A stretch of 64,000 nucleotides of DNA, taken from contig DASRBN010000013.1 in NCBI GenBank assembly GCA_035653615.1, positions 1 to 64,000 on the forward strand, written 5' to 3'. Position 1 is the first letter of the stretch; the number at the start of each line of letters is the position of its first letter. The notes beneath the pieces were generated by a model. The model did not search any database. It had not been told where the DNA came from and saw nothing but the letters and a program-made list of their open reading frames with translations. The DNA comes from Ktedonobacteraceae bacterium (GTDB taxonomy: Bacteria; Chloroflexota; Ktedonobacteria; Ktedonobacterales; Ktedonobacteraceae). The position numbers and the translations under genes were made by a program. Of the stretch, positions 1 to 64,000 are shown one piece after another.

Positions 1-132
1 GCGGGAGCGACGGCCTTTTGTCGCATCCGCGGTTATTTGTCGACGTTGCGCAAGCAGGGCGTGGATCTGCTTTCTGCTTTGGAGGCCACGTTGCGCGGTC
101 ATCCTGTCCTTCCTTCATTTCAGACTACCTGA
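1..132 (+). CDS. IS66-type transposase, C-terminal fragment (cut by window edge)
   Basis: The frame is open from base 1 to a TGA at 130-132 and gives 43 residues containing AFCRIRGYLSTLRKQG followed by SALEATLRG. That resembles the C-terminal tail of IS66-family transposases, where a FxRIRGYLST segment precedes a short tail. The N-terminal part lies outside the window, so I cannot tell whether the gene is intact. I could not find a clear terminal inverted repeat in the 190 bases to clpC. The family call is from memory of the motif and is moderately sure. Confidence 0.6.
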   Translation, partial: AGATAFCRIRGYLSTLRKQGVDLLSALEATLRGHPVLPSFQTT

Positions 133-262
133 GTAGTTACCTCATGTTTTCTTACCATTAGAGAATATAGGAGACATGTATCTGAAATTGCATATGAAAC
201 TGAAGTCTGGATATCAGAGAGATCTGAACATATGATCCACTATAACGGCGACAAATTCCTTG

Positions 263-302
263 GGCCACATAGGAGTAATCAATAAATCACTCCTATATGG
301 CC
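263..302. repeat. Stem-loop downstream of clpC
   Basis: Arms at 263-276 and 289-302 (GGCCACATAGGAGT and ACTCCTATATGGCC) pair with one mismatch around a 12-base AT-rich loop. It sits just past the 3' end of the minus-strand clpC gene and may act as its transcription end, but no T-run follows on either strand, so this is a weak terminator call. Confidence 0.4.
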
Positions 303-323
303 AGCGCGTCATAGATTTCTACA

Positions 324-2819
324 TCAGGCCGCTACCCATTCCCCACCATCATTTGCTCCCTCACTAACACCAACCCCTACCCTCACAACCAGCTTCCCAT
401 CCTGAGCATCCACGATCACCGTATCACCGTTGGTGAACTCTTCACGTAGGATAGACTCGGCCAGTATATCATCCAGCATGTTCTGTATCGTCCGGCGCAG
501 AGGACGCGCACCATAGACTGGATCATAGCCCCGTTCAACTAGCAGAGAACGCGCAGAATCCGTCACCTGCAAATCAATCGAGCGCTCTGTCATCCTTTGC
601 TGTGTTTTCGCGATCATCAGGTCGGCAATCACACGCAAATGCTCAGGCTCTAGCGGGTGGAAAAGAATGATCTCATCAATGCGATTGAGCAGTTCAGGCT
701 TGAATACGTCTTTCAGCGCCAGCATTACATGCGATCTCAGGCGCTTAATTGTATTGCCCTGTCGAGCTTGCTTATTTTGCTTGCCACCCGTAAAGGTCAT
801 CTCACTTTGCTGGCTATGAGCCGTTCCAACGTTTGACGTGATTATGATGATCGTATGCTTGAAATTCACGAGCTGCCCACGCGCATCGGTGAGACAACCA
901 TCATCGAGGATTTGTAAGAGTAGATCAAAAACCCTGGGATGTGCCTTCTCTATCTCGTCAAACAATACGATGCTGTACGGGCGATGCCGCACAGCCTCTG
1001 TCAACTGCCCTGCCGAATCGTAGCCGATGTATCCGGGAGGTGCGCCGATCAGACGCGATAGATTATGACTCTCCATAAATTCCGACATGTCGAGCTTAAT
1101 CAAGGCCTCTTCGTCTCCAAAAAGTGCGGCAGCAAGCGCGCGAGCTAACTCCGTCTTCCCTACACCCGTAGGGCCGGCGAAAAGGAATGAGCCAATAGGT
1201 CGGCGACCATCACGAAGCGATGTTCGCGCTCGTCGCACGGCCTTTGCTACTGCCTTCACCGCCTCATGCTGTCCGATGACCCGTCGCTGCAGCGATTCCT
1301 CTAATTGCAGCAACCGCTCAGCCTCTTCAGCGGCAATTTGTACAGCAGGAATGCCCGTTCGCATGGCCACTACCTGGGCAATCTCCTGCTCTCCAACTAC
1401 CGGTCGCTCCCGGCGACGCGATTCTGCCCAACTATGTTCAACCTCGCGCAATTCTTCCTGAATCTGCAACTCATAAGCACGGTGCCTTGCTGCCCTGGCA
1501 TAATCACGATGCGCAATACAGTAATCTTTGGCTTTTTCAGCCATCACCAGCTCTTCGCGCAGCATACGAATCTGACCAGGCACGGTAGAAATATTCACAC
1601 AGGCTCGCGCCGCCGCTTCATCAACAAGATCAATCGCCTTATCGGGTTGATAGCGGTTCTGGATGTAACACGATGACATCTGTACCGCTGCTCTCAACGC
1701 CTCATCCGAGATAGTGACCTGGTGGAAATCTTCATAGCGGGGGCGCAGACCATGCAAAATTTCCAGGGTCTCCTGCGGTGTTGTCTCAGATACCAGCACG
1801 GGTTGAAAACGGCGCTCCAGCGCCGGGTCGGCCTCGATTGACTTGCGATAATCATCTACCGTTGTCGCCCCAATACATTGAAACTCGCCTCGTGCCAGCA
1901 TCGGCTTGAAGAGGTTGGCGGCATCAATTGACCCCTCGGCTACTCCTGTCCCGACAAGAGCCTGCAATTCATCTATCACGATGATGATCCCTTTCGATTG
2001 CAGGATTTCCTGCATGATACGCTTCAACCGCTCCTCGAAATCGCCACGAAAACGCGTGCCAACAGTGAGCAAGCCTACATCCAGGGTGACGACACGTCGA
2101 TTCCGCAGATTTTCCGGCACCTGTCCGGCAATAATACGCTGCGCCAGCCCTTCGGCAATGGCCGTTTTGCCCACACCGGCAGGGCCGATCAGAACGGGGT
2201 TGTTCTTCGAGCGGCGAGACAAAATCTGCATCGTGCGTTCCAATTCAGCCTCGCGTCCAATTAAAGGGTCAAGCGTACCTGCCAGAGCAGCTGCTGTTAG
2301 ATCGCGGCTCACCTGGTTCAATGTGGGAGTTCCGTTGTAACGCGCATGGTACTGTGCAGCGAAACTCGCATACTCGCGTCCATTTTTAAGTAGGTCCGTG
2401 ATATGCTGCCGTACAGATTCGAGATACAGGCCAAAACTCTCCAGGACTCCTACAGCTATTCCCTCTGAATCCTTGAGTAATCCCAGGAGAAGATGTTCGA
2501 TACCGGTCAATTCCTCTCCCATTTCCGCCGCTTCCTCCTCCGCGTGCCGCAACACCTCCTTCGCGGCAGAACCGAGGATTGGCTCGCTGATCAGCGCTTT
2601 ATTGCCACGCCCTATCACAAACTCAAGCGCCTGCCGCAGCCGGGGGGTGCTGACCTGCAATCTGGAGAGGACACATTCGATGATAGGATCATTCACCTCA
2701 AGAACGCCGAGCAGAAGATGCTCAGGTCCAATCATTCTATGCCGCAGCTCCATGGCCTCTTCACGAGCATATGATAATGCCAGCCGCGCCTCTTTAGTAT
2801 ATTTATTTGACCGATTCAT
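324..2819 (-). CDS. clpC: ClpC-type AAA+ protein unfoldase
   Basis: An 831-residue Hsp100 protein that unfolds proteins, normally to feed the ClpP protease or to disaggregate. It has two N-terminal Clp_N repeats (about 5-145), a first AAA+ module with Walker A GPAGVGKT (212-219) and Walker B acidic pair at 283-284, a coiled middle region (about 420-475) of the short ClpC size, and a second AAA+ module with Walker A GPTGVGKT (549-556) and Walker B DE at 621-622. The start has an AAGGA site seven bases upstream. In the second module, where ClpC proteins carry the ClpP-docking tripeptide (VGF or LGF), this one reads M674-T675-F676, so docking may be altered. It is monocistronic; no mcsA, mcsB or ctsR lies next to it. 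Confidence 0.93.
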
Positions 2820-2861
2820 GTGCTATTCCTTCATTCTCTAGTGCGTTTGCATGAGAACCGC

Positions 2862-2879
2862 CCATCTCAGTTGAGATGG
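2862..2879. promoter_or_regulatory. Candidate operator palindrome upstream of clpC
   Basis: CCATCTCA-GT-TGAGATGG is an 18-bp palindrome with perfect 8-bp arms, 43 bases upstream of the clpC start codon. Its position in the 5' region of a stress gene suggests a repressor site or an mRNA hairpin. It matches neither the CtsR heptad repeat nor the CIRCE element. Confidence 0.4.
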
Positions 2880-2982
2880 CAGGCTCACTTCATAGCAATC
2901 ATTCTGATATTTTGCTAAGAATAGATATCGGCCAGATAAGAAGTATCGTATAAGCCCCTGGACTACTATCAGGCAGAAACAA

Positions 2983-3011
2983 GAAAAAAGTCCATATGCT
3001 TGATATGGACT
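2983..3011 (-). terminator. Rho-independent terminator of the VOC gene
   Basis: Read on the minus strand, AGTCCATAT-caagc-ATATGGACT is followed by a run of T. It lies 45 bases past the stop codon of the VOC gene and before the clpC promoter region, so it separates the two genes. Confidence 0.78.
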
Positions 3012-3055
3012 CTTCAGCTTATTCTCTGCTTTCGTATCATATCTGAGACTACAGC

Positions 3056-3424
3056 TTAACCCTTATATGGTTCTCTCGGCCCCTTGCTCATATCCAACAA
3101 GCACAGCCTCGTACCAAAGGGGTCCTCAATGATTACGCACATGCCGATTGGAATATTGAACGGTTCAACCAGTATCTTACATCCCTTTTGGGCCAACACC
3201 TGTGCGACCGCGGGAACATCATCAACAAGATAATACACTTCTATCCTGGCAGGTATATCAGGATCACAATGCAGAACAATTTCGGCATCCGTCTCGGGAA
3301 AGCCAAGACCTACCGAGATTTCATCCTGCCATGCCGGTCGCAGGCCAAAGGTATCGATGTAATACTTTTTGGCCGCTTCAAGATCATCTACACGAATCAT
3401 CACACAATCAATCTTTCTTAGCAT
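3056..3424 (-). CDS. VOC-superfamily (glyoxalase/dioxygenase fold) protein
   Basis: A 122-residue protein, the usual size of a single two-module VOC domain. It opens with a beta strand and helix typical of the fold (DCVMIRVDDLEAAKKYYIDT) and ends with the second-module signature IEDPFGTRLCLLD. VOC proteins include glyoxalases, dioxygenases, antibiotic-binding proteins and epimerases. The first metal-ligand position, often His, is Arg here (VMIRV), so a metal-dependent reaction is not assured. The start is well supported by AAGGAGAAGATCACATG. It stands alone with its own terminator. Substrate unknown. Confidence 0.8.
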   Translation of the reverse strand: MLRKIDCVMIRVDDLEAAKKYYIDTFGLRPAWQDEISVGLGFPETDAEIVLHCDPDIPARIEVYYLVDDVPAVAQVLAQKGCKILVEPFNIPIGMCVIIEDPFGTRLCLLDMSKGPREPYKG

Positions 3425-3465
3425 GTGATCTTCTCCTTTTTAGCACAAACTACCGCGTGGCAACA

Positions 3466-3637
3466 TTTCTGGTAAATTCCCCAGCAGTCCCCAGGACGAG
3501 GAGATCCCAATATTGTTTCAGAGTGGCACAGAGATTCTTCGCTGCGCTCAGAATGCCATGCCCCCGGAAGGTGGCTGAGGTATGTCATTCTGAGCGCAGC
3601 GAAGAATCTCTGCCCAACTTCTGGGAATCACCAGAAA
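3466..3637. repeat. Composite palindromic element, copy 1
   Basis: Outer arms (3466-3484, 3621-3637) are imperfect inverted copies of TTTCTGGTGATTCCCAG. Inside, ATTCTTCGCTGCGCTCAGAATG faces CATTCTGAGCGCAGCGAAGAAT. The core matches the repeats at 7791, 21351, 30466, 34987 and 60339. It lies between divergent genes (VOC and esterase). No transposase is linked, so it looks like a non-autonomous repeat. Confidence 0.8.
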
Positions 3638-3701
3638 GTCTTTATAGACGCAACCTCACCGGCGTGCTAGACTAATAGTAATACCATATTGGAGGAATTA
3701 C

Positions 3702-4727
3702 ATGTATCCATGGTCCTATGATTTTCAAGGGCATTTCGATGAGATTGCCTTTACGAGTGAGGTTCTCAAGGATAATCCACTGGGAGACCCATTTGTGCGG
3801 CCCTTGTGGGTATATTTGCCGCCGGGGTATGAACAAGATTCAAGCAGAAGATATCCAAGCATCTATATGATTCAGGGATTGACCGGCCAGCTCGATATGT
3901 GGCGCAACCGTTCCGCGTTCAGGAAGAACTTCCCGGAGCTTGCCGACGAGCTTTTCGCAAAGGGAGAAGCGCCACCCTGCATCATTGTGTGGGTTGATTG
4001 CTGGACCTCGTATGGCGGAAGTCAGTTTCTCGATTCTCCGGCCACAGGTCACTATCATACCTATCTATGTGACGAGATCGTCCCATGGGTCGATGCCCAT
4101 TATCCCACGCTACCGCAGCGCGAACATCGTGGCATTGCCGGTAAGTCGAGCGGCGGCTATGGAGCGATGGTGACGCCGATGCTACGACCAGACCTCTTCG
4201 GTGGATTGGCCACCCATGCCGGCGATGCCCTGTTTGAGATGTGCTATCAACCAGAATTTCCACAGTCCTTACGCATCCTGCGCTACGAATATGACGGCTC
4301 GTTCGAGAAATTCTGGCAGGATTTTCGCAGCCGGCCCGCCTTTTCTAAACGCGGCGATGAACACCTCTTGAATGACTGGTGTATGGCCGCCTGCTACTCC
4401 GCCGACCTGGATGGCACGGTCAATCTACCCTATAATATCCAGACGGGTGAGCTGATTCCCAGCGTCTGGGAGCGATGGCTGGCATGGGACCCCGTTCGTA
4501 TGGTACCATTGTATGCCGATGCCCTGCAGTCAATGAAGGCGATCTACATTGATGCAGGCAAACGCGATCAATATTACCTTGATCTGGGCGCTGAAGCTTT
4601 CCGGCAAGCACTGAAAAGCATCGGCGTCACCGATATCTTTTTCGAGCTATTCGATGCCACGCACTCAGCTATCGAGTATCGTTATCCTTTGAGCCTGAAG
4701 TATCTCGCGGAAAGGCTCGCACCATAA
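3702..4727 (+). CDS. Esterase D-family alpha/beta hydrolase
   Basis: A 341-residue predicted cytoplasmic hydrolase without a signal peptide. The nucleophile elbow is GKSSGG with Ser149, in the GxSxGG form of the esterase D / antigen 85 / Fes group. A C-terminal FDATHSAIEYR supplies a candidate catalytic His. The early WVYLPPGYEQ segment is typical of these enzymes, which hydrolyse S-formylglutathione, siderophore esters or acyl groups. Nothing nearby names the substrate. The start has TTGGAGGAATTACATG. It is followed after 40 bases by queF in the same direction; co-transcription is possible. Confidence 0.82.
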   Translation: MYPWSYDFQGHFDEIAFTSEVLKDNPLGDPFVRPLWVYLPPGYEQDSSRRYPSIYMIQGLTGQLDMWRNRSAFRKNFPELADELFAKGEAPPCIIVWVDCWTSYGGSQFLDSPATGHYHTYLCDEIVPWVDAHYPTLPQREHRGIAGKSSGGYGAMVTPMLRPDLFGGLATHAGDALFEMCYQPEFPQSLRILRYEYDGSFEKFWQDFRSRPAFSKRGDEHLLNDWCMAACYSADLDGTVNLPYNIQTGELIPSVWERWLAWDPVRMVPLYADALQSMKAIYIDAGKRDQYYLDLGAEAFRQALKSIGVTDIFFELFDATHSAIEYRYPLSLKYLAERLAP

Positions 4728-4767
4728 ATGAACAATAATAGACATACCAGGAGAAACCAGACCCTTT

Positions 4768-5217
4768 ATGGAAAACCAGACACAACCACGTACACCCGGC
4801 AGATATGGCATTGAGGAGATTGAAAGCAGCCAGTTAGAAGCCTGGCCCAATTCAAATCCAGAGCGTAATTATGTAGCGCATATGGAAATACCCGAATTTA
4901 CCTGCCTTTGTCCAAGATCGGGCTTCCCCGACTTCGCTACGATCATCATTGACTACGTGCCGGATCAGTCCGTTGTGGAACTGAAGAGCCTGAAACTCTA
5001 CATCAACAAATACCGCAATCGGCAGATCAGTCACGAGGCAGCAACTAACAAAATCCTGGATGATCTTGTCGCGCTGCTTGCTCCCCGCTGGATGCGCGTG
5101 GTGGCCGATTTCACGGTGCGCGGCAATATCAAGACCATTATCTTTGCCGAGCATAGCGCGCCGGATTATGAGGGGCCGCGCCCAGAATTCCGGCGCTATC
5201 TTCCTGGCAACCTCTAA
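4768..5217 (+). CDS. queF: NADPH-dependent 7-cyano-7-deazaguanine reductase (preQ1 synthase)
   Basis: QueF reduces the nitrile preQ0 to the amine preQ1, the last free-base step before tRNA-guanine transglycosylase in queuosine synthesis. At 149 residues it is the short, single-domain form. The catalytic cysteine is Cys48 in [14 protein letters not shown], the following PDFA carries the conserved Asp, and the QueF signature is ELKSLKLY at 71-78. It is convergent, with a 24-base gap, to a queuosine-precursor transporter, which fits a salvage-plus-synthesis pair. No queC, queD, queE or tgt is in the window. Confidence 0.95.
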
Positions 5218-5241
5218 GGTAACAGCGATGTCCCAGGCAAG

Positions 5242-6009
5242 CTAGGTTTCGGATACTGCTCGTCGCAGCAGGATGGGGCTGAAGTTCGTGCGATAATCAT
5301 AGGCATCCAGCTTCTCGCGACGTTTCAGGAAGCCGACCACGAGATAAGTAAACGGGGTGGCCACGATTTCATAGGCAACCTTAAAAATCCACTGGGTGAG
5401 GATGGCGGTGAGCATCATGTTCGCGGGAATAATGCCCCAGAAGGCGACACTGATGAAAATGAGCGTATCAAGCCCCTCGCCCACCAGTGTGGAACCAATT
5501 GTGCGCGTCCACAACCAGCGGCCACGGGTCGCTATTTTCAATTTGGCAAGGACGAAAGAGTTGGTAAATTCACCGACCAGGTAGGCGATAAATGAGGCCA
5601 GCAGCAGGCGCGGCGTGAAGCCCAGGATGGTATTGTACGCGGCCTGATCTTTCCAGAAAGGCGCCGCCGGAGCAATACCGCCGATGAAGATGGCGATCAC
5701 AGCTAGCAGGTTACATGCAAAACCCAGCCAGATGACGAGTCGCGCCGCTCCATATCCATATACTTCCGTCATCACATCACCGAACAGGTAGCTGAGCGGG
5801 AAAACGATAATTCCGGCAGGCACCAGAAAGCCCAGAAACAGGATAAATTTCACAGCAATGATGTTCGCGGTTATCAGGCACGTGACAAACACGGCAGCAA
5901 TAACCACGAACCATAACGACACTTTCAAGCGCTTTTTCCTTTCTGACAATCGAGTATATTGATGCGGAGAAGCATTTTCCCATCTTGTTGGGCACACAGA
6001 TTTTATCAT
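5242..6009 (-). CDS. Queuosine precursor transporter (YhhQ/QPTR family)
   Basis: A 255-residue membrane protein with about six hydrophobic helices. Family hallmarks are the ANIIAVK segment in the first helix, PLSYLFGDVMTEVYGYGAAR after the second, the GEFTNSFVLAKLK region and a late TLVGEGLDT motif. YhhQ proteins take up preQ0/preQ1 or related deazaguanines. The ATG overlaps the stop of the methyltransferase upstream (ATGA), so the two are probably translationally coupled. The first about 30 residues are polar, and a TTG with AAAGGA upstream inside this stretch is an alternative start. Confidence 0.88.
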   Translation of the reverse strand: MIKSVCPTRWENASPHQYTRLSERKKRLKVSLWFVVIAAVFVTCLITANIIAVKFILFLGFLVPAGIIVFPLSYLFGDVMTEVYGYGAARLVIWLGFACNLLAVIAIFIGGIAPAAPFWKDQAAYNTILGFTPRLLLASFIAYLVGEFTNSFVLAKLKIATRGRWLWTRTIGSTLVGEGLDTLIFISVAFWGIIPANMMLTAILTQWIFKVAYEIVATPFTYLVVGFLKRREKLDAYDYRTNFSPILLRRAVSET

Positions 6010-6626
6010 GCTCCGGCGGCAATTGTCGATGCTATGCCTCCGCCATAGCGATATGCCACGCTCAGGCCTTTACCGACGGGGAGAACGACACGTTCAAACT
6101 GGGGCAATGATTCCAACGCTCTTAAGTACCCGGCAATCTCATCAGGATGAGAAATAACATTATCAGCCAGCAAAATTACATCAGGGGTCAGCTTTGGAAC
6201 GAGCAATTTAAGCTGTGCTGGAGCGCTATAGCGATCAGCATCGAAGAAAACACAATCAAAAGGACCTGCTAGACCGGCTACAATTTCGGTTGCATCGCCG
6301 CATCTCAAATCAACCACGTCACGTAACCCCACGTGGCGCAGATTCGCATCGGCCAGCGCCTGTTTGTTCGCATCGCGGTCAATGCTGATCACCTGACCGC
6401 CATTAGCAGCGACAGCCCAGGCAAGCCAGATCGTGCTGTAGCCATTAGAGGTGCCAATCTCTAATAATCGCGCGCGCCTGGTACTTTTAAGCAGAATGTG
6501 CAGGAACTGCGCCGTATCTGGTTCCAGATTCAGCATTTTCTTGCTGCGTTCCTGCGTCTGGGCATCATTTTGCGTGCCTTTTTCGTACAATTCAACCAGG
6601 AAGGCTCGAATATCGCTATCTCGCAT
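6006..6626 (-). CDS. O-methyltransferase-like class I SAM methyltransferase
   Basis: A 206-residue protein of the COMT/CCoAOMT-like (Methyltransf_24) type. The SAM-binding motif I is LLEIGTSNGYSTIWLA, motif II has VISIDRD, and CVFFDADR is the acidic motif IV. These enzymes methylate hydroxyls of small molecules; some act on tRNA (TrmR). It overlaps the QPTR transporter by 4 bases, and this coupling makes a role near tRNA or nucleobase metabolism worth testing, but that is inference. The tRNA-Arg gene lies upstream on the same strand. Confidence 0.82.
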   Translation of the reverse strand: MRDSDIRAFLVELYEKGTQNDAQTQERSKKMLNLEPDTAQFLHILLKSTRRARLLEIGTSNGYSTIWLAWAVAANGGQVISIDRDANKQALADANLRHVGLRDVVDLRCGDATEIVAGLAGPFDCVFFDADRYSAPAQLKLLVPKLTPDVILLADNVISHPDEIAGYLRALESLPQFERVVLPVGKGLSVAYRYGGGIASTIAAGA

Positions 6627-6725
6627 TGGGGTTCTCGCTTTCGGGATGATTTCCTGATGGGCATTTCACTCATCAAAAATGGGAACAAAAAAGCCGAATT
6701 GGCTTATAAAGCCATCCGGCTGAGG

Positions 6726-6798
6726 CGATCCCGACAGGAGTTGAACCTGCGACCTACAGATCCGCAATCTGTCGCTCTATCCACTGAGCTACGGGATC
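6726..6798 (-). tRNA. tRNA-Arg, anticodon GCG
   Basis: A 73-nt cloverleaf on the minus strand. The acceptor stem GATCCCG pairs with CGGGATC, the D arm is GCTC-AGTGGATA-GAGC with A20 (an Arg identity base), the anticodon stem-loop is ACAGA-TTGCGGA-TCTGT, and the T arm is GCAGG-TTCAACT-CCTGT. The anticodon reads CGC. CCA is not encoded; the discriminator is G. Most bacteria read CGU/CGC/CGA with an ACG (inosine) tRNA, so a G34 version is unusual. Confidence 0.95.
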
Positions 6799-6887
6799 AT
6801 AGACAGACTTGGGAAGCCAACAGACGAAACCATATGTTGAAGAAATCTGTTGCTCTCTCACTTACAATCTATCGCTGTACGTCATGC

Positions 6888-6916
6888 ATTATAGACCACT
6901 CCCATCTACTTGTCAA
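6888..6916 (-). promoter_or_regulatory. Consensus sigma-70-type promoter for tRNA-Arg
   Basis: On the minus strand TTGACA (6911-6916) and TATAAT (6888-6893) are separated by exactly 17 bases, a full-consensus promoter. Transcription would begin near 6881, about 80 bases before the tRNA. Confidence 0.9.
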
Positions 6917-7095
6917 TACCTATCTGACGCCTCTCGCGCTCTTTTTCTTGGCTGTCTCAGTGGATTAATGGGCTTTCTTCTAATTGGCTTTTTCCTGGTC
7001 ATATTGAACCCCTCCTTTTCATAACCTTGACTAAGGCAGGGCTAAAAGTTATAGTACTCTCAGATGAGTATAGCATTCTGCTATAGTTGAGAGAA
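6917..7095. other. Gap between the tRNA-Arg promoter and the arsR terminator
   Basis: I see no gene here. The stretch is AT-rich with short hydrophobic frames that have no ribosome-binding site. Confidence 0.5.
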
Positions 7096-7144
7096 ATAAA
7101 AAAGGCACGCCACCCGCGAACACTTCACGTTCAGGGTGGCATGC
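7096..7144 (-). terminator. Terminator of the ArsR gene
   Basis: On the minus strand GCATGCCACCC and GGGTGGCGTGCC pair around a loop and are followed by TTTTTTATTT. It lies 50 bases past the ArsR stop codon. Confidence 0.75.
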
Positions 7145-7194
7145 GTCTACGATACTCGCAAATCCTCCAACTTCAACTTACCTCTACCACCACC

Positions 7195-7614
7195 TCATGC
7201 GAGGCCATTGATTACTTCAAGAGCACGATTTAGCGCGTCTCTCCGCACGTAATAGTATGCCCATAGACCCTTCTTGCGACAATCTACCAGGCCCGCATCG
7301 CGCAGGATGCGTAAATGATGCGAAATAGTAGGTTGTTCAAGGGTGAAGCTCTCAACGATCTCAAAGACGCACACTTCCCCTTCATAGCGGCTGAGCAAGC
7401 TCAAAATGCGCAGGCGCGTGGGATCGGCCAATGCTTTCAGCAGGCGTGCCTGGTCGACAGCCTCATCTTCGTTTAACGCAGGCATAAACTTGGGCGCCAC
7501 TCCTACTGTTGTATCCGCAACAGCTGCCTGCTTATGCAATATGCTCAACGAGGTCGCTGAGCCGGCAGGCCGCGCTGCCGTTCGTGTAGTACCCACCTGA
7601 TCCATTGGTGCCAT
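7195..7614 (-). CDS. ArsR/SmtB-family winged-helix repressor
   Basis: A 139-residue regulator. The winged helix covers roughly the last 90 residues: LLKALADPTRLRILSLL opens it, TISHHLRILRDAGLVD is the recognition helix, and a beta wing CRKKGLWAYYYV follows. EVCVFEIVESF resembles the ELCVCDL metal site of ArsR/CadC but has one Cys only, so metal sensing is possible but not shown. I chose the ATG at 7614 because AAGGAG lies 8 bases upstream; the upstream ATG at 7632 has no such site. The first 45 residues are low in complexity. No target gene is adjacent; it ends with its own terminator. Confidence 0.88.
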   Translation of the reverse strand: MAPMDQVGTTRTAARPAGSATSLSILHKQAAVADTTVGVAPKFMPALNEDEAVDQARLLKALADPTRLRILSLLSRYEGEVCVFEIVESFTLEQPTISHHLRILRDAGLVDCRKKGLWAYYYVRRDALNRALEVINGLA

Positions 7615-7717
7615 AACTTTTTCTCCTTCCATCCACCCAAACGGATATGTACTTCCCGATTAACTACAATAGAATCTGGGGGAGACCTACAATTAGTATA
7701 CTTGGGCATCCAAATGT

Positions 7718-7937
7718 AGAGGTAGATGAAGATACCTGCTGATTCCCCATAACTCCGTCAGTTCAGGTGAGATAGCTCAGCTGAATGAAAGGTGGGCAGG
7801 GATTCTTCGCTTCACTCAGAATGACATGCAGGGAACATGTCATTCTGAGTGAAGCGAAGAATCCCTGCCCACCTCATAGGGAATCACCAGGAAGATATCC
7901 TATAGAAGTCTCTGATAGGATATCTTCATCTACCTCT
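7718..7937. repeat. Nested palindromic element, copy 2 (38-bp perfect stem)
   Basis: Three nested inverted repeats share a centre. The core is a perfect 38-bp stem (7791-7828 and 7836-7873) with a 7-base loop carrying the ATTCTTCGCTTCACTCAGAATGACA motif. Around it are CCTGCTGATTCCCCAT (7735-7750) against ATAGGGAATCACCAGG (7876-7891). Outermost is a perfect 17-bp pair (7718-7734 and 7921-7937), the right arm ending 3 bases from the aspS stop codon. It fills the arsR-aspS gap. Confidence 0.9.
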
Positions 7938-7940
7938 GGC

Positions 7941-9737
7941 TTACGCTTGCTTTTTATCTTCCGCTCTTACCTGCAGGTGCAATTCTCGCAACTGCTTTTC
8001 ATCGACAGGCGAGGGCGCATTCATCATCAGATCAATCGCGCTCTGTGTCTTGGGGAATGCGATTACCTCGCGAATATTGTCCACGTCTGCGAAGAGCATC
8101 ACCAGGCGATCAATGCCCAGGGCTATGCCGCCGTGAGGCGGGGCGCCATATTCAAACGCCTCGAGCATATGCCCAAATTGTTCCTGAATCTGCTCAGGCT
8201 CCATCTTCATCAATGAAAAAACTTTGTGCTGGAGCGCGGCCACATTGATACGCACGCTGCCTCCACCAACCTCGTAACCGTTACAAATGATGTCATATTG
8301 CTTAGCGCGAATGTGCAAGGGATCGCTGTCGAGCCGTTCGATATGCGCCTCGTCCATGCCGGAGAAAGGATTATGCTCGGCCTCATAGCGCTGGCCTTCT
8401 TCGTCATAATGCAGGAGCGGAAAATCGACGACCCAGCAAAGCGCCATTTCGTCAGGATCGATCAAATGCAAACGTTCGGCAAGCCGGACACGCAGGCGGA
8501 ACAGCACATCGTTTGTCACTTTGACGCTATCGGCAACAAAGAGCAGCAAATCGCCGCGCTCGCCCTGGAGACGATCAACTATCGCCTGCACCTCGTCCTC
8601 GGACATAAATTTTGTGAGCGCCGACTTCACCTCGCCCCCGGCATTGATAGACAGCGTTACCAATCCTTTCGCACCCAGCACGCGCGCAAATTCAGTAAGC
8701 TCCTCGATCTCTTTGCGGCTGTAACCGGCTGCTCCCGGCACGCGAATGCCCTTGACTATACCGCCCGCGGCAAGCGCATTCTTAAAGACACCGAAGTTAC
8801 CCGCCGCGGCCAGGTCTGAGATTTCCACCAGGGGCAGTTCAAAACGCAAATCAGGGTGATCGGTTCCGTAGCGGTCCATCACATCGGCAAAACTGAGGCG
8901 TGGAAATGGACGCTGCTTGATACGCTTATTGGTTGTGGTTTCGATCAGGAAGATCAGCAGTCCCTCGATAAGAGACATCACATCTTCTTCCGACACAAAA
9001 GCCATCTCCAGGTCAAGCTGCGTAAATTCCGGCTGGCGGTCAGCACGTTGATCCTCATCGCGGAAACAGCGCGCAATCTGGAAGTAGCGATCCATGCCTG
9101 CCACCATCAAAAGCTGCTTGAGTTGCTGCGGAGACTGGGGCAGAGCATAAAACTCTCCTGGATAGAGGCGACTGGGAACAAGATAGTCACGCGCGCCCTC
9201 CGGCGTGCTTTTCATCAGGATAGGTGTCTCGATCTCCAGGAAGCCTCGCTCGTCCAGGTAATCGCGAATGGCCTTCACCACGCGATGACGCAGGATGATA
9301 TTGTCGCGTATAGAGGGACGACGCAGGTCGAGATAGCGATATTTCAGTCGCAGCGATTCATCGACGGAAATGTTATCACTAATGGGAAAAGGCGTTGTGC
9401 GCGAAGGATTGAGGATCACGATGCGGTCGGCAGCTACCTCGATAGCTCCGGTGCTTAAATTTGGATTCTCCGTTCCGGGCAGGCGGTGGACTACCGTCCC
9501 ACTGACCTGGATCACATATTCTGACCGTAACTCAGAAGCGACGCGGTGTGCCTCTGGGGAACGCTCCGGGTCACAAATGACCTGTGTGATGCCGTAGCGG
9601 TCGCGGATATCGATAAAGACAAGCCCACCGTGGTCGCGCCGTCGATTTACCCAACCGGCCAGGGTAACGATCTGACCTATATTCGCTGTATTTAATTCGC
9701 CACATGTCTTTGTGCGATAATGAACCTCTAATGACAT
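7941..9737 (-). CDS. aspS: Aspartyl-tRNA synthetase, bacterial type
   Basis: A 598-residue class IIb synthetase that charges tRNA with aspartate. It has an N-terminal OB-fold anticodon-binding domain (about 1-110), motif 2 around FRDEDQRADRQPEFTQLDLE, a GAD insertion domain as in bacterial AspRS, and motif 3 GGIALGIDRLVMLF near the C-terminus. In the anticodon domain the segment reads RRRDHGG (His36), as in Pseudomonas-type AspRS that also charge tRNA-Asn, whereas E. coli has Leu at that place. A non-discriminating role with GatCAB is therefore possible. AAGGAG lies about 13 bases before the ATG. No T-box leader is evident upstream. Confidence 0.96.
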   Translation of the reverse strand: MSLEVHYRTKTCGELNTANIGQIVTLAGWVNRRRDHGGLVFIDIRDRYGITQVICDPERSPEAHRVASELRSEYVIQVSGTVVHRLPGTENPNLSTGAIEVAADRIVILNPSRTTPFPISDNISVDESLRLKYRYLDLRRPSIRDNIILRHRVVKAIRDYLDERGFLEIETPILMKSTPEGARDYLVPSRLYPGEFYALPQSPQQLKQLLMVAGMDRYFQIARCFRDEDQRADRQPEFTQLDLEMAFVSEEDVMSLIEGLLIFLIETTTNKRIKQRPFPRLSFADVMDRYGTDHPDLRFELPLVEISDLAAAGNFGVFKNALAAGGIVKGIRVPGAAGYSRKEIEELTEFARVLGAKGLVTLSINAGGEVKSALTKFMSEDEVQAIVDRLQGERGDLLLFVADSVKVTNDVLFRLRVRLAERLHLIDPDEMALCWVVDFPLLHYDEEGQRYEAEHNPFSGMDEAHIERLDSDPLHIRAKQYDIICNGYEVGGGSVRINVAALQHKVFSLMKMEPEQIQEQFGHMLEAFEYGAPPHGGIALGIDRLVMLFADVDNIREVIAFPKTQSAIDLMMNAPSPVDEKQLRELHLQVRAEDKKQA

Positions 9738-9856
9738 TGTTTTTATGGCTCCTTACGTAGTAACGTGGAAAAATTGCCTCCAACAATAAACAGGACATGA
9801 TTTCTCACGTCCCGGCAAGATACTGCGTATTCGATTCTTGTTACTTCCCGCTGCTG

Positions 9857-12274
9857 TTACGAAGCACAACTATTTTGCGCCGTCGTATTAAATTGAACAA
9901 GATTTTGCCCGGCATTACTCTGGGTCAGCACGTTTAATTGCGAACTACCCGGTTGCAAAGCAATACTCTTCACCTGCGTAAAATCCTGACTCGAGACAAA
10001 CTGGTTCTCCAGCTGCAGATTCACCGTCTGATTTTGCCCGGTCGATGTAGCGGAAGGAGCAGGAGTTGGGCCGCCTGAGGTAGCCGACCCATACGGCACC
10101 AGGTCAAGTAGACGATGATTCATTGAATCACCGGCATACAGATGGGTCGCATTTCCGATCTGACCAGACGATAATGTTGAAAGACCTGTCACTGTGAACG
10201 ATGCGATCCCTTGCTGGCCGGGCGAGGAAGCGACAGGGACAGGAGTACCGGCGTTAAAATCTTGCGGGGATACACTCAAAGGGGCAGGAATAGAAGCGTT
10301 AAGTTCAACATTTGTTGCCGAAACCTGCTGATTCCCATTCCCCACCGGCACCTGCACGCTCAGCACACTGCCATTGTTTTGCAGCAGAAAGAGTTGCTGA
10401 TTGGGAAAAGCTGTGGCACTGATAATTGTATTTGAAACAGAAAAGCTGAACTCCCTGGGTGTATTGAGCTGCCCTTTCGAGCTAAGCGTATAACTCAGAA
10501 CCCGGACAGTATTTTGATTTCCTGACGCAGCTGAGAGCAGTACCACGTAGACACTCGTCTTCCAGGAGGTGATAAACACCGGTCTAAAGCTACTCATGGT
10601 CTCAGAGGCCTCAATCTCAACAGTACCAGGCGTCCCTAATTTCCCTGTCTGATCGACCTGGTAGACGCTCAGCGAGTAGCGGATGAGGCTATTTTTGACC
10701 GGCTGTGCTACAAGAGTAATCAAATACGAGCCGGTACTTGAGATCGCTGTAATATTGCTCAGGTCTGGCTGGGAATCGATAAGGCTATATTGAGAGTTTA
10801 ATTGATACAGCTTTTCGTTCTTACCAGAAGTGTACCAGAAGACTGTTCCCTTGCTTGTTGACACCGGGAAGGCGCTCTGTATTTCCGTTTGCGTGCTGGT
10901 ATTACTGATGGGATGCGACGTTGCGCCGATGCACGATAACAGGGTGATATTGGCCATTTTATTGTATTGCGTAATCGCATTCTTTGTTGTGGCGACCAGC
11001 GTGTTCTGAAGCTGCATATAAGTCCGGCTCTGGCCAACATCCAATTGATCATTCTTTTGCACACCTTGCAAGCTTTTTTGAGCAGAAGCGAGGTCGGCAA
11101 GCGCCTGCGAGGGGTTACTCGCTATCTCGGCCTGGGCATTTGCGATCAAGTGTTGAGCATTGGTCAAGCTTGAATTCACCGTCTGCGCACTATTCGGGCG
11201 TAAAAAATAGTATGCGCCCCCTGCCACTAAAGCGAGTACTATTATAACCAGCAGCGCCAGGGCCGGATAAAACAGGCGATTATGAACCCCGCGCGATTTT
11301 TCCAGCGCAGGCTGGGGGGCTGCAAGGCTATCGGGAGAGGCTAATGGGCCACTAATGATTTGCAGAGGGGAGCCAACGTTCGCCAGGTCGCCATTACGCG
11401 AGGGATAGGGCATAAATGATCCAGGAGGCAGGGTGGGAGATTGATCGATAGTAGCGGCATCAGCTATTTCTCGCCCGCCGATACGCACAGGATGACGCAC
11501 TCCGGGCGGTTCTACGCCTACTTCCTGCACGCGCACCACAATAGCAGTGATATTATCCGGCCCGCCATTCTCATTGGCACGTTCCACCAGGTGGTACACG
11601 CTCTCCTGGGGCATAAACTGTTCAACAGTCCGCTGCAACTCCTCGTCGCTCACCAATCCTGATAGACCATCGGAGCAAAGAACCAGCGTGTCGCCTTCTT
11701 GCAACTGCTCGTGAAAAACATCGATCTCGACTTCGGCCTGCGTTCCCAGGGAACGAGTGATGACATTGCGCTGCGCGTGAGTGCGCGCCTGATCCTCGGT
11801 CAGCAAACCGGCCCGTACCTGCTCATAGACCCAGGAATGATCCTGCGATATTTGCCTGACCTGCCCACTACGCACCAGGTAAGCCCTGCTATCACCAACG
11901 TTGGCGATGTAGGCCATATTGCCACGCAGCACAGCAGCAACGCAGGTCGTGCCCATCCCACTGCGCAACATATTCTCTGCCGCTCGTTGATGAATAGCTG
12001 CATTGGCGCGCCTGATCGCCTGCACCAGCGAAAAAGCCACATCATCGCTATCGTCCTGGTAATAGGCATTACTGACCGTATCGACTGCGATTTCACTTGC
12101 CACTTCACCGGCTGCATGCCCTCCCATGCCATCGGCCACAATGAACAAGGCCCCCTTGATTGCCATCACCTGCGGATCTTTGGGGATGACATACGCCATA
12201 TTATCTTCATTATGTTCGCGTTTGCGGCCAACATCTGTAAGCTGGGCAACATCAAGATGCAGTTGTTTCGCCAA
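9857..12274 (-). CDS. PP2C-family protein phosphatase with membrane anchor and large exported C-terminal region
   Basis: An 805-residue protein. Residues 1-250 are a PP2C Ser/Thr phosphatase: HNEDN at 21-25, ADGMGGHAAGE from 47 with Asp48, then VLCSDGLSGLV and GGPDNITAIVV carry the other metal-binding Asp residues. A single transmembrane helix (around 335-358) follows a linker. The remaining about 440 residues, probably outside, are Ser/Thr/Gln-rich with beta-strand repeats that look like a propeller-type sensor (my inference). PP2C proteins reverse Hanks-type kinases, but no kinase is adjacent. The start codon is TTG, supported by GGGAGAGAAG upstream. Confidence 0.88.
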   Translation of the reverse strand: MAKQLHLDVAQLTDVGRKREHNEDNMAYVIPKDPQVMAIKGALFIVADGMGGHAAGEVASEIAVDTVSNAYYQDDSDDVAFSLVQAIRRANAAIHQRAAENMLRSGMGTTCVAAVLRGNMAYIANVGDSRAYLVRSGQVRQISQDHSWVYEQVRAGLLTEDQARTHAQRNVITRSLGTQAEVEIDVFHEQLQEGDTLVLCSDGLSGLVSDEELQRTVEQFMPQESVYHLVERANENGGPDNITAIVVRVQEVGVEPPGVRHPVRIGGREIADAATIDQSPTLPPGSFMPYPSRNGDLANVGSPLQIISGPLASPDSLAAPQPALEKSRGVHNRLFYPALALLVIIVLALVAGGAYYFLRPNSAQTVNSSLTNAQHLIANAQAEIASNPSQALADLASAQKSLQGVQKNDQLDVGQSRTYMQLQNTLVATTKNAITQYNKMANITLLSCIGATSHPISNTSTQTEIQSAFPVSTSKGTVFWYTSGKNEKLYQLNSQYSLIDSQPDLSNITAISSTGSYLITLVAQPVKNSLIRYSLSVYQVDQTGKLGTPGTVEIEASETMSSFRPVFITSWKTSVYVVLLSAASGNQNTVRVLSYTLSSKGQLNTPREFSFSVSNTIISATAFPNQQLFLLQNNGSVLSVQVPVGNGNQQVSATNVELNASIPAPLSVSPQDFNAGTPVPVASSPGQQGIASFTVTGLSTLSSGQIGNATHLYAGDSMNHRLLDLVPYGSATSGGPTPAPSATSTGQNQTVNLQLENQFVSSQDFTQVKSIALQPGSSQLNVLTQSNAGQNLVQFNTTAQNSCAS

Positions 12275-12688
12275 CGAACTTCTCTCCCTAATTCAATTGA
12301 TCCCTATCGCACTATGCGGAACTGGTAGTCATTGTGGCTACCACCCCTGGCCGGGGTACACCGGCAGAGCGCAGTGGGGTTCCTGATACTGGCTATAATA
12401 CACCTATGCCGAGAAAAACGCAACGCGTTGGCACTTTGGCATGGTATATTTTTCCTCCCTGTCTACCTCTTCGTGTCTTTTGAAAAAGTATACTCTTTCA
12501 AATCACAGCTTGCAAGGATACGGCCTGTTCGGATATTACTCACCTTTAACGAGAAAGATTGGGTGAACCAGAACAGATTCCATATATCGTCTCCAGGCAA
12601 GGAAAATTTGTCTCTGTTAGCCTCTATGGTCTATACTGCTTGTGAAGCAGAAGAATCCGCAACACAAGTGAAATGGACGAGAGTACCT
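12275..12688. other. Divergent intergenic region, PP2C / lipid kinase
   Basis: 414 bases between divergent starts. The frame of the downstream lipid kinase is open across most of it, but the translation here does not resemble the family, so I treat it as non-coding. It contains the 24-bp palindrome listed separately. Confidence 0.5.
12479..12502. promoter_or_regulatory. 24-bp near-perfect palindrome, candidate operator
   Basis: TTTGAAAAAGTA-TACTCTTTCAAA matches its own reverse complement at 11 of 12 positions per arm. It lies in the divergent region, about 205 bases before the lipid kinase and PP2C starts, where a dimeric regulator could control either gene. Confidence 0.45.
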
Positions 12689-13801
12689 ATGAATAGGACA
12701 GCTAAACGAGCAATAGTCATATACAGTCCGCATTCAGGAAGATCCGATCAGCTCGAGCAGGCGCGGGCGCAGCTACAGCAGATGGGCATCGAGATAATCG
12801 ATAGTATTGCTATCTCTGATCTGGATACGCTGCGTCCACAGGGGACCAACTGGATACAGAGAGGCATCGAGGTAGCGATTGCGGCAGGAGGTGATGGGCT
12901 GGTAGGAGGCGTGATTAACCACGTCACCGGATCAGGCCTTCCGTTGGGTATTTTACCTCTTGGAACATCAAACGATATTGCTCGCTCGCTACAGATTCCA
13001 CAGTCGATACAGCAGGCGGCGGAAGTGATCGCCTATGGGAAAGTCCAGGCTATCGATATTGGCGCGGCTCGACCGGCGGAACAGGCTCCGCATCCCGCCA
13101 GTTCCGATCAACTCAGTCCGCCTGTTACCCATATTGAAGCGCAAAAGCATGCCTATTTTGCTCACGCCCTGACTGTTGGACTGAATGTGCAGTTCGCTCG
13201 CATCGCCACAAACGTGGCTACGCGCCAGCGCTTTGGGCGCCTGACCTACCCTTTTGCCGCCTTAGAGGTACTGCGCAATCATGCTCCTCTTGAAGTTGAT
13301 ATCCGATTTGAGGGATTGTCTTTACCGCAATCTCGGAGAACAATGGAAGAAGTAAGCGATGCCCACACAGCGACGCTTGCTACTGAGGAGAAGCCACCTG
13401 CTCTACGCTGTCGCGCGCTCCAGGTGACGGTCATCAATGCTCCGATATTTGGAGGGCAATGGCAGCTCGCCATTCCCGATGCCAGTCTCAATGATCGCCT
13501 GCTTGATATCGTAGTGATTGAAGACTTTGAATTGGGAAGGCTCAGCACGAGGTTAGCCCACCTGTTCGGGCAGAAAGTAAATAGTGATGAAGCTGTACCG
13601 GCAGGCGGAGAGGGTGAGGCAACGCGCCATCCCGGCGAGCTGACCGGTATACCCGGCATTCATCATTTACAGGCCAGAGGTGTGATGATAACAACCAGCA
13701 TCGATCCCCTCGATGCCACTTTAGATGGTGAAGTGCGAGGCCAGACGCCGATGTTCGTCCATATAGCAGACGAACGATTGAAAGTGCTTATACCAGGTTA
13801 G
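12689..13801 (+). CDS. Diacylglycerol-kinase-family lipid kinase (YegS/DgkB type), copy 1
   Basis: A 370-residue kinase that probably phosphorylates a lipid hydroxyl with ATP. The catalytic domain shows AAGGDG at 65-70 and ILPLGTSNDIARSL at 88-101, both ATP/metal-site motifs; the C-terminal domain ends with DATLDGEVRGQ, the conserved DGE segment. I place the start at ATG 12689 (MNRTAKRAIVIYSPHSG), which begins directly at the first beta strand with GGACGAGAG upstream; the open frame continues 119 codons upstream without family similarity. A paralogue lies at 42131. Substrate unproven. Confidence 0.85.
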   Translation: MNRTAKRAIVIYSPHSGRSDQLEQARAQLQQMGIEIIDSIAISDLDTLRPQGTNWIQRGIEVAIAAGGDGLVGGVINHVTGSGLPLGILPLGTSNDIARSLQIPQSIQQAAEVIAYGKVQAIDIGAARPAEQAPHPASSDQLSPPVTHIEAQKHAYFAHALTVGLNVQFARIATNVATRQRFGRLTYPFAALEVLRNHAPLEVDIRFEGLSLPQSRRTMEEVSDAHTATLATEEKPPALRCRALQVTVINAPIFGGQWQLAIPDASLNDRLLDIVVIEDFELGRLSTRLAHLFGQKVNSDEAVPAGGEGEATRHPGELTGIPGIHHLQARGVMITTSIDPLDATLDGEVRGQTPMFVHIADERLKVLIPG

Positions 13802-13814
13802 AAAGGATACGGTC

Positions 13815-14690
13815 ATGCGTACCACGACCCGTCTGCGCGAATTGCTGGCCGGGCCTGATCTGCTTGTTGTCCCTGGAGCATATGATGGCTTGAGCGCGCG
13901 TTTAATCGTGCAGGCAGGATTTCCTATCGTCTATATGACCGGCTTTGGCACGGCTGCCAGCGTGCTGGGACAACCAGATGTTGGCCTGCTGACGATGACT
14001 GAGATGGTACAACGCGCGGCAGCGCTGGCCGCGATTGCCGGGGATGTGCCGCTGATAGCAGATGCTGATACCGGCTACGGCAATCCGATCAATGTGCGCC
14101 GTACCATCCGCGAGTACGAACGGGCAGGCGTGGCCGGTTTGCATATTGAAGACCAGGTATGGCCGAAAAAATGCGGGCATATGGAGGGCAAGCAGGTTAT
14201 CCCGATGGAGGAGATGGTGCAGAAGGTGCGCGCCGCCGTCGATGCCCGGCAAGACCCCGATTTCGTGATTATCGCGCGCACCGATGCCAACGCTGTTACC
14301 GGTTTCGAGGATGCGCTGCGACGCGGACGAGCATATCGTGAAGCAGGCGCGGATGTCATCTTCATCGAAGCGCCGCGTTCGATAACCGAACTGCGAGCAA
14401 TCAAGGAAGCTTTCCCCGACGTACCGTTACTCTTCAACTGGGCAGAAAGCGGTAAGACACCGCCCCTGCCATTACCTGAAATCCGCGCACTGGGATATAA
14501 ACTGGTCATCTTCCCCGTCAGCCTGCTTTTCGCGGCCACATATGCCATGTCAGAACTGCTGGAAGTCCTCAAACGCGGCGAGGTTCCGACTGTGATGAGC
14601 GACCGCATGCTGACCTTCTCGCAGTTTACCGATACCATTGGACTGCCCGCAATTCAGGAGTTAGAGAGACGCTACGGGGTCAACCAATGA
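13815..14690 (+). CDS. Isocitrate lyase/PEP mutase superfamily enzyme
   Basis: A 291-residue TIM-barrel enzyme of the methylisocitrate lyase / carboxyPEP mutase / oxaloacetate decarboxylase group. The Mg-site motif DADTGYGN and the active-site loop KKCGHMEGK (with the lyase cysteine) are both present, as are HIEDQ and IIARTDA. The KKCGH loop favours a C-C lyase over a phosphomutase. No propionate-cycle genes (prpC, prpD) are next to it, so methylisocitrate lyase is only one option. AAAGGATACGGTC precedes the ATG; the gene follows the lipid kinase by 13 bases and is likely in one operon with it and the antiporter. Confidence 0.85.
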   Translation: MRTTTRLRELLAGPDLLVVPGAYDGLSARLIVQAGFPIVYMTGFGTAASVLGQPDVGLLTMTEMVQRAAALAAIAGDVPLIADADTGYGNPINVRRTIREYERAGVAGLHIEDQVWPKKCGHMEGKQVIPMEEMVQKVRAAVDARQDPDFVIIARTDANAVTGFEDALRRGRAYREAGADVIFIEAPRSITELRAIKEAFPDVPLLFNWAESGKTPPLPLPEIRALGYKLVIFPVSLLFAATYAMSELLEVLKRGEVPTVMSDRMLTFSQFTDTIGLPAIQELERRYGVNQ

Positions 14691-14717
14691 CCACAGCATA
14701 CGAAGGAAAGCCTGGGT

Positions 14718-16310
14718 ATGTCTAGCACCATCACACTTGTTTTCGGCCTGCTGGCAGCTATCGTTGCGCTGGCAACAGTGGCAACGCGCTTTCGTATTCC
14801 CTATGCCGTCTTACTCGTCCTGGGAGGCCTGCTCATGGGATTCATTCCTGGTCTGCCCACCATTGAGCTTAATCCAGACCTGGTCCTGTTTCTCTTTCTG
14901 CCCCCATTGGTTTACTCTTCGGCATGGCTCACTTCCTGGCGTGAATTCCGCGCGAGTTTACGCCCAATCTTGACGCTCTCGATTGGGCTGGTACTGGCCA
15001 CTACCGCTATTGTAGCGATAGTGGCTCATTTCGCCGTCGGATTGTCATGGCCGGTCGCCTTTGTACTGGGAGCCGTCGTTTCGCCGACGGATGCGGTGGC
15101 CGCGAGTGCCACCGCGCAAAGCGTCGGGCTTGCCCGGCGCATTGTGACGGTAATAGAGGGTGAGAGCATGGTCAACGATGCCAGCGGACTCGTGGCCTAT
15201 CGCTTCGCCGTGGCCGCCGTGGTGACCGGCAGTTTCTCGCTAGCCCAGGCAAGTTTCCAGTTTGTATTTGTTAGTATCGGCGGGTTGGTCATTGGCTTCC
15301 TGGTCGGCTGGCTGTTAGCCCGGCTGCACCAGCACCTCGATAACGCTCCCATCGAGATTGCCATCACGATATTGACCCCATTCGCGGCCTACCTTCTGGC
15401 CGAAACCCTCAACCTGTCAGGCGTTCTGGCCATTGTGGCAGCGGGTCTGTATTTGAGCCACCGCTCGGCACGCTTTTTCTCCTCCAATACGCGCCTGCAA
15501 GCCTATGCAGTCTGGGATGTGCTCGTGTTCCTGCTCAATGGCTTCGTATTCCTGCTCATCGGCCTGCAGTTGCGCAGCATCCTGAATACGGTTTCCACTC
15601 ACGCGCCTCTTACCCTGATATGGGATGCCCTACTTGTTTGTTTAGCGGTCATTGTGATTCGCATCGCCTGGATCATTTCCAGCACCTACCTTTCACGAGG
15701 ATTGAGCAAACTCTTACACCTTCAAGAGGTCTTCCCTACCTTGCGCGGCCTATTGATTGTCGCCTGGACAGGTATGCGTGGAGGTGTATCGCTGGCAGCG
15801 GCCCTGGCTTTGCCACTTACTATCACAGGGGGAGCAGCATTTCCAGACCGCGACCTGGTAATCTTTTTGACCTTCAGCGTCATTCTTGTCACTCTGGTAA
15901 TACAGGGACTCAGCCTCAGCCCCCTGATCCGGCTGCTGCATTTGAAAGAGGATAATTCACGCGAGAGGGAACATACAGAGGCACATCTAGAGGCCGCTCG
16001 TGCCGCCCTGATACGCCTCGACGAACTCTCTACGGAAGATTGGGTACCGGAGGATTATCTGACGCGCATGCGCGGCATGTACGAGAAAAAAATCAAAGCC
16101 CTCAATGCCCTGGTAGACGGGGGAGATGGCGCAGCAGAAGTTCTGGACGGCGCTCGCCTGGGAGATAAGCGTCGTTTGCGCCAGGAGGTACTTGAAGCTG
16201 AGCGCTCCACCATTATCCAACTACGCGACCGCGGGCGCATCGACGATGAAGTGCTGCGCGAGGTCGAACGCGAGCTTGATCTTGAGGAGCAACGCTTGCA
16301 AACGGATTAA
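14718..16310 (+). CDS. Na+/H+ antiporter, CPA1 family
   Basis: A 530-residue integral membrane protein with about 12 helices in the first 410 residues and a charged cytoplasmic tail of about 120 residues. CPA1 signatures are FLPPLVYSSA, the ion-site VSPTDAVA, and EGESMVNDASG. It exchanges cytoplasmic Na+ (or K+) for protons, for pH or salt tolerance. The start ATG at 14718 follows AAGGAAAGCCTGGGT. It lies 27 bases after the lyase-family gene, so one transcript is plausible. The helical acidic tail resembles the regulatory tails of YjcE-type antiporters. Confidence 0.92.
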   Translation: MSSTITLVFGLLAAIVALATVATRFRIPYAVLLVLGGLLMGFIPGLPTIELNPDLVLFLFLPPLVYSSAWLTSWREFRASLRPILTLSIGLVLATTAIVAIVAHFAVGLSWPVAFVLGAVVSPTDAVAASATAQSVGLARRIVTVIEGESMVNDASGLVAYRFAVAAVVTGSFSLAQASFQFVFVSIGGLVIGFLVGWLLARLHQHLDNAPIEIAITILTPFAAYLLAETLNLSGVLAIVAAGLYLSHRSARFFSSNTRLQAYAVWDVLVFLLNGFVFLLIGLQLRSILNTVSTHAPLTLIWDALLVCLAVIVIRIAWIISSTYLSRGLSKLLHLQEVFPTLRGLLIVAWTGMRGGVSLAAALALPLTITGGAAFPDRDLVIFLTFSVILVTLVIQGLSLSPLIRLLHLKEDNSREREHTEAHLEAARAALIRLDELSTEDWVPEDYLTRMRGMYEKKIKALNALVDGGDGAAEVLDGARLGDKRRLRQEVLEAERSTIIQLRDRGRIDDEVLREVERELDLEEQRLQTD

Positions 16311-16369
16311 AAGGTGCGACTCGTGAAAAGGAAACTGGTCCGCGGCGAAGGTATAAAGCTACCTGTTTA

Positions 16370-16398
16370 TTGACAGAAAAGCACTATATCATTATTAC
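16370..16398 (+). promoter_or_regulatory. Candidate promoter for the GlcG-like gene
   Basis: TTGACA (16370-16375), 17 bases, then TATTAC (16393-16398). The predicted start near 16405 leaves a 120-base leader before the 16525 ATG. Confidence 0.6.
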
Positions 16399-16524
16399 TT
16401 ATTTGTAAGAGGTCATCTTCAGTTGCTGCCTGTTCATCTCGTGCGCGCAAGTAAGAGAAATCTCTGCAAGTTATTTAGCCTTTCGCTACAATTCAAATCA
16501 ACATGAGAAAGGACAGTTCTACCT

Positions 16525-16947
16525 ATGGCGAACAACTCGTTTCAGAAGACCAGCATCACCAGTGAGGCAGCGGAGCGCCTTATCGCCGCTGCTGAGGCCA
16601 AAGCGCGTGACATGGGTAAAGCCATGGTCATCGCCATTTGCGACGAGGACGGCATACTCAAAGCATTCAAACGCATGGATGGGGCTCCCCTGTTAAGCGT
16701 ACAAATCGCACAGGACAAGGCATTTACCGCCATTAGTTTCGGCGGCCTGGCATCACACGAGTGGTATGACTTCATCAAAAACGATCCGCCCTTGCTGCAT
16801 GGCATCGTCAAGACAGACCGCCTGATCGTATTTGGCGGCGGCTACGCTATCAAGGACGGCGAAACCATTATCGGTGGCATCGGTGTAAGCGGCGGTCACT
16901 ATTCCGAGGATATGCAGGTGGCTCAGGCAGCTTTAGAGGCTCTGTAA
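16525..16947 (+). CDS. GlcG/HbpS-like (DUF336) heme-degrading-family protein
   Basis: A 140-residue single-domain protein of the GlcG/HbpS (DUF336) family. It has ERLIAAAEAKARDMGKAMVIAICD at its front (only part is diagnostic), KAFKRMDGAP in the middle and GGIGVSGG near the end, the standard order for the fold. Family members bind heme or cobalamin-related ligands or assist glycolate and diol metabolism, so the exact role cannot be read from sequence. AAAGGA lies about 11 bases before the ATG. It has its own promoter and is convergent with the HIT gene 25 bases away. Confidence 0.85.
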   Translation: MANNSFQKTSITSEAAERLIAAAEAKARDMGKAMVIAICDEDGILKAFKRMDGAPLLSVQIAQDKAFTAISFGGLASHEWYDFIKNDPPLLHGIVKTDRLIVFGGGYAIKDGETIIGGIGVSGGHYSEDMQVAQAALEAL

Positions 16948-16972
16948 CCTGTTTTAAGGCGTTTTAACAGGG

Positions 16973-17416
16973 CTACACGGACCTGAGCTGATCAATTGTA
17001 GAACGGAGGAGATGCTGAATTTTCAAAATCTCCTCCGTATTTTTATATCTTTGCCTGGGCCAGAAGAAGCCTTTCAATCCATCTTTGAAATGCCGGGGCA
17101 CAACGTGAATATGTAGATGCGGCACGCTCTGACTGACATGGTTGTTTATTGCGACAAACGTTCCATCGGCTTTCAGACCAGCCTCCATAGCTCTTGCCAG
17201 CAGCTGCGCGTTCTGGAAAAATGGCCCGACAAGTGGCGCGGGCAGGTCAAGCAGCGTCTCGAAATGCTGCCTGGGAACCAGTAGCATATGCCCCGGAAAT
17301 ACAGGTCTGGCGTCTAAAAAGGCCAGCGAAATTTCGTCCTCGAAGACAATGTACGCCGGCAATTCTCCGCGAATAATCTTACAAAATACGCAATCCTGGC
17401 CTGGATCATCAGACAT
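16973..17416 (-). CDS. HIT-family nucleotide hydrolase/transferase
   Basis: A 147-residue histidine-triad protein. The triad is HLHIHVV with His100, His102 and His104; His104 region would hold the catalytic residue. CVFCKIIRGELPAYIVFED at the N-terminus, with its CxxC zinc ligand pair, is typical of Hint-type members that hydrolyse nucleoside phosphoramidates or dinucleoside polyphosphates. AAAGGGAGCGATAGG precedes the ATG. It is not in an operon. Confidence 0.93.
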   Translation of the reverse strand: MSDDPGQDCVFCKIIRGELPAYIVFEDEISLAFLDARPVFPGHMLLVPRQHFETLLDLPAPLVGPFFQNAQLLARAMEAGLKADGTFVAINNHVSQSVPHLHIHVVPRHFKDGLKGFFWPRQRYKNTEEILKIQHLLRSTIDQLRSV

Positions 17417-17483
17417 TGATACCCTATCGCTCCCTTTTCTTTAATGCTTATTTATATATTACGAACATTTATGGAGATGGTTC

Positions 17484-17526
17484 TGCATCCGTTGGGGGAT
17501 GCAGGGCGACCGCAAGGGTCGCCCTG
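17484..17526. repeat. Double hairpin downstream of the S53 protease
   Basis: CAGGGCGACC-gcaag-GGTCGCCCTG (17502-17526) is a perfect 10-bp hairpin; a second, TGCATCC/GGATGCA, overlaps it from 17484. It lies between the 3' end of the protease and the 5' end of the HIT gene. There is no T-run, so it resembles a small dispersed repeat more than a terminator. Confidence 0.55.
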
Positions 17527-17535
17527 GAGAAGCCA

Positions 17536-19371
17536 TTACTGTCCCGTCTCCAATTGCAATATCTCACTGAAATTGGGAGAACCCCAGCCGGTTGCATAGT
17601 CCCAGCCACGAGTAGCGGGATAGAACAGATTGTTGCCGCTTGTGATATCTGTATAGGGATGCAAGTTGCCGGAATGGTTGGCAAGTGAGTAGAAGGTGGG
17701 TACGCCTCCTAGCAGAGTCTTGCCCTGCTGCTGCAATCCCTGGTCGACGAGTAATGCTCCGGCTGCCCAGATGGGTGCAGCTGCGCTTGTACCACCGACG
17801 CGAAACAGGAGTCCCATATAAAAGATGTCGATATTGGGATAAGCTGCTGCCGCGACGTCGGGCACCTGGCGCAGGCCATTGGGAGCGAAAACAGGCTGGG
17901 CATTGAAGGTGAAGACGAGAGAACTGGCACCATTATAGTGATTGGTCGTTCCTGGACCAAGCTGCCAGGAAGGACGCTTAAAATCGCTATTCTGGCTTAC
18001 GCCACCACCGCTGCCCCATTCGTTCTGGCAGAGAGGCGCACCGTCGTTATCGCTCCATACATCCTCGCCGGTACGTACATCGCTATTGTTTACCTGGAGA
18101 TGCGTGCCACCAACCGCAATAGCGTAGGGGGCGCTGGCAGGGAACGAGACCATCGCAACATGGGAAACCCGGTATGAGAACGCGCCGCAGTCACCGCTAC
18201 TGATAAAGACCGAGATGCCCTCCGCCGCCAGGTTGCGCAGGCTTCTATTGACCGCATCCTGCTCGCTGGAACTGAAGGTATCCTCTCCGGCACCATAGCT
18301 CACGCTCAGCACCTGTACCCTGTGATCGGTAGCGACGCGGTTGAACACATCGACCAGCGCCTGTGCAAACGAGGTATTGCTCAAACTGGCCTGATAATCG
18401 AGGATCTGTGCCTGCGGTGCAAGACCCGCGATTAGCTCAAGGTCCAGCGCCGCCTCGCCCTGACCAGGACCGGGGGCTATATGGCCATCCACGTCGATAT
18501 TCTGGATATTGGGTGCTTTTATGCCAACACACGCGGCATAATCGGCGATATCTTTAGGATCGTATGGCTCGTCGAATTCGGCAACCCCGATAGTCATACC
18601 CTGACCCTGGAAACCCTGTTTGTAAAGCTGATTGATTTGATAGGCGGCCGCCAGCTTATCGCGTGTCAGCGTCGAATTTGCTCCATATTTGCTACAGCTG
18701 GCTCCTGATGCGGAAGTGCTGGCCACAGAGCTGAATGGCGGTTTGAAAGCAGGTAAAGCGAAGTTATCGAGTCCAACCACGGACTGAACAAGCGAGGCAA
18801 TCTGGCCGCTGAGCGTTGGCACACCCTGCTGCATAAAGAACTGGTGGCCCAGTATATTGAACGAGCTGAGTTGAATATTCAAGCTGCGTTCGATGCTGGC
18901 AACGGTCGCCTGCACCTTGACACCGGAACGCAAGGCATCGGTCGAGATGATGGTGTAGCCATGTTGTACCAGCCAATCTTGCACAACTTTTAACTGGCTA
19001 TCAGAAAGGGCATAGCGTTGCACAATCTGGTCGGGCGTAAGAAACTGGTGATAAGTAGGTGAGCCAGGAGTATATATTTGCGCGAGATCATGTTCATAAG
19101 CAGTATCATTATAGTCGAGATTGAACGTGAGCGATTTGATTTCATTTTGCGGCAACGGCTGGCCTGCCGGAAGCTTATCGATGGTCGGTGGTTGATTGGC
19201 AACAGTGCGCGGATGAGACTGAGTGGGAGTAGGCGTGATGGCCTTCGTGGTAGTCGCAATGCTGGGCGAACTACCCGGTGAGGAACAGGCACTGACAAGC
19301 ATCGCAATCAGTGCCACCCCAAGCACCAGTTGCCAGAAGAGCAGGCCATTTTTTCTACAAACTTGTTTCAC
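17536..19371 (-). CDS. S53 (sedolisin/kumamolisin) serine-carboxyl protease, lipoprotein with pro-domain
   Basis: A 611-residue secreted acid protease of the sedolisin family. It starts with a lipoprotein signal, IAMLVSAC, the lipobox Cys at about residue 29, then a Pro/Thr linker, a Pro-kumamolisin domain (about 75-215) and the catalytic domain. The catalytic set is Glu306 and Asp310 (GEAALDLEL), Asp394 (FISSGDCG) and Ser529 (GGTSAAAP). A late GNNLFYPATRGWDYATGWGSP segment matches the calcium site. I prefer the GTG at 19371, six bases after GGAGG, over the ATG at 19389, which has no site. It would act at the outer membrane face at acidic pH. Confidence 0.93.
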   Translation of the reverse strand: MKQVCRKNGLLFWQLVLGVALIAMLVSACSSPGSSPSIATTTKAITPTPTQSHPRTVANQPPTIDKLPAGQPLPQNEIKSLTFNLDYNDTAYEHDLAQIYTPGSPTYHQFLTPDQIVQRYALSDSQLKVVQDWLVQHGYTIISTDALRSGVKVQATVASIERSLNIQLSSFNILGHQFFMQQGVPTLSGQIASLVQSVVGLDNFALPAFKPPFSSVASTSASGASCSKYGANSTLTRDKLAAAYQINQLYKQGFQGQGMTIGVAEFDEPYDPKDIADYAACVGIKAPNIQNIDVDGHIAPGPGQGEAALDLELIAGLAPQAQILDYQASLSNTSFAQALVDVFNRVATDHRVQVLSVSYGAGEDTFSSSEQDAVNRSLRNLAAEGISVFISSGDCGAFSYRVSHVAMVSFPASAPYAIAVGGTHLQVNNSDVRTGEDVWSDNDGAPLCQNEWGSGGGVSQNSDFKRPSWQLGPGTTNHYNGASSLVFTFNAQPVFAPNGLRQVPDVAAAAYPNIDIFYMGLLFRVGGTSAAAPIWAAGALLVDQGLQQQGKTLLGGVPTFYSLANHSGNLHPYTDITSGNNLFYPATRGWDYATGWGSPNFSEILQLETGQ

Positions 19372-19389
19372 ACGATACCTCCAGGGCAT

Positions 19390-19600
19390 AGGAATGCAGG
19401 TTTATTCTCATACAAATGTAGTATGCGACTGGATGTGATAGACCCAGCAATTGCAGTATACTTTGTTCCACAACGAAAGGCAATGGAAAGGATTATAGGC
19501 ATTGAGTGAATTGCGTAACAAATTGAAAAAAATTTGGCCTCACACCGCTCTCACAAGGGCTTTATAGGCAATATTGACAATGTGAAATCCGCCAAAAGGG
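19390..19600. other. Gap upstream of the protease
   Basis: No gene or convincing small ORF seen. It must hold the protease promoter. A TTGACA at about 19573 has no good -10 partner at 16-18 bases. Confidence 0.4.
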
Positions 19601-19629
19601 TAGACTTTCGTCATTTCCTGTGGTATAAT
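19601..19629 (+). promoter_or_regulatory. Promoter of candidate small RNA
   Basis: TAGACT (19601-19606) and a perfect TATAAT (19624-19629) with a 17-base spacer. Confidence 0.6.
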
Positions 19630-19635
19630 CAATCC

Positions 19636-19797
19636 ATTCAGACACAGATATCCAGGGTGTTACATAAACTGACGAGGTTAGTAGTCTAATGGGATCAGTC
19701 TTAGAGTCAGCAAAGGTGATATCGCTGAAGAAGTCAGTAATGGCTTCAGACAGGAGTAGATAGACATACTAGGGTTAGTTTGCCCTGGTTTTTTTTT
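19636..19797 (+). ncRNA. Candidate small RNA of about 160 nt
   Basis: No credible ORF lies here, but the region is framed by a promoter (TATAAT at 19624) and a strong rho-independent terminator (19768-19797). Two hairpins can form inside: TCTAA/TTAGA (19685-19705) and CTGAAG/CTTCAG (19725-19749). The layout fits a free-standing small RNA. The alternative is a terminated leader for the SWIM gene 315 bases downstream. I recognise no known RNA family. Confidence 0.5.
19768..19797 (+). terminator. Rho-independent terminator of the small RNA
   Basis: A 7-bp stem ACTAGGG/CCCTGGT with an 8-9 base loop, followed by nine T residues at 19789-19797. Confidence 0.8.
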
Positions 19798-20113
19798 ACC
19801 AATTTATCATACGTAAATCGCATAGTTGCCGGGCTCATCCATTATTCTTCATTACTCTGGCATCCAATTGTGAGACTGGCTGGAGACCCAAACAGGCAAG
19901 ACATGAGCCACCACTCGCGGGGCTTGTCAACCACAAGCGGCAGTGGATGATTATCTGACGAAAGGAGGAGAGAAGAGTCACAAGGAGCTATCGGCGCGAA
20001 CTAACGCTACGTAGGCAGAATAATGAATCATGTAGTGGCTACGTACCAGACATGCGTATAGATATGAAATGTGGTCGCGGAGTGGTTGCTAGACTTTAAG
20101 GAGAGTACCGACA
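19798..20113. other. Leader region of the SWIM-finger gene
   Basis: A 316-base stretch without a gene. It is rich in purine runs (AAAGGAGGAGAGAAG near 19960) and includes a possible ribosome-binding site without an ORF behind it. A long 5' leader for the next gene is possible; I see no known riboswitch consensus. Confidence 0.4.
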
Positions 20114-20395
20114 ATGAATTCAAGTATGATCAGTAAGATCGCGAAAGCCAAGCGTTACGCGGAAGAGCCTGAACGAATACAGTTTACTCGCTTCGAGGCG
20201 GAGTTCCGGGGCGAGAACGACGTGCATACTACAACCTATGATAACGGTGAGTGGCATTGTACTTGCCGTTTCTTCCAGGATTGGGGCGACTGCAGCCACA
20301 CGATGGCCATGCAGCGAGTTTTGGGCGTCACTATACCGGCTGCACACCGCCATGGCATCCCGACCGGTATAGGTACCGGCGCTCTTATGCACTAG
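20114..20395 (+). CDS. Small stand-alone SWIM zinc-finger protein
   Basis: A 93-residue protein. After a basic N-terminal helix (SKIAKAKRYAEEPERIQFTR) comes a beta hairpin and the CxCx(n)CxH zinc motif, WHCTCRFFQDWGDCSHTMAM, the SWIM pattern. SWIM fingers bind DNA or proteins and are usually part of larger proteins (SWI2/SNF2 helicases, transposases, recombination factors). Here the finger is nearly the whole protein, suggesting an adaptor or small DNA-binding role. AAGGAG precedes the ATG by 11 bases. It ends before a bidirectional terminator. Function unknown. Confidence 0.85.
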   Translation: MNSSMISKIAKAKRYAEEPERIQFTRFEAEFRGENDVHTTTYDNGEWHCTCRFFQDWGDCSHTMAMQRVLGVTIPAAHRHGIPTGIGTGALMH

Positions 20396-20486
20396 TAAAC
20401 AAACGAACGTCACAGACCCAGGATCGCAGATTCTTGGCTTTGCGGACGGACGGTCATGCCTCCATAAAAGCCACCCGAGCAAATAG

Positions 20487-20538
20487 AAAAGAGAAGCGCT
20501 GATCACCAAAACATTTTCATAGCGCTTCTCTTTTATTA
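20487..20538. terminator. Bidirectional terminator
   Basis: AAAAGAGAAGCGCT (20487-20500) and AGCGCTTCTCTTTT (20521-20534) form a perfect 14-bp stem with an A-run and T-run at the ends, so it can serve the SWIM gene on the plus strand and the convergent membrane-anchor gene on the minus strand. Confidence 0.88.
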
Positions 20539-20578
20539 TTCCTACTTGCCTGGCTCATCCACTCTGGGGGAAGAGGAA

Positions 20579-21115
20579 TTAGCCACCGATAGCAGGCACA
20601 AAGTGCAGGATGATTATCGCGGAGAACATGATAGCAGCCAGAATGGCGATAATTATCAGATCCTTACGGACGTAGGCATAGTTCTCGGCACTGATCAACG
20701 ATACAGTACGCTGCGTCTTTTGCGTCGTCTGACGACGCGCCGCAATACGCGCCGAAGCGCTTGGCCTGCTGGCCGGCACAGTTTCCTCTACAACCTCGCC
20801 CGGTTCATCCTCTTGCGCGGCCTTGAGAGCCGGGGCCTTCTCGACCTTTGGAGAAGATGGCTTGCTGCTTTTTGGCGAAGTTGTTGTCTCCTTCTTCTTT
20901 GGTGATACGGGAGCCGGGGCTTTTTCACGCTCACTATCTGATTCAGGCGCTTCCACCGTGGAAGTCGCTACTCCAACACTGCCCGGCTCAGCATCATCTT
21001 CATGCTCAATCTCTTCTTCTACTGATACCGGACGTACCAGTTCAATGCTCTTCTGCGTCTTCGGCTTGCGACGCTGCTGCACACTGCTTCGGGTATGTGC
21101 TGTCTTCTTAGGCAT
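20579..21115 (-). CDS. Basic/acidic low-complexity protein with C-terminal membrane anchor
   Basis: About 178 residues from the preferred ATG at 21115 (MPKKTAHTRSS), which has GGGGAG about 9 bases upstream; the frame is open for ten more codons. The body is rich in Lys, Glu, Pro and Ser and probably disordered. Near the C-terminus YAYVRKDLIIIAILAAIMFSA begins a single membrane helix that ends within about 10 residues of the stop, giving a tail-anchored layout with the charged region inside. I do not recognise a family. The size and tail loosely recall small division- or secretion-associated anchors, but that is speculation. Confidence 0.72.
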   Translation of the reverse strand: MPKKTAHTRSSVQQRRKPKTQKSIELVRPVSVEEEIEHEDDAEPGSVGVATSTVEAPESDSEREKAPAPVSPKKKETTTSPKSSKPSSPKVEKAPALKAAQEDEPGEVVEETVPASRPSASARIAARRQTTQKTQRTVSLISAENYAYVRKDLIIIAILAAIMFSAIIILHFVPAIGG

Positions 21116-21350
21116 TCGTATCATACTCCCCGCCCGGCGCACCAATAAATATGTTCGGCATTTCGGGCTTACTTCTTAGTATCTGCTGCACCTGTTACAG
21201 TTTTTAACGCACGTAAGATACAGATAATCTCGCTTCAATCCATCATAAACGTTTGCCCGGTCGAAAGTTCTACCTCTACCTGACCGGTGCAGTTTTCCTG
21301 ACGGCTACTATGATACCATAGGTCATCGTTTCTGGCAATCTATGCAAGAA

Positions 21351-21434
21351 GAGATTCTTCGCTGCACTCAGCATGACATGCCCCGGGGCATTGCGACCCC
21401 GGGGCATGTCATGCTGAGTGCAGCGAAGAATCTC
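21351..21434. repeat. Palindromic element, copy 3 (38-bp perfect stem)
   Basis: Arms 21351-21388 and 21397-21434 are perfect inverted copies around an 8-base loop. The core is ATTCTTCGCTGCACTCAGCATGACA; the inner part CATGCCCCGGGG is unique to this copy. It lies 80 bases before the cupredoxin gene. Confidence 0.9.
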
Positions 21435-21513
21435 AATCTCTCCATCCTTATCTACCGTTGGTCCTTTCTCTATACTGGACGTAGACGTTGCTGTTCTTAA
21501 GAAAGAGGGACCT

Positions 21514-22371
21514 ATGTTCAAGGCATTCTTGCGCTACTGGTTCATTGCCATACCTTTGCTCATCATTGTCATAGCCGGGCTAATCGCCGGTGATACAATC
21601 TGGGCATCTCATTTGAATAATAACAACCCCGCTCCTATCCAACCGAGGGCCCATCCAGCTACCTCTATCATTACACTTCCGCGAGGTCAGGAGCTATTCA
21701 TGCCATTCCTGCTCGTTGTCCAACTCCATGCCACCGTGACCTGGAACAACACTGATACTGTGGCACATACAGTTACTACCACAGCCCAGCAAAGCCAGTT
21801 TCTCAACCGGCAGGCATTCTCGTTTGATCTGCCACCAGGAGGGCAAGAACACTTCACCTTCAATCAGGCCGGGTTATATCACTACTACGATCCTACCAGA
21901 AGTACCTGGAACCCCAGATTGGCCCGGGTTGCCGCAAACAAAGATGTTCCCCACTTCCCGCTCGCCATGGATGGTATTATCTGGGTTGAGGGCACTATTC
22001 CCAACCTGCCTTCTGTCGCCCTCAACTTTATTCCAAAAGGGCATGATGACTTCGCCAGTGAATTTCTAGCCATCAACCGGCCCGGCGGCATCACCTGGCA
22101 TAATCTCGATGAAGACCCACATTTCGTGGGATTGGTAGCTGGTTGGTCCAGCCCGCTGAATCCCACCGACATCGGCCTGTTTCGCATTGCCGGAACAGAC
22201 GATGTTCCTGGTGGTGCATCAATCACCGTTCTCTTTAATACACCGGGGCTTTACTATTACTACTGCCGTAACCACGATCAAGTCGATCCTTTCACTCATA
22301 GGGCAAAGGCACTACCCATGGCATCGGAGTATCCTATCCCTATGGAAGGTTTTGTCCTGGTTGTAGGATGA
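21514..22371 (+). CDS. Membrane-anchored double cupredoxin-like protein
   Basis: A 285-residue protein. The ATG at 21514 has GAGGG five bases upstream and begins a signal/anchor helix (FIAIPLLIIVIAGLIAG). Two plastocyanin-like domains follow (about 50-145 and 165-285). The second keeps candidate copper ligands: His in DPHFVGL, Cys and His in YYYCRNHDQ, and a Met further on. The first has the early His (AHTVTTT) but Tyr-Tyr-Asp where Cys would be (YHYYDPT), so it probably lacks a type 1 site. Likely an extracytoplasmic electron carrier or copper-binding protein. Confidence 0.75.
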   Translation: MFKAFLRYWFIAIPLLIIVIAGLIAGDTIWASHLNNNNPAPIQPRAHPATSIITLPRGQELFMPFLLVVQLHATVTWNNTDTVAHTVTTTAQQSQFLNRQAFSFDLPPGGQEHFTFNQAGLYHYYDPTRSTWNPRLARVAANKDVPHFPLAMDGIIWVEGTIPNLPSVALNFIPKGHDDFASEFLAINRPGGITWHNLDEDPHFVGLVAGWSSPLNPTDIGLFRIAGTDDVPGGASITVLFNTPGLYYYYCRNHDQVDPFTHRAKALPMASEYPIPMEGFVLVVG

Positions 22372-22611
22372 TAGATTCACCTTTTACCACAGTCAGTGAT
22401 AAGTATGCGGCTTTTGTTCCAATTGTTCTCCTTCTATCTGAACTTTTCTATCGCACATCTCAAGAAAATAGCGGGCAAGTCGAAATTACTGGTAGATGAT
22501 TATTTACTCACTCCGGGACGGTCAGATGCTCGGCAGTTTGTTTGATGGTCAAACAGAGAGATAGCGCAAGCATGTTATCTTCCCTTACGCGAAGGTATAT
22601 GGAGAAGAGCA

Positions 22612-24897
22612 ATGATGAATAACTCTACCTGTCATCCTGCCGAGTGGCAAACGCACCTGCCCGGTCCGGCCAGCATCTCGCGCAAAAACCGGCATCCCTT
22701 GCTTGCCCTATCAATTGGCAAACGCCTGACGTTGGGTATGCTCATCCCAATCATAGCGGTTTTACTCGCGCTGGGCAGCATTGGTGTACAAACCAATCAA
22801 CTGCTCTCAAACGTTTCGATATTTAACCAGCACCTCTTGCATGCCTCGACGTCCCTCAACGAATCTGTCGCGACATTGCAGCAGACTCATACAAATATCC
22901 TGGGATATCTCAATGACGTGGGCAAACCTCAGGTGATCGTGGAGACCTTGCGTGAAGACCGGACAACAACGCTCTATTACATAGCACACTACGATACCAC
23001 CCTCAGCACCTACCTGCAACAGGATGTCCTGTACCGGTATCCTGATCTTGCCGGGCTTGTGCGAAAGGCGGGCTATAGTGCTCAGCTTGCCGAACAACGC
23101 ATACGATCCAATGAAGCCATGCAAACCTGGCAAGCGTATAAAAGCTCGCTCGAGCAAATCATAGCGGCGATCTCTGATAACAATCTGAGCAAGGCATCCA
23201 ACATCGAGAGCAGGGTGACGGAGCCAACATATGCGGGCGCAATGACTTCCCTGCTCATCCTGATTCAATTCACAGAGAATCTGGTTCCCGCGGTCCATGC
23301 TGCTACAATAGTCGAGGAGGAGCAGCTCTTGCTGGTAATGAGCCTCTCCGCGCTCAGCTTGCTGCTCGGAATCGCCATAGTGGCCTGGCTTGTCTCCAGA
23401 ACTGTGGTGCGTCGCCTGCACCGCCTCCGGGCCGTCGTGCAGGAGATCGAGCAGGGAGAATTTTCCGCGCGTATTACTGTGGATGGACGTGACGAGATCG
23501 CTCTGATCTTCCACGCCGTGAATACCATGCTGGATACAATTGTCGGCCTGCTGGAGAAGACCAGGCAGCAGCGAGACGAACTGGCGAAAGGCGAGGAACT
23601 CAAACAGCTGCATGAGGAATTGCGGCAAGAACATGAGGCGCTCAATACTGCTAATATGCGGTTAGCGGCCCTGGCAACTACCGATCCACTGACTGAGCTA
23701 CCCAATCACCGCGCGCTGCAAGGCCTGCTGGAGCAGGAGTGCGAGCGAGCCAGGCGTTATGGGCATCCGCTATCTGTATTGTTTTTTGACGGCGACCGCT
23801 TCAAACAGGTGAACGATACGTATGGACACGCTGTGGGGGATACCGTGCTGCGCGAGCTGGGAGCGCGCGCGCGGACGGTATTGCGGGCCGGGGATACTGT
23901 GGGGCGTTTTGGCGGCGAAGAATTTCTGGTTCTCCTACCCGAAACCAATGAACAGGAGGCAAAGGTCGTTGCCGAACGCTTGCGAAGCGCGGTAGCAGCT
24001 CATCCATTCGCTTCCCATGAGGTCAAGGGCGGAATCGCGGCTACGGTAAGTATAGGGCTGGCAACCTATCCCACCGATGGTCAAACCGCCAGCGAACTTC
24101 GCGAACAGGCGGATCAGGCCATGTACTGGGCCAAGCGCCTGGGACGCAATCAAGTACGTACCGCAGTTGAGGCCGCACGAGCCAATTGCAATGCTGCGCT
24201 TAAGGCCGCTACAGCCAGGGAACTGGAGCGCTCGGAACTGGTCGCGCCTGATGGACGCGACCTCATGCAGCAAATGCGCGCGGAACAATTGGGCCTGATC
24301 TATTCATTGATGGGAGTACTCGACTGGCGCCAGCCTGGCATGAGCGAACATGCCCACGAAGTCAGTGACCTGGTAGCGGGGATGGCTCGCATCCTGCAAC
24401 TTGATCAGGAACGCACCCTACGAGCAGCAACGGCCGCTTTTCTACATGACATCGGCAAGATCGCTCTACCTGATCGACTACTGCAACAGCCGCGAGAACA
24501 CTTCTCGGCTCAAGAATGGCGCCTGCTACATCAGCATGCTGAGCTTGGAGCCACGATTGTGGAGGCCAGTCCCTGGCTCAGTGACCTGGCACCGGCAATC
24601 CGGCATCACCATGAACGCTGGGATGGCTCGGGCGATCCCGACAAGTTAGCCGGTGAGGCGATTCCACTGGAAGCCCGGATGATTACGCTAGCAGAAGCGT
24701 ATCATGCCATGATTACCCAACAGCCTTATCAGGCTGCCCGGTCACCTGAAGACGCGCTGGCGGAACTGGAGCGCCAATCTGGCACACAGTTTGATCCCGC
24801 GCTCATTCCCATATTTCGAGAAGTGCTAAAGAACCGGCAAGCGCAAGTAAGTCCCATGCAACAGTCGAAACATTCCGACTTATTTCTTCCCGTCTAG
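22612..24897 (+). CDS. Membrane sensor with HAMP, GGDEF and HD-GYP-like domains (cyclic-di-GMP turnover)
   Basis: A 761-residue protein. Two membrane helices (about 38-60 and 240-263) bracket an external helical sensor of about 175 residues; then HAMP, a coiled coil, a GGDEF domain with intact GGEEF (434-438) and inhibitory RAGD site (425-428), and an HD domain with HD at 612-613. The first part should make cyclic di-GMP. The HD part has HHHERWDGSGDP (665-676), where HD-GYP proteins have GYP; Asp replaces Tyr. It may be an active or degenerate phosphodiesterase. ATG pair at 22612 follows GGAGAAGAGCA. It stands alone. Confidence 0.92.
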   Translation: MMNNSTCHPAEWQTHLPGPASISRKNRHPLLALSIGKRLTLGMLIPIIAVLLALGSIGVQTNQLLSNVSIFNQHLLHASTSLNESVATLQQTHTNILGYLNDVGKPQVIVETLREDRTTTLYYIAHYDTTLSTYLQQDVLYRYPDLAGLVRKAGYSAQLAEQRIRSNEAMQTWQAYKSSLEQIIAAISDNNLSKASNIESRVTEPTYAGAMTSLLILIQFTENLVPAVHAATIVEEEQLLLVMSLSALSLLLGIAIVAWLVSRTVVRRLHRLRAVVQEIEQGEFSARITVDGRDEIALIFHAVNTMLDTIVGLLEKTRQQRDELAKGEELKQLHEELRQEHEALNTANMRLAALATTDPLTELPNHRALQGLLEQECERARRYGHPLSVLFFDGDRFKQVNDTYGHAVGDTVLRELGARARTVLRAGDTVGRFGGEEFLVLLPETNEQEAKVVAERLRSAVAAHPFASHEVKGGIAATVSIGLATYPTDGQTASELREQADQAMYWAKRLGRNQVRTAVEAARANCNAALKAATARELERSELVAPDGRDLMQQMRAEQLGLIYSLMGVLDWRQPGMSEHAHEVSDLVAGMARILQLDQERTLRAATAAFLHDIGKIALPDRLLQQPREHFSAQEWRLLHQHAELGATIVEASPWLSDLAPAIRHHHERWDGSGDPDKLAGEAIPLEARMITLAEAYHAMITQQPYQAARSPEDALAELERQSGTQFDPALIPIFREVLKNRQAQVSPMQQSKHSDLFLPV

Positions 24898-24911
24898 TGC
24901 ATTTGCCTTAT

Positions 24912-24940
24912 TTGACAAGCTCGTGACTCTGTGTTACCCT
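24912..24940 (+). promoter_or_regulatory. Candidate promoter of the mnmA leader
   Basis: Perfect TTGACA at 24912-24917, a 17-base spacer, then TACCCT at 24935-24940 (a weak -10). It would start a leader of about 115 bases that contains the hairpin at 25006. Confidence 0.5.
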
Positions 24941-25005
24941 TTGTATGGCAAACAAGGGCACACCAGCCGGGTACATACAGATAAGCATGTAGCGAGACAT
25001 TTGGA

Positions 25006-25034
25006 GACTAGCCCCCATGGCTAGTCCTTTTTTC
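25006..25034 (+). terminator. Terminator hairpin in the mnmA leader
   Basis: GACTAGCC-cccat-GGCTAGTC followed by CTTTTTT. It lies 110 bases past the GGDEF gene and only 30 bases before the mnmA start. It could end the upstream transcript, or act as an attenuator, because a TTGACA promoter lies between the two genes and upstream of it. Confidence 0.8.
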
Positions 25035-25063
25035 TATCAGCACCGATTCCAGGGAGCAGCATC

Positions 25064-26230
25064 ATGGCAAGAATAGTCGTCGCAATGAGCGGCGGCGTGG
25101 ATAGTTCAGTAGCCGCCGCACTACTTAAGGAGCAGGGACACGAGGTCATCGGCATTATGCTTCGCCTCTGGTCCGAGCCGGGCGTCATAGAGGACGATGG
25201 CGTCGAACGAGTCGTGCAAAATAAATGCTGTTCGCTCGAGGCCGTCGATGATGCAAGACGCGTGGCGCGTAAGCTCGACATACCCTTTTACCTGGTCAAT
25301 GTAGAGCAGGAGTTCAAGGATAATGTGGTAGATTACTTCTACCAGGAATATGTTGCCGGGCGTACACCCAATCCTTGCCTGACGTGCAACCGCCATATTC
25401 GCTTCACGCTCCTGCTGAATCGCGCATTGGCGCTGGATGCCGACTACCTGGCGACAGGACACTACGTGCGCGTCGACGATCATCCCGTTACCGGCAAGCG
25501 CCGCCTGCGTCGCGCGATAGACCGTGACAAGGATCAGTCCTATGTCCTGCATGTTCTCAACCAGCAGCAGCTTGCGCATGCCTGCTTTCCACTAGGGCCA
25601 TATACGAAGCCGCAGGTGCGCGCTATGGCGGCAGAACGCGGCCTCTCAGTAGCAACCAAGGCCGAGAGCCAGGAAATCTGCTTCGTTGCTCAGAACGATT
25701 ACCGTGGCTTCATTGATCGCTACTCGGCAACCCTGCCTGAGGAACGCGAACCGGTAGGAATGCCCACCGGTACAATGGCGCGTGCCAACAGCGTTATTAC
25801 CATTCCCAGACCCGGCCCGATCTACGACCTGAGTGGAAAAACGCTGGGACGCCACCGCGGGCTGGCTTACTATACCATTGGACAGCGCAAGGGACTCGGA
25901 ATTACCTCATCGGAACCTTTGCACGTTATAAAGATTGACGCCGATCAGAACGCGCTGGTGGTCGGACCGGCAGAAGCCCTGCTGAAGGATAGCTGTACCG
26001 TTGGTAAGATGCACTATATCAGCGGTGAAACGCCAACCGGGCCATTTCAGGCATTCGTGCGCATACGCTACAAGGCGCCCGAACAAGAAGCGCTGGTCAC
26101 GCCCCTGGAGGGAAATCGTGCCCTGGTAACTTTTACACGCCCACAGCGTGCCATCACTCCTGGACAGGCAGCCGTTTTCTATGGCGGCGAGGATGGTGAT
26201 GAGGTGTTGTGCGGAGGATTGATTGAATGA
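25064..26230 (+). CDS. mnmA: tRNA-specific 2-thiouridylase MnmA
   Basis: A 388-residue enzyme that adds sulfur to U34 of tRNA-Glu, -Gln and -Lys. The PP-loop motif SGGVDSS is at 9-15; the catalytic pair is Cys105 (NPCLTCN) and Cys206 (SQEICFV), both intact; [15 protein letters not shown] precedes the C-terminal beta barrel. Length is normal. AGGGAG lies upstream of the ATG. Its stop overlaps the lepA start (ATGA), so they are coupled. The leader holds a terminator-like hairpin. The substrate tRNA-Glu(UUC) is encoded at 45232. Confidence 0.96.
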
Positions 26231-28032
26231 CGGATCAGGCTCATATTCGAAATTTTTGTATTATCGCTCATATAGATCATGGCAAATCAACGCTTGCCGA
26301 CCGCCTGCTGGAATTTACGGGAACCGTTTCCAAGCGCGAACTGACAGAGCAGATACTCGACCAGATGGACCTGGAACGAGAGAAAGGCATTACGATCAAA
26401 GCACAGGCCGTGCGCATGCTCTATAACGCGCTTAACGGGGAACAGTACGAGCTGAACTTGATCGACACTCCCGGGCATGTCGATTTCACCTATGAAGTTT
26501 CGCGCAGCCTGGCAGCTTGCGAGGGAGCGCTGCTGGTTGTCGACGCGACGCAGGGGATCGAGGCGCAGACGCTCGCGAATATGTATCTTGCGCTCGAAGC
26601 CGATCTGAATATCATTCCCATAATCAACAAGATCGACTTGCCCAGCGCCGAACCCGAACGAGTGATGCAAGAGATCGAGGATGTGATTGGCATACCTAAA
26701 GACGAATGTATTCTCGCCTCAGCGAAAGAGGGTACCGGCACGCAGGATATCCTGGAGGCCGTTATCCATCGCATTCCCCCTCCCAGAGGCAATGTACACC
26801 GGCCACTGCGCGCACTCGTCTTCGATTCCCACTACGACTCGTACAAGGGCGTCATTGCCTACGTGCGTATCGTCGATGGGGAGCTGCAGGAAGGGCAACG
26901 CATCGTCATGATGGCAACCGGCAGCAGCACAGAAATACTGGAAGCAGGTTACTTCCAGCCGCGTTTGATTTCAGCACATGCTCTGACAACAGGCGAAGTG
27001 GGCTACATTGCGACGGGCTTCAAGAATGTGAAGGATTGCCGCGTCGGCGATACGGTAACGGTGCCCCCGGCACTGGGCCAGGTCGAGGCGCTGCCAGGTT
27101 ACAAACCGGCCAAGCCAATGGTCTACGCGGGCATCTATCCAGTTGAGGGCAACGAATACCCTTTATTGCGTGATGCGCTGGATCGCCTCAAATTGAACGA
27201 CGCCTCGCTCTTCTACGAGCCGGAAACCTCCACTGCGCTGGGCTTCGGCTTCCGCTGCGGCTTCCTGGGGCTTCTCCACATGGAAATCATCCAGGAACGC
27301 ATCGAGCGGGAATACAACCTGGATATCCTGGCGACCGCCCCAAGCGTAGAGTACTACGTCACCAAAAGAAACGGCGAGGTCTTGAAAATAGACAATCCGT
27401 CCACGATGCCCGATCCAGGAGAAATTGAGAAAATCGAAGAACCATGGATGGATATTTCCATCTTTACACCTGCCCGCTATATCGGCACCATCATGGACCT
27501 GGTCACAACCAGGCGCGGCACCTTCAGTGAGATGAAATACATCGATACGGAGCGTGTTCTGCTGACCTATGGCATCCCACTTGCCGAACTGATCACCGAT
27601 TTCTACGATCAGCTCAAATCGCGCACGCAGGGCTACGCCTCACTGGATTACACCCTTGGCCGCTATCAGGAAGCCGACCTGGTGAAACTGGATATCCTGG
27701 TCAATTCGGTACCTGTGGACGCGCTCTCATTGATTATCCATCGCGATAAGGCTTACGCGCAGGGACGCCTGCTTGTGGAGAAACTGCGCCGGTTGATTCC
27801 CCGCCAGCTCTTCGAGGTGCCAATCCAGGCAGCTATCGGCTCGCATATCATAGCACGCGAAACGGTTAAAGCGATGCGCAAGGATGTGCTGGCGAAGTGT
27901 TATGGCGGCGACGTGACGCGCAAGCGCAAGCTGCTGGAGAAGCAGAAAGAGGGTAAAAAACGCCTCAAAATGGTAGGGAATGTGGAAATTCCGCAGGAGG
28001 CATTTATGGCGATTTTGTCATTGGAAGAATAG
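26227..28032 (+). CDS. lepA: Elongation factor 4 (LepA)
   Basis: A 601-residue ribosome-associated GTPase. G1 is AHIDHGKST (14-22), followed by [14 protein letters not shown] (G2), DTPGHVD (G3) and NKIDLP (G4). The EF-G-like domains II, III and V follow, and the LepA-specific C-terminal domain ends with [21 protein letters not shown]. Length matches the family. It overlaps mnmA by 4 bases and is followed by a strong terminator, which closes a two-gene translation operon. Confidence 0.97.
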
Positions 28033-28056
28033 GTTCAGCGTTCTCCTGCAAGAGCT

Positions 28057-28101
28057 GAAGTGGTAGAAATGCAACACGGATTTCTACCACTTCATTTTAT
28101 T
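28057..28101 (+). terminator. Terminator of the mnmA-lepA operon
   Basis: GAAGTGGTAGAAAT and ATTTCTACCACTTC (28057-28070, 28080-28093) form a perfect 14-bp stem, then ATTTTATT. It lies 25 bases past lepA. Confidence 0.88.
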
Positions 28102-28109
28102 CATCAGTA

Positions 28110-28952
28110 TTATGGTTGCTGTGGAGGCTTTTGCTGTGGATACTGCGGGTTAGTCTGTGGCGGTTGCGGCGGCTGCGTTGGTTGCCACTGCTGTGGGTTG
28201 GGCTGTTGCTGCTGCGTCGGTTGCCACTGCTGCGGATTATATCCCTGATATGGCGGTGGTGGTGGCTGTTGCTGCTGCGTCGGTTGCCATTGCTGCGGGT
28301 CATAGGCTGGATATTGTAGCGGCGGCTGTTGCCCGGGCTGTCCTTGCTGCCACTGTTGTGGGTAAGCGACATAGTCGGGAGCGGGAGGCACATCCTGCTG
28401 GTAAGGTGGATATTGCGTCGACGGTGTCCACGTATGAGCAGATGATGGCAGCCCTATCTTCTCTTTAAATGCAATTCCCCCGCCCACGGCTACAGCCAGC
28501 ATTGATAGGAGAAAGAACCAGAAACCGGTGCTATAGTTAATATTAAGGCTTGAGTTGGAGCCGGAATTTAACGCATTTAATGTCTGACCATTAATGGTAA
28601 AATCACCGCCATTGAGCGCCACAATGAGCTGCGCAAGAAGGCCCAACGCGCCTATTCCTATCAACGAATAAATTCCGATGCGCACCTGCGTTTCAAGCGG
28701 AGTTCCAGAAAGACCAAACGGATTAGACCGAAAAATCAGCACAGCAGGAATGATGATCGCGGCCAGCGCCAGGATGAGTTCAACCCATATCAGTCCTCCA
28801 TCGCTGAACGCACTCAAAGCGAACGATACTCCTCCTGAACCTGGGTAAACAAGGGTAATATAGGGCATGAGGAGAAAAGCAGTTAAAGCTTCAATACCGC
28901 CAATAATAGCAATGAGATAGCCACGATTCTCCGGCAATGTCAGTTTTTCCAT
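28110..28952 (-). CDS. Four-helix membrane protein with Pro/Gln-rich repeat tail
   Basis: A 280-residue protein without a family I can name. Residues 1-165 hold about four hydrophobic helices (YLIAIIGGIEALTAFLLM; WVELILALAAIIIPAVLIF; IGIYSLIGIGALGLLAQLIVA; FWFFLLSMLAVAVGGGIAF; only cores shown). The last about 110 residues are Pro/Gln/Tyr-rich, with four copies of PQQWQPTQ. Such tails occur on bacterial membrane proteins that self-associate or meet the wall. AGAGGCTGG precedes the ATG. It is convergent with lepA. Confidence 0.72.
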   Translation of the reverse strand: MEKLTLPENRGYLIAIIGGIEALTAFLLMPYITLVYPGSGGVSFALSAFSDGGLIWVELILALAAIIIPAVLIFRSNPFGLSGTPLETQVRIGIYSLIGIGALGLLAQLIVALNGGDFTINGQTLNALNSGSNSSLNINYSTGFWFFLLSMLAVAVGGGIAFKEKIGLPSSAHTWTPSTQYPPYQQDVPPAPDYVAYPQQWQQGQPGQQPPLQYPAYDPQQWQPTQQQQPPPPPYQGYNPQQWQPTQQQQPNPQQWQPTQPPQPPQTNPQYPQQKPPQQP

Positions 28953-29206
28953 GTCGAACCAGCCTCTCTAAGAACAGTTTGTCGTCTTTGCTTGCTTCAG
29001 AAGCAAAGAGAGGGCCAACTCCGCGAATTTCCCAAATGATGTGATTTTTATCTTACTGGAAATTCCGAGCATCGTCAAGTATTTTTCAAGCGATCAAGGG
29101 AAAAATGTAACATTGCACAAGGATATGTAATGAGCGGAGGAAACAACGCCGGAACATAGTGAAAGAGGCATAGAGGAAGCGAAGAGATAGGACCAGTAAT
29201 GCAGAA
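28953..29206. other. Gap upstream of the Pro/Gln-rich protein
   Basis: Non-coding as far as I can see. It must contain the promoter of the minus-strand gene. The later part is purine-rich and ends in the hairpin at 29207. Confidence 0.4.
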
Positions 29207-29250
29207 AGGATCAGGCAATCATGCTACCTGATCCTTCTGTGTTTCTTTTT
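29207..29250. terminator. Terminator hairpin
   Basis: AGGATCAGG (29207-29215) pairs with CCTGATCCT (29227-29235), followed on the plus strand by TCTGTGTTTCTTTTT. No plus-strand gene lies before it. On the minus strand it sits at the far end of the RNA locus from 29.62 kb, with a shorter TTTC tail, and may end that transcript. Confidence 0.6.
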
Positions 29251-29620
29251 CTGCACAACTCCCGTGTTCACGTTCAACCGAGTTCTATTACAGAAAGAGG
29301 GGCCTGGAAGTAAATAGCCCCTGTCATTCCTCTGCGTACCACCACCAACCTGCGACGAAAGCCATCGTAAAGACTTGACAGGATCCCCAATTGGGACGAT
29401 ATCAATGTGATATCTGTTCAAGTATGCCAGGTTAAGGCCGGTGGCTCAGAGGCCCGGTATGCCCGCCTTCACGGGCTCTACTAGTCGATCTGAAAGACCA
29501 TCCCTAAGAGGCGTATTGGTTTCTTCATTGGCATAGTAGTTCTCCTTTCGGAATTACCAATGTAAGGCCGTTCGCCTTATGCCAGGGTCTTTGTGTTCCC
29601 TGGATATCCCTTTCGGAATA
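29224..29620 (-). ncRNA. Candidate structured RNA / leader transcript with small ORF
   Basis: A strong promoter (29626-29654) starts a minus-strand transcript that is not explained by any long gene. In order it contains hairpins CCAGGG/CCCTGG (29582-29603) and TAAGGC/GCCTTA (29563-29579), a 17-codon ORF with a good ribosome-binding site (29481-29534), a GCCCG/CGGGC hairpin just after the ORF, and AGGGGC/GGCCCCT (29298-29322) followed by CTTTCT. A 65-codon frame (29224-29421) could be read only from a TTG without a clear site. It may be a regulatory RNA, a dual-function RNA, or a remnant of a mobile element. Confidence 0.5.
29481..29534 (-). CDS. Predicted 17-residue peptide in a strongly promoted transcript
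   Basis: ATG at 29534 with AAAGGAG eight bases upstream encodes MPMKKPIRLLGMVFQID. It is basic at the front and hydrophobic behind. The ribosome-binding site and the consensus-like promoter 90 bases upstream are as good as those of housekeeping genes here, which is the only support. It could be a leader peptide whose translation controls the downstream structure, or a short membrane-active peptide. Confidence 0.4.
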   Translation of the reverse strand: MPMKKPIRLLGMVFQID

Positions 29621-29625
29621 TAAAG

Positions 29626-29654
29626 AGTATACCATGATGTTTCACAAAAGTCAA
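29626..29654 (-). promoter_or_regulatory. Strong sigma-70-type promoter
   Basis: On the minus strand TTGACT (29649-29654), a 17-base spacer, TATACT (29626-29631): five of six matches in each box. Transcription should start near 29619 and run toward lower coordinates, away from the DUF1003 gene. Confidence 0.8.
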
Positions 29655-29685
29655 GGCGAACAGAAGTTCTACATTATTGCGATAC

Positions 29686-30279
29686 TTATTGCCCTTCGTC
29701 GGCTACTTCTTGTAGAGTTTGTCTCAAGTTTCTGACCACCTCATGTGGATTGACCGGTTCCTTCATCGCCTCAGCCTGCGGGTCGTGGCGGTTCTCGACG
29801 ATAGGCATGTCGCTACGCAGTTCCTCAACCAGGTCAATAAGTTTAGTCACCTTCCGCTCAATAAGCAGATTGACCTGCATATTTAAATGCATATGCAGAT
29901 CATCGAGCTTGCCATGACGATTCTGGGTAATCAGAATCACCGTGGTCATGAGCAACGCGCTCAAACTTACAATACCCTGGAGCCAGTAGAATGGAGGAAC
30001 ATCAAAACTAGCAACTCCAAAACGAGGAAGCAACAGGTTTACACCTATCCATAGAGCAACAAAGAGTACGATGAGATAGAAAAATCGAGGACGCCCGAGA
30101 TTGTTCGTAACTGTTTCTATGAAGCGTTGATGATGACTGACTTGCTTTTCGGCACACATATGCAGGTCAACAATAGATTCGATATTTTCGCCAACGATAT
30201 CAACCAGTTCAGTGGCTTTCTGAGCGTCCTTTATCCGATTGGAATGAGGATTTGACTGCTGTTTTGTTTCGTTAATCAT
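29686..30279 (-). CDS. DUF1003 membrane protein
   Basis: A 197-residue protein. A helical N-terminus (to about 65) is followed by RPRFFYLIVLFVALWIGVNL, a loop with PPFYWLQGIVS, and a second membrane helix ending in LITQNRHG, which is the DUF1003 signature. A coiled C-terminal helix (HLNMQVNLLIERKVTKLIDLV) and an acidic tail follow. The family is widespread and its function is not established. The start has a modest AAAGATGG site. Its 3' end lies next to, and points toward, the strong promoter of the RNA locus. Confidence 0.9.
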   Translation of the reverse strand: MINETKQQSNPHSNRIKDAQKATELVDIVGENIESIVDLHMCAEKQVSHHQRFIETVTNNLGRPRFFYLIVLFVALWIGVNLLLPRFGVASFDVPPFYWLQGIVSLSALLMTTVILITQNRHGKLDDLHMHLNMQVNLLIERKVTKLIDLVEELRSDMPIVENRHDPQAEAMKEPVNPHEVVRNLRQTLQEVADEGQ

Positions 30280-30465
30280 TGCATTTTTACCATCTTTTTC
30301 CAGGCGCCTGCTAGCCCATATTTTTTAAATACACGGATGGGATGTAGAGAGGGCTTCAGCGAACGAAGTCTATATGCGAGGCTACTTTTCCGCCAAACAA
30401 TAAATAAAGGCACAGTCATTACTTACTGTACCTCATGAAAATTCACAATCAAGATCGGCCCTGTC
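30280..30465. other. Gap upstream of DUF1003
   Basis: No gene seen; the DUF1003 promoter should be here. Confidence 0.4.
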
Positions 30466-30690
30466 ATTCTTCGCTGCGCTCAGCCTCTCGTATGCCCCAA
30501 GAGGATTCTTCGCTGCACTCAGAATGACATGCCGTGAGCCACTTAGTACAATGAGCCTCTCGTATGCCCCAGGGAGATTCTTCGCTGCGCTCAGCATGAC
30601 CTGATGTGAGCCACTTAGTACGATTGGGCCTCTCGTATGCCGAACAGGGAGATTCTTCGCTGCGCTCAGCATGACAGGTCACTCAGAATG
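30466..30690. repeat. Tandem array of palindrome-family half-elements, units of about 72-73 bp
   Basis: CCTCTCGTATGCC recurs at 30484, 30556 and 30629, so the unit is 72-73 bp. Each unit holds GATTCTTCGCTGCRCTCAGMATGAC and, in the first two, GAGCCACTTAGTAC. A partial core precedes the first unit and a reversed CACTCAGAATGACAGG follows the last. Here the core is in direct rather than inverted orientation, unlike the other loci. Confidence 0.85.
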
Positions 30691-30744
30691 ACAGGAGCGG
30701 CCCTGATTTGTAATATTCAGCCGAATCAGGTAACGAACCTGCTC

Positions 30745-31056
30745 TTATGCGCCTCTTTCGGGCGGCATCACCGGATTCTCGGGCTTTCCAATCCCCTCCG
30801 GTGGCATCACCGGGTTTTCCGGCTTTCCTACTCCTTCCGGCGGCATTACCGGATTCACCGGTTTCTCTATCCCCTCGGGCGGCATCACCGGATTCTCGGG
30901 CTTTCCCATTCCCTCGGGTGGCATTACTGGATTCACCGGTTTCCCTATCTCCTCCGGTGGCATTACCGGATTGGCAACTTTCCCCTCACCATCAATGGAA
31001 GCAGGAACAGCATCCGATGTGACAATGACAATAGTTTCTTCTTCAAATTCTTCCAT
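30745..31056 (-). CDS. Small protein with six NPVMPPE tandem repeats
   Basis: A 103-residue protein from the ATG at 31056, which has an excellent AAGGAGG site; an upstream in-frame ATG has none. The first about 28 residues (MEEFEEETIVIVTSDA...) are acidic. The rest is six copies of a 13-residue unit, NPVMPPEGIGKPE with small changes. No signal peptide or membrane helix. The leader-plus-repeats layout resembles multi-core peptide precursors, but no modifying enzyme is near. The next gene carries the same motif at its C-terminus. Family not recognised. Confidence 0.75.
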   Translation of the reverse strand: MEEFEEETIVIVTSDAVPASIDGEGKVANPVMPPEEIGKPVNPVMPPEGMGKPENPVMPPEGIEKPVNPVMPPEGVGKPENPVMPPEGIGKPENPVMPPERGA

Positions 31057-31254
31057 GGAATGACCTCCTTCCAGGCACAATCCTGGCAAGCACCTCTGAG
31101 TGCTTGTTTTCTCAATCTTATAAGCTCAACATCATTGTCAAGCTCTTTCTTATTAATATCGTAACACGATAGAAATGAAAAGTCAATAAATACTGTACTG
31201 ATGAGATTATCACAAACTGTAGAGTTTATCAAAAAAGAGTTCTGAACATAAAAG

Positions 31255-31280
31255 TGGTCTGGTGAATATTCACCAGACCA
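31255..31280 (-). terminator. Terminator palindrome of the SRPBCC gene
   Basis: A perfect 26-bp palindrome (TGGTCTGGTGAAT and its complement). On the minus strand it is followed by CTTTTATGTT, 35 bases past the SRPBCC stop. Confidence 0.65.
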
Positions 31281-31313
31281 TTGTGGTCAAGCACTACAAG
31301 GCCAGCTCTGCTG

Positions 31314-32420
31314 CTAGTAATCCTTATCTATGTCTCTCTCGGGTGGTAGAGGCACATTCGGATCCGAGTTATTCGTCTCGGGTGGCATCACACGGCCTGT
31401 ACCTGTTGAGCCTGTATCCGGTGGCATTACCGGATTGCGATTAATCCCACCCTGAGGCCCCGTATAGCTTCCACTACCGGGGATATCGGGAGTCGTATTC
31501 ACCGGCTCGTTAATGATATCCTGGTCCATGATAGGGCGGTCAGTAGTCGCTCCGGTTGTTGATCCCGTATAGGCAATATCGCTGTTATACGGTTGGCCCG
31601 TATTATAGGTATCACCCGTTGTTGGAATGGGATTAGCAGGCGGAACATCTTTGATAGGCGCGCCTACTTCGCCAGTTGCTGGAGTAGTCTGGCCCAGCCC
31701 GCTTATATTGGCAGGAGGAACAGAACTCATGGGCGCTCCTGTTTCGCCGGTTGAAGGCGGGGTTTTCATAGGCCCTGAACTATAGGTCTGACCGGTGGTC
31801 TGGCCGGGATTGACCGGCGCTCCTGCATTATAAGTACCACCGGGTGTCGTAGGCGTGCTACTTCCAATATCTGGTTCCCTGCCCATCGTGGCATCCTGGC
31901 GGCTGGTAGTTGTGCCTTTAGCCGCGGCGCTACCGCCGTGGAAGAGATAATTGGAAGACTCGGGGTCCAGAGCGCCCGGAGGTGCCTGGTCTACCATACG
32001 AGCAAAGTTATCGAGATCGTGCTGCAAGTGGCTCTGGAAAGTGCGACCGCCACCTAACTTTTCGCCAATGTTACCCAGCACGCCAGCTGGCGGACTGTAA
32101 TCGATATAGACATCGACACGTGTCTGATTGGTGCCCGTGGGCTGGAATGTCACTTTCCCTGCATTTTCCATACCATTGTAGGAACGCCATGCAATCTGCT
32201 GATCCTCGACCCAGTTTTCATTCACGGCATCCCACTGATGTTCTCCAACAACATCGGCCACCCAATGGCTACGCTGATCATCGTAGTAGGTGACCTCCTT
32301 GACAAAGCTCATGAACTTGGGGAAATCGTTAAAGTGTGTGAAAAGGCTATACACCTGGTGGACCGGTGCATTCACCGTTACCGAGGCATGATGCTCAACC
32401 ATGTTTCCTGTACCTGCCAT
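31314..32420 (-). CDS. SRPBCC (Coq10/polyketide-cyclase-like) domain protein with long disordered tail
   Basis: A 368-residue protein. Residues 8-150 form a START/SRPBCC lipid- or ligand-binding domain of the polyketide cyclase/dehydrase type: ASVTVNAPVHQVYSLFTHF, FPKFMSFVKEV, HWVADVVGEHQWDA, and a final amphipathic helix. The last 210 residues are rich in Gly, Thr, Pro and Ser and look disordered. The C-terminus contains NPVMPPD and RVMPPET, the motif repeated in the next gene downstream, so the two may share a partner. AAGGAAGG precedes the ATG. Ligand unknown. Confidence 0.8.
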   Translation of the reverse strand: MAGTGNMVEHHASVTVNAPVHQVYSLFTHFNDFPKFMSFVKEVTYYDDQRSHWVADVVGEHQWDAVNENWVEDQQIAWRSYNGMENAGKVTFQPTGTNQTRVDVYIDYSPPAGVLGNIGEKLGGGRTFQSHLQHDLDNFARMVDQAPPGALDPESSNYLFHGGSAAAKGTTTSRQDATMGREPDIGSSTPTTPGGTYNAGAPVNPGQTTGQTYSSGPMKTPPSTGETGAPMSSVPPANISGLGQTTPATGEVGAPIKDVPPANPIPTTGDTYNTGQPYNSDIAYTGSTTGATTDRPIMDQDIINEPVNTTPDIPGSGSYTGPQGGINRNPVMPPDTGSTGTGRVMPPETNNSDPNVPLPPERDIDKDY

Positions 32421-32847
32421 ACTTTTCCTTCCTTTCTGTACCTAACATCGTTGTTCTTTCTAAGGAGAGGAGACCCACCTTCACTATTCAACTGCTAGCG
32501 TCAGTTCTCCAACGTCCGCAGCGTTGTTTTCCCAGCACGTCCTATGCAGGATATAATTAGTATAACACAGTATAGCAAAACTAACAACCAGTTAAGCACT
32601 TCTATATCGTCCTCTAACTAAATTTTAACCTTTTTAAAGGAGAGATTATATATTGTTAAGGTAGAACAGCTCCTATCAGGCATACACCCGACACACAATA
32701 CGGTACACACCCTATTCCTAAGAGCTTGCTTAAACTCCTATAGTATTCAATAGAATAGTGAAGTGAGAGAGATTTTCGAACTTGTGGTAGGCTACAAGAA
32801 GCCTTTTCCCGGTACTCTGACAATCATATCTGAGAGGAAGTAAGAGC
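32421..32847. other. Divergent AT-rich intergenic region
   Basis: 427 bases between the SRPBCC gene and the lipoprotein gene. It should hold divergent promoters. TATACT-like boxes near 32560-32580 on the minus strand are candidates, none of them clear. No small gene seen. Confidence 0.4.
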
Positions 32848-33306
32848 ATGTATAGTAAGCGATTTCGGATTCTGATGATATTACTCGCTTCATTGGCACT
32901 CGGCAGTATCTTATTTGCCGCTTGTTCGCGACCAGGCACCTCTGGTGGAAGCGCGAGCAGTAGCAGTACTCCGGCAAGTAGTGGTAGTGGAGGCAGTTCT
33001 GGCTCAAGTAGCTGCCCAAACGGAACTGTCCATTTGACCGTAGATAACTTCGCGCAGAATTGCGTGAATGTCAGCAAGGGTTCCAAGCTCACACTGGTCG
33101 ACGATGGGTCATACCTGCATATACTTTCAAACGGCACGTGGGTCAACGGTAATCCACAACCGGCAAAAGAGTCGGGAGCGCCCACCATCAGCAACGTGCA
33201 GATTAACGGCGGTTCAACACAGATTGGCCCATTCAACACAGCAGGGACATTTCATATCTATTGTTCTATTCACGTGAACATGAACCTGACCGTTAATGTC
33301 AAATAG
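32848..33306 (+). CDS. Cupredoxin-like copper lipoprotein
   Basis: A 152-residue lipoprotein. The signal peptide ends in the lipobox LFAAC (Cys at about 26), then a Gly/Ser-rich linker of about 30 residues and one plastocyanin/azurin-like domain. The copper loop YCSIHVNM supplies Cys, His and Met in the CxxHxxM pattern; the earlier His is in YLHILSNG. It is probably an electron carrier tethered to the outer face of the membrane. GAGAGGAAG precedes the ATG. It is distinct from the double cupredoxin at 21514. Confidence 0.85.
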   Translation: MYSKRFRILMILLASLALGSILFAACSRPGTSGGSASSSSTPASSGSGGSSGSSSCPNGTVHLTVDNFAQNCVNVSKGSKLTLVDDGSYLHILSNGTWVNGNPQPAKESGAPTISNVQINGGSTQIGPFNTAGTFHIYCSIHVNMNLTVNVK

Positions 33307-33561
33307 GACTCTTGGTGCCTCGATTTGGCATTCCTGGGCGTCTACTATAATATAGATATGTGGATGCGCTTACGCCGGGCAACGTGAAATGATGGGTATA
33401 CATACGCATATTTCATGCAACCATTAGCCATTTGTCAACGTATGTTCTTTAGGAGCAAACACGTAGGGAAGCGCGATCATTTCCGATCAAGTCTTTTACA
33501 GCCTTAGAGTAAAGTCTCGTCATTACAGTGGTGGAACCTTTGAGCACAAAGGGGGCAGAAT

Positions 33562-33765
33562 ATGATGGCAACCGAAACCGAAGAGAGCAAACTTCATCGC
33601 GCACTTGAGCTTCTGGGAAGCTCGATCGACCCTGAAATCGCTCGCTCCTATTCCTCTTTGGAAGAGCGCATTCTCGCCCAGGCGCTAGAAAATGTGGAAC
33701 TGGCAGAGCGCCGTCTACGTGAAATTCAGAAGCTCGTAGGCGATTTGAGCGAAGCGCTGGCCTGA
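33562..33765 (+). CDS. Small helical protein of unknown function
   Basis: A 67-residue acidic protein with a convincing AAAGGGGG site before the ATG pair. The second half (LEERILAQALENVELAERRL...) is a single amphipathic helix likely to form a coiled coil. No cysteine, no membrane helix. I do not recognise a family. It stands alone between a lipoprotein gene and the end of a convergent ABC operon. Confidence 0.65.
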   Translation: MMATETEESKLHRALELLGSSIDPEIARSYSSLEERILAQALENVELAERRLREIQKLVGDLSEALA

Positions 33766-33907
33766 CCTGTTATAAGATTGCATGATGCAGCCTCTCTCTA
33801 ATGAGCAAATTGCCACAGTTGCTGATACCTTTATCACACCTCACGAACAGGAAACGAACACAATTTTCCGGCGAGCAGCCTATAATGGGCCTGGAAACTG
33901 CATACAA

Positions 33908-34960
33908 CTATCCGCTTACTGTTTCAGCTTGCGACAGAAGCAGTCCTTCCTCATAGATGCGCCGGATCACATCCTCGATCTCCGGTTCCTGAAAGGTCAC
34001 ATCGCGCAACCGGTATCTCGCCCCCAGCCAGGCCACCAGTTCATGCGCGGGTAGAGCATCTTTACCAAAGCTGAGCCAGATACGCGGGCCTTCGACTCGC
34101 AACCGGCGTACTCCAGCGGGTAGATCGCGAATTACAGGTTGTCCATCAGCATCGCGTGGCATAACTGCTATCTCAGCGGAATCCAGCACCGCGATCAAAG
34201 TGCGCTCACCACCAAAGCGCTCCCGTATGGCATTTACTGTCCCATCGTAGAGCTTGCGCCCATGGTCGATGATGACCATACGCGGGCAAAGCATCTCCAC
34301 GTCGTCCATATCATGCGTGGTGAGCAGGACCGTCACGCCTTTTTCGGCATTGATAGACAGCAAAAATTCGCGGATGCGCGCCTTCGCCACCACATCCAGA
34401 CCAATCGTGGGTTCATCCAGGTAGAGCAGTTCCGGGTCATGCAGCAGAGCAGCTGCCAGGTCTCCACGCATACGCTGCCCAAGTGATAACTGGCGCACGG
34501 GAGTATCAATAAACTCGTCGAGATCAAGCATCGAGCGCAAGCGGACAAGATTGGCCTGAAATTTCTCTTCAGGCACGCGATACAGGTGCCTCAGCAGGCG
34601 CAGCGAATCGATGAGTGGCAGATCCCACCATAGCTGCGTGCGCTGCCCAAAAACAACGCCGATGCGCGCCGCCAGTGCGCGGCGCTGGTGCATGGGCACC
34701 AGTCCCGCGACCCGTATATGGCCGCTCGTAGGCACAAGAATACCCGTCAGCATTTTAATCGTCGTAGATTTGCCCGCCCCGTTTGGCCCAACAAGGCTGA
34801 CCATTTCTCCGCGCTCAACACGTAACGAAAGATCGCTCACGGCCTCCACAATACGCACCTCCGGGTCTACGACGCTGCGTATTCCCCCAAGCAGTCCTGG
34901 ACGCCTGCGCGCTACGCGAAAGGTCTTTTGCAGGTTTTCCGCCTCAATCATTGTCTCCAT
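33908..34960 (-). CDS. ABC exporter ATPase (COG4586 type)
   Basis: A 350-residue nucleotide-binding subunit. Walker A is GPNGAGKST, the Q-loop region is VFGQRTQLWWDLP, the signature LSLGQRMRGDLAAALL, and Walker B LLYLDEPTIGLD. The FGQRTQLWWDLP segment is characteristic of the COG4586 ATPases that pair with COG4587 and COG3694 permeases. About 100 C-terminal residues form an accessory domain. ATG 34960 lies nine bases after GGAG and is preferred to the ATG at 34969. It is the last gene of a three-gene operon, separated from its permeases by a palindromic repeat. Substrate not known. Confidence 0.9.
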   Translation of the reverse strand: METMIEAENLQKTFRVARRRPGLLGGIRSVVDPEVRIVEAVSDLSLRVERGEMVSLVGPNGAGKSTTIKMLTGILVPTSGHIRVAGLVPMHQRRALAARIGVVFGQRTQLWWDLPLIDSLRLLRHLYRVPEEKFQANLVRLRSMLDLDEFIDTPVRQLSLGQRMRGDLAAALLHDPELLYLDEPTIGLDVVAKARIREFLLSINAEKGVTVLLTTHDMDDVEMLCPRMVIIDHGRKLYDGTVNAIRERFGGERTLIAVLDSAEIAVMPRDADGQPVIRDLPAGVRRLRVEGPRIWLSFGKDALPAHELVAWLGARYRLRDVTFQEPEIEDVIRRIYEEGLLLSQAETVSG

Positions 34961-34986
34961 GTGAAACATCTCCTTTCATTGCGGTT

Positions 34987-35070
34987 CAGACCATGTCATT
35001 CTGAGCGCAGTGAAGAATCTGGGTGAGACAGGGCACAGATTCTTGGCTGCGCTCAGAATGACATGGTCTG
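34987..35070. repeat. Palindromic element inside the ABC operon, copy 4
   Basis: CAGACCATGTCATTCTGAGC... (34987-35020) faces its inverted copy at 35037-35070, with two mismatches in 34 bp and a 16-base loop. It lies between the permease stop and the ATPase start, inside a probable transcript. Confidence 0.85.
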
Positions 35071-35100
35071 GGGTACTTCCCGACTTTCAGCAATAGCTGA

Positions 35101-35925
35101 TTAGCTACCAGTACTTTGATAATGGTTCACACCAATGCGCCAGATAGCCCCTGACGCCAGCGCAAAAAACAGCGCCACCAGCGGAGCCGCGAAAGCGATG
35201 CCGCCCGGCAGCCCAAACGGCATATCGCGTCCCAGCAGGTAGCAGACGGGAATATAGGAACAAAAGGCCAGCGGAACGACGAACAGGAAGAAACGCTGCA
35301 AATTCTGATTGTAGATCGAGAATGGGTAGCTCAGCATCTCACGCCCGCCGTATGTCAGAATATTGGTCAACTCTGTTGTTTCAACCGTCCAGAAGCACAT
35401 AGTTGCCCCCAGCAACAGGATAGCCGTGAAGACGACCGCGCCACTCACAATGCCGACCGGCAGCAGGACGAGCTTCAACGGAGTCCAGGTCATTCCGGGC
35501 AAGAGTTTGAGCGCGATGCCAAAAGCCATCAGTCCCTCCGTCAATCGACCGAAGCGGCGCAGGCGAAAATCGCTGCCTATCACCTGTACGAAAGCACTGA
35601 TAGGCCGCAATAGCACGCGGTCGAACTCGCCACGCCGGATGGTTATATCAAAAGCATCGATGCCAGCGCCGAATAATTCGGCCAGCCCAAAGCTGATCGA
35701 TGTGGTTGCATAAAGAAAGGCCACCTCACCGATGTGCCAACCCAGTATCGAGGGAAAAGGGCCAAAGAGCAGCATCACGGCCGCAAATTCAAGTCCGGTG
35801 ATCAAAAAATACGTTATAATGTCTATAAGAAGGTTGGCTTTATAGCGCAGCTGCGCGCGAATCTGCATCGCGACCAGCCGCAGGTAGAGGCGCGCATCAC
35901 CGAGCAGAGCATTGAACATGAGCAT
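35101..35925 (-). CDS. ABC-2 type permease (COG3694 type)
   Basis: A 274-residue protein with about six membrane helices. After a cytoplasmic start (YLRLVAMQIRAQLRYKANLL) come helices and the conserved RRGEFDRVLLRPISAFVQV segment of this permease group, and a late FSIYNQNLQRFFLFVVPLAF. It would form the channel with the COG4587 permease upstream. An ATG at 35919 has better spacing from GGAG than the one at 35925, so the protein may begin two residues later. Confidence 0.88.
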   Translation of the reverse strand: MLMFNALLGDARLYLRLVAMQIRAQLRYKANLLIDIITYFLITGLEFAAVMLLFGPFPSILGWHIGEVAFLYATTSISFGLAELFGAGIDAFDITIRRGEFDRVLLRPISAFVQVIGSDFRLRRFGRLTEGLMAFGIALKLLPGMTWTPLKLVLLPVGIVSGAVVFTAILLLGATMCFWTVETTELTNILTYGGREMLSYPFSIYNQNLQRFFLFVVPLAFCSYIPVCYLLGRDMPFGLPGGIAFAAPLVALFFALASGAIWRIGVNHYQSTGS

Positions 35926-36009
35926 TTTCTCCTTTTTTTCCCATCGCTAGATAGGACATACTGCGAGAGAGCAACCAATCCGGCCAATAAAGCGATTTGC
36001 CAGACTAAT

Positions 36010-36804
36010 TCATCCACCCTGCACCTCGACACGCCGCGCAGCTATGGCGGTGACTGCGCGTGCCACAATGACCAGCACGATGATCCAACCAACCTGGCGC
36101 AGAATCTCAAGCAGCAGCGAACCGCCGGTCAGCTTCCCCAGAAAGGCTTCCGCAGGCACATTCAAGAGACCATTGAAAGGAGACCAGATGGCAATAGTAT
36201 GCAGCCAGGGCGGTAAGAACGGCAGCGGGATGTAACTGCCGGTAAAAAAGAGAGCGATGGTGCCAACCATAACCGCCGTCGCCCGCGCTTCGACGATCCA
36301 GAAGGCGACGATGTTATAGAGAAAACGGCAGGCGATCCCCAGTATGGCCCCGAGCGGCAGGCAAACCATATAGACCAGCCAGTTTCTCCAATCTCCGCTC
36401 AGGCCAAAGCCGAAGAGCAGCGCGCCGGCAGTGTAGGTAGGGATACCTCGATAGAGAAGATAATAGCAATCGCGTCCGATTTCCCGGCTGAACCAGTACC
36501 ACCAGAAATCGCACGGCTTGCTCAGATCGGTGACGACCTCGCCCGAACGGATGGTAAGCATCAAGTCATACCAGCCGAAAGGTAGAACGATCATAATCAT
36601 GGCCTGCACCACCCACACGTAGCTCAGCGTATCGCGTACATCAAAGCCGCCCACCTGGTGCCGGGCGTGGAACAGCGCGATCATGACGTAGCTGATGATA
36701 ATGCCCCAGAAGACGTTCGTCAGCAGGCCCGCGATATTGGCCCAACGATAAATGAGCTGCCGCCGGAAAGCGGTGCGGGCGACCTCGAAATAGAAACGCA
36801 GCAT
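36010..36804 (-). CDS. ABC-2 type permease (COG4587 type)
   Basis: A 264-residue protein with about six membrane helices, first gene of the exporter operon. The family segment LTIRSGEVVTDLSKPCDFWWYWFSRE (only its centre is diagnostic) is the counterpart of the RRGEFDRVLLRP region in the second permease. The start is ATG 36804, with GGAG nine bases upstream; the open frame runs ten codons further without a site. Exporters of this three-part kind have been linked to viologen or antibiotic resistance in other bacteria; here the cargo is unknown. Confidence 0.88.
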   Translation of the reverse strand: MLRFYFEVARTAFRRQLIYRWANIAGLLTNVFWGIIISYVMIALFHARHQVGGFDVRDTLSYVWVVQAMIMIVLPFGWYDLMLTIRSGEVVTDLSKPCDFWWYWFSREIGRDCYYLLYRGIPTYTAGALLFGFGLSGDWRNWLVYMVCLPLGAILGIACRFLYNIVAFWIVEARATAVMVGTIALFFTGSYIPLPFLPPWLHTIAIWSPFNGLLNVPAEAFLGKLTGGSLLLEILRQVGWIIVLVIVARAVTAIAARRVEVQGG

Positions 36805-37218
36805 CTCGGCTTCTCCTACCTTTTTGCAGCACAAAAACCCAGCAACCCATCCCGCGAGGGGGGTTCTGGTTCCTTTTCCGTGTTTTCGCGGACACGCAGT
36901 AATGCGGGATAGCCAATGTCTACCCCGTGTCTTGTTTATGCTTCATTCTGCCCAGGAACGCGGGCAAGCTACCTGCGTTGCCTTTTCGCAGAACTGCATC
37001 AAGAGTTATACCATACTTTGGGGAAGGCTGTCAAAAGCGGTGGGCTATTGCTCATGACGCTGTTCATGACGCTTTCATGACGTTTCCCCTTTATACCAGT
37101 ACCAGGAAGGGTATTACCTTTCTGCATACTTGCGGAATCCCCCTGGATGCCATTGTAGCAGGCCACCTTCATCATCTAGACCCCTGCTATCCTTGATTGA
37201 GGCCGTAATCCTCATGTT
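36805..37218. other. Divergent region, ABC exporter / response regulator
   Basis: About 410 bases without a gene. It must hold the exporter promoter. The notable content is the TCATGACG direct-repeat array at 37052-37082. Confidence 0.45.
37052..37082 (+). promoter_or_regulatory. Three direct repeats of TCATGACG
   Basis: TCATGACG begins at 37052, 37064 and 37075, spaced 12 and 11 bases, about one helical turn. The array lies about 135 bases before the response regulator frame. Helically phased direct repeats are typical binding sites of OmpR-type or similar regulators. Confidence 0.45.
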
Positions 37219-37746
37219 GTGGGGGCGCAGGGCGTCAGTTTGTGGTCATCCCTGATGAAAGCGGGCGAAAAAGAAATGTGGTATAGTTGCACCGGCAATC
37301 CTATGATGTCTATAGAAGACTGGTCTTCCATCCCTCCAGCTGAGACGGAGCATCCCTATATCCTGATTGTTGACGATCACCAGCCCATGGTATCCCTGCT
37401 CATCTCACTACTAGAGACCGAGGGATATAACTGCCTGGGCATTACTGAGGGCCAGTCGGTCCTCCCATTCTTAGAGGAGATGGGCAAACGCGGAGAGTGG
37501 CACCTACCGGCACTCCTGCTGCTCGATTTGATGATGCCGGGCGTTTCCGGCTACGACATTGCGCACTGGCTTTCTCAGCACGAGCCTTATGATCGCATCC
37601 CTATTGTAGCGATTACCGCCGATGTTCGCGTTTACCGTACAACCGATGTTCCTGGGGTTCAGGACATTCTCTTAAAACCGTTCCAGATCGACGCTCTGCT
37701 TACACTGGTGGAGCGCTTCCTCGCGCCACTGGCGGGCGGCAGCTAG
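37219..37746 (+). CDS. Single-domain response regulator
   Basis: Up to 175 residues, nearly all a receiver (CheY-like) domain with no output domain. The acidic pair is VDDH at 51-53, the phospho-acceptor Asp103 is in LLLLDLMMPG, Thr133 is in AITAD and Lys153 in LLKPF, all intact (numbering from GTG 37219). The true start is unclear: none of GTG 37219, ATG 37276 or ATG 37303 has a good site. The histidine kinase follows in the same direction after about 130 bases, so they probably form a pair. Output would be by protein-protein contact. Confidence 0.85.
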   Translation: MGAQGVSLWSSLMKAGEKEMWYSCTGNPMMSIEDWSSIPPAETEHPYILIVDDHQPMVSLLISLLETEGYNCLGITEGQSVLPFLEEMGKRGEWHLPALLLLDLMMPGVSGYDIAHWLSQHEPYDRIPIVAITADVRVYRTTDVPGVQDILLKPFQIDALLTLVERFLAPLAGGS

Positions 37747-37794
37747 CAATCTTTCCCTCTGGCGTCCCTGGTACCTGGGTGATTGAAAAGTCCA

Positions 37795-37826
37795 GTAGGG
37801 ACAGCGGCTCGTCCCTGTCCTACCGC
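37795..37826. repeat. Small GTAGGGACAG hairpin repeat
   Basis: GTAGGGACAG and CTGTCCTAC face each other across a short loop, with one bulged base. It shares its arm with the larger hairpin at 39118, so the histidine kinase gene is bracketed by two members. Confidence 0.6.
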
Positions 37827-37879
37827 CTTTGGTCCAAGGAGATCGTTTTCAGAGGAGAGAGCGCTTATCAGAGGCCCTT

Positions 37880-39091
37880 ATGCAAACAAGAATGAGTAAT
37901 CATCGCCCTCAAAAAGGTTCTCCCGAGCAATATTCCCAACGCCTGGTTACACGCCTCTTCTGGGTGCGATCTGCCTGGTGCGGATGCGTTGTCGGCCTGA
38001 TCCTCGTTGTCGTGATGATACCTTTCGATAAGGTCTGGGATTTCCTTGCGTCAACATCTTTTTTCGACGCCGTTCCTTATGCTCTTATATCCGCGCTGGT
38101 TGGCCTTCTATGGGGTCTGCGTCCTGCCTTGTTCACCATGGCCATGGGCTTGATTGCTATCGCCATCTTTGTTGCGCCCGGCCTGGTGTCGCCGAATATG
38201 GGGCGCGATCTCGCCATCTTTGCGCCTTTCGTCGCCCTACAACTCGTCGCGATTATGACGGTGATGCGCTTTGAGTCGGCTCGACGACGTATTCATGCCG
38301 CTCAGCAAATGACACAAACATATGCGCGAGAACTAGAAGAAGCCAATCAGAGATTGCTCCAGGCCAACGAACAACTTGAGCGCGCCAATGCCTTGAAGGA
38401 CTTTGTGATTCTGCGATCAGCACACGAACTCAGGACGCCGGCGGCCACGATCCTTGGTCGCGCGCAGCTGGCCTTACGACGCCTGAACAGGTCAGGAGAA
38501 ACACCTGAGAACTGGGCCGCTTTGCGCCAGTATTTCGAACTCATTGAAGCACAGGCACAAACTCTGCGCGTCTTAATCGAAGAACTGTTTGATTTGAGCA
38601 GCGTCCGGGCGGGGCAGTACTCACTACGGCTGGCCTGGTGTGATCCTGGGCGCCTCTGCCGCGAGGTCATCCAGGATCAGCAAGCTGTTTCAGCCCGTTC
38701 GATTGAGCTAGAGCTACCTGCTGAACCTCTCCTACTTCAAGCTGATGAAAAACGACTCGCTCAGGTCGTGGTGAACCTGGTCAACAATGCCGTGAAATAT
38801 TCACCAGAACAGAGCGCTATTCATGTGCGTGTACGTCCAGTGCATCCCTATGTGATCTTAGAGGTTCACAACGAGGGCAAAGCACTCACCCAGGAACAAC
38901 GAGAGCATATTTTTGAACCGTTCTATCGCACGCCCGATGCTGAAAACACTGAAATCAAAGGGTGGGGCCTTGGTCTGGCCATCAGCCAGGAGATTGTCGA
39001 GCGACATGGAGGGCAGATCTGGGTGGAATCAACAGAAGGCAAAGGTGTTACCTTCTTTGTCAAACTCCCAATGAGTCAGCAAGAAAAGTGA
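37880..39091 (+). CDS. Membrane sensor histidine kinase
   Basis: A 403-residue kinase. An N-terminal block of about four short membrane helices (about 30-128, DUF4118-like) lacks a large external domain, then a coiled coil (132-172), a HisKA domain with His182 in SAHELRTP, and a HATPase domain with the N box NLVNNAVKYSP and a GWGLGLAI ATP-lid motif. It likely senses a membrane or small-molecule signal and phosphorylates the response regulator upstream. I chose ATG 37880; the frame is open to a TTG at 37829, but that part is not family-like. Confidence 0.9.
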   Translation: MQTRMSNHRPQKGSPEQYSQRLVTRLFWVRSAWCGCVVGLILVVVMIPFDKVWDFLASTSFFDAVPYALISALVGLLWGLRPALFTMAMGLIAIAIFVAPGLVSPNMGRDLAIFAPFVALQLVAIMTVMRFESARRRIHAAQQMTQTYARELEEANQRLLQANEQLERANALKDFVILRSAHELRTPAATILGRAQLALRRLNRSGETPENWAALRQYFELIEAQAQTLRVLIEELFDLSSVRAGQYSLRLAWCDPGRLCREVIQDQQAVSARSIELELPAEPLLLQADEKRLAQVVVNLVNNAVKYSPEQSAIHVRVRPVHPYVILEVHNEGKALTQEQREHIFEPFYRTPDAENTEIKGWGLGLAISQEIVERHGGQIWVESTEGKGVTFFVKLPMSQQEK

Positions 39092-39117
39092 GGGAGAAGC
39101 CAGCCTGACTACTTCGT

Positions 39118-39189
39118 CCTGTAGGGACAGCGCCTGGTGCCTGTCCTGGTCGGGGAACGAGGACAGACACCAGGCGCTGTCCCTACAGG
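39118..39189. repeat. 30-bp hairpin repeat (GTAGGGACAGCGCCTGG family)
   Basis: Arms 39118-39148 and 39160-39189 are inverted copies with one mismatch, flanking an 11-base loop. It lies 27 bases past the histidine kinase and 36 before the stop of a convergent gene. No T-run. It is a second repeat family, different in sequence from the ATTCTTCGCTG family. Confidence 0.85.
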
Positions 39190-39224
39190 ATTACCCTATT
39201 CGATTGAAAAAAAGGTGATGCGAA

Positions 39225-39464
39225 CTAAGAGAGAGCCGCTCGCGCCCTGCGCACCTCATAGCCCGCTGAAACGAACAGCGCTATTGCCACAACGAGAAAA
39301 GTCGCCACGACAAACCACTCGAGCGAGCCGTTCGCGTTATCAGGATCGACCTTGAAGACGATCTCGATCCAGTTTCTCCACACCAGCGTGATCACAAACA
39401 AAATACTTGCAACACTTGCCAGCACCGTCTCAAGCCAGAAACGCCATCTTAATGCACTCCACAT
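39225..39464 (-). CDS. Small two-helix membrane protein
   Basis: A 79-residue protein with two membrane helices: FWLETVLASVASILFVITLV (about 9-28) and a second at about 50-70, joined by a loop with NWIEIVFKVDPDNANGSLEW. A basic C-terminus (YEVRRARAALS) suggests both ends are inside. Similar small two-helix proteins are common in Actinobacteria and Chloroflexota and lack an assigned role. GTGAGATTGAAGAA precedes the ATG. Confidence 0.72.
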   Translation of the reverse strand: MWSALRWRFWLETVLASVASILFVITLVWRNWIEIVFKVDPDNANGSLEWFVVATFLVVAIALFVSAGYEVRRARAALS

Positions 39465-39582
39465 TTCTTCAATCTCACTTCCTAGAAAAGAGCTAAGCGG
39501 AATTCAACCTTTTCGGCCAACCCTGAGCTGGCCTTGTTTAAAGTGTATCACCTGGACGGGATGCTCGTACAGTACGCGAAGA

Positions 39583-40170
39583 TCATCCAACTTTCGCCGC
39601 AATCATCAGGCCCACCGACCAGTTGAGTTTTGTTACCCGCAAGTCCGCTCTTTTCTCAAGCGTCGAAATTAAGTGGTACACTCTGGTCAGATGTGCTTCC
39701 TCCCAGGAAGAGGACATCAGCAGATCATCAACGACGTACAGACCTCCTGGGGCAAGCAGTTGCAGGGTTTCATCCAGGTGCTGGTATTTTCCAGGCTGCA
39801 TATCTGCGAAGATGAAATCGAAGGTTTTCTCTTGCTCGCGCATGGAGTCGATAAACCCGACCCCATCCATTGTGACAAATGTCAGGCGCGAGTCATGCCC
39901 TAAGAAACGCCGGGCAATTGCTGTATGAGTCTCATTTCTATCGACGGTGATTAATCTAGAGTGAGCATCCATGCCATCGAGCAGCCAGGCCGCGGAAAGG
40001 CCCGTCCCGGTACCCAGTTCTAAAAAGTTGCCGGATGGTTTCGCCGTGGCAAGCGTTCTGAGGAGCGAGCCGGTCTGATGATCAGAGCCCATTGTAAAGC
40101 CGATACTCTGAGTGGCCTCCTCAATATCTTTCAGTATGGATGGCGGATTCAGGTTAACGGTGTCGAGCAT
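39583..40170 (-). CDS. Class I SAM-dependent methyltransferase (O-methyltransferase type)
   Basis: A 195-residue enzyme. Motif I is FLELGTGTGLSAAWLL, then LITVDRN, FDFIFADMQPGKY and PGGLYVVDDLL, the usual order in the COMT-like Methyltransf_24 group. The substrate is not predictable. AAGGAGGCTCG sits before the ATG. It follows the acyl-CoA dehydrogenase by 9 bases on the same strand and is very likely in its operon. Confidence 0.85.
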   Translation of the reverse strand: MLDTVNLNPPSILKDIEEATQSIGFTMGSDHQTGSLLRTLATAKPSGNFLELGTGTGLSAAWLLDGMDAHSRLITVDRNETHTAIARRFLGHDSRLTFVTMDGVGFIDSMREQEKTFDFIFADMQPGKYQHLDETLQLLAPGGLYVVDDLLMSSSWEEAHLTRVYHLISTLEKRADLRVTKLNWSVGLMIAAKVG

Positions 40171-40179
40171 CGAGCCTCC

Positions 40180-41952
40180 TTATTGAACAGCAATAGGCTG
40201 CCAATCAACCAGCGCGTCAAAGTATTTCAGGGCGGTGGGGTCGTTGTCCGCGGCCCAACCATCGGGATGCACCAGGACATGCCGGTGCAGGTAGAGCAGA
40301 GCAATGAGCCACTTACGCTTTCCCGTCCCCTCAGCGCCACGTACCAGTTCATCCTCGGCCTGTTCGAGCAGCAGGGTGATAATCGTCAATTGTGCCATGC
40401 GCTCGACCAGCCCGCGCATAGGCACCTGGGCGCTTTCCGAATCCAGGTGTGACAGTTCCTCCAGGCGCTGTGCCAGGTGATTGACCAGTTCCTGAACCTG
40501 CTGTGCCACAGGCAGAACCACCGAATGTTTGAGTGATTGCAGGCGCTGGTGCAGCATGCCAAAGAGTGCCGAGGCCGCTCCCTCCCTATCGATGGCCCGT
40601 AAGACATCCAGCACGATGACATTACTCGAACCCTCCCACACGACGTTGACGATGGCATCGCGCAACAGGCGCGGATTGACCCAATCTTCAACGTAGCCAT
40701 TGCCGCCGCGCATCTCCAGGGCCTCAAGCGTCACATATTCGCCGCGTTTGGGAATGTAGTATTTACAGAGCGGCGTCAAGATGCGCAGCAGGCGGCGGTC
40801 TTCCCCGGCGCCATGACGATCAACGCGCTCAAGTACAGCCGTTGTTTCGAATGCCAGGGCCGCGCAGCCCTCGACTTCCACCAGCAGGTCTACCAACTGA
40901 CGCTTCATGAGTGGATGCGCGGCCAGGGGGCGTCCAAAAGCGATACGCCCTCGTGTATGGACGAGCGCCTCAAGCAGGCTGCGGCGCATAGCCGCTAACG
41001 AGCCGATTGCGGCCCAGATGCGCGTTAGATTGATCATTTCGGTCATCTGCACGAAGCCGCGCTCTAAGGCGCCTACCTGGTAGGCCAGCGCTCCATGCAG
41101 CGTGACCTCACCCGTCGCCAGCGAGCGCGTGCCCAGCTTGTCCTTCAGGCGATTGATACTGTAGGCATTGCGCGCGCCATCGTCCAATAAACGGGGGACG
41201 AGAAAGAGTCCGAGGCCGCGTGTTCCTGGCGGCGCCCCTTCAGGGCGGGCCAGCGTGAGGATGAGGTCAGCAGAAACATTGGAACAGAACCATTTATCAC
41301 CCCAGAGTTCCCATTCCGGCCCGATTCCCTCGCCTGTTCCATTTTCGCTACTGCGGTGCGGCCTGGCTACAGTAGCGGTCTGACCAACATCGGAGCCACC
41401 CTGCCTCTCAGTAAGAAACATTGCTCCCTGCTTCAATTCGGACATCGTAGTTGCGGTCAGGCCGGGTACAAAGCGCTGCTTGAGAGGTTCGCTGCCATAG
41501 CGTTCCAGTACGCGGGCCAGCGCGTCGGTCATGGATACGGGGCAGAAGACACCTGACTCTGCCTGCATTCCTAGATAGGCGAGCGCAAACTTGACCGGTT
41601 GTGGTACGTATCCTGGCCATCCAAACAGACCCTTGCGATGGGTGCAGGCAGCAATAGCAAAATCACAATAGGCGATACGTTCCAGTTCGTGGTAGGCGGG
41701 ATGAAAGACGACCTCATCAATACGCCGGCCCTTTTTATCATACTGCTCCAGCACCGGACCCTGGCGATTAGCCACCTCTGCCAGTTCGTCCATTTTCTGC
41801 GACGCAACTGCTCCCATTGCGGTCAGGATGCTCCGCGCCCTGTCGTTGTCTTCTGTCGAAAGATAGCGGCTTAAAAGAAATGGCAGGTCATGGTCGGCAG
41901 TATAAAAATTGATTCCTCCGGTATCCGGCATTATAGAAGACAGGTCTAACAT
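40180..41952 (-). CDS. AidB-like acyl-CoA dehydrogenase family flavoprotein
   Basis: A 590-residue protein, longer than standard acyl-CoA dehydrogenases and matching the AidB / long-chain type with an extra C-terminal helical domain. Flavin contacts are MFLTERQGGSDVGQTAT and WFCSNVSAD; GNGYVEDWVNPRLLRDA and VVWEGSSNVIVLDVLR are the C-terminal family motifs. AidB in E. coli takes part in the alkylation-damage response; related proteins oxidise acyl-CoA. GGAAAGGATACAAGTC precedes the ATG. Operon with the methyltransferase. Confidence 0.9.
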   Translation of the reverse strand: MLDLSSIMPDTGGINFYTADHDLPFLLSRYLSTEDNDRARSILTAMGAVASQKMDELAEVANRQGPVLEQYDKKGRRIDEVVFHPAYHELERIAYCDFAIAACTHRKGLFGWPGYVPQPVKFALAYLGMQAESGVFCPVSMTDALARVLERYGSEPLKQRFVPGLTATTMSELKQGAMFLTERQGGSDVGQTATVARPHRSSENGTGEGIGPEWELWGDKWFCSNVSADLILTLARPEGAPPGTRGLGLFLVPRLLDDGARNAYSINRLKDKLGTRSLATGEVTLHGALAYQVGALERGFVQMTEMINLTRIWAAIGSLAAMRRSLLEALVHTRGRIAFGRPLAAHPLMKRQLVDLLVEVEGCAALAFETTAVLERVDRHGAGEDRRLLRILTPLCKYYIPKRGEYVTLEALEMRGGNGYVEDWVNPRLLRDAIVNVVWEGSSNVIVLDVLRAIDREGAASALFGMLHQRLQSLKHSVVLPVAQQVQELVNHLAQRLEELSHLDSESAQVPMRGLVERMAQLTIITLLLEQAEDELVRGAEGTGKRKWLIALLYLHRHVLVHPDGWAADNDPTALKYFDALVDWQPIAVQ

Positions 41953-42130
41953 GACTTGTATCCTTTCCTGTCGAGTTTCCCGTATCTGCTTATGGGAGAC
42001 TATGCTTTGAGGCAGCGTTCAGCTTACGCGAATAAATGTATCGCAACGTATTGTAGCATATTTTGTTGAAGGCTATGGTAAGCAGCCGGTCTGGCGTATA
42101 AATGGCCACCCGGCGAAAGACAGAGCAGGC

Positions 42131-43105
42131 ATGCACGTTGTATTGATCATCAATCCAGCATCAGGTGTTTCAATGATCACATCTCGGGAAATGACGCCGC
42201 AAGAGACCGAAGAGGCCATTATCGCAGGATTAGGCGCTTATGGCATTGAGCCGGAAGTGTTTCACACGACGCCGGAAGATACGGGCCAGGGTCTGTCTAC
42301 GCGAGCCGCAAGCGCGGGAGCCGATCTCGTCATCGCTGCTGGCGGCGATGGCACAATCGACGCGGTTGCCAGGGGATTGATTGGAACGCAGGCGACACTC
42401 GGCATTATTCCGGCGGGGACAATGAATAACCTGGCGCGCAGCTTGAATATCCCTCAGACCATCGAGGCGGCTTGTGCTGTGATTGTTAATGGTGAGACAC
42501 ACGCGATAGATATTGGCAAGATCAACGACCGGTTCTTTCTCGAAGTGGCCGGTGTGGGTCTGGAAGCAATGCTTTTTCCTCTAGCTGAGGAGATCAAGCA
42601 GCCAGGATTGCTTTCAACACTGCACGGTGCTATCGGCGGCTTGATTACCCTGCTCACGTACCATCCGGCTAAGATCAGCCTCTCTTTCGACGAGCATCGC
42701 CGCCGGTCTTATCAAGCGTTACAGGTGACAATTTGCAATGCGCCATTTTATGGTGCTCACCTGCAGGTAGCGCCACATGCCTTGATGGATGATGGATTGC
42801 TTGACGTAGTCGTATATAAAAATTTCAGCAAGCGCGAATATATTCGACACGCGCTCTCCATCAGCCAGGGAAAACGAGCCTATACACCCAGAATCACGTA
42901 CCGGCGCGTGAAGTCCCTGCGTATAACTAGTGAATACCCGATGGAGATTCAGGCCGATGGAGAGCTTCACGGCCATACACCGGCGGTCGTGACTGTTTTG
43001 CCAGCAGCTTTGCGCATCAGAGTGCCAGGAGTGAAGGCGCCTGGGCTGCATAGAGTCGAACAACCAGGTGAGAAAGCCATTGTAAAGCGAACCAGGAAAA
43101 AATAG
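42131..43105 (+). CDS. Diacylglycerol-kinase-family lipid kinase, copy 2
   Basis: A 324-residue paralogue of the 12689 gene. It begins HVVLIINPASG, has AAGGDGTID at 69-77, IIPAGTMNNLARSL at 92-105, and IQADGELHGHTP near the end. These are ATP-dependent lipid kinases (DAG, sphingoid or undecaprenol-like substrates). It precedes a PAP2 phosphatase by 30 bases, a plausible kinase-phosphatase pair for lipid recycling. Start ATG at the first strand with AGAGCAGG upstream. Confidence 0.9.
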   Translation: MHVVLIINPASGVSMITSREMTPQETEEAIIAGLGAYGIEPEVFHTTPEDTGQGLSTRAASAGADLVIAAGGDGTIDAVARGLIGTQATLGIIPAGTMNNLARSLNIPQTIEAACAVIVNGETHAIDIGKINDRFFLEVAGVGLEAMLFPLAEEIKQPGLLSTLHGAIGGLITLLTYHPAKISLSFDEHRRRSYQALQVTICNAPFYGAHLQVAPHALMDDGLLDVVVYKNFSKREYIRHALSISQGKRAYTPRITYRRVKSLRITSEYPMEIQADGELHGHTPAVVTVLPAALRIRVPGVKAPGLHRVEQPGEKAIVKRTRKK

Positions 43106-43135
43106 GTAGAGCAATAGAAAGGCGAGGTTTAATCG

Positions 43136-43990
43136 ATGCCAGGAAACACAGAGAATTCGAAGCAACCTTCGGTACAGGGACAACCTCCCTCGCTGCCGCT
43201 GCCACCGGTTACCAGTATCGTCGGGCAAAATGTGGTACCAGTAGTATCTGAGGCACAACGCCTTGCCGCGCAGAGTTCTGTATCCGGTCGTCGTGCCGTT
43301 TCGCGCGGCACCATCTTCCTGGCATTTTACCTGTGGATACTTTCGGGCGCGATCCTCTTCTCCTTCATCGCGCGCTATACGCAACTTTTCCCCGGTGATA
43401 CTTTTATTGCACACAGGTTGCAGAGGCAGCGAAACCGCTGGTTCTACAACTTCATGCTGGGAATTTCTGAGATCGGCTTCCCTAAAATGTTCACGCCCAT
43501 CACCATCGGTGTTGCTGCTATTTTCTGGGCGTTGCGCTTCCGCCTGGAGTCTATTTTCGTCCTGCTGACCAGCACATCCGGTATTCTGAACGCGATAGTG
43601 AAGCGCCTTATCAAGCGCCCGCGCCCAACGAATGAACTGGTGACGGTCGTGCGCGTGATCAATGAGCCAAGCTTTCCAAGCGGCCATGTCATGCACTACA
43701 CGAACTTCTTCGGGTTAATGATCTATCTGCTGGCAACCAACTGGCGTTCGGGGAAACTACGCAACGCTCTCATTGCGATCTGCACCGCATTAATAGCGCT
43801 GATTGGGCCATCACGAGTATATCTGGGCGCGCACTGGCCGAGTGACGTGATGGCCGGCTACATCTATGGCGGCCTGTGGTTCGCCGGGTTGATGACTATC
43901 TACCTGCGCATCAAGGCCTGGATTCATCCATCTCAGGGTAAGACGCCAGAGGTGATGAAGCCCTTGCAGCAACCCGGCGACGAAGAGTAA
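43136..43990 (+). CDS. PAP2-family membrane phosphatase
   Basis: A 284-residue membrane protein with about six helices after a 55-residue polar, Pro-rich N-terminus. The three-part phosphatase signature is complete: KRLIKRPRP (156-164), PSGH (181-184) and SRVYLGAHWPSD (226-237), with His184 and His233 as catalytic residues. It should remove phosphate from phosphatidate or an isoprenyl diphosphate on the outer face. It is the probable operon partner of the lipid kinase. GGCGAGG precedes the ATG. Confidence 0.93.
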   Translation: MPGNTENSKQPSVQGQPPSLPLPPVTSIVGQNVVPVVSEAQRLAAQSSVSGRRAVSRGTIFLAFYLWILSGAILFSFIARYTQLFPGDTFIAHRLQRQRNRWFYNFMLGISEIGFPKMFTPITIGVAAIFWALRFRLESIFVLLTSTSGILNAIVKRLIKRPRPTNELVTVVRVINEPSFPSGHVMHYTNFFGLMIYLLATNWRSGKLRNALIAICTALIALIGPSRVYLGAHWPSDVMAGYIYGGLWFAGLMTIYLRIKAWIHPSQGKTPEVMKPLQQPGDEE

Positions 43991-43997
43991 AGATTTC

Positions 43998-45050
43998 CTA
44001 ACTCAGACGCCGTATATCCGCGGCAGCATACCCTGCCACCGCGGCCACTTGCGACCCGCCGCTACTAAATGCCCTTGAGGCAATGCTAAGCTCTATCTGG
44101 TGTATCGTTTGCGAGTTACAGACGCTGCCGGGCCGCTGTTGCGTCACAATACATATAGCGGCAGTCAGATAATTGGCCGAGCCAATGATGTGCTGGGCAA
44201 CTGGCGAACCTGCATCCGACAGATCGTTGGCGATATCCTGCCACTGAAGTCCGGCAAGGTCCTGCGCGGAATAGCCCTGGGGCAAACCTATCTGCACATA
44301 TCTGTTCGCAATGTCGATGAACGGGATGCTTCCCGCGCTAGACGCATCAATGTAGGGCGGAGCATCATAGGTATTTATGAGATTCTGCTCTTCGCTCGTG
44401 GGTGTTTGCAGTGTAGGATAACTGCCGCTACTGTCCGCTACATTCCCTTGCAGTTCTACCGGCACAAAATCGATATACGAGCTGGTGTAGGTGGAATGGT
44501 AGAAAGTAAACGTCGGGGTGCTGGGATAGACATCCGTACTCGACGAGGTAGTCTCATCCAGGTGGCTAAAGGTGCCGAAACGACTGAGAGCGACCACCAT
44601 GGCCCAGCGTTCCGCCGCGCAATATGGACAATATTCCGCGCCCATATAAAGAATTTCCGGCTTAGCGGTCGGCCCGGTCAGAGTTGGCGGAGAATTTTTA
44701 GTCGCCTGTAAGGGGTCTTTCACTCCTCCCGTACCCACCGTATTCGATACATTTGGATCAACCTGGGTAACTGCTTTTAAAACGCTCGAACTAACAGGTG
44801 TGGGTGTAGCCGTAGCGATGGATGATGGTTGGTGCGAGATGACGACAAAAGCCACGACAATAATTGCGATCAGCACCAGCACTCCACCGATCAGAAACCA
44901 GGATGAGCGGTTTGACTGCTGCTGAACCCTTCTCCTGCTACGCGTCTGGGCCGAATTTTTTTGATTGACGTTCTCATGCTGCTGGCGTTGCTGCCTCTGC
45001 TGCTCGCGGCGTTGTGAGGCCGAGGACGCTTTTTGCTTGGGTTTTGCCAT
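43998..45050 (-). CDS. DUF929 thioredoxin-like protein, membrane-anchored
   Basis: A 350-residue protein. A basic Gln/Arg-rich cytoplasmic part (1-50) is followed by a membrane helix ([21 protein letters not shown]) and an exported domain. That domain contains [16 protein letters not shown], a CxxC like thioredoxin, and continues in the DUF929 pattern to the end ([21 protein letters not shown]). It probably handles disulfides outside the cell. VKOR, a natural partner for such oxidoreductases, is encoded 15 kb away. GGAAGATAGAATC precedes the ATG. Confidence 0.88.
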
Positions 45051-45160
45051 GATTCTATCTTCCTGTTCTGCAAACTCAATTTTGCGAGTCCTATTTTATC
45101 ATAGCACGTCTACACCGGGCACCTTTTTCTACGGCTATTTTTCGAGATGCGAAATCTCGC

Positions 45161-45189
45161 TTGACAAGGTAGCCGCAATCGGGTACAAT
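45161..45189 (+). promoter_or_regulatory. Promoter of tRNA-Glu
   Basis: TTGACA (45161-45166), 17 bases, TACAAT (45184-45189). Start near 45196, about 36 bases before the tRNA. Confidence 0.88.
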
Positions 45190-45231
45190 CCAGATGTCGG
45201 TATAAAGCTTATCATACCGTATGGTTCACAA

Positions 45232-45305
45232 GCCTCGTTCGTCTAGTGGCCAAGGACGCCGCCCTTTCAAGGCGGAGATCACGGGTTCGACTCCCGTACG
45301 AGGTA
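45232..45305 (+). tRNA. tRNA-Glu, anticodon TTC
   Basis: A 74-nt cloverleaf. Acceptor GCCTCGT/ACGAGGT, anticodon arm CCGCC-CTTTCAA-GGCGG with TTC at 34-36, T arm ACGGG-TTCGACT-CCCGT. Discriminator A; CCA not encoded. It is a substrate of MnmA, encoded at 25064. Confidence 0.97.
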
Positions 45306-45314
45306 CTATTTTCA

Positions 45315-45362
45315 GGAGAAGCCTGGCACGCCCTCTTATTTTTGGATGTGCCAGGCTTCTCC
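45315..45362. repeat. 15-bp stem-loop after tRNA-Glu
   Basis: GGAGAAGCCTGGCAC (45315-45329) and GTGCCAGGCTTCTCC (45348-45362) pair perfectly. There is no T-run on the 3' side; it may still end the tRNA transcript or protect its 3' end. Confidence 0.6.
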
Positions 45363-45417
45363 ACGTTTAAGGTCATCATGCATTCGGAAGAATGTTCTCA
45401 CCAAAGAGAGGCAGCAT

Positions 45418-46638
45418 ATGATTAGCGTAGAAGAAGCTCTCAAACGTATACTTGCCGAAATTAAGCCGCTCCCAACGACTACGGTACCACTTCCCGCATC
45501 CCTCGGTCTCGTACTGGCTCAGGACGTGATAGCGCAAGAAGATATGCCTCCTTTCGCCAATTCCGCGATGGATGGCTTTGCATTGCTCAGCCAGGATAGC
45601 CGGCAGCAGGGTGGTCAACCTCCACGTTTGCGAGTCACCGGCGGAGTAGCTGCCGGTTACGTAGCGGATCACCCGGTCGAACCCGGAACGGCCATGCGCA
45701 TCATGACCGGCGCGCCAGTACCGCCAGGAGCCGATAGCGTGATACAGGTGGAGCTGACCCGCTCCGGTGGCCCTGATAGTGAATGGGTAGAAATCTTGCA
45801 AGAGGTGGCGCCGGGAAACAATATCCGGCCCGCCGGAGAGGATATGCGGCGCGGTCAGAAAGTGCTGGAACGGGGCATTGAGATTGGCCCCTGGGAAATC
45901 GGCGTGCTTGCCACACTCGGCTGGGCGGCGGTGCCGGTAATCCGGCGACCTCGTGTTGCCATCCTGGGAACAGGCGATGAAGTCATCGACGTGGACGAGC
46001 CTTTGCAGCCGGGCAAAATTCGCAATAGCAACAGCTACCTGCTCGAAGCTGCCGTGCGCAAAGCAGGCGCTGAGGCGCATCGCCTCGGGGTAGCGCGCGA
46101 TACCGTGGAGAGCCTGCGCGAGAAGTTTTCCGAGGCCATAACCAACGATCTCATCATCACGTCTGGGGGTGTATCCGTAGGAGATTTCGACCTGGTGAAG
46201 AACATTATGGCGGAACAGGGAGAGATCAACTTCTGGCGTATTAATATGCGTCCCGGCAAACCGGTCGCATTTGGCCATATTGGGCATATACCCTTATTAG
46301 GGCTACCTGGCAACCCGGTTTCGGCAGCTGTCACCTTTGAATTGTTTGGGCGACCGGTGATTCGCAAGATGCTCGGTCATACGCGCTTGCTCCATCCCCA
46401 GATCGAGGTGGTGGTTGAAGATGGTGTGGGAGAACGTGTGATGCGCCGCCACTATGTGCGCGCTCATGTCGAGAGGCGGAATGGTCATTTCGTAGCGCGT
46501 ACAACCGGCAATCAGGGATCGAATATCACGACTTCGCTGCTGAATGCTAACGCGCTCGTCATCGTGCCGGAAGGCGGCGTCGAACTCCGTCCGGGAGAAA
46601 CAGCGCAAGCTATCATGCTGGATTGGCCGGAAGAATAA
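45418..46638 (+). CDS. moeA: Molybdopterin molybdotransferase MoeA
   Basis: A 406-residue enzyme that inserts molybdate into adenylated molybdopterin. Motifs in order are PPFANSAMDGFAL, IMTGAPVPPGADSVIQ, a GEDMRRG segment, then the MogA-like domain with ILGTGDEV, NSNSYLLEAAV and TSGGVSVGDFDLVK, and LPGNPVSAAVTFELF. The ATG at 45418 begins the family N-terminus (MISVEEAL) with GAGAGG upstream; the frame is open 24 codons further but without similarity. It is convergent with the AAA+ regulator. No other moa or mob gene is in the window. Confidence 0.95.
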   Translation: MISVEEALKRILAEIKPLPTTTVPLPASLGLVLAQDVIAQEDMPPFANSAMDGFALLSQDSRQQGGQPPRLRVTGGVAAGYVADHPVEPGTAMRIMTGAPVPPGADSVIQVELTRSGGPDSEWVEILQEVAPGNNIRPAGEDMRRGQKVLERGIEIGPWEIGVLATLGWAAVPVIRRPRVAILGTGDEVIDVDEPLQPGKIRNSNSYLLEAAVRKAGAEAHRLGVARDTVESLREKFSEAITNDLIITSGGVSVGDFDLVKNIMAEQGEINFWRINMRPGKPVAFGHIGHIPLLGLPGNPVSAAVTFELFGRPVIRKMLGHTRLLHPQIEVVVEDGVGERVMRRHYVRAHVERRNGHFVARTTGNQGSNITTSLLNANALVIVPEGGVELRPGETAQAIMLDWPEE

Positions 46639-46641
46639 TCA

Positions 46642-47673
46642 CTATCGTGCCAGGCGATAGCGCAATTTATCACGCGAGATGCCAAGCAGAGCTGCGGCCT
46701 GTACCTGGTTGCCATTGCAGCGCTCCAGCGCCTCGTGCACCAGCTTTTGCTCGATCTTGCCCAGGAAGGCCGGCAAATTCATACCTTCAGGTGGAAGATG
46801 AATAGCCTGCTCGACCTCTGAAAGAAGCTGAGTGCCGGAACTCTCGACCCTGCGAATCTGCTCGGGCAGGTCCTGCGGGCGAATTACATTGTCTGTGCAT
46901 AAGATCTGGCCGCGCTGAATAACGCTGCGCAACTCGCGCACATTGCCAGGCCAGCGATAGCGCAACAGGAGTTCCAGCGCTTCCGGGCTAATTCGCAGTG
47001 GCTCCATACCTTCGAGAGAGTACAACCGCAAGAAGTGCGCGACAAGCGGTTCGATATCTTCCGGGCGTTCTCGTAAAGGGGGCAATTGCAGCGTAATCAC
47101 CTGGAGCCGGTAGTACAGGTCTTCACGAAAAACGCGATGGGCTACGGCGGACAGCAGATCGACATTCGTTGCGGAAATGATGCGAACATTGACGTGAATC
47201 TCTCGCGTGCTGCCGACGTGCCGGAAACTGCGCGTTTCCAGAAAACGCAGGAGCTTGGCCTGCAAGTTGAGTGGCATCGAGCCTATCTCATCAAGAAAGA
47301 GTGTGCCACCATCGGCGCGCAGCAGGTGCCCTTCGCGAGAAACCTTCGCGTCAGTGAAAGCTCCCGCCTCGACGCCAAAGAGTTCTGTTTCGAGCAATGT
47401 ATCGGGGATGGCAGCACAATTGATATCTACAAATTGATAGATAGCGCGGCGGCTCAAAGCATGGATAGCATGCGCAATAACGTCTTTGCCGGTGCCGCTT
47501 TCGCCTTGTAGCAGTACAGTGGTATCCGGGTAGGCCGCCACCTGCCGTACCTGCATGGCGATTTCATTCATAGCCTTACTTTTGCCAATGACCATACCCA
47601 CGCGGGCAATTGGGTCCTCTTCCACCTGGCTCTCAACAGGCATATGATACGATGACACACTTCGACCTTTCAC
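46642..47673 (-). CDS. AAA+ enhancer-binding-type regulator (NtrC-like) with GAFTDA loop
   Basis: Up to 343 residues. The N-terminal 25 residues hold no sensor domain. The AAA+ domain has Walker A GESGTGKD (57-64), a loop GAFTDA (104-109) where sigma-54 activators have GAFTGA, Walker B GGTLFLDE (122-129), and RWPGNVREL. A Fis-type helix-turn-helix ends the protein (NQVQAAALLGISRDKLRYRL). The start is probably GTG 47658 (AAAGG seven bases upstream) or GTG 47673. Regulation may be by abundance rather than by a receiver domain. It follows DUF4388 on the same strand. Confidence 0.88.
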   Translation of the reverse strand: MKGRSVSSYHMPVESQVEEDPIARVGMVIGKSKAMNEIAMQVRQVAAYPDTTVLLQGESGTGKDVIAHAIHALSRRAIYQFVDINCAAIPDTLLETELFGVEAGAFTDAKVSREGHLLRADGGTLFLDEIGSMPLNLQAKLLRFLETRSFRHVGSTREIHVNVRIISATNVDLLSAVAHRVFREDLYYRLQVITLQLPPLRERPEDIEPLVAHFLRLYSLEGMEPLRISPEALELLLRYRWPGNVRELRSVIQRGQILCTDNVIRPQDLPEQIRRVESSGTQLLSEVEQAIHLPPEGMNLPAFLGKIEQKLVHEALERCNGNQVQAAALLGISRDKLRYRLAR

Positions 47674-47753
47674 ATTCCACCAGCATCAGGATAGGGGCGT
47701 ACCCAGGTGGTCGCCCTTGCGACTTCAACTTCGCTCTTATGCTTCGACCGGAA

Positions 47754-49058
47754 TCAACGCGCATTGCCCGCTTGTGCATAGACCCGTTGATTCAACGGCA
47801 ACGGGCCACTTGCCTGTAATGGCTGAGAGGGCGAAGAAGCAACCACCCAACCATTGCCAATATGGAAAGTCGCACCATTACCGCCATTCCCCCATTGCGA
47901 CCGCGTCTCGATGGGAGCGGCTGGTGGAAGTTGACCGGCGTTCTCTGTCGCCGGCAGAATTGCTGCTGCCCACGGCGACGGCAAAGCAGCCGCATAACCG
48001 GGCGCAACGTACCCATTACTCAGCCCGGCATTGATAAAGTCCCTTGAGACAGGAGAGAGTTCGTTCAATGGCCCTGATGTAGGCATAGCGAGCGTTACAA
48101 GCCCAAGGGCCAGCAATTCGGCAGCTATCTGACAAACCTGATCGCGTGTCATGCTGAATGTCATACAGATTGTTTGCAGGGACGTCTGGCCATCCGCGCG
48201 CGTGAAAATTCGCCATTGATCTGGAGTAAGTACGACCTGGGGATTGCGTTCTCGCTGGCCCGAAAGGTCGGTTGGCACGAGTACCATCTGAGCTTGCATG
48301 AATGCAGTATTGAAACGCCCTTGCGGAGTGGGGGCATTCACGCGTTGAGGCGGTGTAAGCGAGCCTTTAGACGGGGTCAATCCCTCGGTATTCCTATCGC
48401 GTTCCGAGACGGGAACATCCAGCCAGGAAGAAGCCGACGGCACCATCGAAGTGATATCCAATCCGCTAAAAAACTGCGATGCTTCAAAGATCGTGGGAGC
48501 CGATGCAACATGCGTTGAAGTTGGAGCTACACCAACCGCCTGTCCTGATGTAGAAATAGTCCCGGCACCCGCAGGCTGCGCAACGGGGGCGGGCAAAGAT
48601 GCAGGTAGAAGCGAACTAACCGGAAGCGAGATCAAGAGACGTTCAGGAGCGGGCTGCACTTCGTCCTCAAAATAAATTTCGCCCGTCGACCATGTAAGAA
48701 GTATACGTATTACCTTAGCCGCCTCGTTTGCCGCCCAGGTACGGAGAATTTCGTGATTTACATGTCCAAGATCAATTAAGGTTAGCGCTATACGAGTTTC
48801 ACTCGGGTGGGACAGTTCGATGGCACTCATCACCTCCTGGAACGCTTCCTGCGAAATAATGTTGTCTTGTAGCAGGCGTTCCCCCAGGGTCACATTTGCC
48901 TGAACGGGGCCAATGCACATCAACTGCCCGCGCCGGAAATAGAGTTCAACCTTTTGTTGTCCCTGTTGAACTTTCAGGAGTCCTGTCTTACCATAAGACT
49001 CAACTCTCCTCAAAACTTCCGGCAGGTTTACCTTTTCTAACGAACCTATAGGAGGCAC
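47754..49058 (-). CDS. DUF4388 (PATAN-like) domain protein
   Basis: A 434-residue protein. Residues 1-130 are a DUF4388 domain: IGSLEKVNLPEVLRRV, TGLLKVQQGQQKVELYF and RRGQLMCIGP. The middle is Ser/Pro/Ala-rich linker; residues about 270-340 contain DQWRIFTRADGQTSLQTICM, a winged-helix-like segment, and a disordered tail follows. DUF4388 proteins are often encoded near Roadblock/MglA GTPase modules and signalling genes, and one such module lies 4 kb away. The start is GTG at 49058 with a weak site. It lies 80 bases upstream of the AAA+ regulator on the same strand. Confidence 0.82.
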   Translation of the reverse strand: MPPIGSLEKVNLPEVLRRVESYGKTGLLKVQQGQQKVELYFRRGQLMCIGPVQANVTLGERLLQDNIISQEAFQEVMSAIELSHPSETRIALTLIDLGHVNHEILRTWAANEAAKVIRILLTWSTGEIYFEDEVQPAPERLLISLPVSSLLPASLPAPVAQPAGAGTISTSGQAVGVAPTSTHVASAPTIFEASQFFSGLDITSMVPSASSWLDVPVSERDRNTEGLTPSKGSLTPPQRVNAPTPQGRFNTAFMQAQMVLVPTDLSGQRERNPQVVLTPDQWRIFTRADGQTSLQTICMTFSMTRDQVCQIAAELLALGLVTLAMPTSGPLNELSPVSRDFINAGLSNGYVAPGYAAALPSPWAAAILPATENAGQLPPAAPIETRSQWGNGGNGATFHIGNGWVVASSPSQPLQASGPLPLNQRVYAQAGNAR

Positions 49059-49386
49059 AATAAATCACCGTCCGTCTAAAAAACTACTTTTGCGCTGTTG
49101 TGTTGCCTGCTCTTCCCTTATCCCTTGCAGGTCGCTCAGCACAAAAAGTGACTACGAAACGCTGCGTTGTGTCGTTACTTAATTCATCCAATCACAGGCG
49201 CGACGATAACCGGGGGCGCGCCCAGATGGGATGAAAGGAGTACGACCATCCCTTCAGGTGTTAAATTATTCGCGAGTTGACGGCAGTGTCAACATCACAT
49301 TGCATATGGAGCCACTTCCCCTCAAGCTCCTTGAAGATGCACCGGATGTTTGGTTTTCTCCGACAGCGAGGCCTCATTGCCTCGGG
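49059..49386. other. Gap between DUF4388 and tRNA-Ser
   Basis: No gene identified. GGGATG/CATCCC around 49227-49253 can form a small hairpin containing AAAGGAG, but no convincing ORF uses it. Confidence 0.4.
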
Positions 49387-49470
49387 CGGAGGGAGAGGGA
49401 TTCGAACCCCCGGGGCGGTTAACCCAGCTGTTTTCAAGACAGCCGCAATAGTCCACTCTGCCATCCCTCC
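49387..49470 (-). tRNA. tRNA-Ser, anticodon TGA
   Basis: An 84-nt class II tRNA on the minus strand. Acceptor GGAGGGA/TCCCTCC, anticodon arm GCTGT-CTTGAAA-ACAGC with TGA, a long variable arm (GGGTTAACCGCCC) and T loop TTCGAAT. Discriminator G, as expected for serine; CCA not encoded. Confidence 0.97.
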
Positions 49471-49748
49471 GACGACAGTGTAACATAGAACCGCACAATT
49501 TGAAAAGGGGTAGGCAAAAATACCCGATCAATTACGTTCATTTTACCCATATATGTGTTGTAGCCCTGCTTTTCAAGCCTTCCTATTCTCCCCGGATATG
49601 GATAAATCTCACACCGGTCAACGTAGGACTTTTGGACTTCTCACAAGTAGCTTCAACCCTTACAAATATTTGCATATCGAGTGAGGATAATGTACACTAT
49701 CAGAGAGTTAGCCATCATGAAAGGTGCCAGCAACCCAGGCAGTAGCTT

Positions 49749-50222
49749 ATGATTACCGTTGTCAAACAGAATCCGCGAGGCGAAGCAAAAATTCAGTATT
49801 CGGGCGAAGTTATCGAGCATCTCCATGATGGGGTGGTGATTCAAGCATACTGGAAGCAGCCTGTGAAAGACCTGGGATATACTCAATTCGAACCAGGCGA
49901 TAGCTTTGTTGAATACTATTATACTGATAGATGGTTTAATATTTTCGATATCGCCAGAGCCGGCGGCAGGCGAAAAGGGTGGTACTGCAATATCGCCGAA
50001 CCCGCATCAATCTCTGGTGAATATATCAAACAAATCGATCTCTTGCTTGACGTCTGGGTTGATCCAGGCGGAAAGACACTAATCCTGGATGAAAATGAGT
50101 TCGAATCTGACACAACGCTCAGCGACGAGCAACGCAAGGGAGCACGTCAAGGATTGCAGCAGCTTTTAGAACTGATCTCAGCGCGAAAAGGGCCATTTTC
50201 AGCACTATCGTTACAATCATAA
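49749..50222 (+). CDS. DUF402 domain protein
   Basis: A 157-residue protein of the DUF402 (FAU-1/ntdP-like) family. The core YYYTDRWFNIFDIARA, RKGWYCNIAEPASI and DLLLDVWVDPGG with ILDENEFE is complete; the acidic residues there bind metal in characterised members, which hydrolyse nucleoside di- and triphosphates or act on RNA. The ATG follows a site-poor region (CAGGCAGTAGCTT). It leads a plus-strand row with the HEAT-like and HAD genes. Confidence 0.88.
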   Translation: MITVVKQNPRGEAKIQYSGEVIEHLHDGVVIQAYWKQPVKDLGYTQFEPGDSFVEYYYTDRWFNIFDIARAGGRRKGWYCNIAEPASISGEYIKQIDLLLDVWVDPGGKTLILDENEFESDTTLSDEQRKGARQGLQQLLELISARKGPFSALSLQS

Positions 50223-50256
50223 GGGCTACCGGAAACCCCTGGAAGGACAAATCTTG

Positions 50257-50706
50257 ATGGAAAAATGGGACAGCAGGCTGTTCCGGCAAGAAGCTGAAGC
50301 CAATGCACACCAGCATCGCCGGAACGTTGTGGAGCTTGAGGTCTTGGAGTCTCGCAGGCAGATGCACCTGAAGGTAAACGAGCTTATCCAGCTTGCCACC
50401 AATTCAACGCTTAACACCGCCGAAATACGGCAACAGTTGCTCCTGGGAGCAGCGACGTTCGGAAATCATTTTGCCCCGCAGCTTGTGCGCTCGCTACAGC
50501 GCGACGACCCGCATGAGCGCCAATCCGTCGTCTGGCTACTGACGTTATTGAACGACGCCAGAACAGTAACACCACTGCGGCACATGTCCCATAATAGACG
50601 GCTACCGCGTCCTATACGTCTCTCGGCAGCATTAGCGCTGGCAGGTATGGGCGCGACAGAGGAATCAAAACAAGGCAGGCGCGAACGCTTGTATGCGATT
50701 AGCTGA
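50257..50706 (+). CDS. Small HEAT-like helical protein
   Basis: About 149 residues from ATG 50257 (AAGGAC eight bases upstream; a TTG just before is also in frame). The N-terminal third is a charged helix; the rest has helix pairs, RSLQRDDPHERQSVVWLLTL and RPIRLSAALALAGMGA, like HEAT repeats. No enzyme motifs. It lies between DUF402 and the HAD gene, 34 and 14 bases from each, and probably belongs to one operon. Function unknown. Confidence 0.72.
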   Translation: MEKWDSRLFRQEAEANAHQHRRNVVELEVLESRRQMHLKVNELIQLATNSTLNTAEIRQQLLLGAATFGNHFAPQLVRSLQRDDPHERQSVVWLLTLLNDARTVTPLRHMSHNRRLPRPIRLSAALALAGMGATEESKQGRRERLYAIS

Positions 50707-50720
50707 CGAATGAGATAGAT

Positions 50721-51182
50721 ATGATACGCATAGATATTCCTCAACGAGGCTCCTATGAGCTTCATCACGCAGTTTTTGACATCAACGGCACCCTCGCTGT
50801 CGATGGAGTGCCGCTTGTAGAGGTCGCGGATCGCCTGGAAACGTTAAGCGCGCACCTCTCGATCCATTTGCTGACGGCAGGCTCTCATGGCAATCTGCAA
50901 GAGATCGAAGATGTCCTTGGCTACCCGCTTCAGAAAATCAATACGGGCGAGGATAAGGTAGATTATGTGAAAAAGCTAGGCCCTGAGAGTGTTGTGGCTA
51001 TAGGAAACGGCGCGAATGACGCGGGTATGCTCAAAATCGCCGCCATCGGCATAGCGGTGCTCGCGGGAGAAGGAGTAGCCAGCAGCGCGCTCCAGGCCGC
51101 CGATGTGCTGGTTAGCAGTCCCATCCATGCCATCGAACTATTGTTGCTCCCAAAACGTCTGATCGCGACCCTGCGCAACTAA
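50721..51182 (+). CDS. HAD-superfamily protein, soluble P-type-ATPase-like (COG4087)
   Basis: A 153-residue protein. Motif I is FDINGTLAVDG, where the second acidic residue of DxD is Asn, as in the COG4087 group; IHLLTAG is motif II, and IGNGANDAGMLKIA motif IV, as in the P-domain of P-type ATPases. It therefore looks like a free P-domain, with phosphatase activity possible but unproven. It is followed by the EamA transporter after 15 bases. Confidence 0.85.
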   Translation: MIRIDIPQRGSYELHHAVFDINGTLAVDGVPLVEVADRLETLSAHLSIHLLTAGSHGNLQEIEDVLGYPLQKINTGEDKVDYVKKLGPESVVAIGNGANDAGMLKIAAIGIAVLAGEGVASSALQAADVLVSSPIHAIELLLLPKRLIATLRN

Positions 51183-51197
51183 GACAGCGTATGTAAG

Positions 51198-52118
51198 ATG
51201 GAAGAACTCGAGGAAGCTCCAGCATCAACAGTCCAGATTCCGGTAAAACAATCAAAGCTGGGCTTGCTTTATGTGTGTATCGCCGTCGTCTTTTTCTCAA
51301 CCAGCCCGATTTTTGTACGCTGGTCACAACCGTTCAGTTCCGTTGAAGTCGCTTTCTGGCGTTTAGCGATTGCCACGCTGCTGGTTGCGGTCATGGGTCT
51401 CATCACGCGACAGCGCCTGTTATTGAAAAGGCAGGAACTGCCGCGTTTTCTCTTCTATGGCCTTGTAACGGCCCTGCACTTTATTTTCTACATCGCTTCG
51501 CTCAGTTTTACCACAATTGCTCATTCACTTGCCCTCGCCTACACATCGCCGGTCTTCGCAACGCTCTTCTCAGCATTCATCCTGCGCGAACCGTTGCCGC
51601 GCCGGAAATATGTGGGAATCGGTGTGGCGATAGTGGGGATCGCTATTATGGCCGGTTTCCAGCCGCACTACACGGCCTGCTCGCTATCCGGCAGCGGCCA
51701 ATGCATGATCCTTGGCGATGGAATGGCCTTGCTTTCGGGCTTCTGCTTCGCCGTGTATTCGGTGGCCGGGCGAGGAGAGCGCGACCGCCACCCACTATTC
51801 CGCTACACGACCAACGTCTACGGACTGGCAGCCCTCTGGCTGCTACCCGTCACGCTCTATCTCGCCTTCCAGCATGCATATCCCTTGAGAGCGGTAGGAG
51901 CAGTAATAGCGCTGGGCGTTCTTCCACTCGGCTTCGGGCATACCCTCTACAATGCTGCCGTGCGCAACGTTCACGCGACCTATGCCAACCTGATCGCCAC
52001 GCAAGAGGTAACCGGCGGCATCATACTCGGTATCTGGTTGCTTGGAGAAATACCCTCGATTACGACGATCATTGGGGTGGTGGTGACGCTGGTGGGGATT
52101 GCGGGTGTATTGGTGTGA
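51198..52118 (+). CDS. EamA/DMT-superfamily transporter
   Basis: A 306-residue membrane protein with ten predicted helices in two EamA repeats. Typical segments are FFSTSPIFVRWS, VEVAFWRLAIATLLV, HSLALAYTSPVFATLFSAF (first repeat end) and TYANLIATQEVTGGIILGIW (second). Members export amino acids, nucleotide sugars or other metabolites. The first 20 residues are cytoplasmic and acidic. Its last 50 bases overlap the 3' end of the convergent DUF429 gene. Confidence 0.9.
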   Translation: MEELEEAPASTVQIPVKQSKLGLLYVCIAVVFFSTSPIFVRWSQPFSSVEVAFWRLAIATLLVAVMGLITRQRLLLKRQELPRFLFYGLVTALHFIFYIASLSFTTIAHSLALAYTSPVFATLFSAFILREPLPRRKYVGIGVAIVGIAIMAGFQPHYTACSLSGSGQCMILGDGMALLSGFCFAVYSVAGRGERDRHPLFRYTTNVYGLAALWLLPVTLYLAFQHAYPLRAVGAVIALGVLPLGFGHTLYNAAVRNVHATYANLIATQEVTGGIILGIWLLGEIPSITTIIGVVVTLVGIAGVLV

Positions 52119-52935
52119 TAGCAGGATCAACAATCCACCCCTCCATCACATCACAATCCGCTGGTATCCCATACTCTCCATCTCTTTGTAGAAAAGCCCA
52201 CCCGGCCTGCACCGCGCACAACACTGCATCCAATCTATCACCCGTCGCATCCCTTATAAGCATTTCGGCCATCGCGCCAGGTAGCCCAATTCGCAAGCCA
52301 TAACTTTTCAGTATCTTATCCGAATGTAAACCATCAACAATTTCTTTGCGCGCCATCTCCCTGTCCGGTGTCTGCTTCTCGCGTTCATCGCTCTTATAAC
52401 TGCGCTTCCCGATCAACCTGCGCGCAACCAGGGCCGGGTAGCCTTCAAAGACTATCCGGTTGTCATGAGTGGGGCGACAAGGCAAAATACTTACTTCTGA
52501 TCTCAGCAGGCGTGTGGCACCTTCAAAAAACATTTTGCCCACGGGCACGCGGTACATCATCATGGGACTGCGAGCGTTCGCCAGGATATCGGCGACCCTC
52601 AAATGCTGCTTATCGCCCGCCGGCCTACCCTCCTGGTAACGCGTCAAGATTGCTTCAAACTGCTTTTTGTCCATCAACGCAATGATTTGCATGTAATCTG
52701 CCCAATTTTGCGGCCATCCGAGGTTTTTAATCAGTTTGCGCGGTTGTCCAAAGGGGAAGTCGAGCGCCGCCAGCCAGGGACCATCCGAACGAAGAAAGTT
52801 TTCAAAGTCTTCAAAGCTGGTGAGGCTCTGGAAATCCTGTACTTGTAGAAGGCCGTCTTGAAGATCGCAGGCAGCGCAGGTGATAGGTTTCCTGCGCGAG
52901 GGAACACTGGTGAAATCAAGCCCGTAGATTCTCAT
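52069..52935 (-). CDS. DUF429 domain protein
   Basis: A 288-residue protein from ATG 52935. It opens MRIYGLDFTSVPSRRKPITC, with an Asp in an RNase H-like first strand, and has AALDFPFGQP and the FEGYPALVARRLIG segment of DUF429, then GDRLDAVLCAVQAGWA, a late acidic motif. The fold is RNase H-like, so a nuclease role is conceivable; none is proven. It is the last gene of the Roadblock-Roadblock-MglA operon (14-base gap) and overlaps the convergent EamA gene by 50 bases. Confidence 0.83.
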   Translation of the reverse strand: MRIYGLDFTSVPSRRKPITCAACDLQDGLLQVQDFQSLTSFEDFENFLRSDGPWLAALDFPFGQPRKLIKNLGWPQNWADYMQIIALMDKKQFEAILTRYQEGRPAGDKQHLRVADILANARSPMMMYRVPVGKMFFEGATRLLRSEVSILPCRPTHDNRIVFEGYPALVARRLIGKRSYKSDEREKQTPDREMARKEIVDGLHSDKILKSYGLRIGLPGAMAEMLIRDATGDRLDAVLCAVQAGWAFLQRDGEYGIPADCDVMEGWIVDPAITPIHPQSPPASPPPQ

Positions 52936-52949
52936 CAATTGCAGCAGCT

Positions 52950-53525
52950 TTACAATTGTGCCATCACGCCCTTACTGATGGCACGCAGCGTGGCAAATAC
53001 TCCCGTTCCGGCGGATGCGACGGCTTCAAAGCTGGGAACACGCCGCCGGTTCAGGTAGCGTTCGAGAACAGGGACAGGCAAAGCAGAGGGCATATCGCGT
53101 TTATTCCACTGCATGACAAAAGGGAATTGACTCAGGTCTTTGCCAAGCCGCCGCAAATTCATCTCCAGCTCGCGAATGCTCTGTACGTTTTCCTCGAACT
53201 TCTCGGCCTGCGAATCCACAACGAAGACGATGCCATCCGCCCCATTCAGAACGGCCAGGCGCGTGCGTTCGTAAAGAATCTGGCCTGGAACAGTATACAG
53301 GTGAAAACGCGTGCGGAATCCATGCACGGTTCCCAGGTCGAGCGGCAGAAAGTCGAAGAAGAGCGTTCGTTCCGTCTCAGTAGCAATGGAAAGCATTTCG
53401 CCACGAGCATTGGGATTAATGCTTCTATATACATACTGCAAGTTCGTCGTCTTTCCGCAATAGCCAATACCGTAGTAGACGATCTTGCAGTGGATCTCAT
53501 GAGACGCGATATTGATGAGCGCCAT
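52950..53525 (-). CDS. MglA-like Ras/ARF-type small GTPase
   Basis: A 191-residue GTPase. The P-loop is GIGYCGKTTN (19-28), PM3 is YTVPGQ, where the usual WDTPGQ Asp is Val as in the MglA family, and MQWNKRDMP supplies NKxD. ETERTLFFDFLP is the MglA-specific switch I region. It should switch between GDP and GTP and recruit effectors in polarity or motility control. The ATG at 53525 begins the fold; the longer open frame upstream overlaps the Roadblock gene. The two Roadblock proteins upstream are candidate regulators. Confidence 0.92.
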   Translation of the reverse strand: MALINIASHEIHCKIVYYGIGYCGKTTNLQYVYRSINPNARGEMLSIATETERTLFFDFLPLDLGTVHGFRTRFHLYTVPGQILYERTRLAVLNGADGIVFVVDSQAEKFEENVQSIRELEMNLRRLGKDLSQFPFVMQWNKRDMPSALPVPVLERYLNRRRVPSFEAVASAGTGVFATLRAISKGVMAQL

Positions 53526-53538
53526 ATACCTGATACCC

Positions 53539-54033
53539 CTAATCCCGGAAGAGCAGATCAATGGTGTCTTCGACCGAAGAGCGGAATTGAATATTGAGAA
53601 CAGAGGACTTCTGGCGCACGGTATCCGCCCGCACACGCTCCAGGACATGCACAAGTTCGTCCGATGTCTTTTTAGAGAGTATTTTGACCAGTCCAATATG
53701 GGTGAGTTTGTCAAAGACGATGACGAGCAGCCATTGTTCTTCAACCATCGTCGTATAAATATTCTCGTGGACACCCTGCTGGAAAATGGTGCGAAAGTCT
53801 TTTTCGCCCAGCAGCTCGGCGATATGCCGGGAAGAGGAGAATGCTCCGGCCAGTAACGCTCCTAATGATGTTGCGTTCCGTTTGGTGCTTGTCCCCTGAT
53901 TGGCAATCACCTGGCCACTCTTGTCAAGAAGCATGACAGAGGTTGCGCTGGTGTCATTCATAAGTTTGTTTAATGTGGTTGAGATAATAGCAAGTTCGCG
54001 ATCCGAGATGATAAGATTGGTTAATTGTTCCAT
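53539..54033 (-). CDS. Roadblock/LC7 domain protein (MglB-like), copy 2
   Basis: About 164 residues from ATG 54033 (AGAGGA seven bases upstream; GTG 54054 also in frame). The first 120 residues are a Roadblock/LC7 domain (SVMLLDKSGQVIANQG, LGALLAGAFSSSRHIAELLG, LLVIVFDKLTHIGLVK); a C-terminal helical extension follows. MglB-type members form dimers that act as GTPase-activating proteins for MglA. It sits 13 bases before the GTPase and is surely co-transcribed. Confidence 0.88.
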   Translation of the reverse strand: MEQLTNLIISDRELAIISTTLNKLMNDTSATSVMLLDKSGQVIANQGTSTKRNATSLGALLAGAFSSSRHIAELLGEKDFRTIFQQGVHENIYTTMVEEQWLLVIVFDKLTHIGLVKILSKKTSDELVHVLERVRADTVRQKSSVLNIQFRSSVEDTIDLLFRD

Positions 54034-54087
54034 GTACGCGTCCTCTATGTACACGCCCGTCTACAAGTTCATCATACCAGGAATAGA

Positions 54088-54453
54088 CTATGCGATATCA
54101 AGAGCTTCAAGAATTTCATTCCGGCTGGCCTTGACCATATGCCGCACGCGACCGATGCTGGCAGCATTATCGAAAAGTGTTACCATTAAAGCAAAATCTC
54201 CCAGAGGCTCCGCGCTCACTAATCCATGTTCGTACTCCATAAGGGTGCCAATAACACCGCCGCGAGCAATCTCCTGGCCCAGGGCTTCCGCGGTATTCAG
54301 GCCGGTGGTCATAATGGCACCGACTGCCTCCATATCCTCTTTGCCATCACGGGTCAGGCCTTCGATCAATAAACCATCACGTCCCACCAGGACAGCGAGC
54401 CGCACACCTGGTATTGAGAGAAAGCGGCTCAGAGTTTGTTTCAGATCAACCAT
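54088..54453 (-). CDS. Roadblock/LC7 domain protein, copy 1
   Basis: A 121-residue single Roadblock domain: IPGVRLAVLVGRDGLLIEGL, VGAIMTTGLNTAEALGQEI, and SIGRVRHMVKASRNEILEAL at the end. The ATG at 54453 has GGAGGAAAAT before it and is preferred to the GTG at 54471. It is first in the operon, 54 bases before the second Roadblock gene. Two different Roadblock proteins with one GTPase suggest a heteromeric regulator. Confidence 0.9.
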   Translation of the reverse strand: MVDLKQTLSRFLSIPGVRLAVLVGRDGLLIEGLTRDGKEDMEAVGAIMTTGLNTAEALGQEIARGGVIGTLMEYEHGLVSAEPLGDFALMVTLFDNAASIGRVRHMVKASRNEILEALDIA

Positions 54454-54471
54454 ATTTTCCTCCGCGAGCAC

Positions 54472-54768
54472 CGGGTCAAGTATTGTAGAATCTCCATGGA
54501 CTTCTTCATTCTAACCGATGCATATGGCAGGTGCAACAAGATGGGACATCTTGGCTAATGGCGCTTCGCCTACTAACGCGAAAGGACAGTTTTTGCAGAG
54601 CTTGCTATAACAGCCCTTCATGCTGACTAAGAAAGCGCTTACTCTCAGCTCTCTAATTTAGAGAACGTTGGGGAGCAGGAAGATATACGTGGCCTATGAC
54701 CCGTTTTCGTGGAACTGGAGAACGTGTTAAATGACCTGACATGTGAAGTGCCAGACCCAGGTGAAAGC
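54472..54768. other. Gap upstream of the Roadblock operon
   Basis: About 300 bases holding the operon promoter on the minus strand. No gene or strong repeat seen. Confidence 0.4.
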
Positions 54769-54812
54769 GGTCGCTTAAAATCTCTGATTTCAACAAGGGA
54801 TTTTAAGCGACC
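54769..54812. repeat. 14-bp stem-loop downstream of guaB
   Basis: GGTCGCTTAAAATC and GATTTTAAGCGACC pair perfectly around a 16-base loop, 7 bases past the guaB stop codon. It probably ends the guaB transcript, though a T-run is missing. Confidence 0.6.
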
Positions 54813-54818
54813 ATCCAA

Positions 54819-56345
54819 TTACTTATGGATTGACCCATAGTTCGGAGCCTCTTTAGTCACCAGCACATCATGCGGATGACTCTCGCGCAAACCGGCGCTG
54901 GTAATGCGCACGAAGCGTGTCTTCTCCTGCATCTCCGCGATGGTGGCACAGCCGGCGTAACCCATCGATTGGCGCAGGCCACCTACCAGTTGATAGATCA
55001 GCGGCCCCAACATACCCTTGTATGGGACACGCCCCTCGATGCCCTCGGCAATCAGGCTCGACTCGCTGGCAATATCGGCCTGGAAGTAACGATCTTTGCT
55101 ATAGCTGCGCTGCTTCATAGCCGCAATAGAACCCATGCCACGATAGTCTTTGAAACGCTCGCCATGCGAGATGATGAGTTCGCCCGGGCTTTCATCGACG
55201 CCGGCCAGCAAACTGCCCAGCATGACCGAGTCCGCGCCAGCTGCGATAGCCTTGGCAATGTCACCGGAATATTGAATGCCGCCATCGCCCACAATCGGAA
55301 TGTCATATTGCCGCGCTACGCGAGCACACTCGTAGATCGCGGTAACCTGGGGCATGCCGACCCCGGCTATCACACGTGTCGTACATATAGAACCGGCGCC
55401 GATCCCAACCTTTACAGCGTCCGCACCCGCCTGGATCAAGGCCTCAGTCGCCTCTGCGCTGACTACGTTACCCGCCATCAATTGTACCTGCCTGCCGAAT
55501 CGTTTTTTCACCTGCGCTACCGTCTCAATAACCATGTGAGAGTGCGCGTGTGAGGTATCCACCACCAATACATCGACGCCCTTTTCGACCAATGCCGCGC
55601 AGCGCTTCTCGGTATCCGGCCCAACTCCGACGGCAGCGCCGACCCGCAGGCGGCCATATTCGTCTTTGGCTGCGTTGGGATACAGAATCTTCTTCTGAAT
55701 ATCCTTCATCGTAATCAGGCCCTTGAGCATACCATGCTCATCCACAACTGGCAGCTTTTCAATTTTGTAGCGATGCAGGCTATCACGCGCCTGCTCTAAG
55801 GTCGTGCCAACAGGTACCGTAATCAGATGATCCCGCGTCATCAGTTCGGTGACGGGACGGTCAAGGCGAGTCTCAAAGCGAATATCGCGATTGGTGAGGA
55901 TGCCGACGAGTTTGCCCTGCTCGGTAATCGGAATGCCTGAGATGTGATAGCGCCTCATTACGTCCAGCGCCTCACTGAGAAGAGCGCCTGGTTCCAGAGT
56001 GATGGGGTCGGTAATCATGCCTGACTCCGAACGCTTGACCTTATCAACTTCCTGCGCCTGATCTTCGATGGATAAATTGCGATGGATAATACCGATGCCG
56101 CCTTCGCGTGCTAAGGCGATAGCCAGGCGCGCCTCGGTAACAGTATCCATGGCCGCGCTGACGATGGGAATGTTGATAGTGATGGTGCGGGTCAGGCGCG
56201 TCTGAGTAGAGACATCGCGCGGAAGTACCGACGAAGCGGCAGGGATAATCAATACATCATCGAATGTTAAACCCTCCAGTGCGAACTTGTCACTGAAAGC
56301 TTGCTGATTCTGGTTCAGATTTTGCACAGGTGCCGGGGACACCAT
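54819..56345 (-). CDS. guaB: IMP dehydrogenase
   Basis: A 508-residue enzyme that oxidises IMP to XMP, the first step to guanine nucleotides. It has [20 protein letters not shown] at the front, a tandem CBS (Bateman) domain between about 95 and 215, the catalytic cysteine loop [15 protein letters not shown], the flap [12 protein letters not shown] and [10 protein letters not shown]-like end ([12 protein letters not shown]). ATG 56345 has a near-perfect AAGGAGGCTGAC site; the frame is open 21 codons further. It stands alone between two hairpins. No guanine riboswitch was seen upstream. Confidence 0.97.
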
Positions 56346-56408
56346 GTCAGCCTCCTTATAAAAACGCCCAGCACTCACGGTACAACGTGGGCCGGGCCCT
56401 ACCATCAC

Positions 56409-56637
56409 ATAAGAATGAACTGGATGGCTGTCTCATAAACTGCTATGAATTACAAATACGCTCTACGAAGACGAAGCATAAGATAAACTGCACGCATACA
56501 AGAAGAGATATCATTGAAAACTGGCAGGACTGGGAAGTTTCTCCTCTCAATCCTACAGGATATTCCCATTTTCAGTAGTGTAACACTTGAGGATGAACCA
56601 CGTCAAATCAACGAGGAAAATGAAGATGAGAACACAT
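56409..56637. other. Upstream region of guaB
   Basis: No gene seen. It holds the guaB promoter; no purine riboswitch core was recognised. Confidence 0.4.
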
Positions 56638-56683
56638 GAAAAGGGCCGGCAACCAACTCGTCAACCGGTTGCCGGCCCTTTTC
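56638..56683. terminator. Bidirectional terminator
   Basis: GAAAAGGGCCGGCAACC (56638-56654) and GGTTGCCGGCCCTTTTC (56667-56683) make a perfect 17-bp stem with A- and T-runs. It lies 43 bases past the small membrane protein gene at 56726. Confidence 0.88.
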
Positions 56684-56725
56684 ATGCGCTACTAAGGAGA
56701 GCGAAACGGCATTGTTATCGCTCTC

Positions 56726-56893
56726 TTATAAGGTTCTACGTGAACGCATTCCCATAAAGAGGTTGTAGAGCAGTACAATCACTGCCGCGATCAGTAGCAG
56801 GTGTATCAGGAAGCTGGATACATGCAGGACAACGAATCCAATCAACCACAATACTACCAGAACGACAACAATTGCCCACAACAGACCAACCAT
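56726..56893 (-). CDS. 55-residue lmo0937-family membrane protein
   Basis: A short gene: ATG 56893, stop 56726-56728. Two helices, VGLLWAIVVVLVVLWLIGF and HLLLIAAVIVLLYNLFM, and a basic end (RSRRTL) form a hairpin membrane protein like the lmo0937 family, which is common and of unknown role. AAAGGAG eight bases before the ATG supports it. A 60-codon frame on the same strand (56736-56918) is its out-of-phase shadow. Confidence 0.88.
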   Translation of the reverse strand: MVGLLWAIVVVLVVLWLIGFVVLHVSSFLIHLLLIAAVIVLLYNLFMGMRSRRTL

Positions 56894-57156
56894 TGTTCTT
56901 TCTCCTTTCCTCTCTCATCTATCATAATACTTTGATAATCACCAGGCCTCCCCCTTGCTCGTCTCAAAGAGAAGGCTGCTCTATTCGCTACAATAGTCAC
57001 GTATGAAACCCAAAAGAAGTTTTAGGTTGCTCTCAATTCATCAGGTACTGAGTAAAAATACTGATTCTAGCAGAGACTTGTCATCCGAGAAGAACTGCTG
57101 TACTGTATATGGCAGGATGTTCCTATTTTTTATGTCATGTGAAGGAGTACATGTTC
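56894..57156. other. Divergent region upstream of the ABC exporter
   Basis: 263 bases between divergent starts; promoters for the small membrane protein and the exporter must be here. No gene seen. Confidence 0.4.
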
Positions 57157-58140
57157 ATGTCTGCTGACATGCAGATAACGGCTCAAATGGCTGAAGGCCC
57201 CACGCCAGGTAGGTCTATAGCGAACGATGAAGCCATTATCGTTGATAAATTCACGAAAACATACGGTTCTCATAAAGTTGTTGATCAGCTAGAATTCACT
57301 GTGCATAGGGGAGAAGTCTTCGCTTTACTGGGGCCGAACGGCGCAGGCAAAACAACTACCGTTGAAACGCTTGAGGGCTACCGCATTCCCGATGGAGGAA
57401 GCGTGCGCGTGCTGGGGCTTGATCCTATTCGCGATGCGAAAGCACTCAAGCCGCAGATCGGCGTTATGCTACAACAGGATGGTCTGTATACCGGCCTTAC
57501 CGCACGTGAAGTCCTGCACCTTTTTGCAGGATACTACCGGCATCCGCAAAATATCGACGCGCTATTGGAACGAGTTGGACTGAGTGCCGCCGCGAAAACG
57601 CGCTGCCGGCGGCTTTCGGGTGGTCAGAAACGCCGCCTGGCTCTGGCCGTCGCACTGGTTGGCAATCCCTTGCTGGTCTTTCTAGACGAACCTACCTCTG
57701 GCATGGACCCGCAAGCACGGCTGGCGACCTGGGAAATCATCCGCGACCTGAAGCGCAGCGGAGCGACCGTCTTATTGACCACGCACCTGATGGATGAAGC
57801 CGAGCGCCTGGCCGACCGCGTTGCTATCATCGATCATGGTCGATTGATTGCCATGGATACGCCGGACGGACTGACAGGGGTTCAGAATGCCAATATTGTG
57901 CGCTTCGTTGCCCGCGCTGGACTCGATTGCGCGAAGCTGGCGGCGCTGCCATCGGCAAGCAAAGCAGAAGAAGTGCGCCCGGGCAGCTATGTAATCGAAA
58001 CTGCGGCGGCTCCATCCCTTATAGCGGAACTGGCAGCCTGGCTGCGAGACGAGGGCATTACACTTTCCGAACTACGCGTAGGCCACGGTTCGCTCGAGGA
58101 CCTGTTCCTGCGTCTCACGGGCGCGGAAGTGCGAGAATAG
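57157..58140 (+). CDS. ABC-2 exporter ATPase (DrrA/CcmA type)
   Basis: About 327 residues from ATG 57157, nine bases after GGAG; ATGs at 57109 and 57151 are in frame but poorly placed. Walker A is GPNGAGKTT, the signature LSGGQKRRLALA and Walker B LLVFLDEPTSGMDP; LLTTHLMDEAERLADR is the switch His region. The C-terminal 80 residues match the DrrA-like accessory domain. The permease follows 13 bases downstream. The target may be a drug or lipid; it is not deducible. Confidence 0.9.
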   Translation: MSADMQITAQMAEGPTPGRSIANDEAIIVDKFTKTYGSHKVVDQLEFTVHRGEVFALLGPNGAGKTTTVETLEGYRIPDGGSVRVLGLDPIRDAKALKPQIGVMLQQDGLYTGLTAREVLHLFAGYYRHPQNIDALLERVGLSAAAKTRCRRLSGGQKRRLALAVALVGNPLLVFLDEPTSGMDPQARLATWEIIRDLKRSGATVLLTTHLMDEAERLADRVAIIDHGRLIAMDTPDGLTGVQNANIVRFVARAGLDCAKLAALPSASKAEEVRPGSYVIETAAAPSLIAELAAWLRDEGITLSELRVGHGSLEDLFLRLTGAEVRE

Positions 58141-58153
58141 CGAGAACAGACAA

Positions 58154-58939
58154 ATGACAACACATACTATAGAGCAAACGAAAGTTACATCTGAATCAAA
58201 GGCGGCATCATTTGGCCAGCAGGTCTGGGCACAGACACAGGTTGAGTTGCTCATGACGCTGCGACGCGGCGAAAGCGTCCTGATTACGCTGATCGTGCCG
58301 GTAATCTTGCTCATCTTCTTTACATCGCTGAATATTGTGCCGGCTACGAACGAAAAAGCGGTAGATTTCCTGCTGCCTGGCATGCTGGCTTTAGCGGTCA
58401 TGGCAACGGGCATGGTCAGCCTTGGCATCGCTACCGCGTATGAACGCTATTATGGTGTGCTGAAACGCCTGGGCAGCTCGCCACTACCCCGCAGTGGGCT
58501 AATTATTGCCAAAGTCATCTCCGTGCTGGCACTGGAAGTGATCCAGATCATCGTGCTGGTAGGAGTCGCCATACTCTTCTACGGCTGGCGGCCAATTGGA
58601 TCACCTCTTCTGGCGCTACTTGTAATGGCTATAGGAACAATCACTTTTTCGGCGTTAGGGCTTGCAATGGCCGGCGGACTGCGGGCTGAGGCAACATTGG
58701 CGGGAGCAAACGCGCTCTACTTACTTTTCTTGCTGCTCGGAGGCGGCATCTTACCGTTGAACCATTTGCCTGCTCCATTGGCTGCATTCGCTCAGATTCT
58801 TCCCGCTGCCGCGCTTACTCAGGCGCTGCAGGCATCATTAACTAACGGCGCGGCTTTTCCGAGTTTCGCGTTAACCATCCTGGTAGCCTGGGCGATTGTC
58901 ATTCTGCTGGTCGCAATAAAAACATTCCGCTGGGAATAA
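58154..58939 (+). CDS. ABC-2 exporter permease
   Basis: A 261-residue protein with about six membrane helices after a 45-residue cytoplasmic start. It has VELLMTLRRGESVLITLIVP, the helices LLPGMLALAVMATGMVSLGI and YGVLKRLGSSPLPRSGLI, typical of DrrB-like ABC-2 permeases. Second gene of a two-gene exporter with the ATPase upstream. It ends 13 bases before the stop of a convergent gene. Confidence 0.9.
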   Translation: MTTHTIEQTKVTSESKAASFGQQVWAQTQVELLMTLRRGESVLITLIVPVILLIFFTSLNIVPATNEKAVDFLLPGMLALAVMATGMVSLGIATAYERYYGVLKRLGSSPLPRSGLIIAKVISVLALEVIQIIVLVGVAILFYGWRPIGSPLLALLVMAIGTITFSALGLAMAGGLRAEATLAGANALYLLFLLLGGGILPLNHLPAPLAAFAQILPAAALTQALQASLTNGAAFPSFALTILVAWAIVILLVAIKTFRWE

Positions 58940-58952
58940 TGGCCGGAACGGT

Positions 58953-59492
58953 TCACGACCTGTCAGGAACAGCAGACCAGCGCCACTCTTGTGAACAGGT
59001 ATAGTCAAGCACCGCCGTTTGTCCGCCAGTATCGATGAAGCTGACGATGAACTGTGGCTGATTGGAACGCTGTAAATGACCGTTTTTGTCCGGCAGCATG
59101 ACTGAGATGCCATCCTGAACGGATACATGGGAGATCGAATCGCTGTAGGTCGCGACCTGGCTCACGATAATGGTCACAGTAAAACTAAGCGTCTTATGCT
59201 GTAAATCCAGGTCCATCAGCAGGGGAATGATAGTATCGGTTGTATTGCGAAACGGGTCGTGGAATGAGACGTTCGTCTTATAGGGATAATCCGGCGGCGC
59301 GTGAGATAATGCAAAGGCCTCGATACACAGATCATATTTATGCCCGCTATTAGGCATACGTTCCAGGTGATTCACAGGCCCCTGTGACACATGTGATTGG
59401 AAAAACGAAGAGTTATTCAGGCGTAATCGAATGAGCAACAGGCTCGCCGCAACTACAATCATCACTAGAGCTAGCAAAACCCAGCGTTTCAT
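58953..59492 (-). CDS. Signal-anchored extracytoplasmic protein, unknown family
   Basis: About 179 residues from ATG 59492, which follows GGGAGG by eight bases; the longer frame has no such site. One N-terminal membrane helix (WVLLALVMIVVAASLLLI) leads to an exported domain rich in beta strands, with DPFRNTTDTIIPLLMDLDLQ and FIVSFIDTGGQTAVLDYTC. Two cysteines occur, about 115 residues apart. No family recognised. It may be a lone surface protein; it is convergent with the exporter. Confidence 0.68.
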   Translation of the reverse strand: MKRWVLLALVMIVVAASLLLIRLRLNNSSFFQSHVSQGPVNHLERMPNSGHKYDLCIEAFALSHAPPDYPYKTNVSFHDPFRNTTDTIIPLLMDLDLQHKTLSFTVTIIVSQVATYSDSISHVSVQDGISVMLPDKNGHLQRSNQPQFIVSFIDTGGQTAVLDYTCSQEWRWSAVPDRS

Positions 59493-59663
59493 TTGTGCGC
59501 CTCCCATACTCAAAGGTAGTCGACGGCTCTTCTTTAAGCAGAAGTAGCAAAAGTATGCCCTGCTCTTCTCATGCAACCTGGCTACGGGCCAGTCCAGCTA
59601 AAGGCCCGCGGAAGATGCAAGTCTATCCATTACTATCAAGGATTGCTCTAAAAGGACTGATAG

Positions 59664-60179
59664 TTATTTGGAATGGGAGGGTGTTGTGTAAGCCTGTTCC
59701 TCATCCTCAGTTGCGAATTCCATGACATCATCCGAATGCCGCATTTGCAATTGTACTATAGTCACGAGAAACATCAGGAGAATGAGGACATGCATTGCAG
59801 TACACCAGGCACAAATCGTGTGCAGGCGTACAATTTCTATATAAACCAGGTAGAGGACGGTCAGCATGCCAACCAGCGCCCAGGCAAACTGTGCCACAGG
59901 TATCCAGCGGTGCTCCATCCCTTGATAGAGGGCATATATCGCTAAAAAGGCGCTCAGTAGCGACCATGCCAGGCCAGGAACGGTAATAGGTATAGATGTA
60001 CCGGGAATAACGGAAAAGGGGCTGGAAAGTACTTTCGCGCAATCGACCACGCCGTTGGCAGAGCAGACAAGGGGAACATTCTCATAATGGACGGTAGTCA
60101 GGTAAATGGATATACCGATTCCGATGATTGAACAGAGTAAGAGAAACAGCTGCGCCTTCGAGCGTTGTAATATCTTCAT
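59664..60179 (-). CDS. Vitamin K epoxide reductase (VKOR) family protein
   Basis: A 171-residue membrane protein with four or five helices. The loop pair is Cys39 and Cys47 (LVCSANGVVDCAKV, then SSPFS) and the redox motif Cys123-x-x-Cys126 is CAWCTAMH. Bacterial VKOR reoxidises DsbA-like thioredoxins using quinone and so drives disulfide formation outside the membrane. No DsbA is fused or adjacent; the CPYC-bearing DUF929 protein at 43998 is a conceivable partner. AGAGGCTACG precedes the ATG. Confidence 0.94.
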   Translation of the reverse strand: MKILQRSKAQLFLLLCSIIGIGISIYLTTVHYENVPLVCSANGVVDCAKVLSSPFSVIPGTSIPITVPGLAWSLLSAFLAIYALYQGMEHRWIPVAQFAWALVGMLTVLYLVYIEIVRLHTICAWCTAMHVLILLMFLVTIVQLQMRHSDDVMEFATEDEEQAYTTPSHSK

Positions 60180-60338
60180 CGTAGCCTCTTGAGAATATCT
60201 CCAGCATTTTCTGTCATGAAATTTTTGTATTATTCATAGCATACTGTTGATCAACAGCAGTGTCAATAGTACTATCCTGATGATTCCTCATAAGTTCTCT
60301 GGACGAGGCCAGTTCACCTGGATGCAGGAGTGCGCGTG
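60180..60338. other. Gap upstream of the VKOR gene
   Basis: 159 bases with the VKOR promoter on the minus strand; nothing else seen before the repeat. Confidence 0.4.
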
Positions 60339-60424
60339 AGATTCTTCGTTGCACTCAGAATGACAGGCCCCGGACACAGCATACTGTGTCCGGGGCCTGT
60401 CATTCTGAGTGCAACGAAGAATCT
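60339..60424. repeat. Palindromic element, copy 5 (41-bp perfect stem)
   Basis: Arms 60339-60379 and 60384-60424 are perfect inverted copies with a four-base loop. The outer half is the shared AGATTCTTCGTTGCACTCAG motif, the inner CCCCGGACACAG is particular to this copy. Confidence 0.92.
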
Positions 60425-60512
60425 GAGACTGTGTGAAAAGCACTCATAACAGTCAAAGTGAAAGTTGAGAGATGCCTCCACAGGCCGAACCCAAAACTTT
60501 TCACACAGTCTC
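60425..60512. repeat. Second inverted repeat abutting copy 5
   Basis: GAGACTGTGTGAAAAG (60425-60440) and CTTTTCACACAGTCTC (60497-60512) are perfect 16-bp inverted copies with 56 bases between. The element starts on the next base after the 41-bp palindrome ends. Confidence 0.75.
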
Positions 60513-60569
60513 TCTCAGCACGGTACTGATTTCTCAACCCGCTCAGGGATTGGAAACCAGGCACTGAAA

Positions 60570-61589
60570 CTAGTCGTCGACAGGGGTAACTTTCTCCGAG
60601 AAATGGCAGGCGGCGAAGTGTTCGTGTCCCTCCTTTGCTTCGAAGGGAGGTTCAACTTCGCGGCAGATGGCCTGCGCCATGGGGCAGCGCGTATGAAAGC
60701 GACATCCCGATGGAATTCTGATTGGGCTTGGTAGGTCACCGCTCAGGATGATGCGCTGGCGGCGTTTTTCTATTTGCGGATCGGGTATAGGTATCGCCGA
60801 GAGGAGCGCCTTTGTATAGGGATGCTTGGGAGCGGCATAGAGTTCATCGCGATCCGCCAGTTCGACGATCTTGCCCAGGTACATCACGGCGATACGATCC
60901 GCGACATGACGCACAACGCTCAAATCATGTGAAACGAAGAGATAGGTCAAATTGAACTGCTGCTGCAGGCGCTGCAATAGGTTGAGCACCTGCGCGCGAA
61001 CCGAGACATCGAGTGCGGATACCGGTTCATCGGCGATAACAAATTCCGGGTTGATCGAGAGCGCGCGAGCGACCGCGATACGCTGGCGCTGTCCTCCACT
61101 AAACTCATGCGGATAACGGTCAATATATTCGGGGCGCAAGCCCACGACCTTCAGCAATTCAATGGTGCGCTCGCGAATCTCGTCATTTGAACCGACGTGG
61201 TAGATATGCATGGGTTCCGCGATGAGCGACCCAATCGTAAAGCGCGGATTCAGTGAAGCGAACGGGTCCTGAAAAATCATCTGCACGCGTTGGCGAATCT
61301 GTCTCAGCGGCTCACCCTCCAATTTCGCCAGGTCCTTATTGTCAAAGAGTATCTCGCCCGAAGTTGGTTTATAGAGCCGCACGATAGTACGTCCGATGGT
61401 AGTCTTTCCCGAACCGCTCTCGCCCACCAGCCCCAATGTCTGCCCGCGTTCAATGGCAAAAGAGACACCATCAACCGCCCGGACATAGCCGACTACCCTC
61501 TGCAACACAATGCCCCTTGTCAGGGGGAAATGCATTTTGAGATCGCGTATATCGACCAGGGTTTTACTGCCTACAAGCGTATCTGCCAT
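60570..61589 (-). CDS. oppF: Oligopeptide/dipeptide ABC transporter ATPase (OppF/DppF)
   Basis: A 339-residue ATPase. Walker A is GESGSGKTT, the signature [15 protein letters not shown], Walker [13 protein letters not shown], and the C-terminal [16 protein letters not shown] holds the cysteine cluster of Opp/Dpp ATPases, which can bind an iron-sulfur centre. It pairs with OppD to power peptide import. GGAGGAAAAG before the ATG lies within the last codons of oppD, whose stop touches the start. The specific substrate is not known. Confidence 0.93.
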
Positions 61590-62702
61590 CTACTTTTCCT
61601 CCATTGTTTTTAAAGTTGTAGCGGCAGCAGCGCTAATAGCCGCCTGTTGAGCTTCGAATCGGGCCTTACGTCGTCTTTCCGCGTACGCTTGCTCCTTGGG
61701 ATCGGTCACATCTACCCAGCAAGCCTTGATGTGAGCCGAACTGCCTGCTACCGGATCGAGTGGCGGCATGGTACGACAAATAGAGCGAGCAAAAGCGCAG
61801 CGAGGCATGAATGGGCAACCTGGAGGGGGTCTTAGCAGGTCGGGAGGAGCGCCTTCGATAGTCCTTAACTGAGCATGTCGTTCTTCATCCAGGCGTGGCA
61901 CTGAAGAAAGCAGTCCCAGGGTATAAGGATGACGAGGATTGGCAAATAATTCATCTGTGGGGGCTGTCTCAACGACCTTACCAGCGTACATCACTACCAC
62001 ACGGTCGGTCATACCCGCGACAACGCCTAGATCATGTGTAATCAGGATCACTGCGGTTCCAAACTCTTTACAGACCCCGTTGATCAATTCAAGTATCTGC
62101 GCCTGCACCGTGACGTCCAGAGCAGTGGTAGGCTCATCGGCAATCAAAAGTTTTGGATTGCAAGCCAGAGCCATCGCAATCATAACACGCTGTCGCATTC
62201 CCCCACTGAACTGATGAGGATAAGAATTGACGCGTTCGGAAGCAGCGGGAATACCCACCTGCTCCAACAAAGAAACGGCACGCTTCAAACCCTCAGCTTT
62301 GCTCAATTTTAAGTGAATGCTCAGCCCTTCTGCGATCTGTTTCCCAACGGGCATTGTTGGATTCAGGCAGGTCATGGGATCTTGAAAGATCATGCCTATT
62401 TTGCCACCCCGTATTCTTCGCATCGCACTCTCTGGCAGGTCAAGCAGGTCCTGATCCTCAAATATCACGCTTCCCCCCGCGTATTCAGCCGGAGGTTGGG
62501 GAAGCAAGCGCATAATAGAGAGAGCTGTAACGCTTTTGCCACAACCACTCTCTCCAACCACGCCTACGCGCTCGCCCGGCTTGATCGAAAAACTGACTCC
62601 ATCGACCGCTCGCACGCGGCCGGCCCTTACCTTGAAGTAAGTTTTCAGATCCTGTACTTCTAGCAGATACTCTCCCAAAGTCGTAACTCCTTTTCCTTCC
62701 AT
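61590..62702 (-). CDS. oppD: Oligopeptide/dipeptide ABC transporter ATPase (OppD/DppD)
   Basis: A 370-residue ATPase. Walker A GESGCGKS, signature FSGGMRQRVMIAMAL, Walker B LLIADEPTTALD, and a C-terminal GCPFMPRCAFARSIC cysteine cluster. The tail after residue 335 is Ala-rich. The start is uncertain: ATG 62702 has only GAGCAAG, while a TTG eight codons on follows AAAAGGAG. It is the third gene of the operon after the permeases. Confidence 0.93.
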   Translation of the reverse strand: MEGKGVTTLGEYLLEVQDLKTYFKVRAGRVRAVDGVSFSIKPGERVGVVGESGCGKSVTALSIMRLLPQPPAEYAGGSVIFEDQDLLDLPESAMRRIRGGKIGMIFQDPMTCLNPTMPVGKQIAEGLSIHLKLSKAEGLKRAVSLLEQVGIPAASERVNSYPHQFSGGMRQRVMIAMALACNPKLLIADEPTTALDVTVQAQILELINGVCKEFGTAVILITHDLGVVAGMTDRVVVMYAGKVVETAPTDELFANPRHPYTLGLLSSVPRLDEERHAQLRTIEGAPPDLLRPPPGCPFMPRCAFARSICRTMPPLDPVAGSSAHIKACWVDVTDPKEQAYAERRRKARFEAQQAAISAAAATTLKTMEEK

Positions 62703-62801
62703 CTTGCTCGAATGCCGTAGGGAGAATCAAGAGGAGTATTCTTAGATCAACATTCCCACGGCATTCGGCTAATAAGATGAGCAGGTATCATCCACACCAA
62801 T

Positions 62802-63758
62802 CTAACGTTCCGTCATGTAGGGATCGAGGGCATCGCGCAGACCATCGCCCACCAGGTTAAAGCTGAGTACCGTAATGAAGATCAGCAGCCCCGGTATAAA
62901 GATGAGCCAGGGGTCGGCATCAAAAAAGTCATTGCCTGTTCCGATCATGCTGCCCCAGCTGGCAGTTGGCGGTTGAATACCAAAGCCGAAGTAGCTCAAA
63001 ACGGACTCCAAAATGATATTTGTACCCACCAGCAATGTTGCATTGACGATAATCGGCCCGGCCGCATTGGGCAAAATATGACGGAACATCAAGCGGAGAT
63101 CTTTCGCCCCTATCGTGCGCGAGGCAAGGACAAATTCCCTCTCCTTTAGCGCGAGGTATTCTCCGCGCACCAGACGCGCGGCATATGTCCATCCAAGCAT
63201 GGCAATCAAGATGATCACACTTCTTGGAGAGCCATCCGAGAAAGCCACAGAAAGCACAAACAGCAGCAAATATAGGGGAACTGCGAGGACAATATCCGTA
63301 AAGCGCATCAGGAGGTTGTCAATAATCCCTCCATAGTAGCCGGCAAAAGCGCCAATACCAACACCCAGGATAATGGCCATCAGCATCGAGATCAAACCTA
63401 CCAGCAGCGATGTCTGCCCACCCACCATAGCACGAGCCATTTGATCACGTGCCACATCATCGGTTCCGAATGGGTGTTGCAGGCTAGGAGGCGCTAACGA
63501 GGTGCTGGGACCTGTTAGAGGAATATTCAAGGGGATAGCATTGGGATTATCGCGCCAGATATATGGACCAACGAAACAGAAGAGGACCATGCCTATCAAG
63601 GCACATGCTCCGATGACCGCCGCGCGGTTGCGTATAAAGCGATCGAAGATGATACGGGTCTGGCTCCGGCGCTTCTGGACCAACTCAGTCGTGAGTTCAA
63701 GAAATGGCTCGACATCTTCCTGTGTTTGGGAGGTACCCAGCTGTTCAGAGATATCCAC
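62802..63758 (-). CDS. oppC: Oligopeptide/dipeptide ABC transporter permease (OppC/DppC)
   Basis: A 318-residue permease with six helices. NRAAVIGACALIGMVL is in the N-terminal helix, HPFGTDDVARDQMARAMVGG is the conserved OppC region, and ARTIGAKDLRLMFRHILPNA is the EAA-type coupling loop that contacts the ATPases. GTG start at 63758 follows AAGGAG by six bases. A 99-base gap separates it from oppD, containing an imperfect ATGCCGT hairpin. Confidence 0.93.
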   Translation of the reverse strand: MDISEQLGTSQTQEDVEPFLELTTELVQKRRSQTRIIFDRFIRNRAAVIGACALIGMVLFCFVGPYIWRDNPNAIPLNIPLTGPSTSLAPPSLQHPFGTDDVARDQMARAMVGGQTSLLVGLISMLMAIILGVGIGAFAGYYGGIIDNLLMRFTDIVLAVPLYLLLFVLSVAFSDGSPRSVIILIAMLGWTYAARLVRGEYLALKEREFVLASRTIGAKDLRLMFRHILPNAAGPIIVNATLLVGTNIILESVLSYFGFGIQPPTASWGSMIGTGNDFFDADPWLIFIPGLLIFITVLSFNLVGDGLRDALDPYMTER

Positions 63759-63799
63759 GGTTGTCTCCTTTCATTGCAGAAGTAGTAGATGACCAGAGT

Positions 63800-64000
63800 C
63801 TACGAGTAACGAATGCGCGGATCCATCACTGCGTAGAGGATATCCGCTATCAAATTAAAACCAATAACAAACACAGCGCCAAGCATTAACATTGCCAGCA
63901 GTACTGGATAATCACGTATCTCCAGGGACTGGAAGAACAGTAAACCCATACCTGGCCATGCAAAAACGCCTTCAGTAATCGTGGCGCCTCCGGCCACCGA
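63800..64000 (-). CDS. oppB: Oligopeptide/dipeptide ABC transporter permease (OppB/DppB), C-terminal part
   Basis: The last 66 residues of the other permease, open to the window edge. SVAGGATITEGVFAWPGMG and RDYPVLLAMLMLGAVFVIGFN are the standard end of OppB, and NLIADILYAVMDPRIRY closes it. It lies 41 bases upstream of oppC, in operon order B-C-D-F. The 5' part and the likely substrate-binding protein are beyond the window. Confidence 0.93.
   Translation of the reverse strand, partial: SVAGGATITEGVFAWPGMGLLFFQSLEIRDYPVLLAMLMLGAVFVIGFNLIADILYAVMDPRIRYS

Follow-up and report, generated by a model that had tools for sequence, protein, structure and literature searches.

The minus strand from 29620 to 29200 of the window (the whole stretch of DNA analysed, 64,000 nucleotides) carries a free-standing RNA gene, consisting of a promoter, hairpins, a strong ribosome-binding site, an ORF, a hairpin just after the ORF, a long-range domain and a terminator. 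Comparison with its relatives points to an RNA that combines the features of a tiny mRNA with those of a structured RNA, present class-wide and vertically inherited. In the genomes checked it is a near-universal RNA gene of an entire bacterial class, with a peptide below gene-finder size and a fold that is not in Rfam. We tentatively favour the reading, built on sequence comparison and on analogy with known systems, that it is a stand-alone peptide-plus-hairpin RNA on which the ribosome would pause, with translation gated by the hairpin designated P3b and with the effect exerted through the RNA itself.

Position and extent of the RNA gene

The elements of the gene, all on the minus strand and in the order in which they are read, are as follows.

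29626..29654, minus strand: promoter TTGACT-17-TATACT with a TG extended -10; the same promoter type lies upstream of relatives' copies
29200..29620, minus strand: whole RNA gene, predicted transcript of about 420 nt; BLAST and covariance-model conservation, fold z
29605..29620, minus strand: hairpin P1 (TATTCC-GAAA-GGGATA); helix 1
29582..29603, minus strand: hairpin P2 (CCAGGG...CCCTGG); helix 2, 100% paired, one pair changed from G-C to A-U in 7/22
29563..29579, minus strand: hairpin P3 (TAAGGC...GCCTTA); compensatory change in 5/6 pairs
29526..29562, minus strand: hairpin P3b, CATTGGTA with TATGCCAATG; fold centroid and own- versus cross-sequence pairing
29542..29548, minus strand: ribosome-binding site AAAGGAG; AAGGAG nearly invariant in alignment A2
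29481..29534, minus strand: 17-codon ORF MPMKKPIRLLGMVFQID, stop TAG; peptide conserved class-wide, pS 0.68 versus pN 0.16
29477..29486, minus strand: Asp codon GAC and spacer TAGTAGA of invariant length (7 nt); spacing 7 nt in 53/53
29461..29476, minus strand: hairpin P4 (GCCCG-TGAAGG-CGGGC), the proposed ribosome-pausing hairpin; 100% of cells paired, in all 53 copies
29447..29452, minus strand: 5' arm CCTCTG of the long-range helix P5; helix 5, compensatory change at six of six pairs, 96% paired
29353..29367, minus strand: hairpin P6 (CGATG-GCTTT-CGTCG); helix 7
29329..29334, minus strand: 3' arm CAGAGG of P5; helix 5
29298..29322, minus strand: AGGGG...CCCCT hairpin; some relatives have a hairpin of different sequence at the same place
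29254..29266, minus strand: hairpin P8, CAC-GGGAGTT-GTG, with conserved loop (G/A)GGAGTT; helix 8
29203..29238, minus strand: intrinsic terminator hairpin; helix 9, compensatory change at all eight pairs

An earlier note on this DNA had described a strong promoter, then a pair of short hairpins, a 17-codon ORF preceded by AAAGGAG, and just past the ORF a hairpin rich in GC. All of these elements were found in place; of the nine promoters in 28-31 kb this one is among the best, and nearly all main copies of family f1 are preceded by the same promoter type. The extent of the element needs correction, since the hairpin at 29322-29298, which had been taken as final, is not the end of the RNA; the terminator is the hairpin at 29238-29203, which covaries across relatives, and the RNA, previously placed within 29224-29654, should extend to about 29200. 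The 65-codon frame in this region is not conserved, matches no Pfam family and overlaps RNA helices. The observation behind the earlier note is thus confirmed, and its object is more than a relic. The A-rich tract and hairpin at 29250-29203 of the window, and their equivalents before lepA, look like a bidirectional terminator serving lepA and the RNA in relatives, where the A-rich tract ahead of the terminator hairpin would be a U-tract for lepA on the opposite strand.

Distribution, neighbourhood and inheritance

A BLAST search with the locus gave matches in 27 of 41 relatives. A covariance-model search of related Ktedonobacteria, a check proposed in the earlier note, was made with a model of 142 positions and placed the RNA in 44 of the 47 genomes of the class, including all 14 that reach 90% completeness with no more than 5% contamination. 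The same search of 221 genomes from other Chloroflexota returned two matches (E 0.006-0.008), which is chance level for that number of genomes. A degenerate DNA pattern for the peptide matched 29 times in 84,980 species genomes, always in Ktedonobacteria-type records (Ktedonobacter, Ktedonobacterales, Ktedonobacteria, Ktedonobacteraceae, Thermogemmatispora, Thermosporothrix, Dictyobacter, Tengunoibacter, Ktedonospora, Ktedonosporobacter and Chloroflexi MAGs), and the viral contigs and plasmids searched held no match to the RNA. Judged by these sequence searches, the RNA with its peptide and folds is near-universal in the Ktedonobacteria genomes checked and is found convincingly nowhere else.

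The RNA stands tail-to-tail with lepA (elongation factor 4) in 35 loci, which come from three of the four families; mnmA is also present beside lepA in those loci wherever the contig is long enough. In the window the genes concerned are the following.

25064-26230: mnmA
26227-28032: lepA
28110-28952, minus strand: extra gene separating lepA from the RNA

Upstream of the RNA, the neighbouring gene differs among genera (DUF1003 in the window), and the RNA is therefore not an untranslated region belonging to a conserved operon. No gene is conserved downstream on the strand of the RNA, and the genes found there differ between genera; a homocysteine methyltransferase-like gene was noted in this position at five loci (L142, L099, L144, L109 and L112) from Thermosporothrix and from a Ktedonobacter-group genus, g8. 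An ordinary cis leader or attenuator controlling a downstream gene would share the layout of peptide, hairpin and terminator. We nevertheless regard this reading as very improbable, because the next conserved gene is the convergent lepA in the 35 loci, a neighbour that argues against a cis leader, because the same-strand genes vary and because terminators follow the RNA: where an arrest leader would have a regulated gene on the same transcript, we find a terminator and then lepA.

The usual tail-to-tail position beside lepA and mnmA also indicates that the RNA is inherited vertically and is not mobile. The earlier note had offered an omega-RNA-like relic of a mobile element as one possibility, and a transposon end would be a similar case; nothing speaks for such an origin beyond the fact that the RNA is structured. 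Against it stand the near-universal presence in the class, the lepA synteny at a single locus, the usually single copy and the lack of plasmid or viral matches, and a transposon-associated RNA of the omega-RNA kind was rejected for want of a mobile distribution and of a transposase link. Synteny and selection together refute the mobile-relic reading, to which we attach practically no weight. Two sets of repeats were noted nearby in the window, namely four copies of an interspersed repeat with ATTCTTCGCTGCGCTCAG (30459-30675) and five copies of a repeat with a 39-bp period (30758-31011) that encodes the peptide repeat NPVMPPEG(I/V)(G/E)KP(E/V).

RNA structure

The 420-nt single strand folds at -151.5 kcal/mol, with a z score of -4.69 against shuffles. 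On alignment A2, which contains 22 sequences, a nine-helix structure of 54 pairs shows 91.5% standard pairs, and compensatory changes occur in 32 of the 54 pairs, compared with 16.3 +/- 2.5 in shuffles and 3-14 in slid versions of the structure. The earlier note had suggested looking for covariation in the hairpins, and this excess shows that the RNA folds are under selection. The two arms of P5 are separated by 112 nt. Two further pairings were discarded: a helix proposed by RNAalifold between the 5' arm of P1 and GGGATG of the ORF, as G-U-rich chance, and a GGATTA-TAATCC pseudoknot that would join the 3' region to the SD region, judged by eye and missing in several genera.

The earlier note had missed P3b (29562-29526), which holds the start codon within its stem and the ribosome-binding site in its loop. 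Depending on the genus, its arms read in the alignment as CATTGGT-ACCAATG or as CATAAG-CTTATG. Duplexes formed between a copy's own two arms are stronger than cross-sequence ones (mean -9.8 versus -8.8 kcal/mol, P 0.008; versus shuffled, P 1e-6), and this comparison of duplex strength gives P3b moderate support.

The 3' domain bears on two alternatives. A classical dual-function sRNA in the style of RNAIII or SgrS, in which this domain would base-pair with target mRNAs and the peptide would act in the same pathway, accords with the independent transcription unit, with the conservation of both ORF and RNA structure and with a conserved unpaired stretch ahead of P8. Hfq, though, was not found in the genome, the main copies of Thermogemmatispora lack the P8 region and short paralogs have no 3' domain, and we consider this alternative improbable on the sequences compared. 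The second is that the RGGAG loop of P8, along with the ribosome-binding site, would titrate CsrA. P8 resembles a CsrA hairpin of the SELEX consensus type, and CsrA is present in 41 of 47 genomes of the class, that of the source included. Such a sponge is scarcely probable, given that the RNA contains few GGA loops and that all three genomes of genus g4 (76-87% complete) lack a CsrA match while retaining the RNA with an unchanged P8 loop (L005-L007). CsrA is otherwise widespread and multi-copy in Ktedonobacteria; the genome that carries the Ktedonobacter racemifer locus has eight matches.

The peptide and the selection on it

A peptide-anchored search collected the peptides of 53 copies, with the consensus M..MKKPIRLLGMVFQID; the core P-(I/V)-(R/H)-x-x-G-(M/V)-V-(F/Y/I)-Q-(I/V)-D is retained among them with few exceptions at each position. 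The 45 distinct cores have nucleotide diversities of 0.25, 0.09 and 0.51 at the first, second and third codon positions, respectively, and the mean pS is 0.68 against a mean pN of 0.16. Change in the ORF is thus dominated by synonymous substitution, the pattern that the earlier note had proposed to look for, and the sequences show selection on the peptide at the protein level. The length variation at the N-terminus, of 3 and 18 nt, amounts to whole codons and keeps the frame. As in ribosome-arrest leaders, amino-acid conservation of the short ORF runs up to the presumed stall codon. Searches of Pfam and PDB with the peptide found no relative.

Spacing and codons where the ORF ends

P4 begins 7 nt past the last conserved codon in 53 of 53 copies; this codon specifies Asp, except in three array units, where it specifies Thr. 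The spacer has 30 different sequences among these copies, yet its length is constant, and its positions 2 and 3 are purines in every one. The codon that follows Asp is a stop in 31 copies, Arg in 12, Gln in six and Lys in four, with no others; a divergent paralog outside the 53 (L136) has Glu after the Asp position. On the lepA tree, in which one row (L115) is a long-branched GTPase that was misassigned, there are at least six switches between stop and sense at this codon. TAG accounts for 24 of the 31 stops, compared with 81 of 236 (34%) in neighbouring conserved genes. Selection on each element, the fixed spacing and the restricted next codon can thus be read directly from the alignments.

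With Asp in the P site, the stem of P4 would start at +11. Stem-loops are reported to block A-site binding only at 11-12 nt, a distance at which the purines of A-site positions 2-3 and of the linker have been modelled as a continuous stack, and the hairpin of T4 gene 60 excludes RF1 at a take-off site that has a stop codon (PMC7282821). In ErmBL, arrest occurs at Asp10 and is supported by Lys, Arg, Gln, His or Trp in the A site and abolished by Ala (PMC4935803). An ErmBL-type preference for the next codon and a hairpin at +11 are two independent known ways of stopping a ribosome, and both therefore indicate the same Asp codon. From this geometry and these analogies, we infer that the ribosome may pause there.

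The arrangement of codon, UAG, hairpin and nascent peptide also resembles that of T4 gene 60 (PMC7282821), and programmed bypassing would have the ribosome take off at the codon before UAG and land downstream. We think this only remotely probable, as the 3' region has no conserved frame, varies freely in length and is folded.

Several points weigh against pausing. Both the constant spacing and the restricted next codon could stem in part from shared descent and from a constraint for purine-rich RNA. What the peptide shares with ErmBL is confined to (I/V)-D-(K/R/Q) and to VFQ in a different register, and Arg7, which is critical in ErmBL, has no counterpart. Most genomes have no controlled gene downstream, unlike every classical arrest leader. 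In some copies, moreover, the frame stays open past Asp into P4, in one of them without a stop until 39 aa.

Paralogs and the small-protein alternative

Short forms from Ktedonosporobacter and Thermogemmatispora have a terminator soon after P4; these paralogs retain just the 5' hairpins, the ORF, P4 and the terminator and have no 3' domain. A second locus in the source genome (contig C32) contains two tandem ORF and P4 units, and arrays repeat this unit two or three times. Since short forms and arrays alike keep the ORF and P4, these constitute a separable functional core, and the P5-P8 domain belongs to the main copy. At the second locus (L115, minus strand, about 6890-6600) the second unit lacks the first start codon and ends in V-T, not I-D. 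A Thermosporothrix array (L117, contig C34, about 296-680) has three tandem ORF and hairpin units in one transcript, and its first unit has ATC at the expected start in place of ATG, GTG or TTG.

The main rival explanation is a plain small-protein gene, of which the released 17-residue peptide would be the product, as an intracellular regulator that binds a partner or as a signal, while the hairpins would merely tune translation and stability of the mRNA. The strong selection at the amino-acid level fits this explanation, as do minimal paralogs that retain the ORF and hairpins and arrays that would raise the peptide dose. It leaves unexplained the fixed distance from Asp to P4, the limitation of the next codon to stop, Arg, Lys or Gln and the covarying 3' domain of the main copy, and a chain of 18 residues could fit entirely inside the exit tunnel. 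We judge it unlikely, while taking it seriously.

Proposed mechanism

We return to a pausing RNA. The earlier note had also listed a dual-function RNA and a leader without a downstream gene, and this direction was right, in that the synonymous-dominated change in the peptide, the RNA covariation and the lack of a conserved downstream gene on the same strand all support it; its mobile-relic option was not. Our working model is that P3b would gate translation initiation and that the ribosome would then pause once Asp occupies the P site. Two obstacles would hinder binding of a release factor or of Arg-, Lys- or Gln-tRNA in the A site: the exit tunnel would hold the nascent ...GMVFQ(I/V)D, and P4 would stand at the mRNA entry (+11). 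As no gene lies downstream, such a pause would have its effect by way of the RNA, setting its stability or the folding of its 3' domain and hence an action in trans. The RNA might accordingly stand alone as a sensor, responding to translation state or to a small molecule that binds the ribosome; pausing, sensing and trans action are the inferred parts of the model. The full version, in which peptide and fixed-position hairpin jointly pause the ribosome at one Asp and the signal is carried throughout the class by the transcript's own 3' domain, in its paused or released state, and not by a downstream gene, is possible, if more doubtful than the general reading. If ribosomes do pause here, the peptide would be of the arrest type yet lack a target in cis; precise points at which pausing could be probed are the Asp codon, P4 and the 3' domain.

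Comparison with known systems

In agreement with the earlier note, which had recognised no known RNA family, Rfam 15 at the gathering score identified only tRNAs in the window, and the best sub-threshold matches at E up to 5 were chance snoRNA-like ones (E 0.16 or worse). tmRNA was dismissed because Rfam gave no tmRNA match at the locus and a genuine tmRNA lies on contig C30 of the same genome, and 6S RNA because the genome has no Rfam 6S match. A limited search of the literature on small or non-coding RNAs and ribosome stalling in Ktedonobacter, and on structured RNAs of Chloroflexi that contain short ORFs, turned up no account of the RNA, which is likely to be new to the literature.

The RNA nevertheless recalls several known systems. 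It shares with tmRNA a length of about 400 nt and a short internal ORF between helices, but its ORF begins at an SD and ATG. Like RNAIII, SgrS and VcdRP, it is an independent structured transcript with a conserved small ORF; it differs from them in that the peptide has 17 aa and the ORF lies within the fold, with start and stop tied to hairpins, and it has no sequence relation to them and occurs in a genome without Hfq. In common with the T4 gene 60 take-off site and the pausing stem-loops of dnaX and HIV, it has a hairpin at the ribosome edge just past the P-site codon, and with this group it shares UAG as next codon, a purine linker and a nascent peptide, whereas no frameshift slip sequence was noticed and no coding sequence follows. 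ErmBL and other macrolide-arrest leader peptides are similar in their short ORF, arrest-type C-terminus of (V/I)-Asp followed by Lys, Arg or Gln, strong SD and surrounding hairpins. Unlike those leaders, the present RNA has an otherwise different peptide and no resistance or other gene in cis downstream, and it combines a hairpin at a fixed +11 with class-wide, vertical inheritance.
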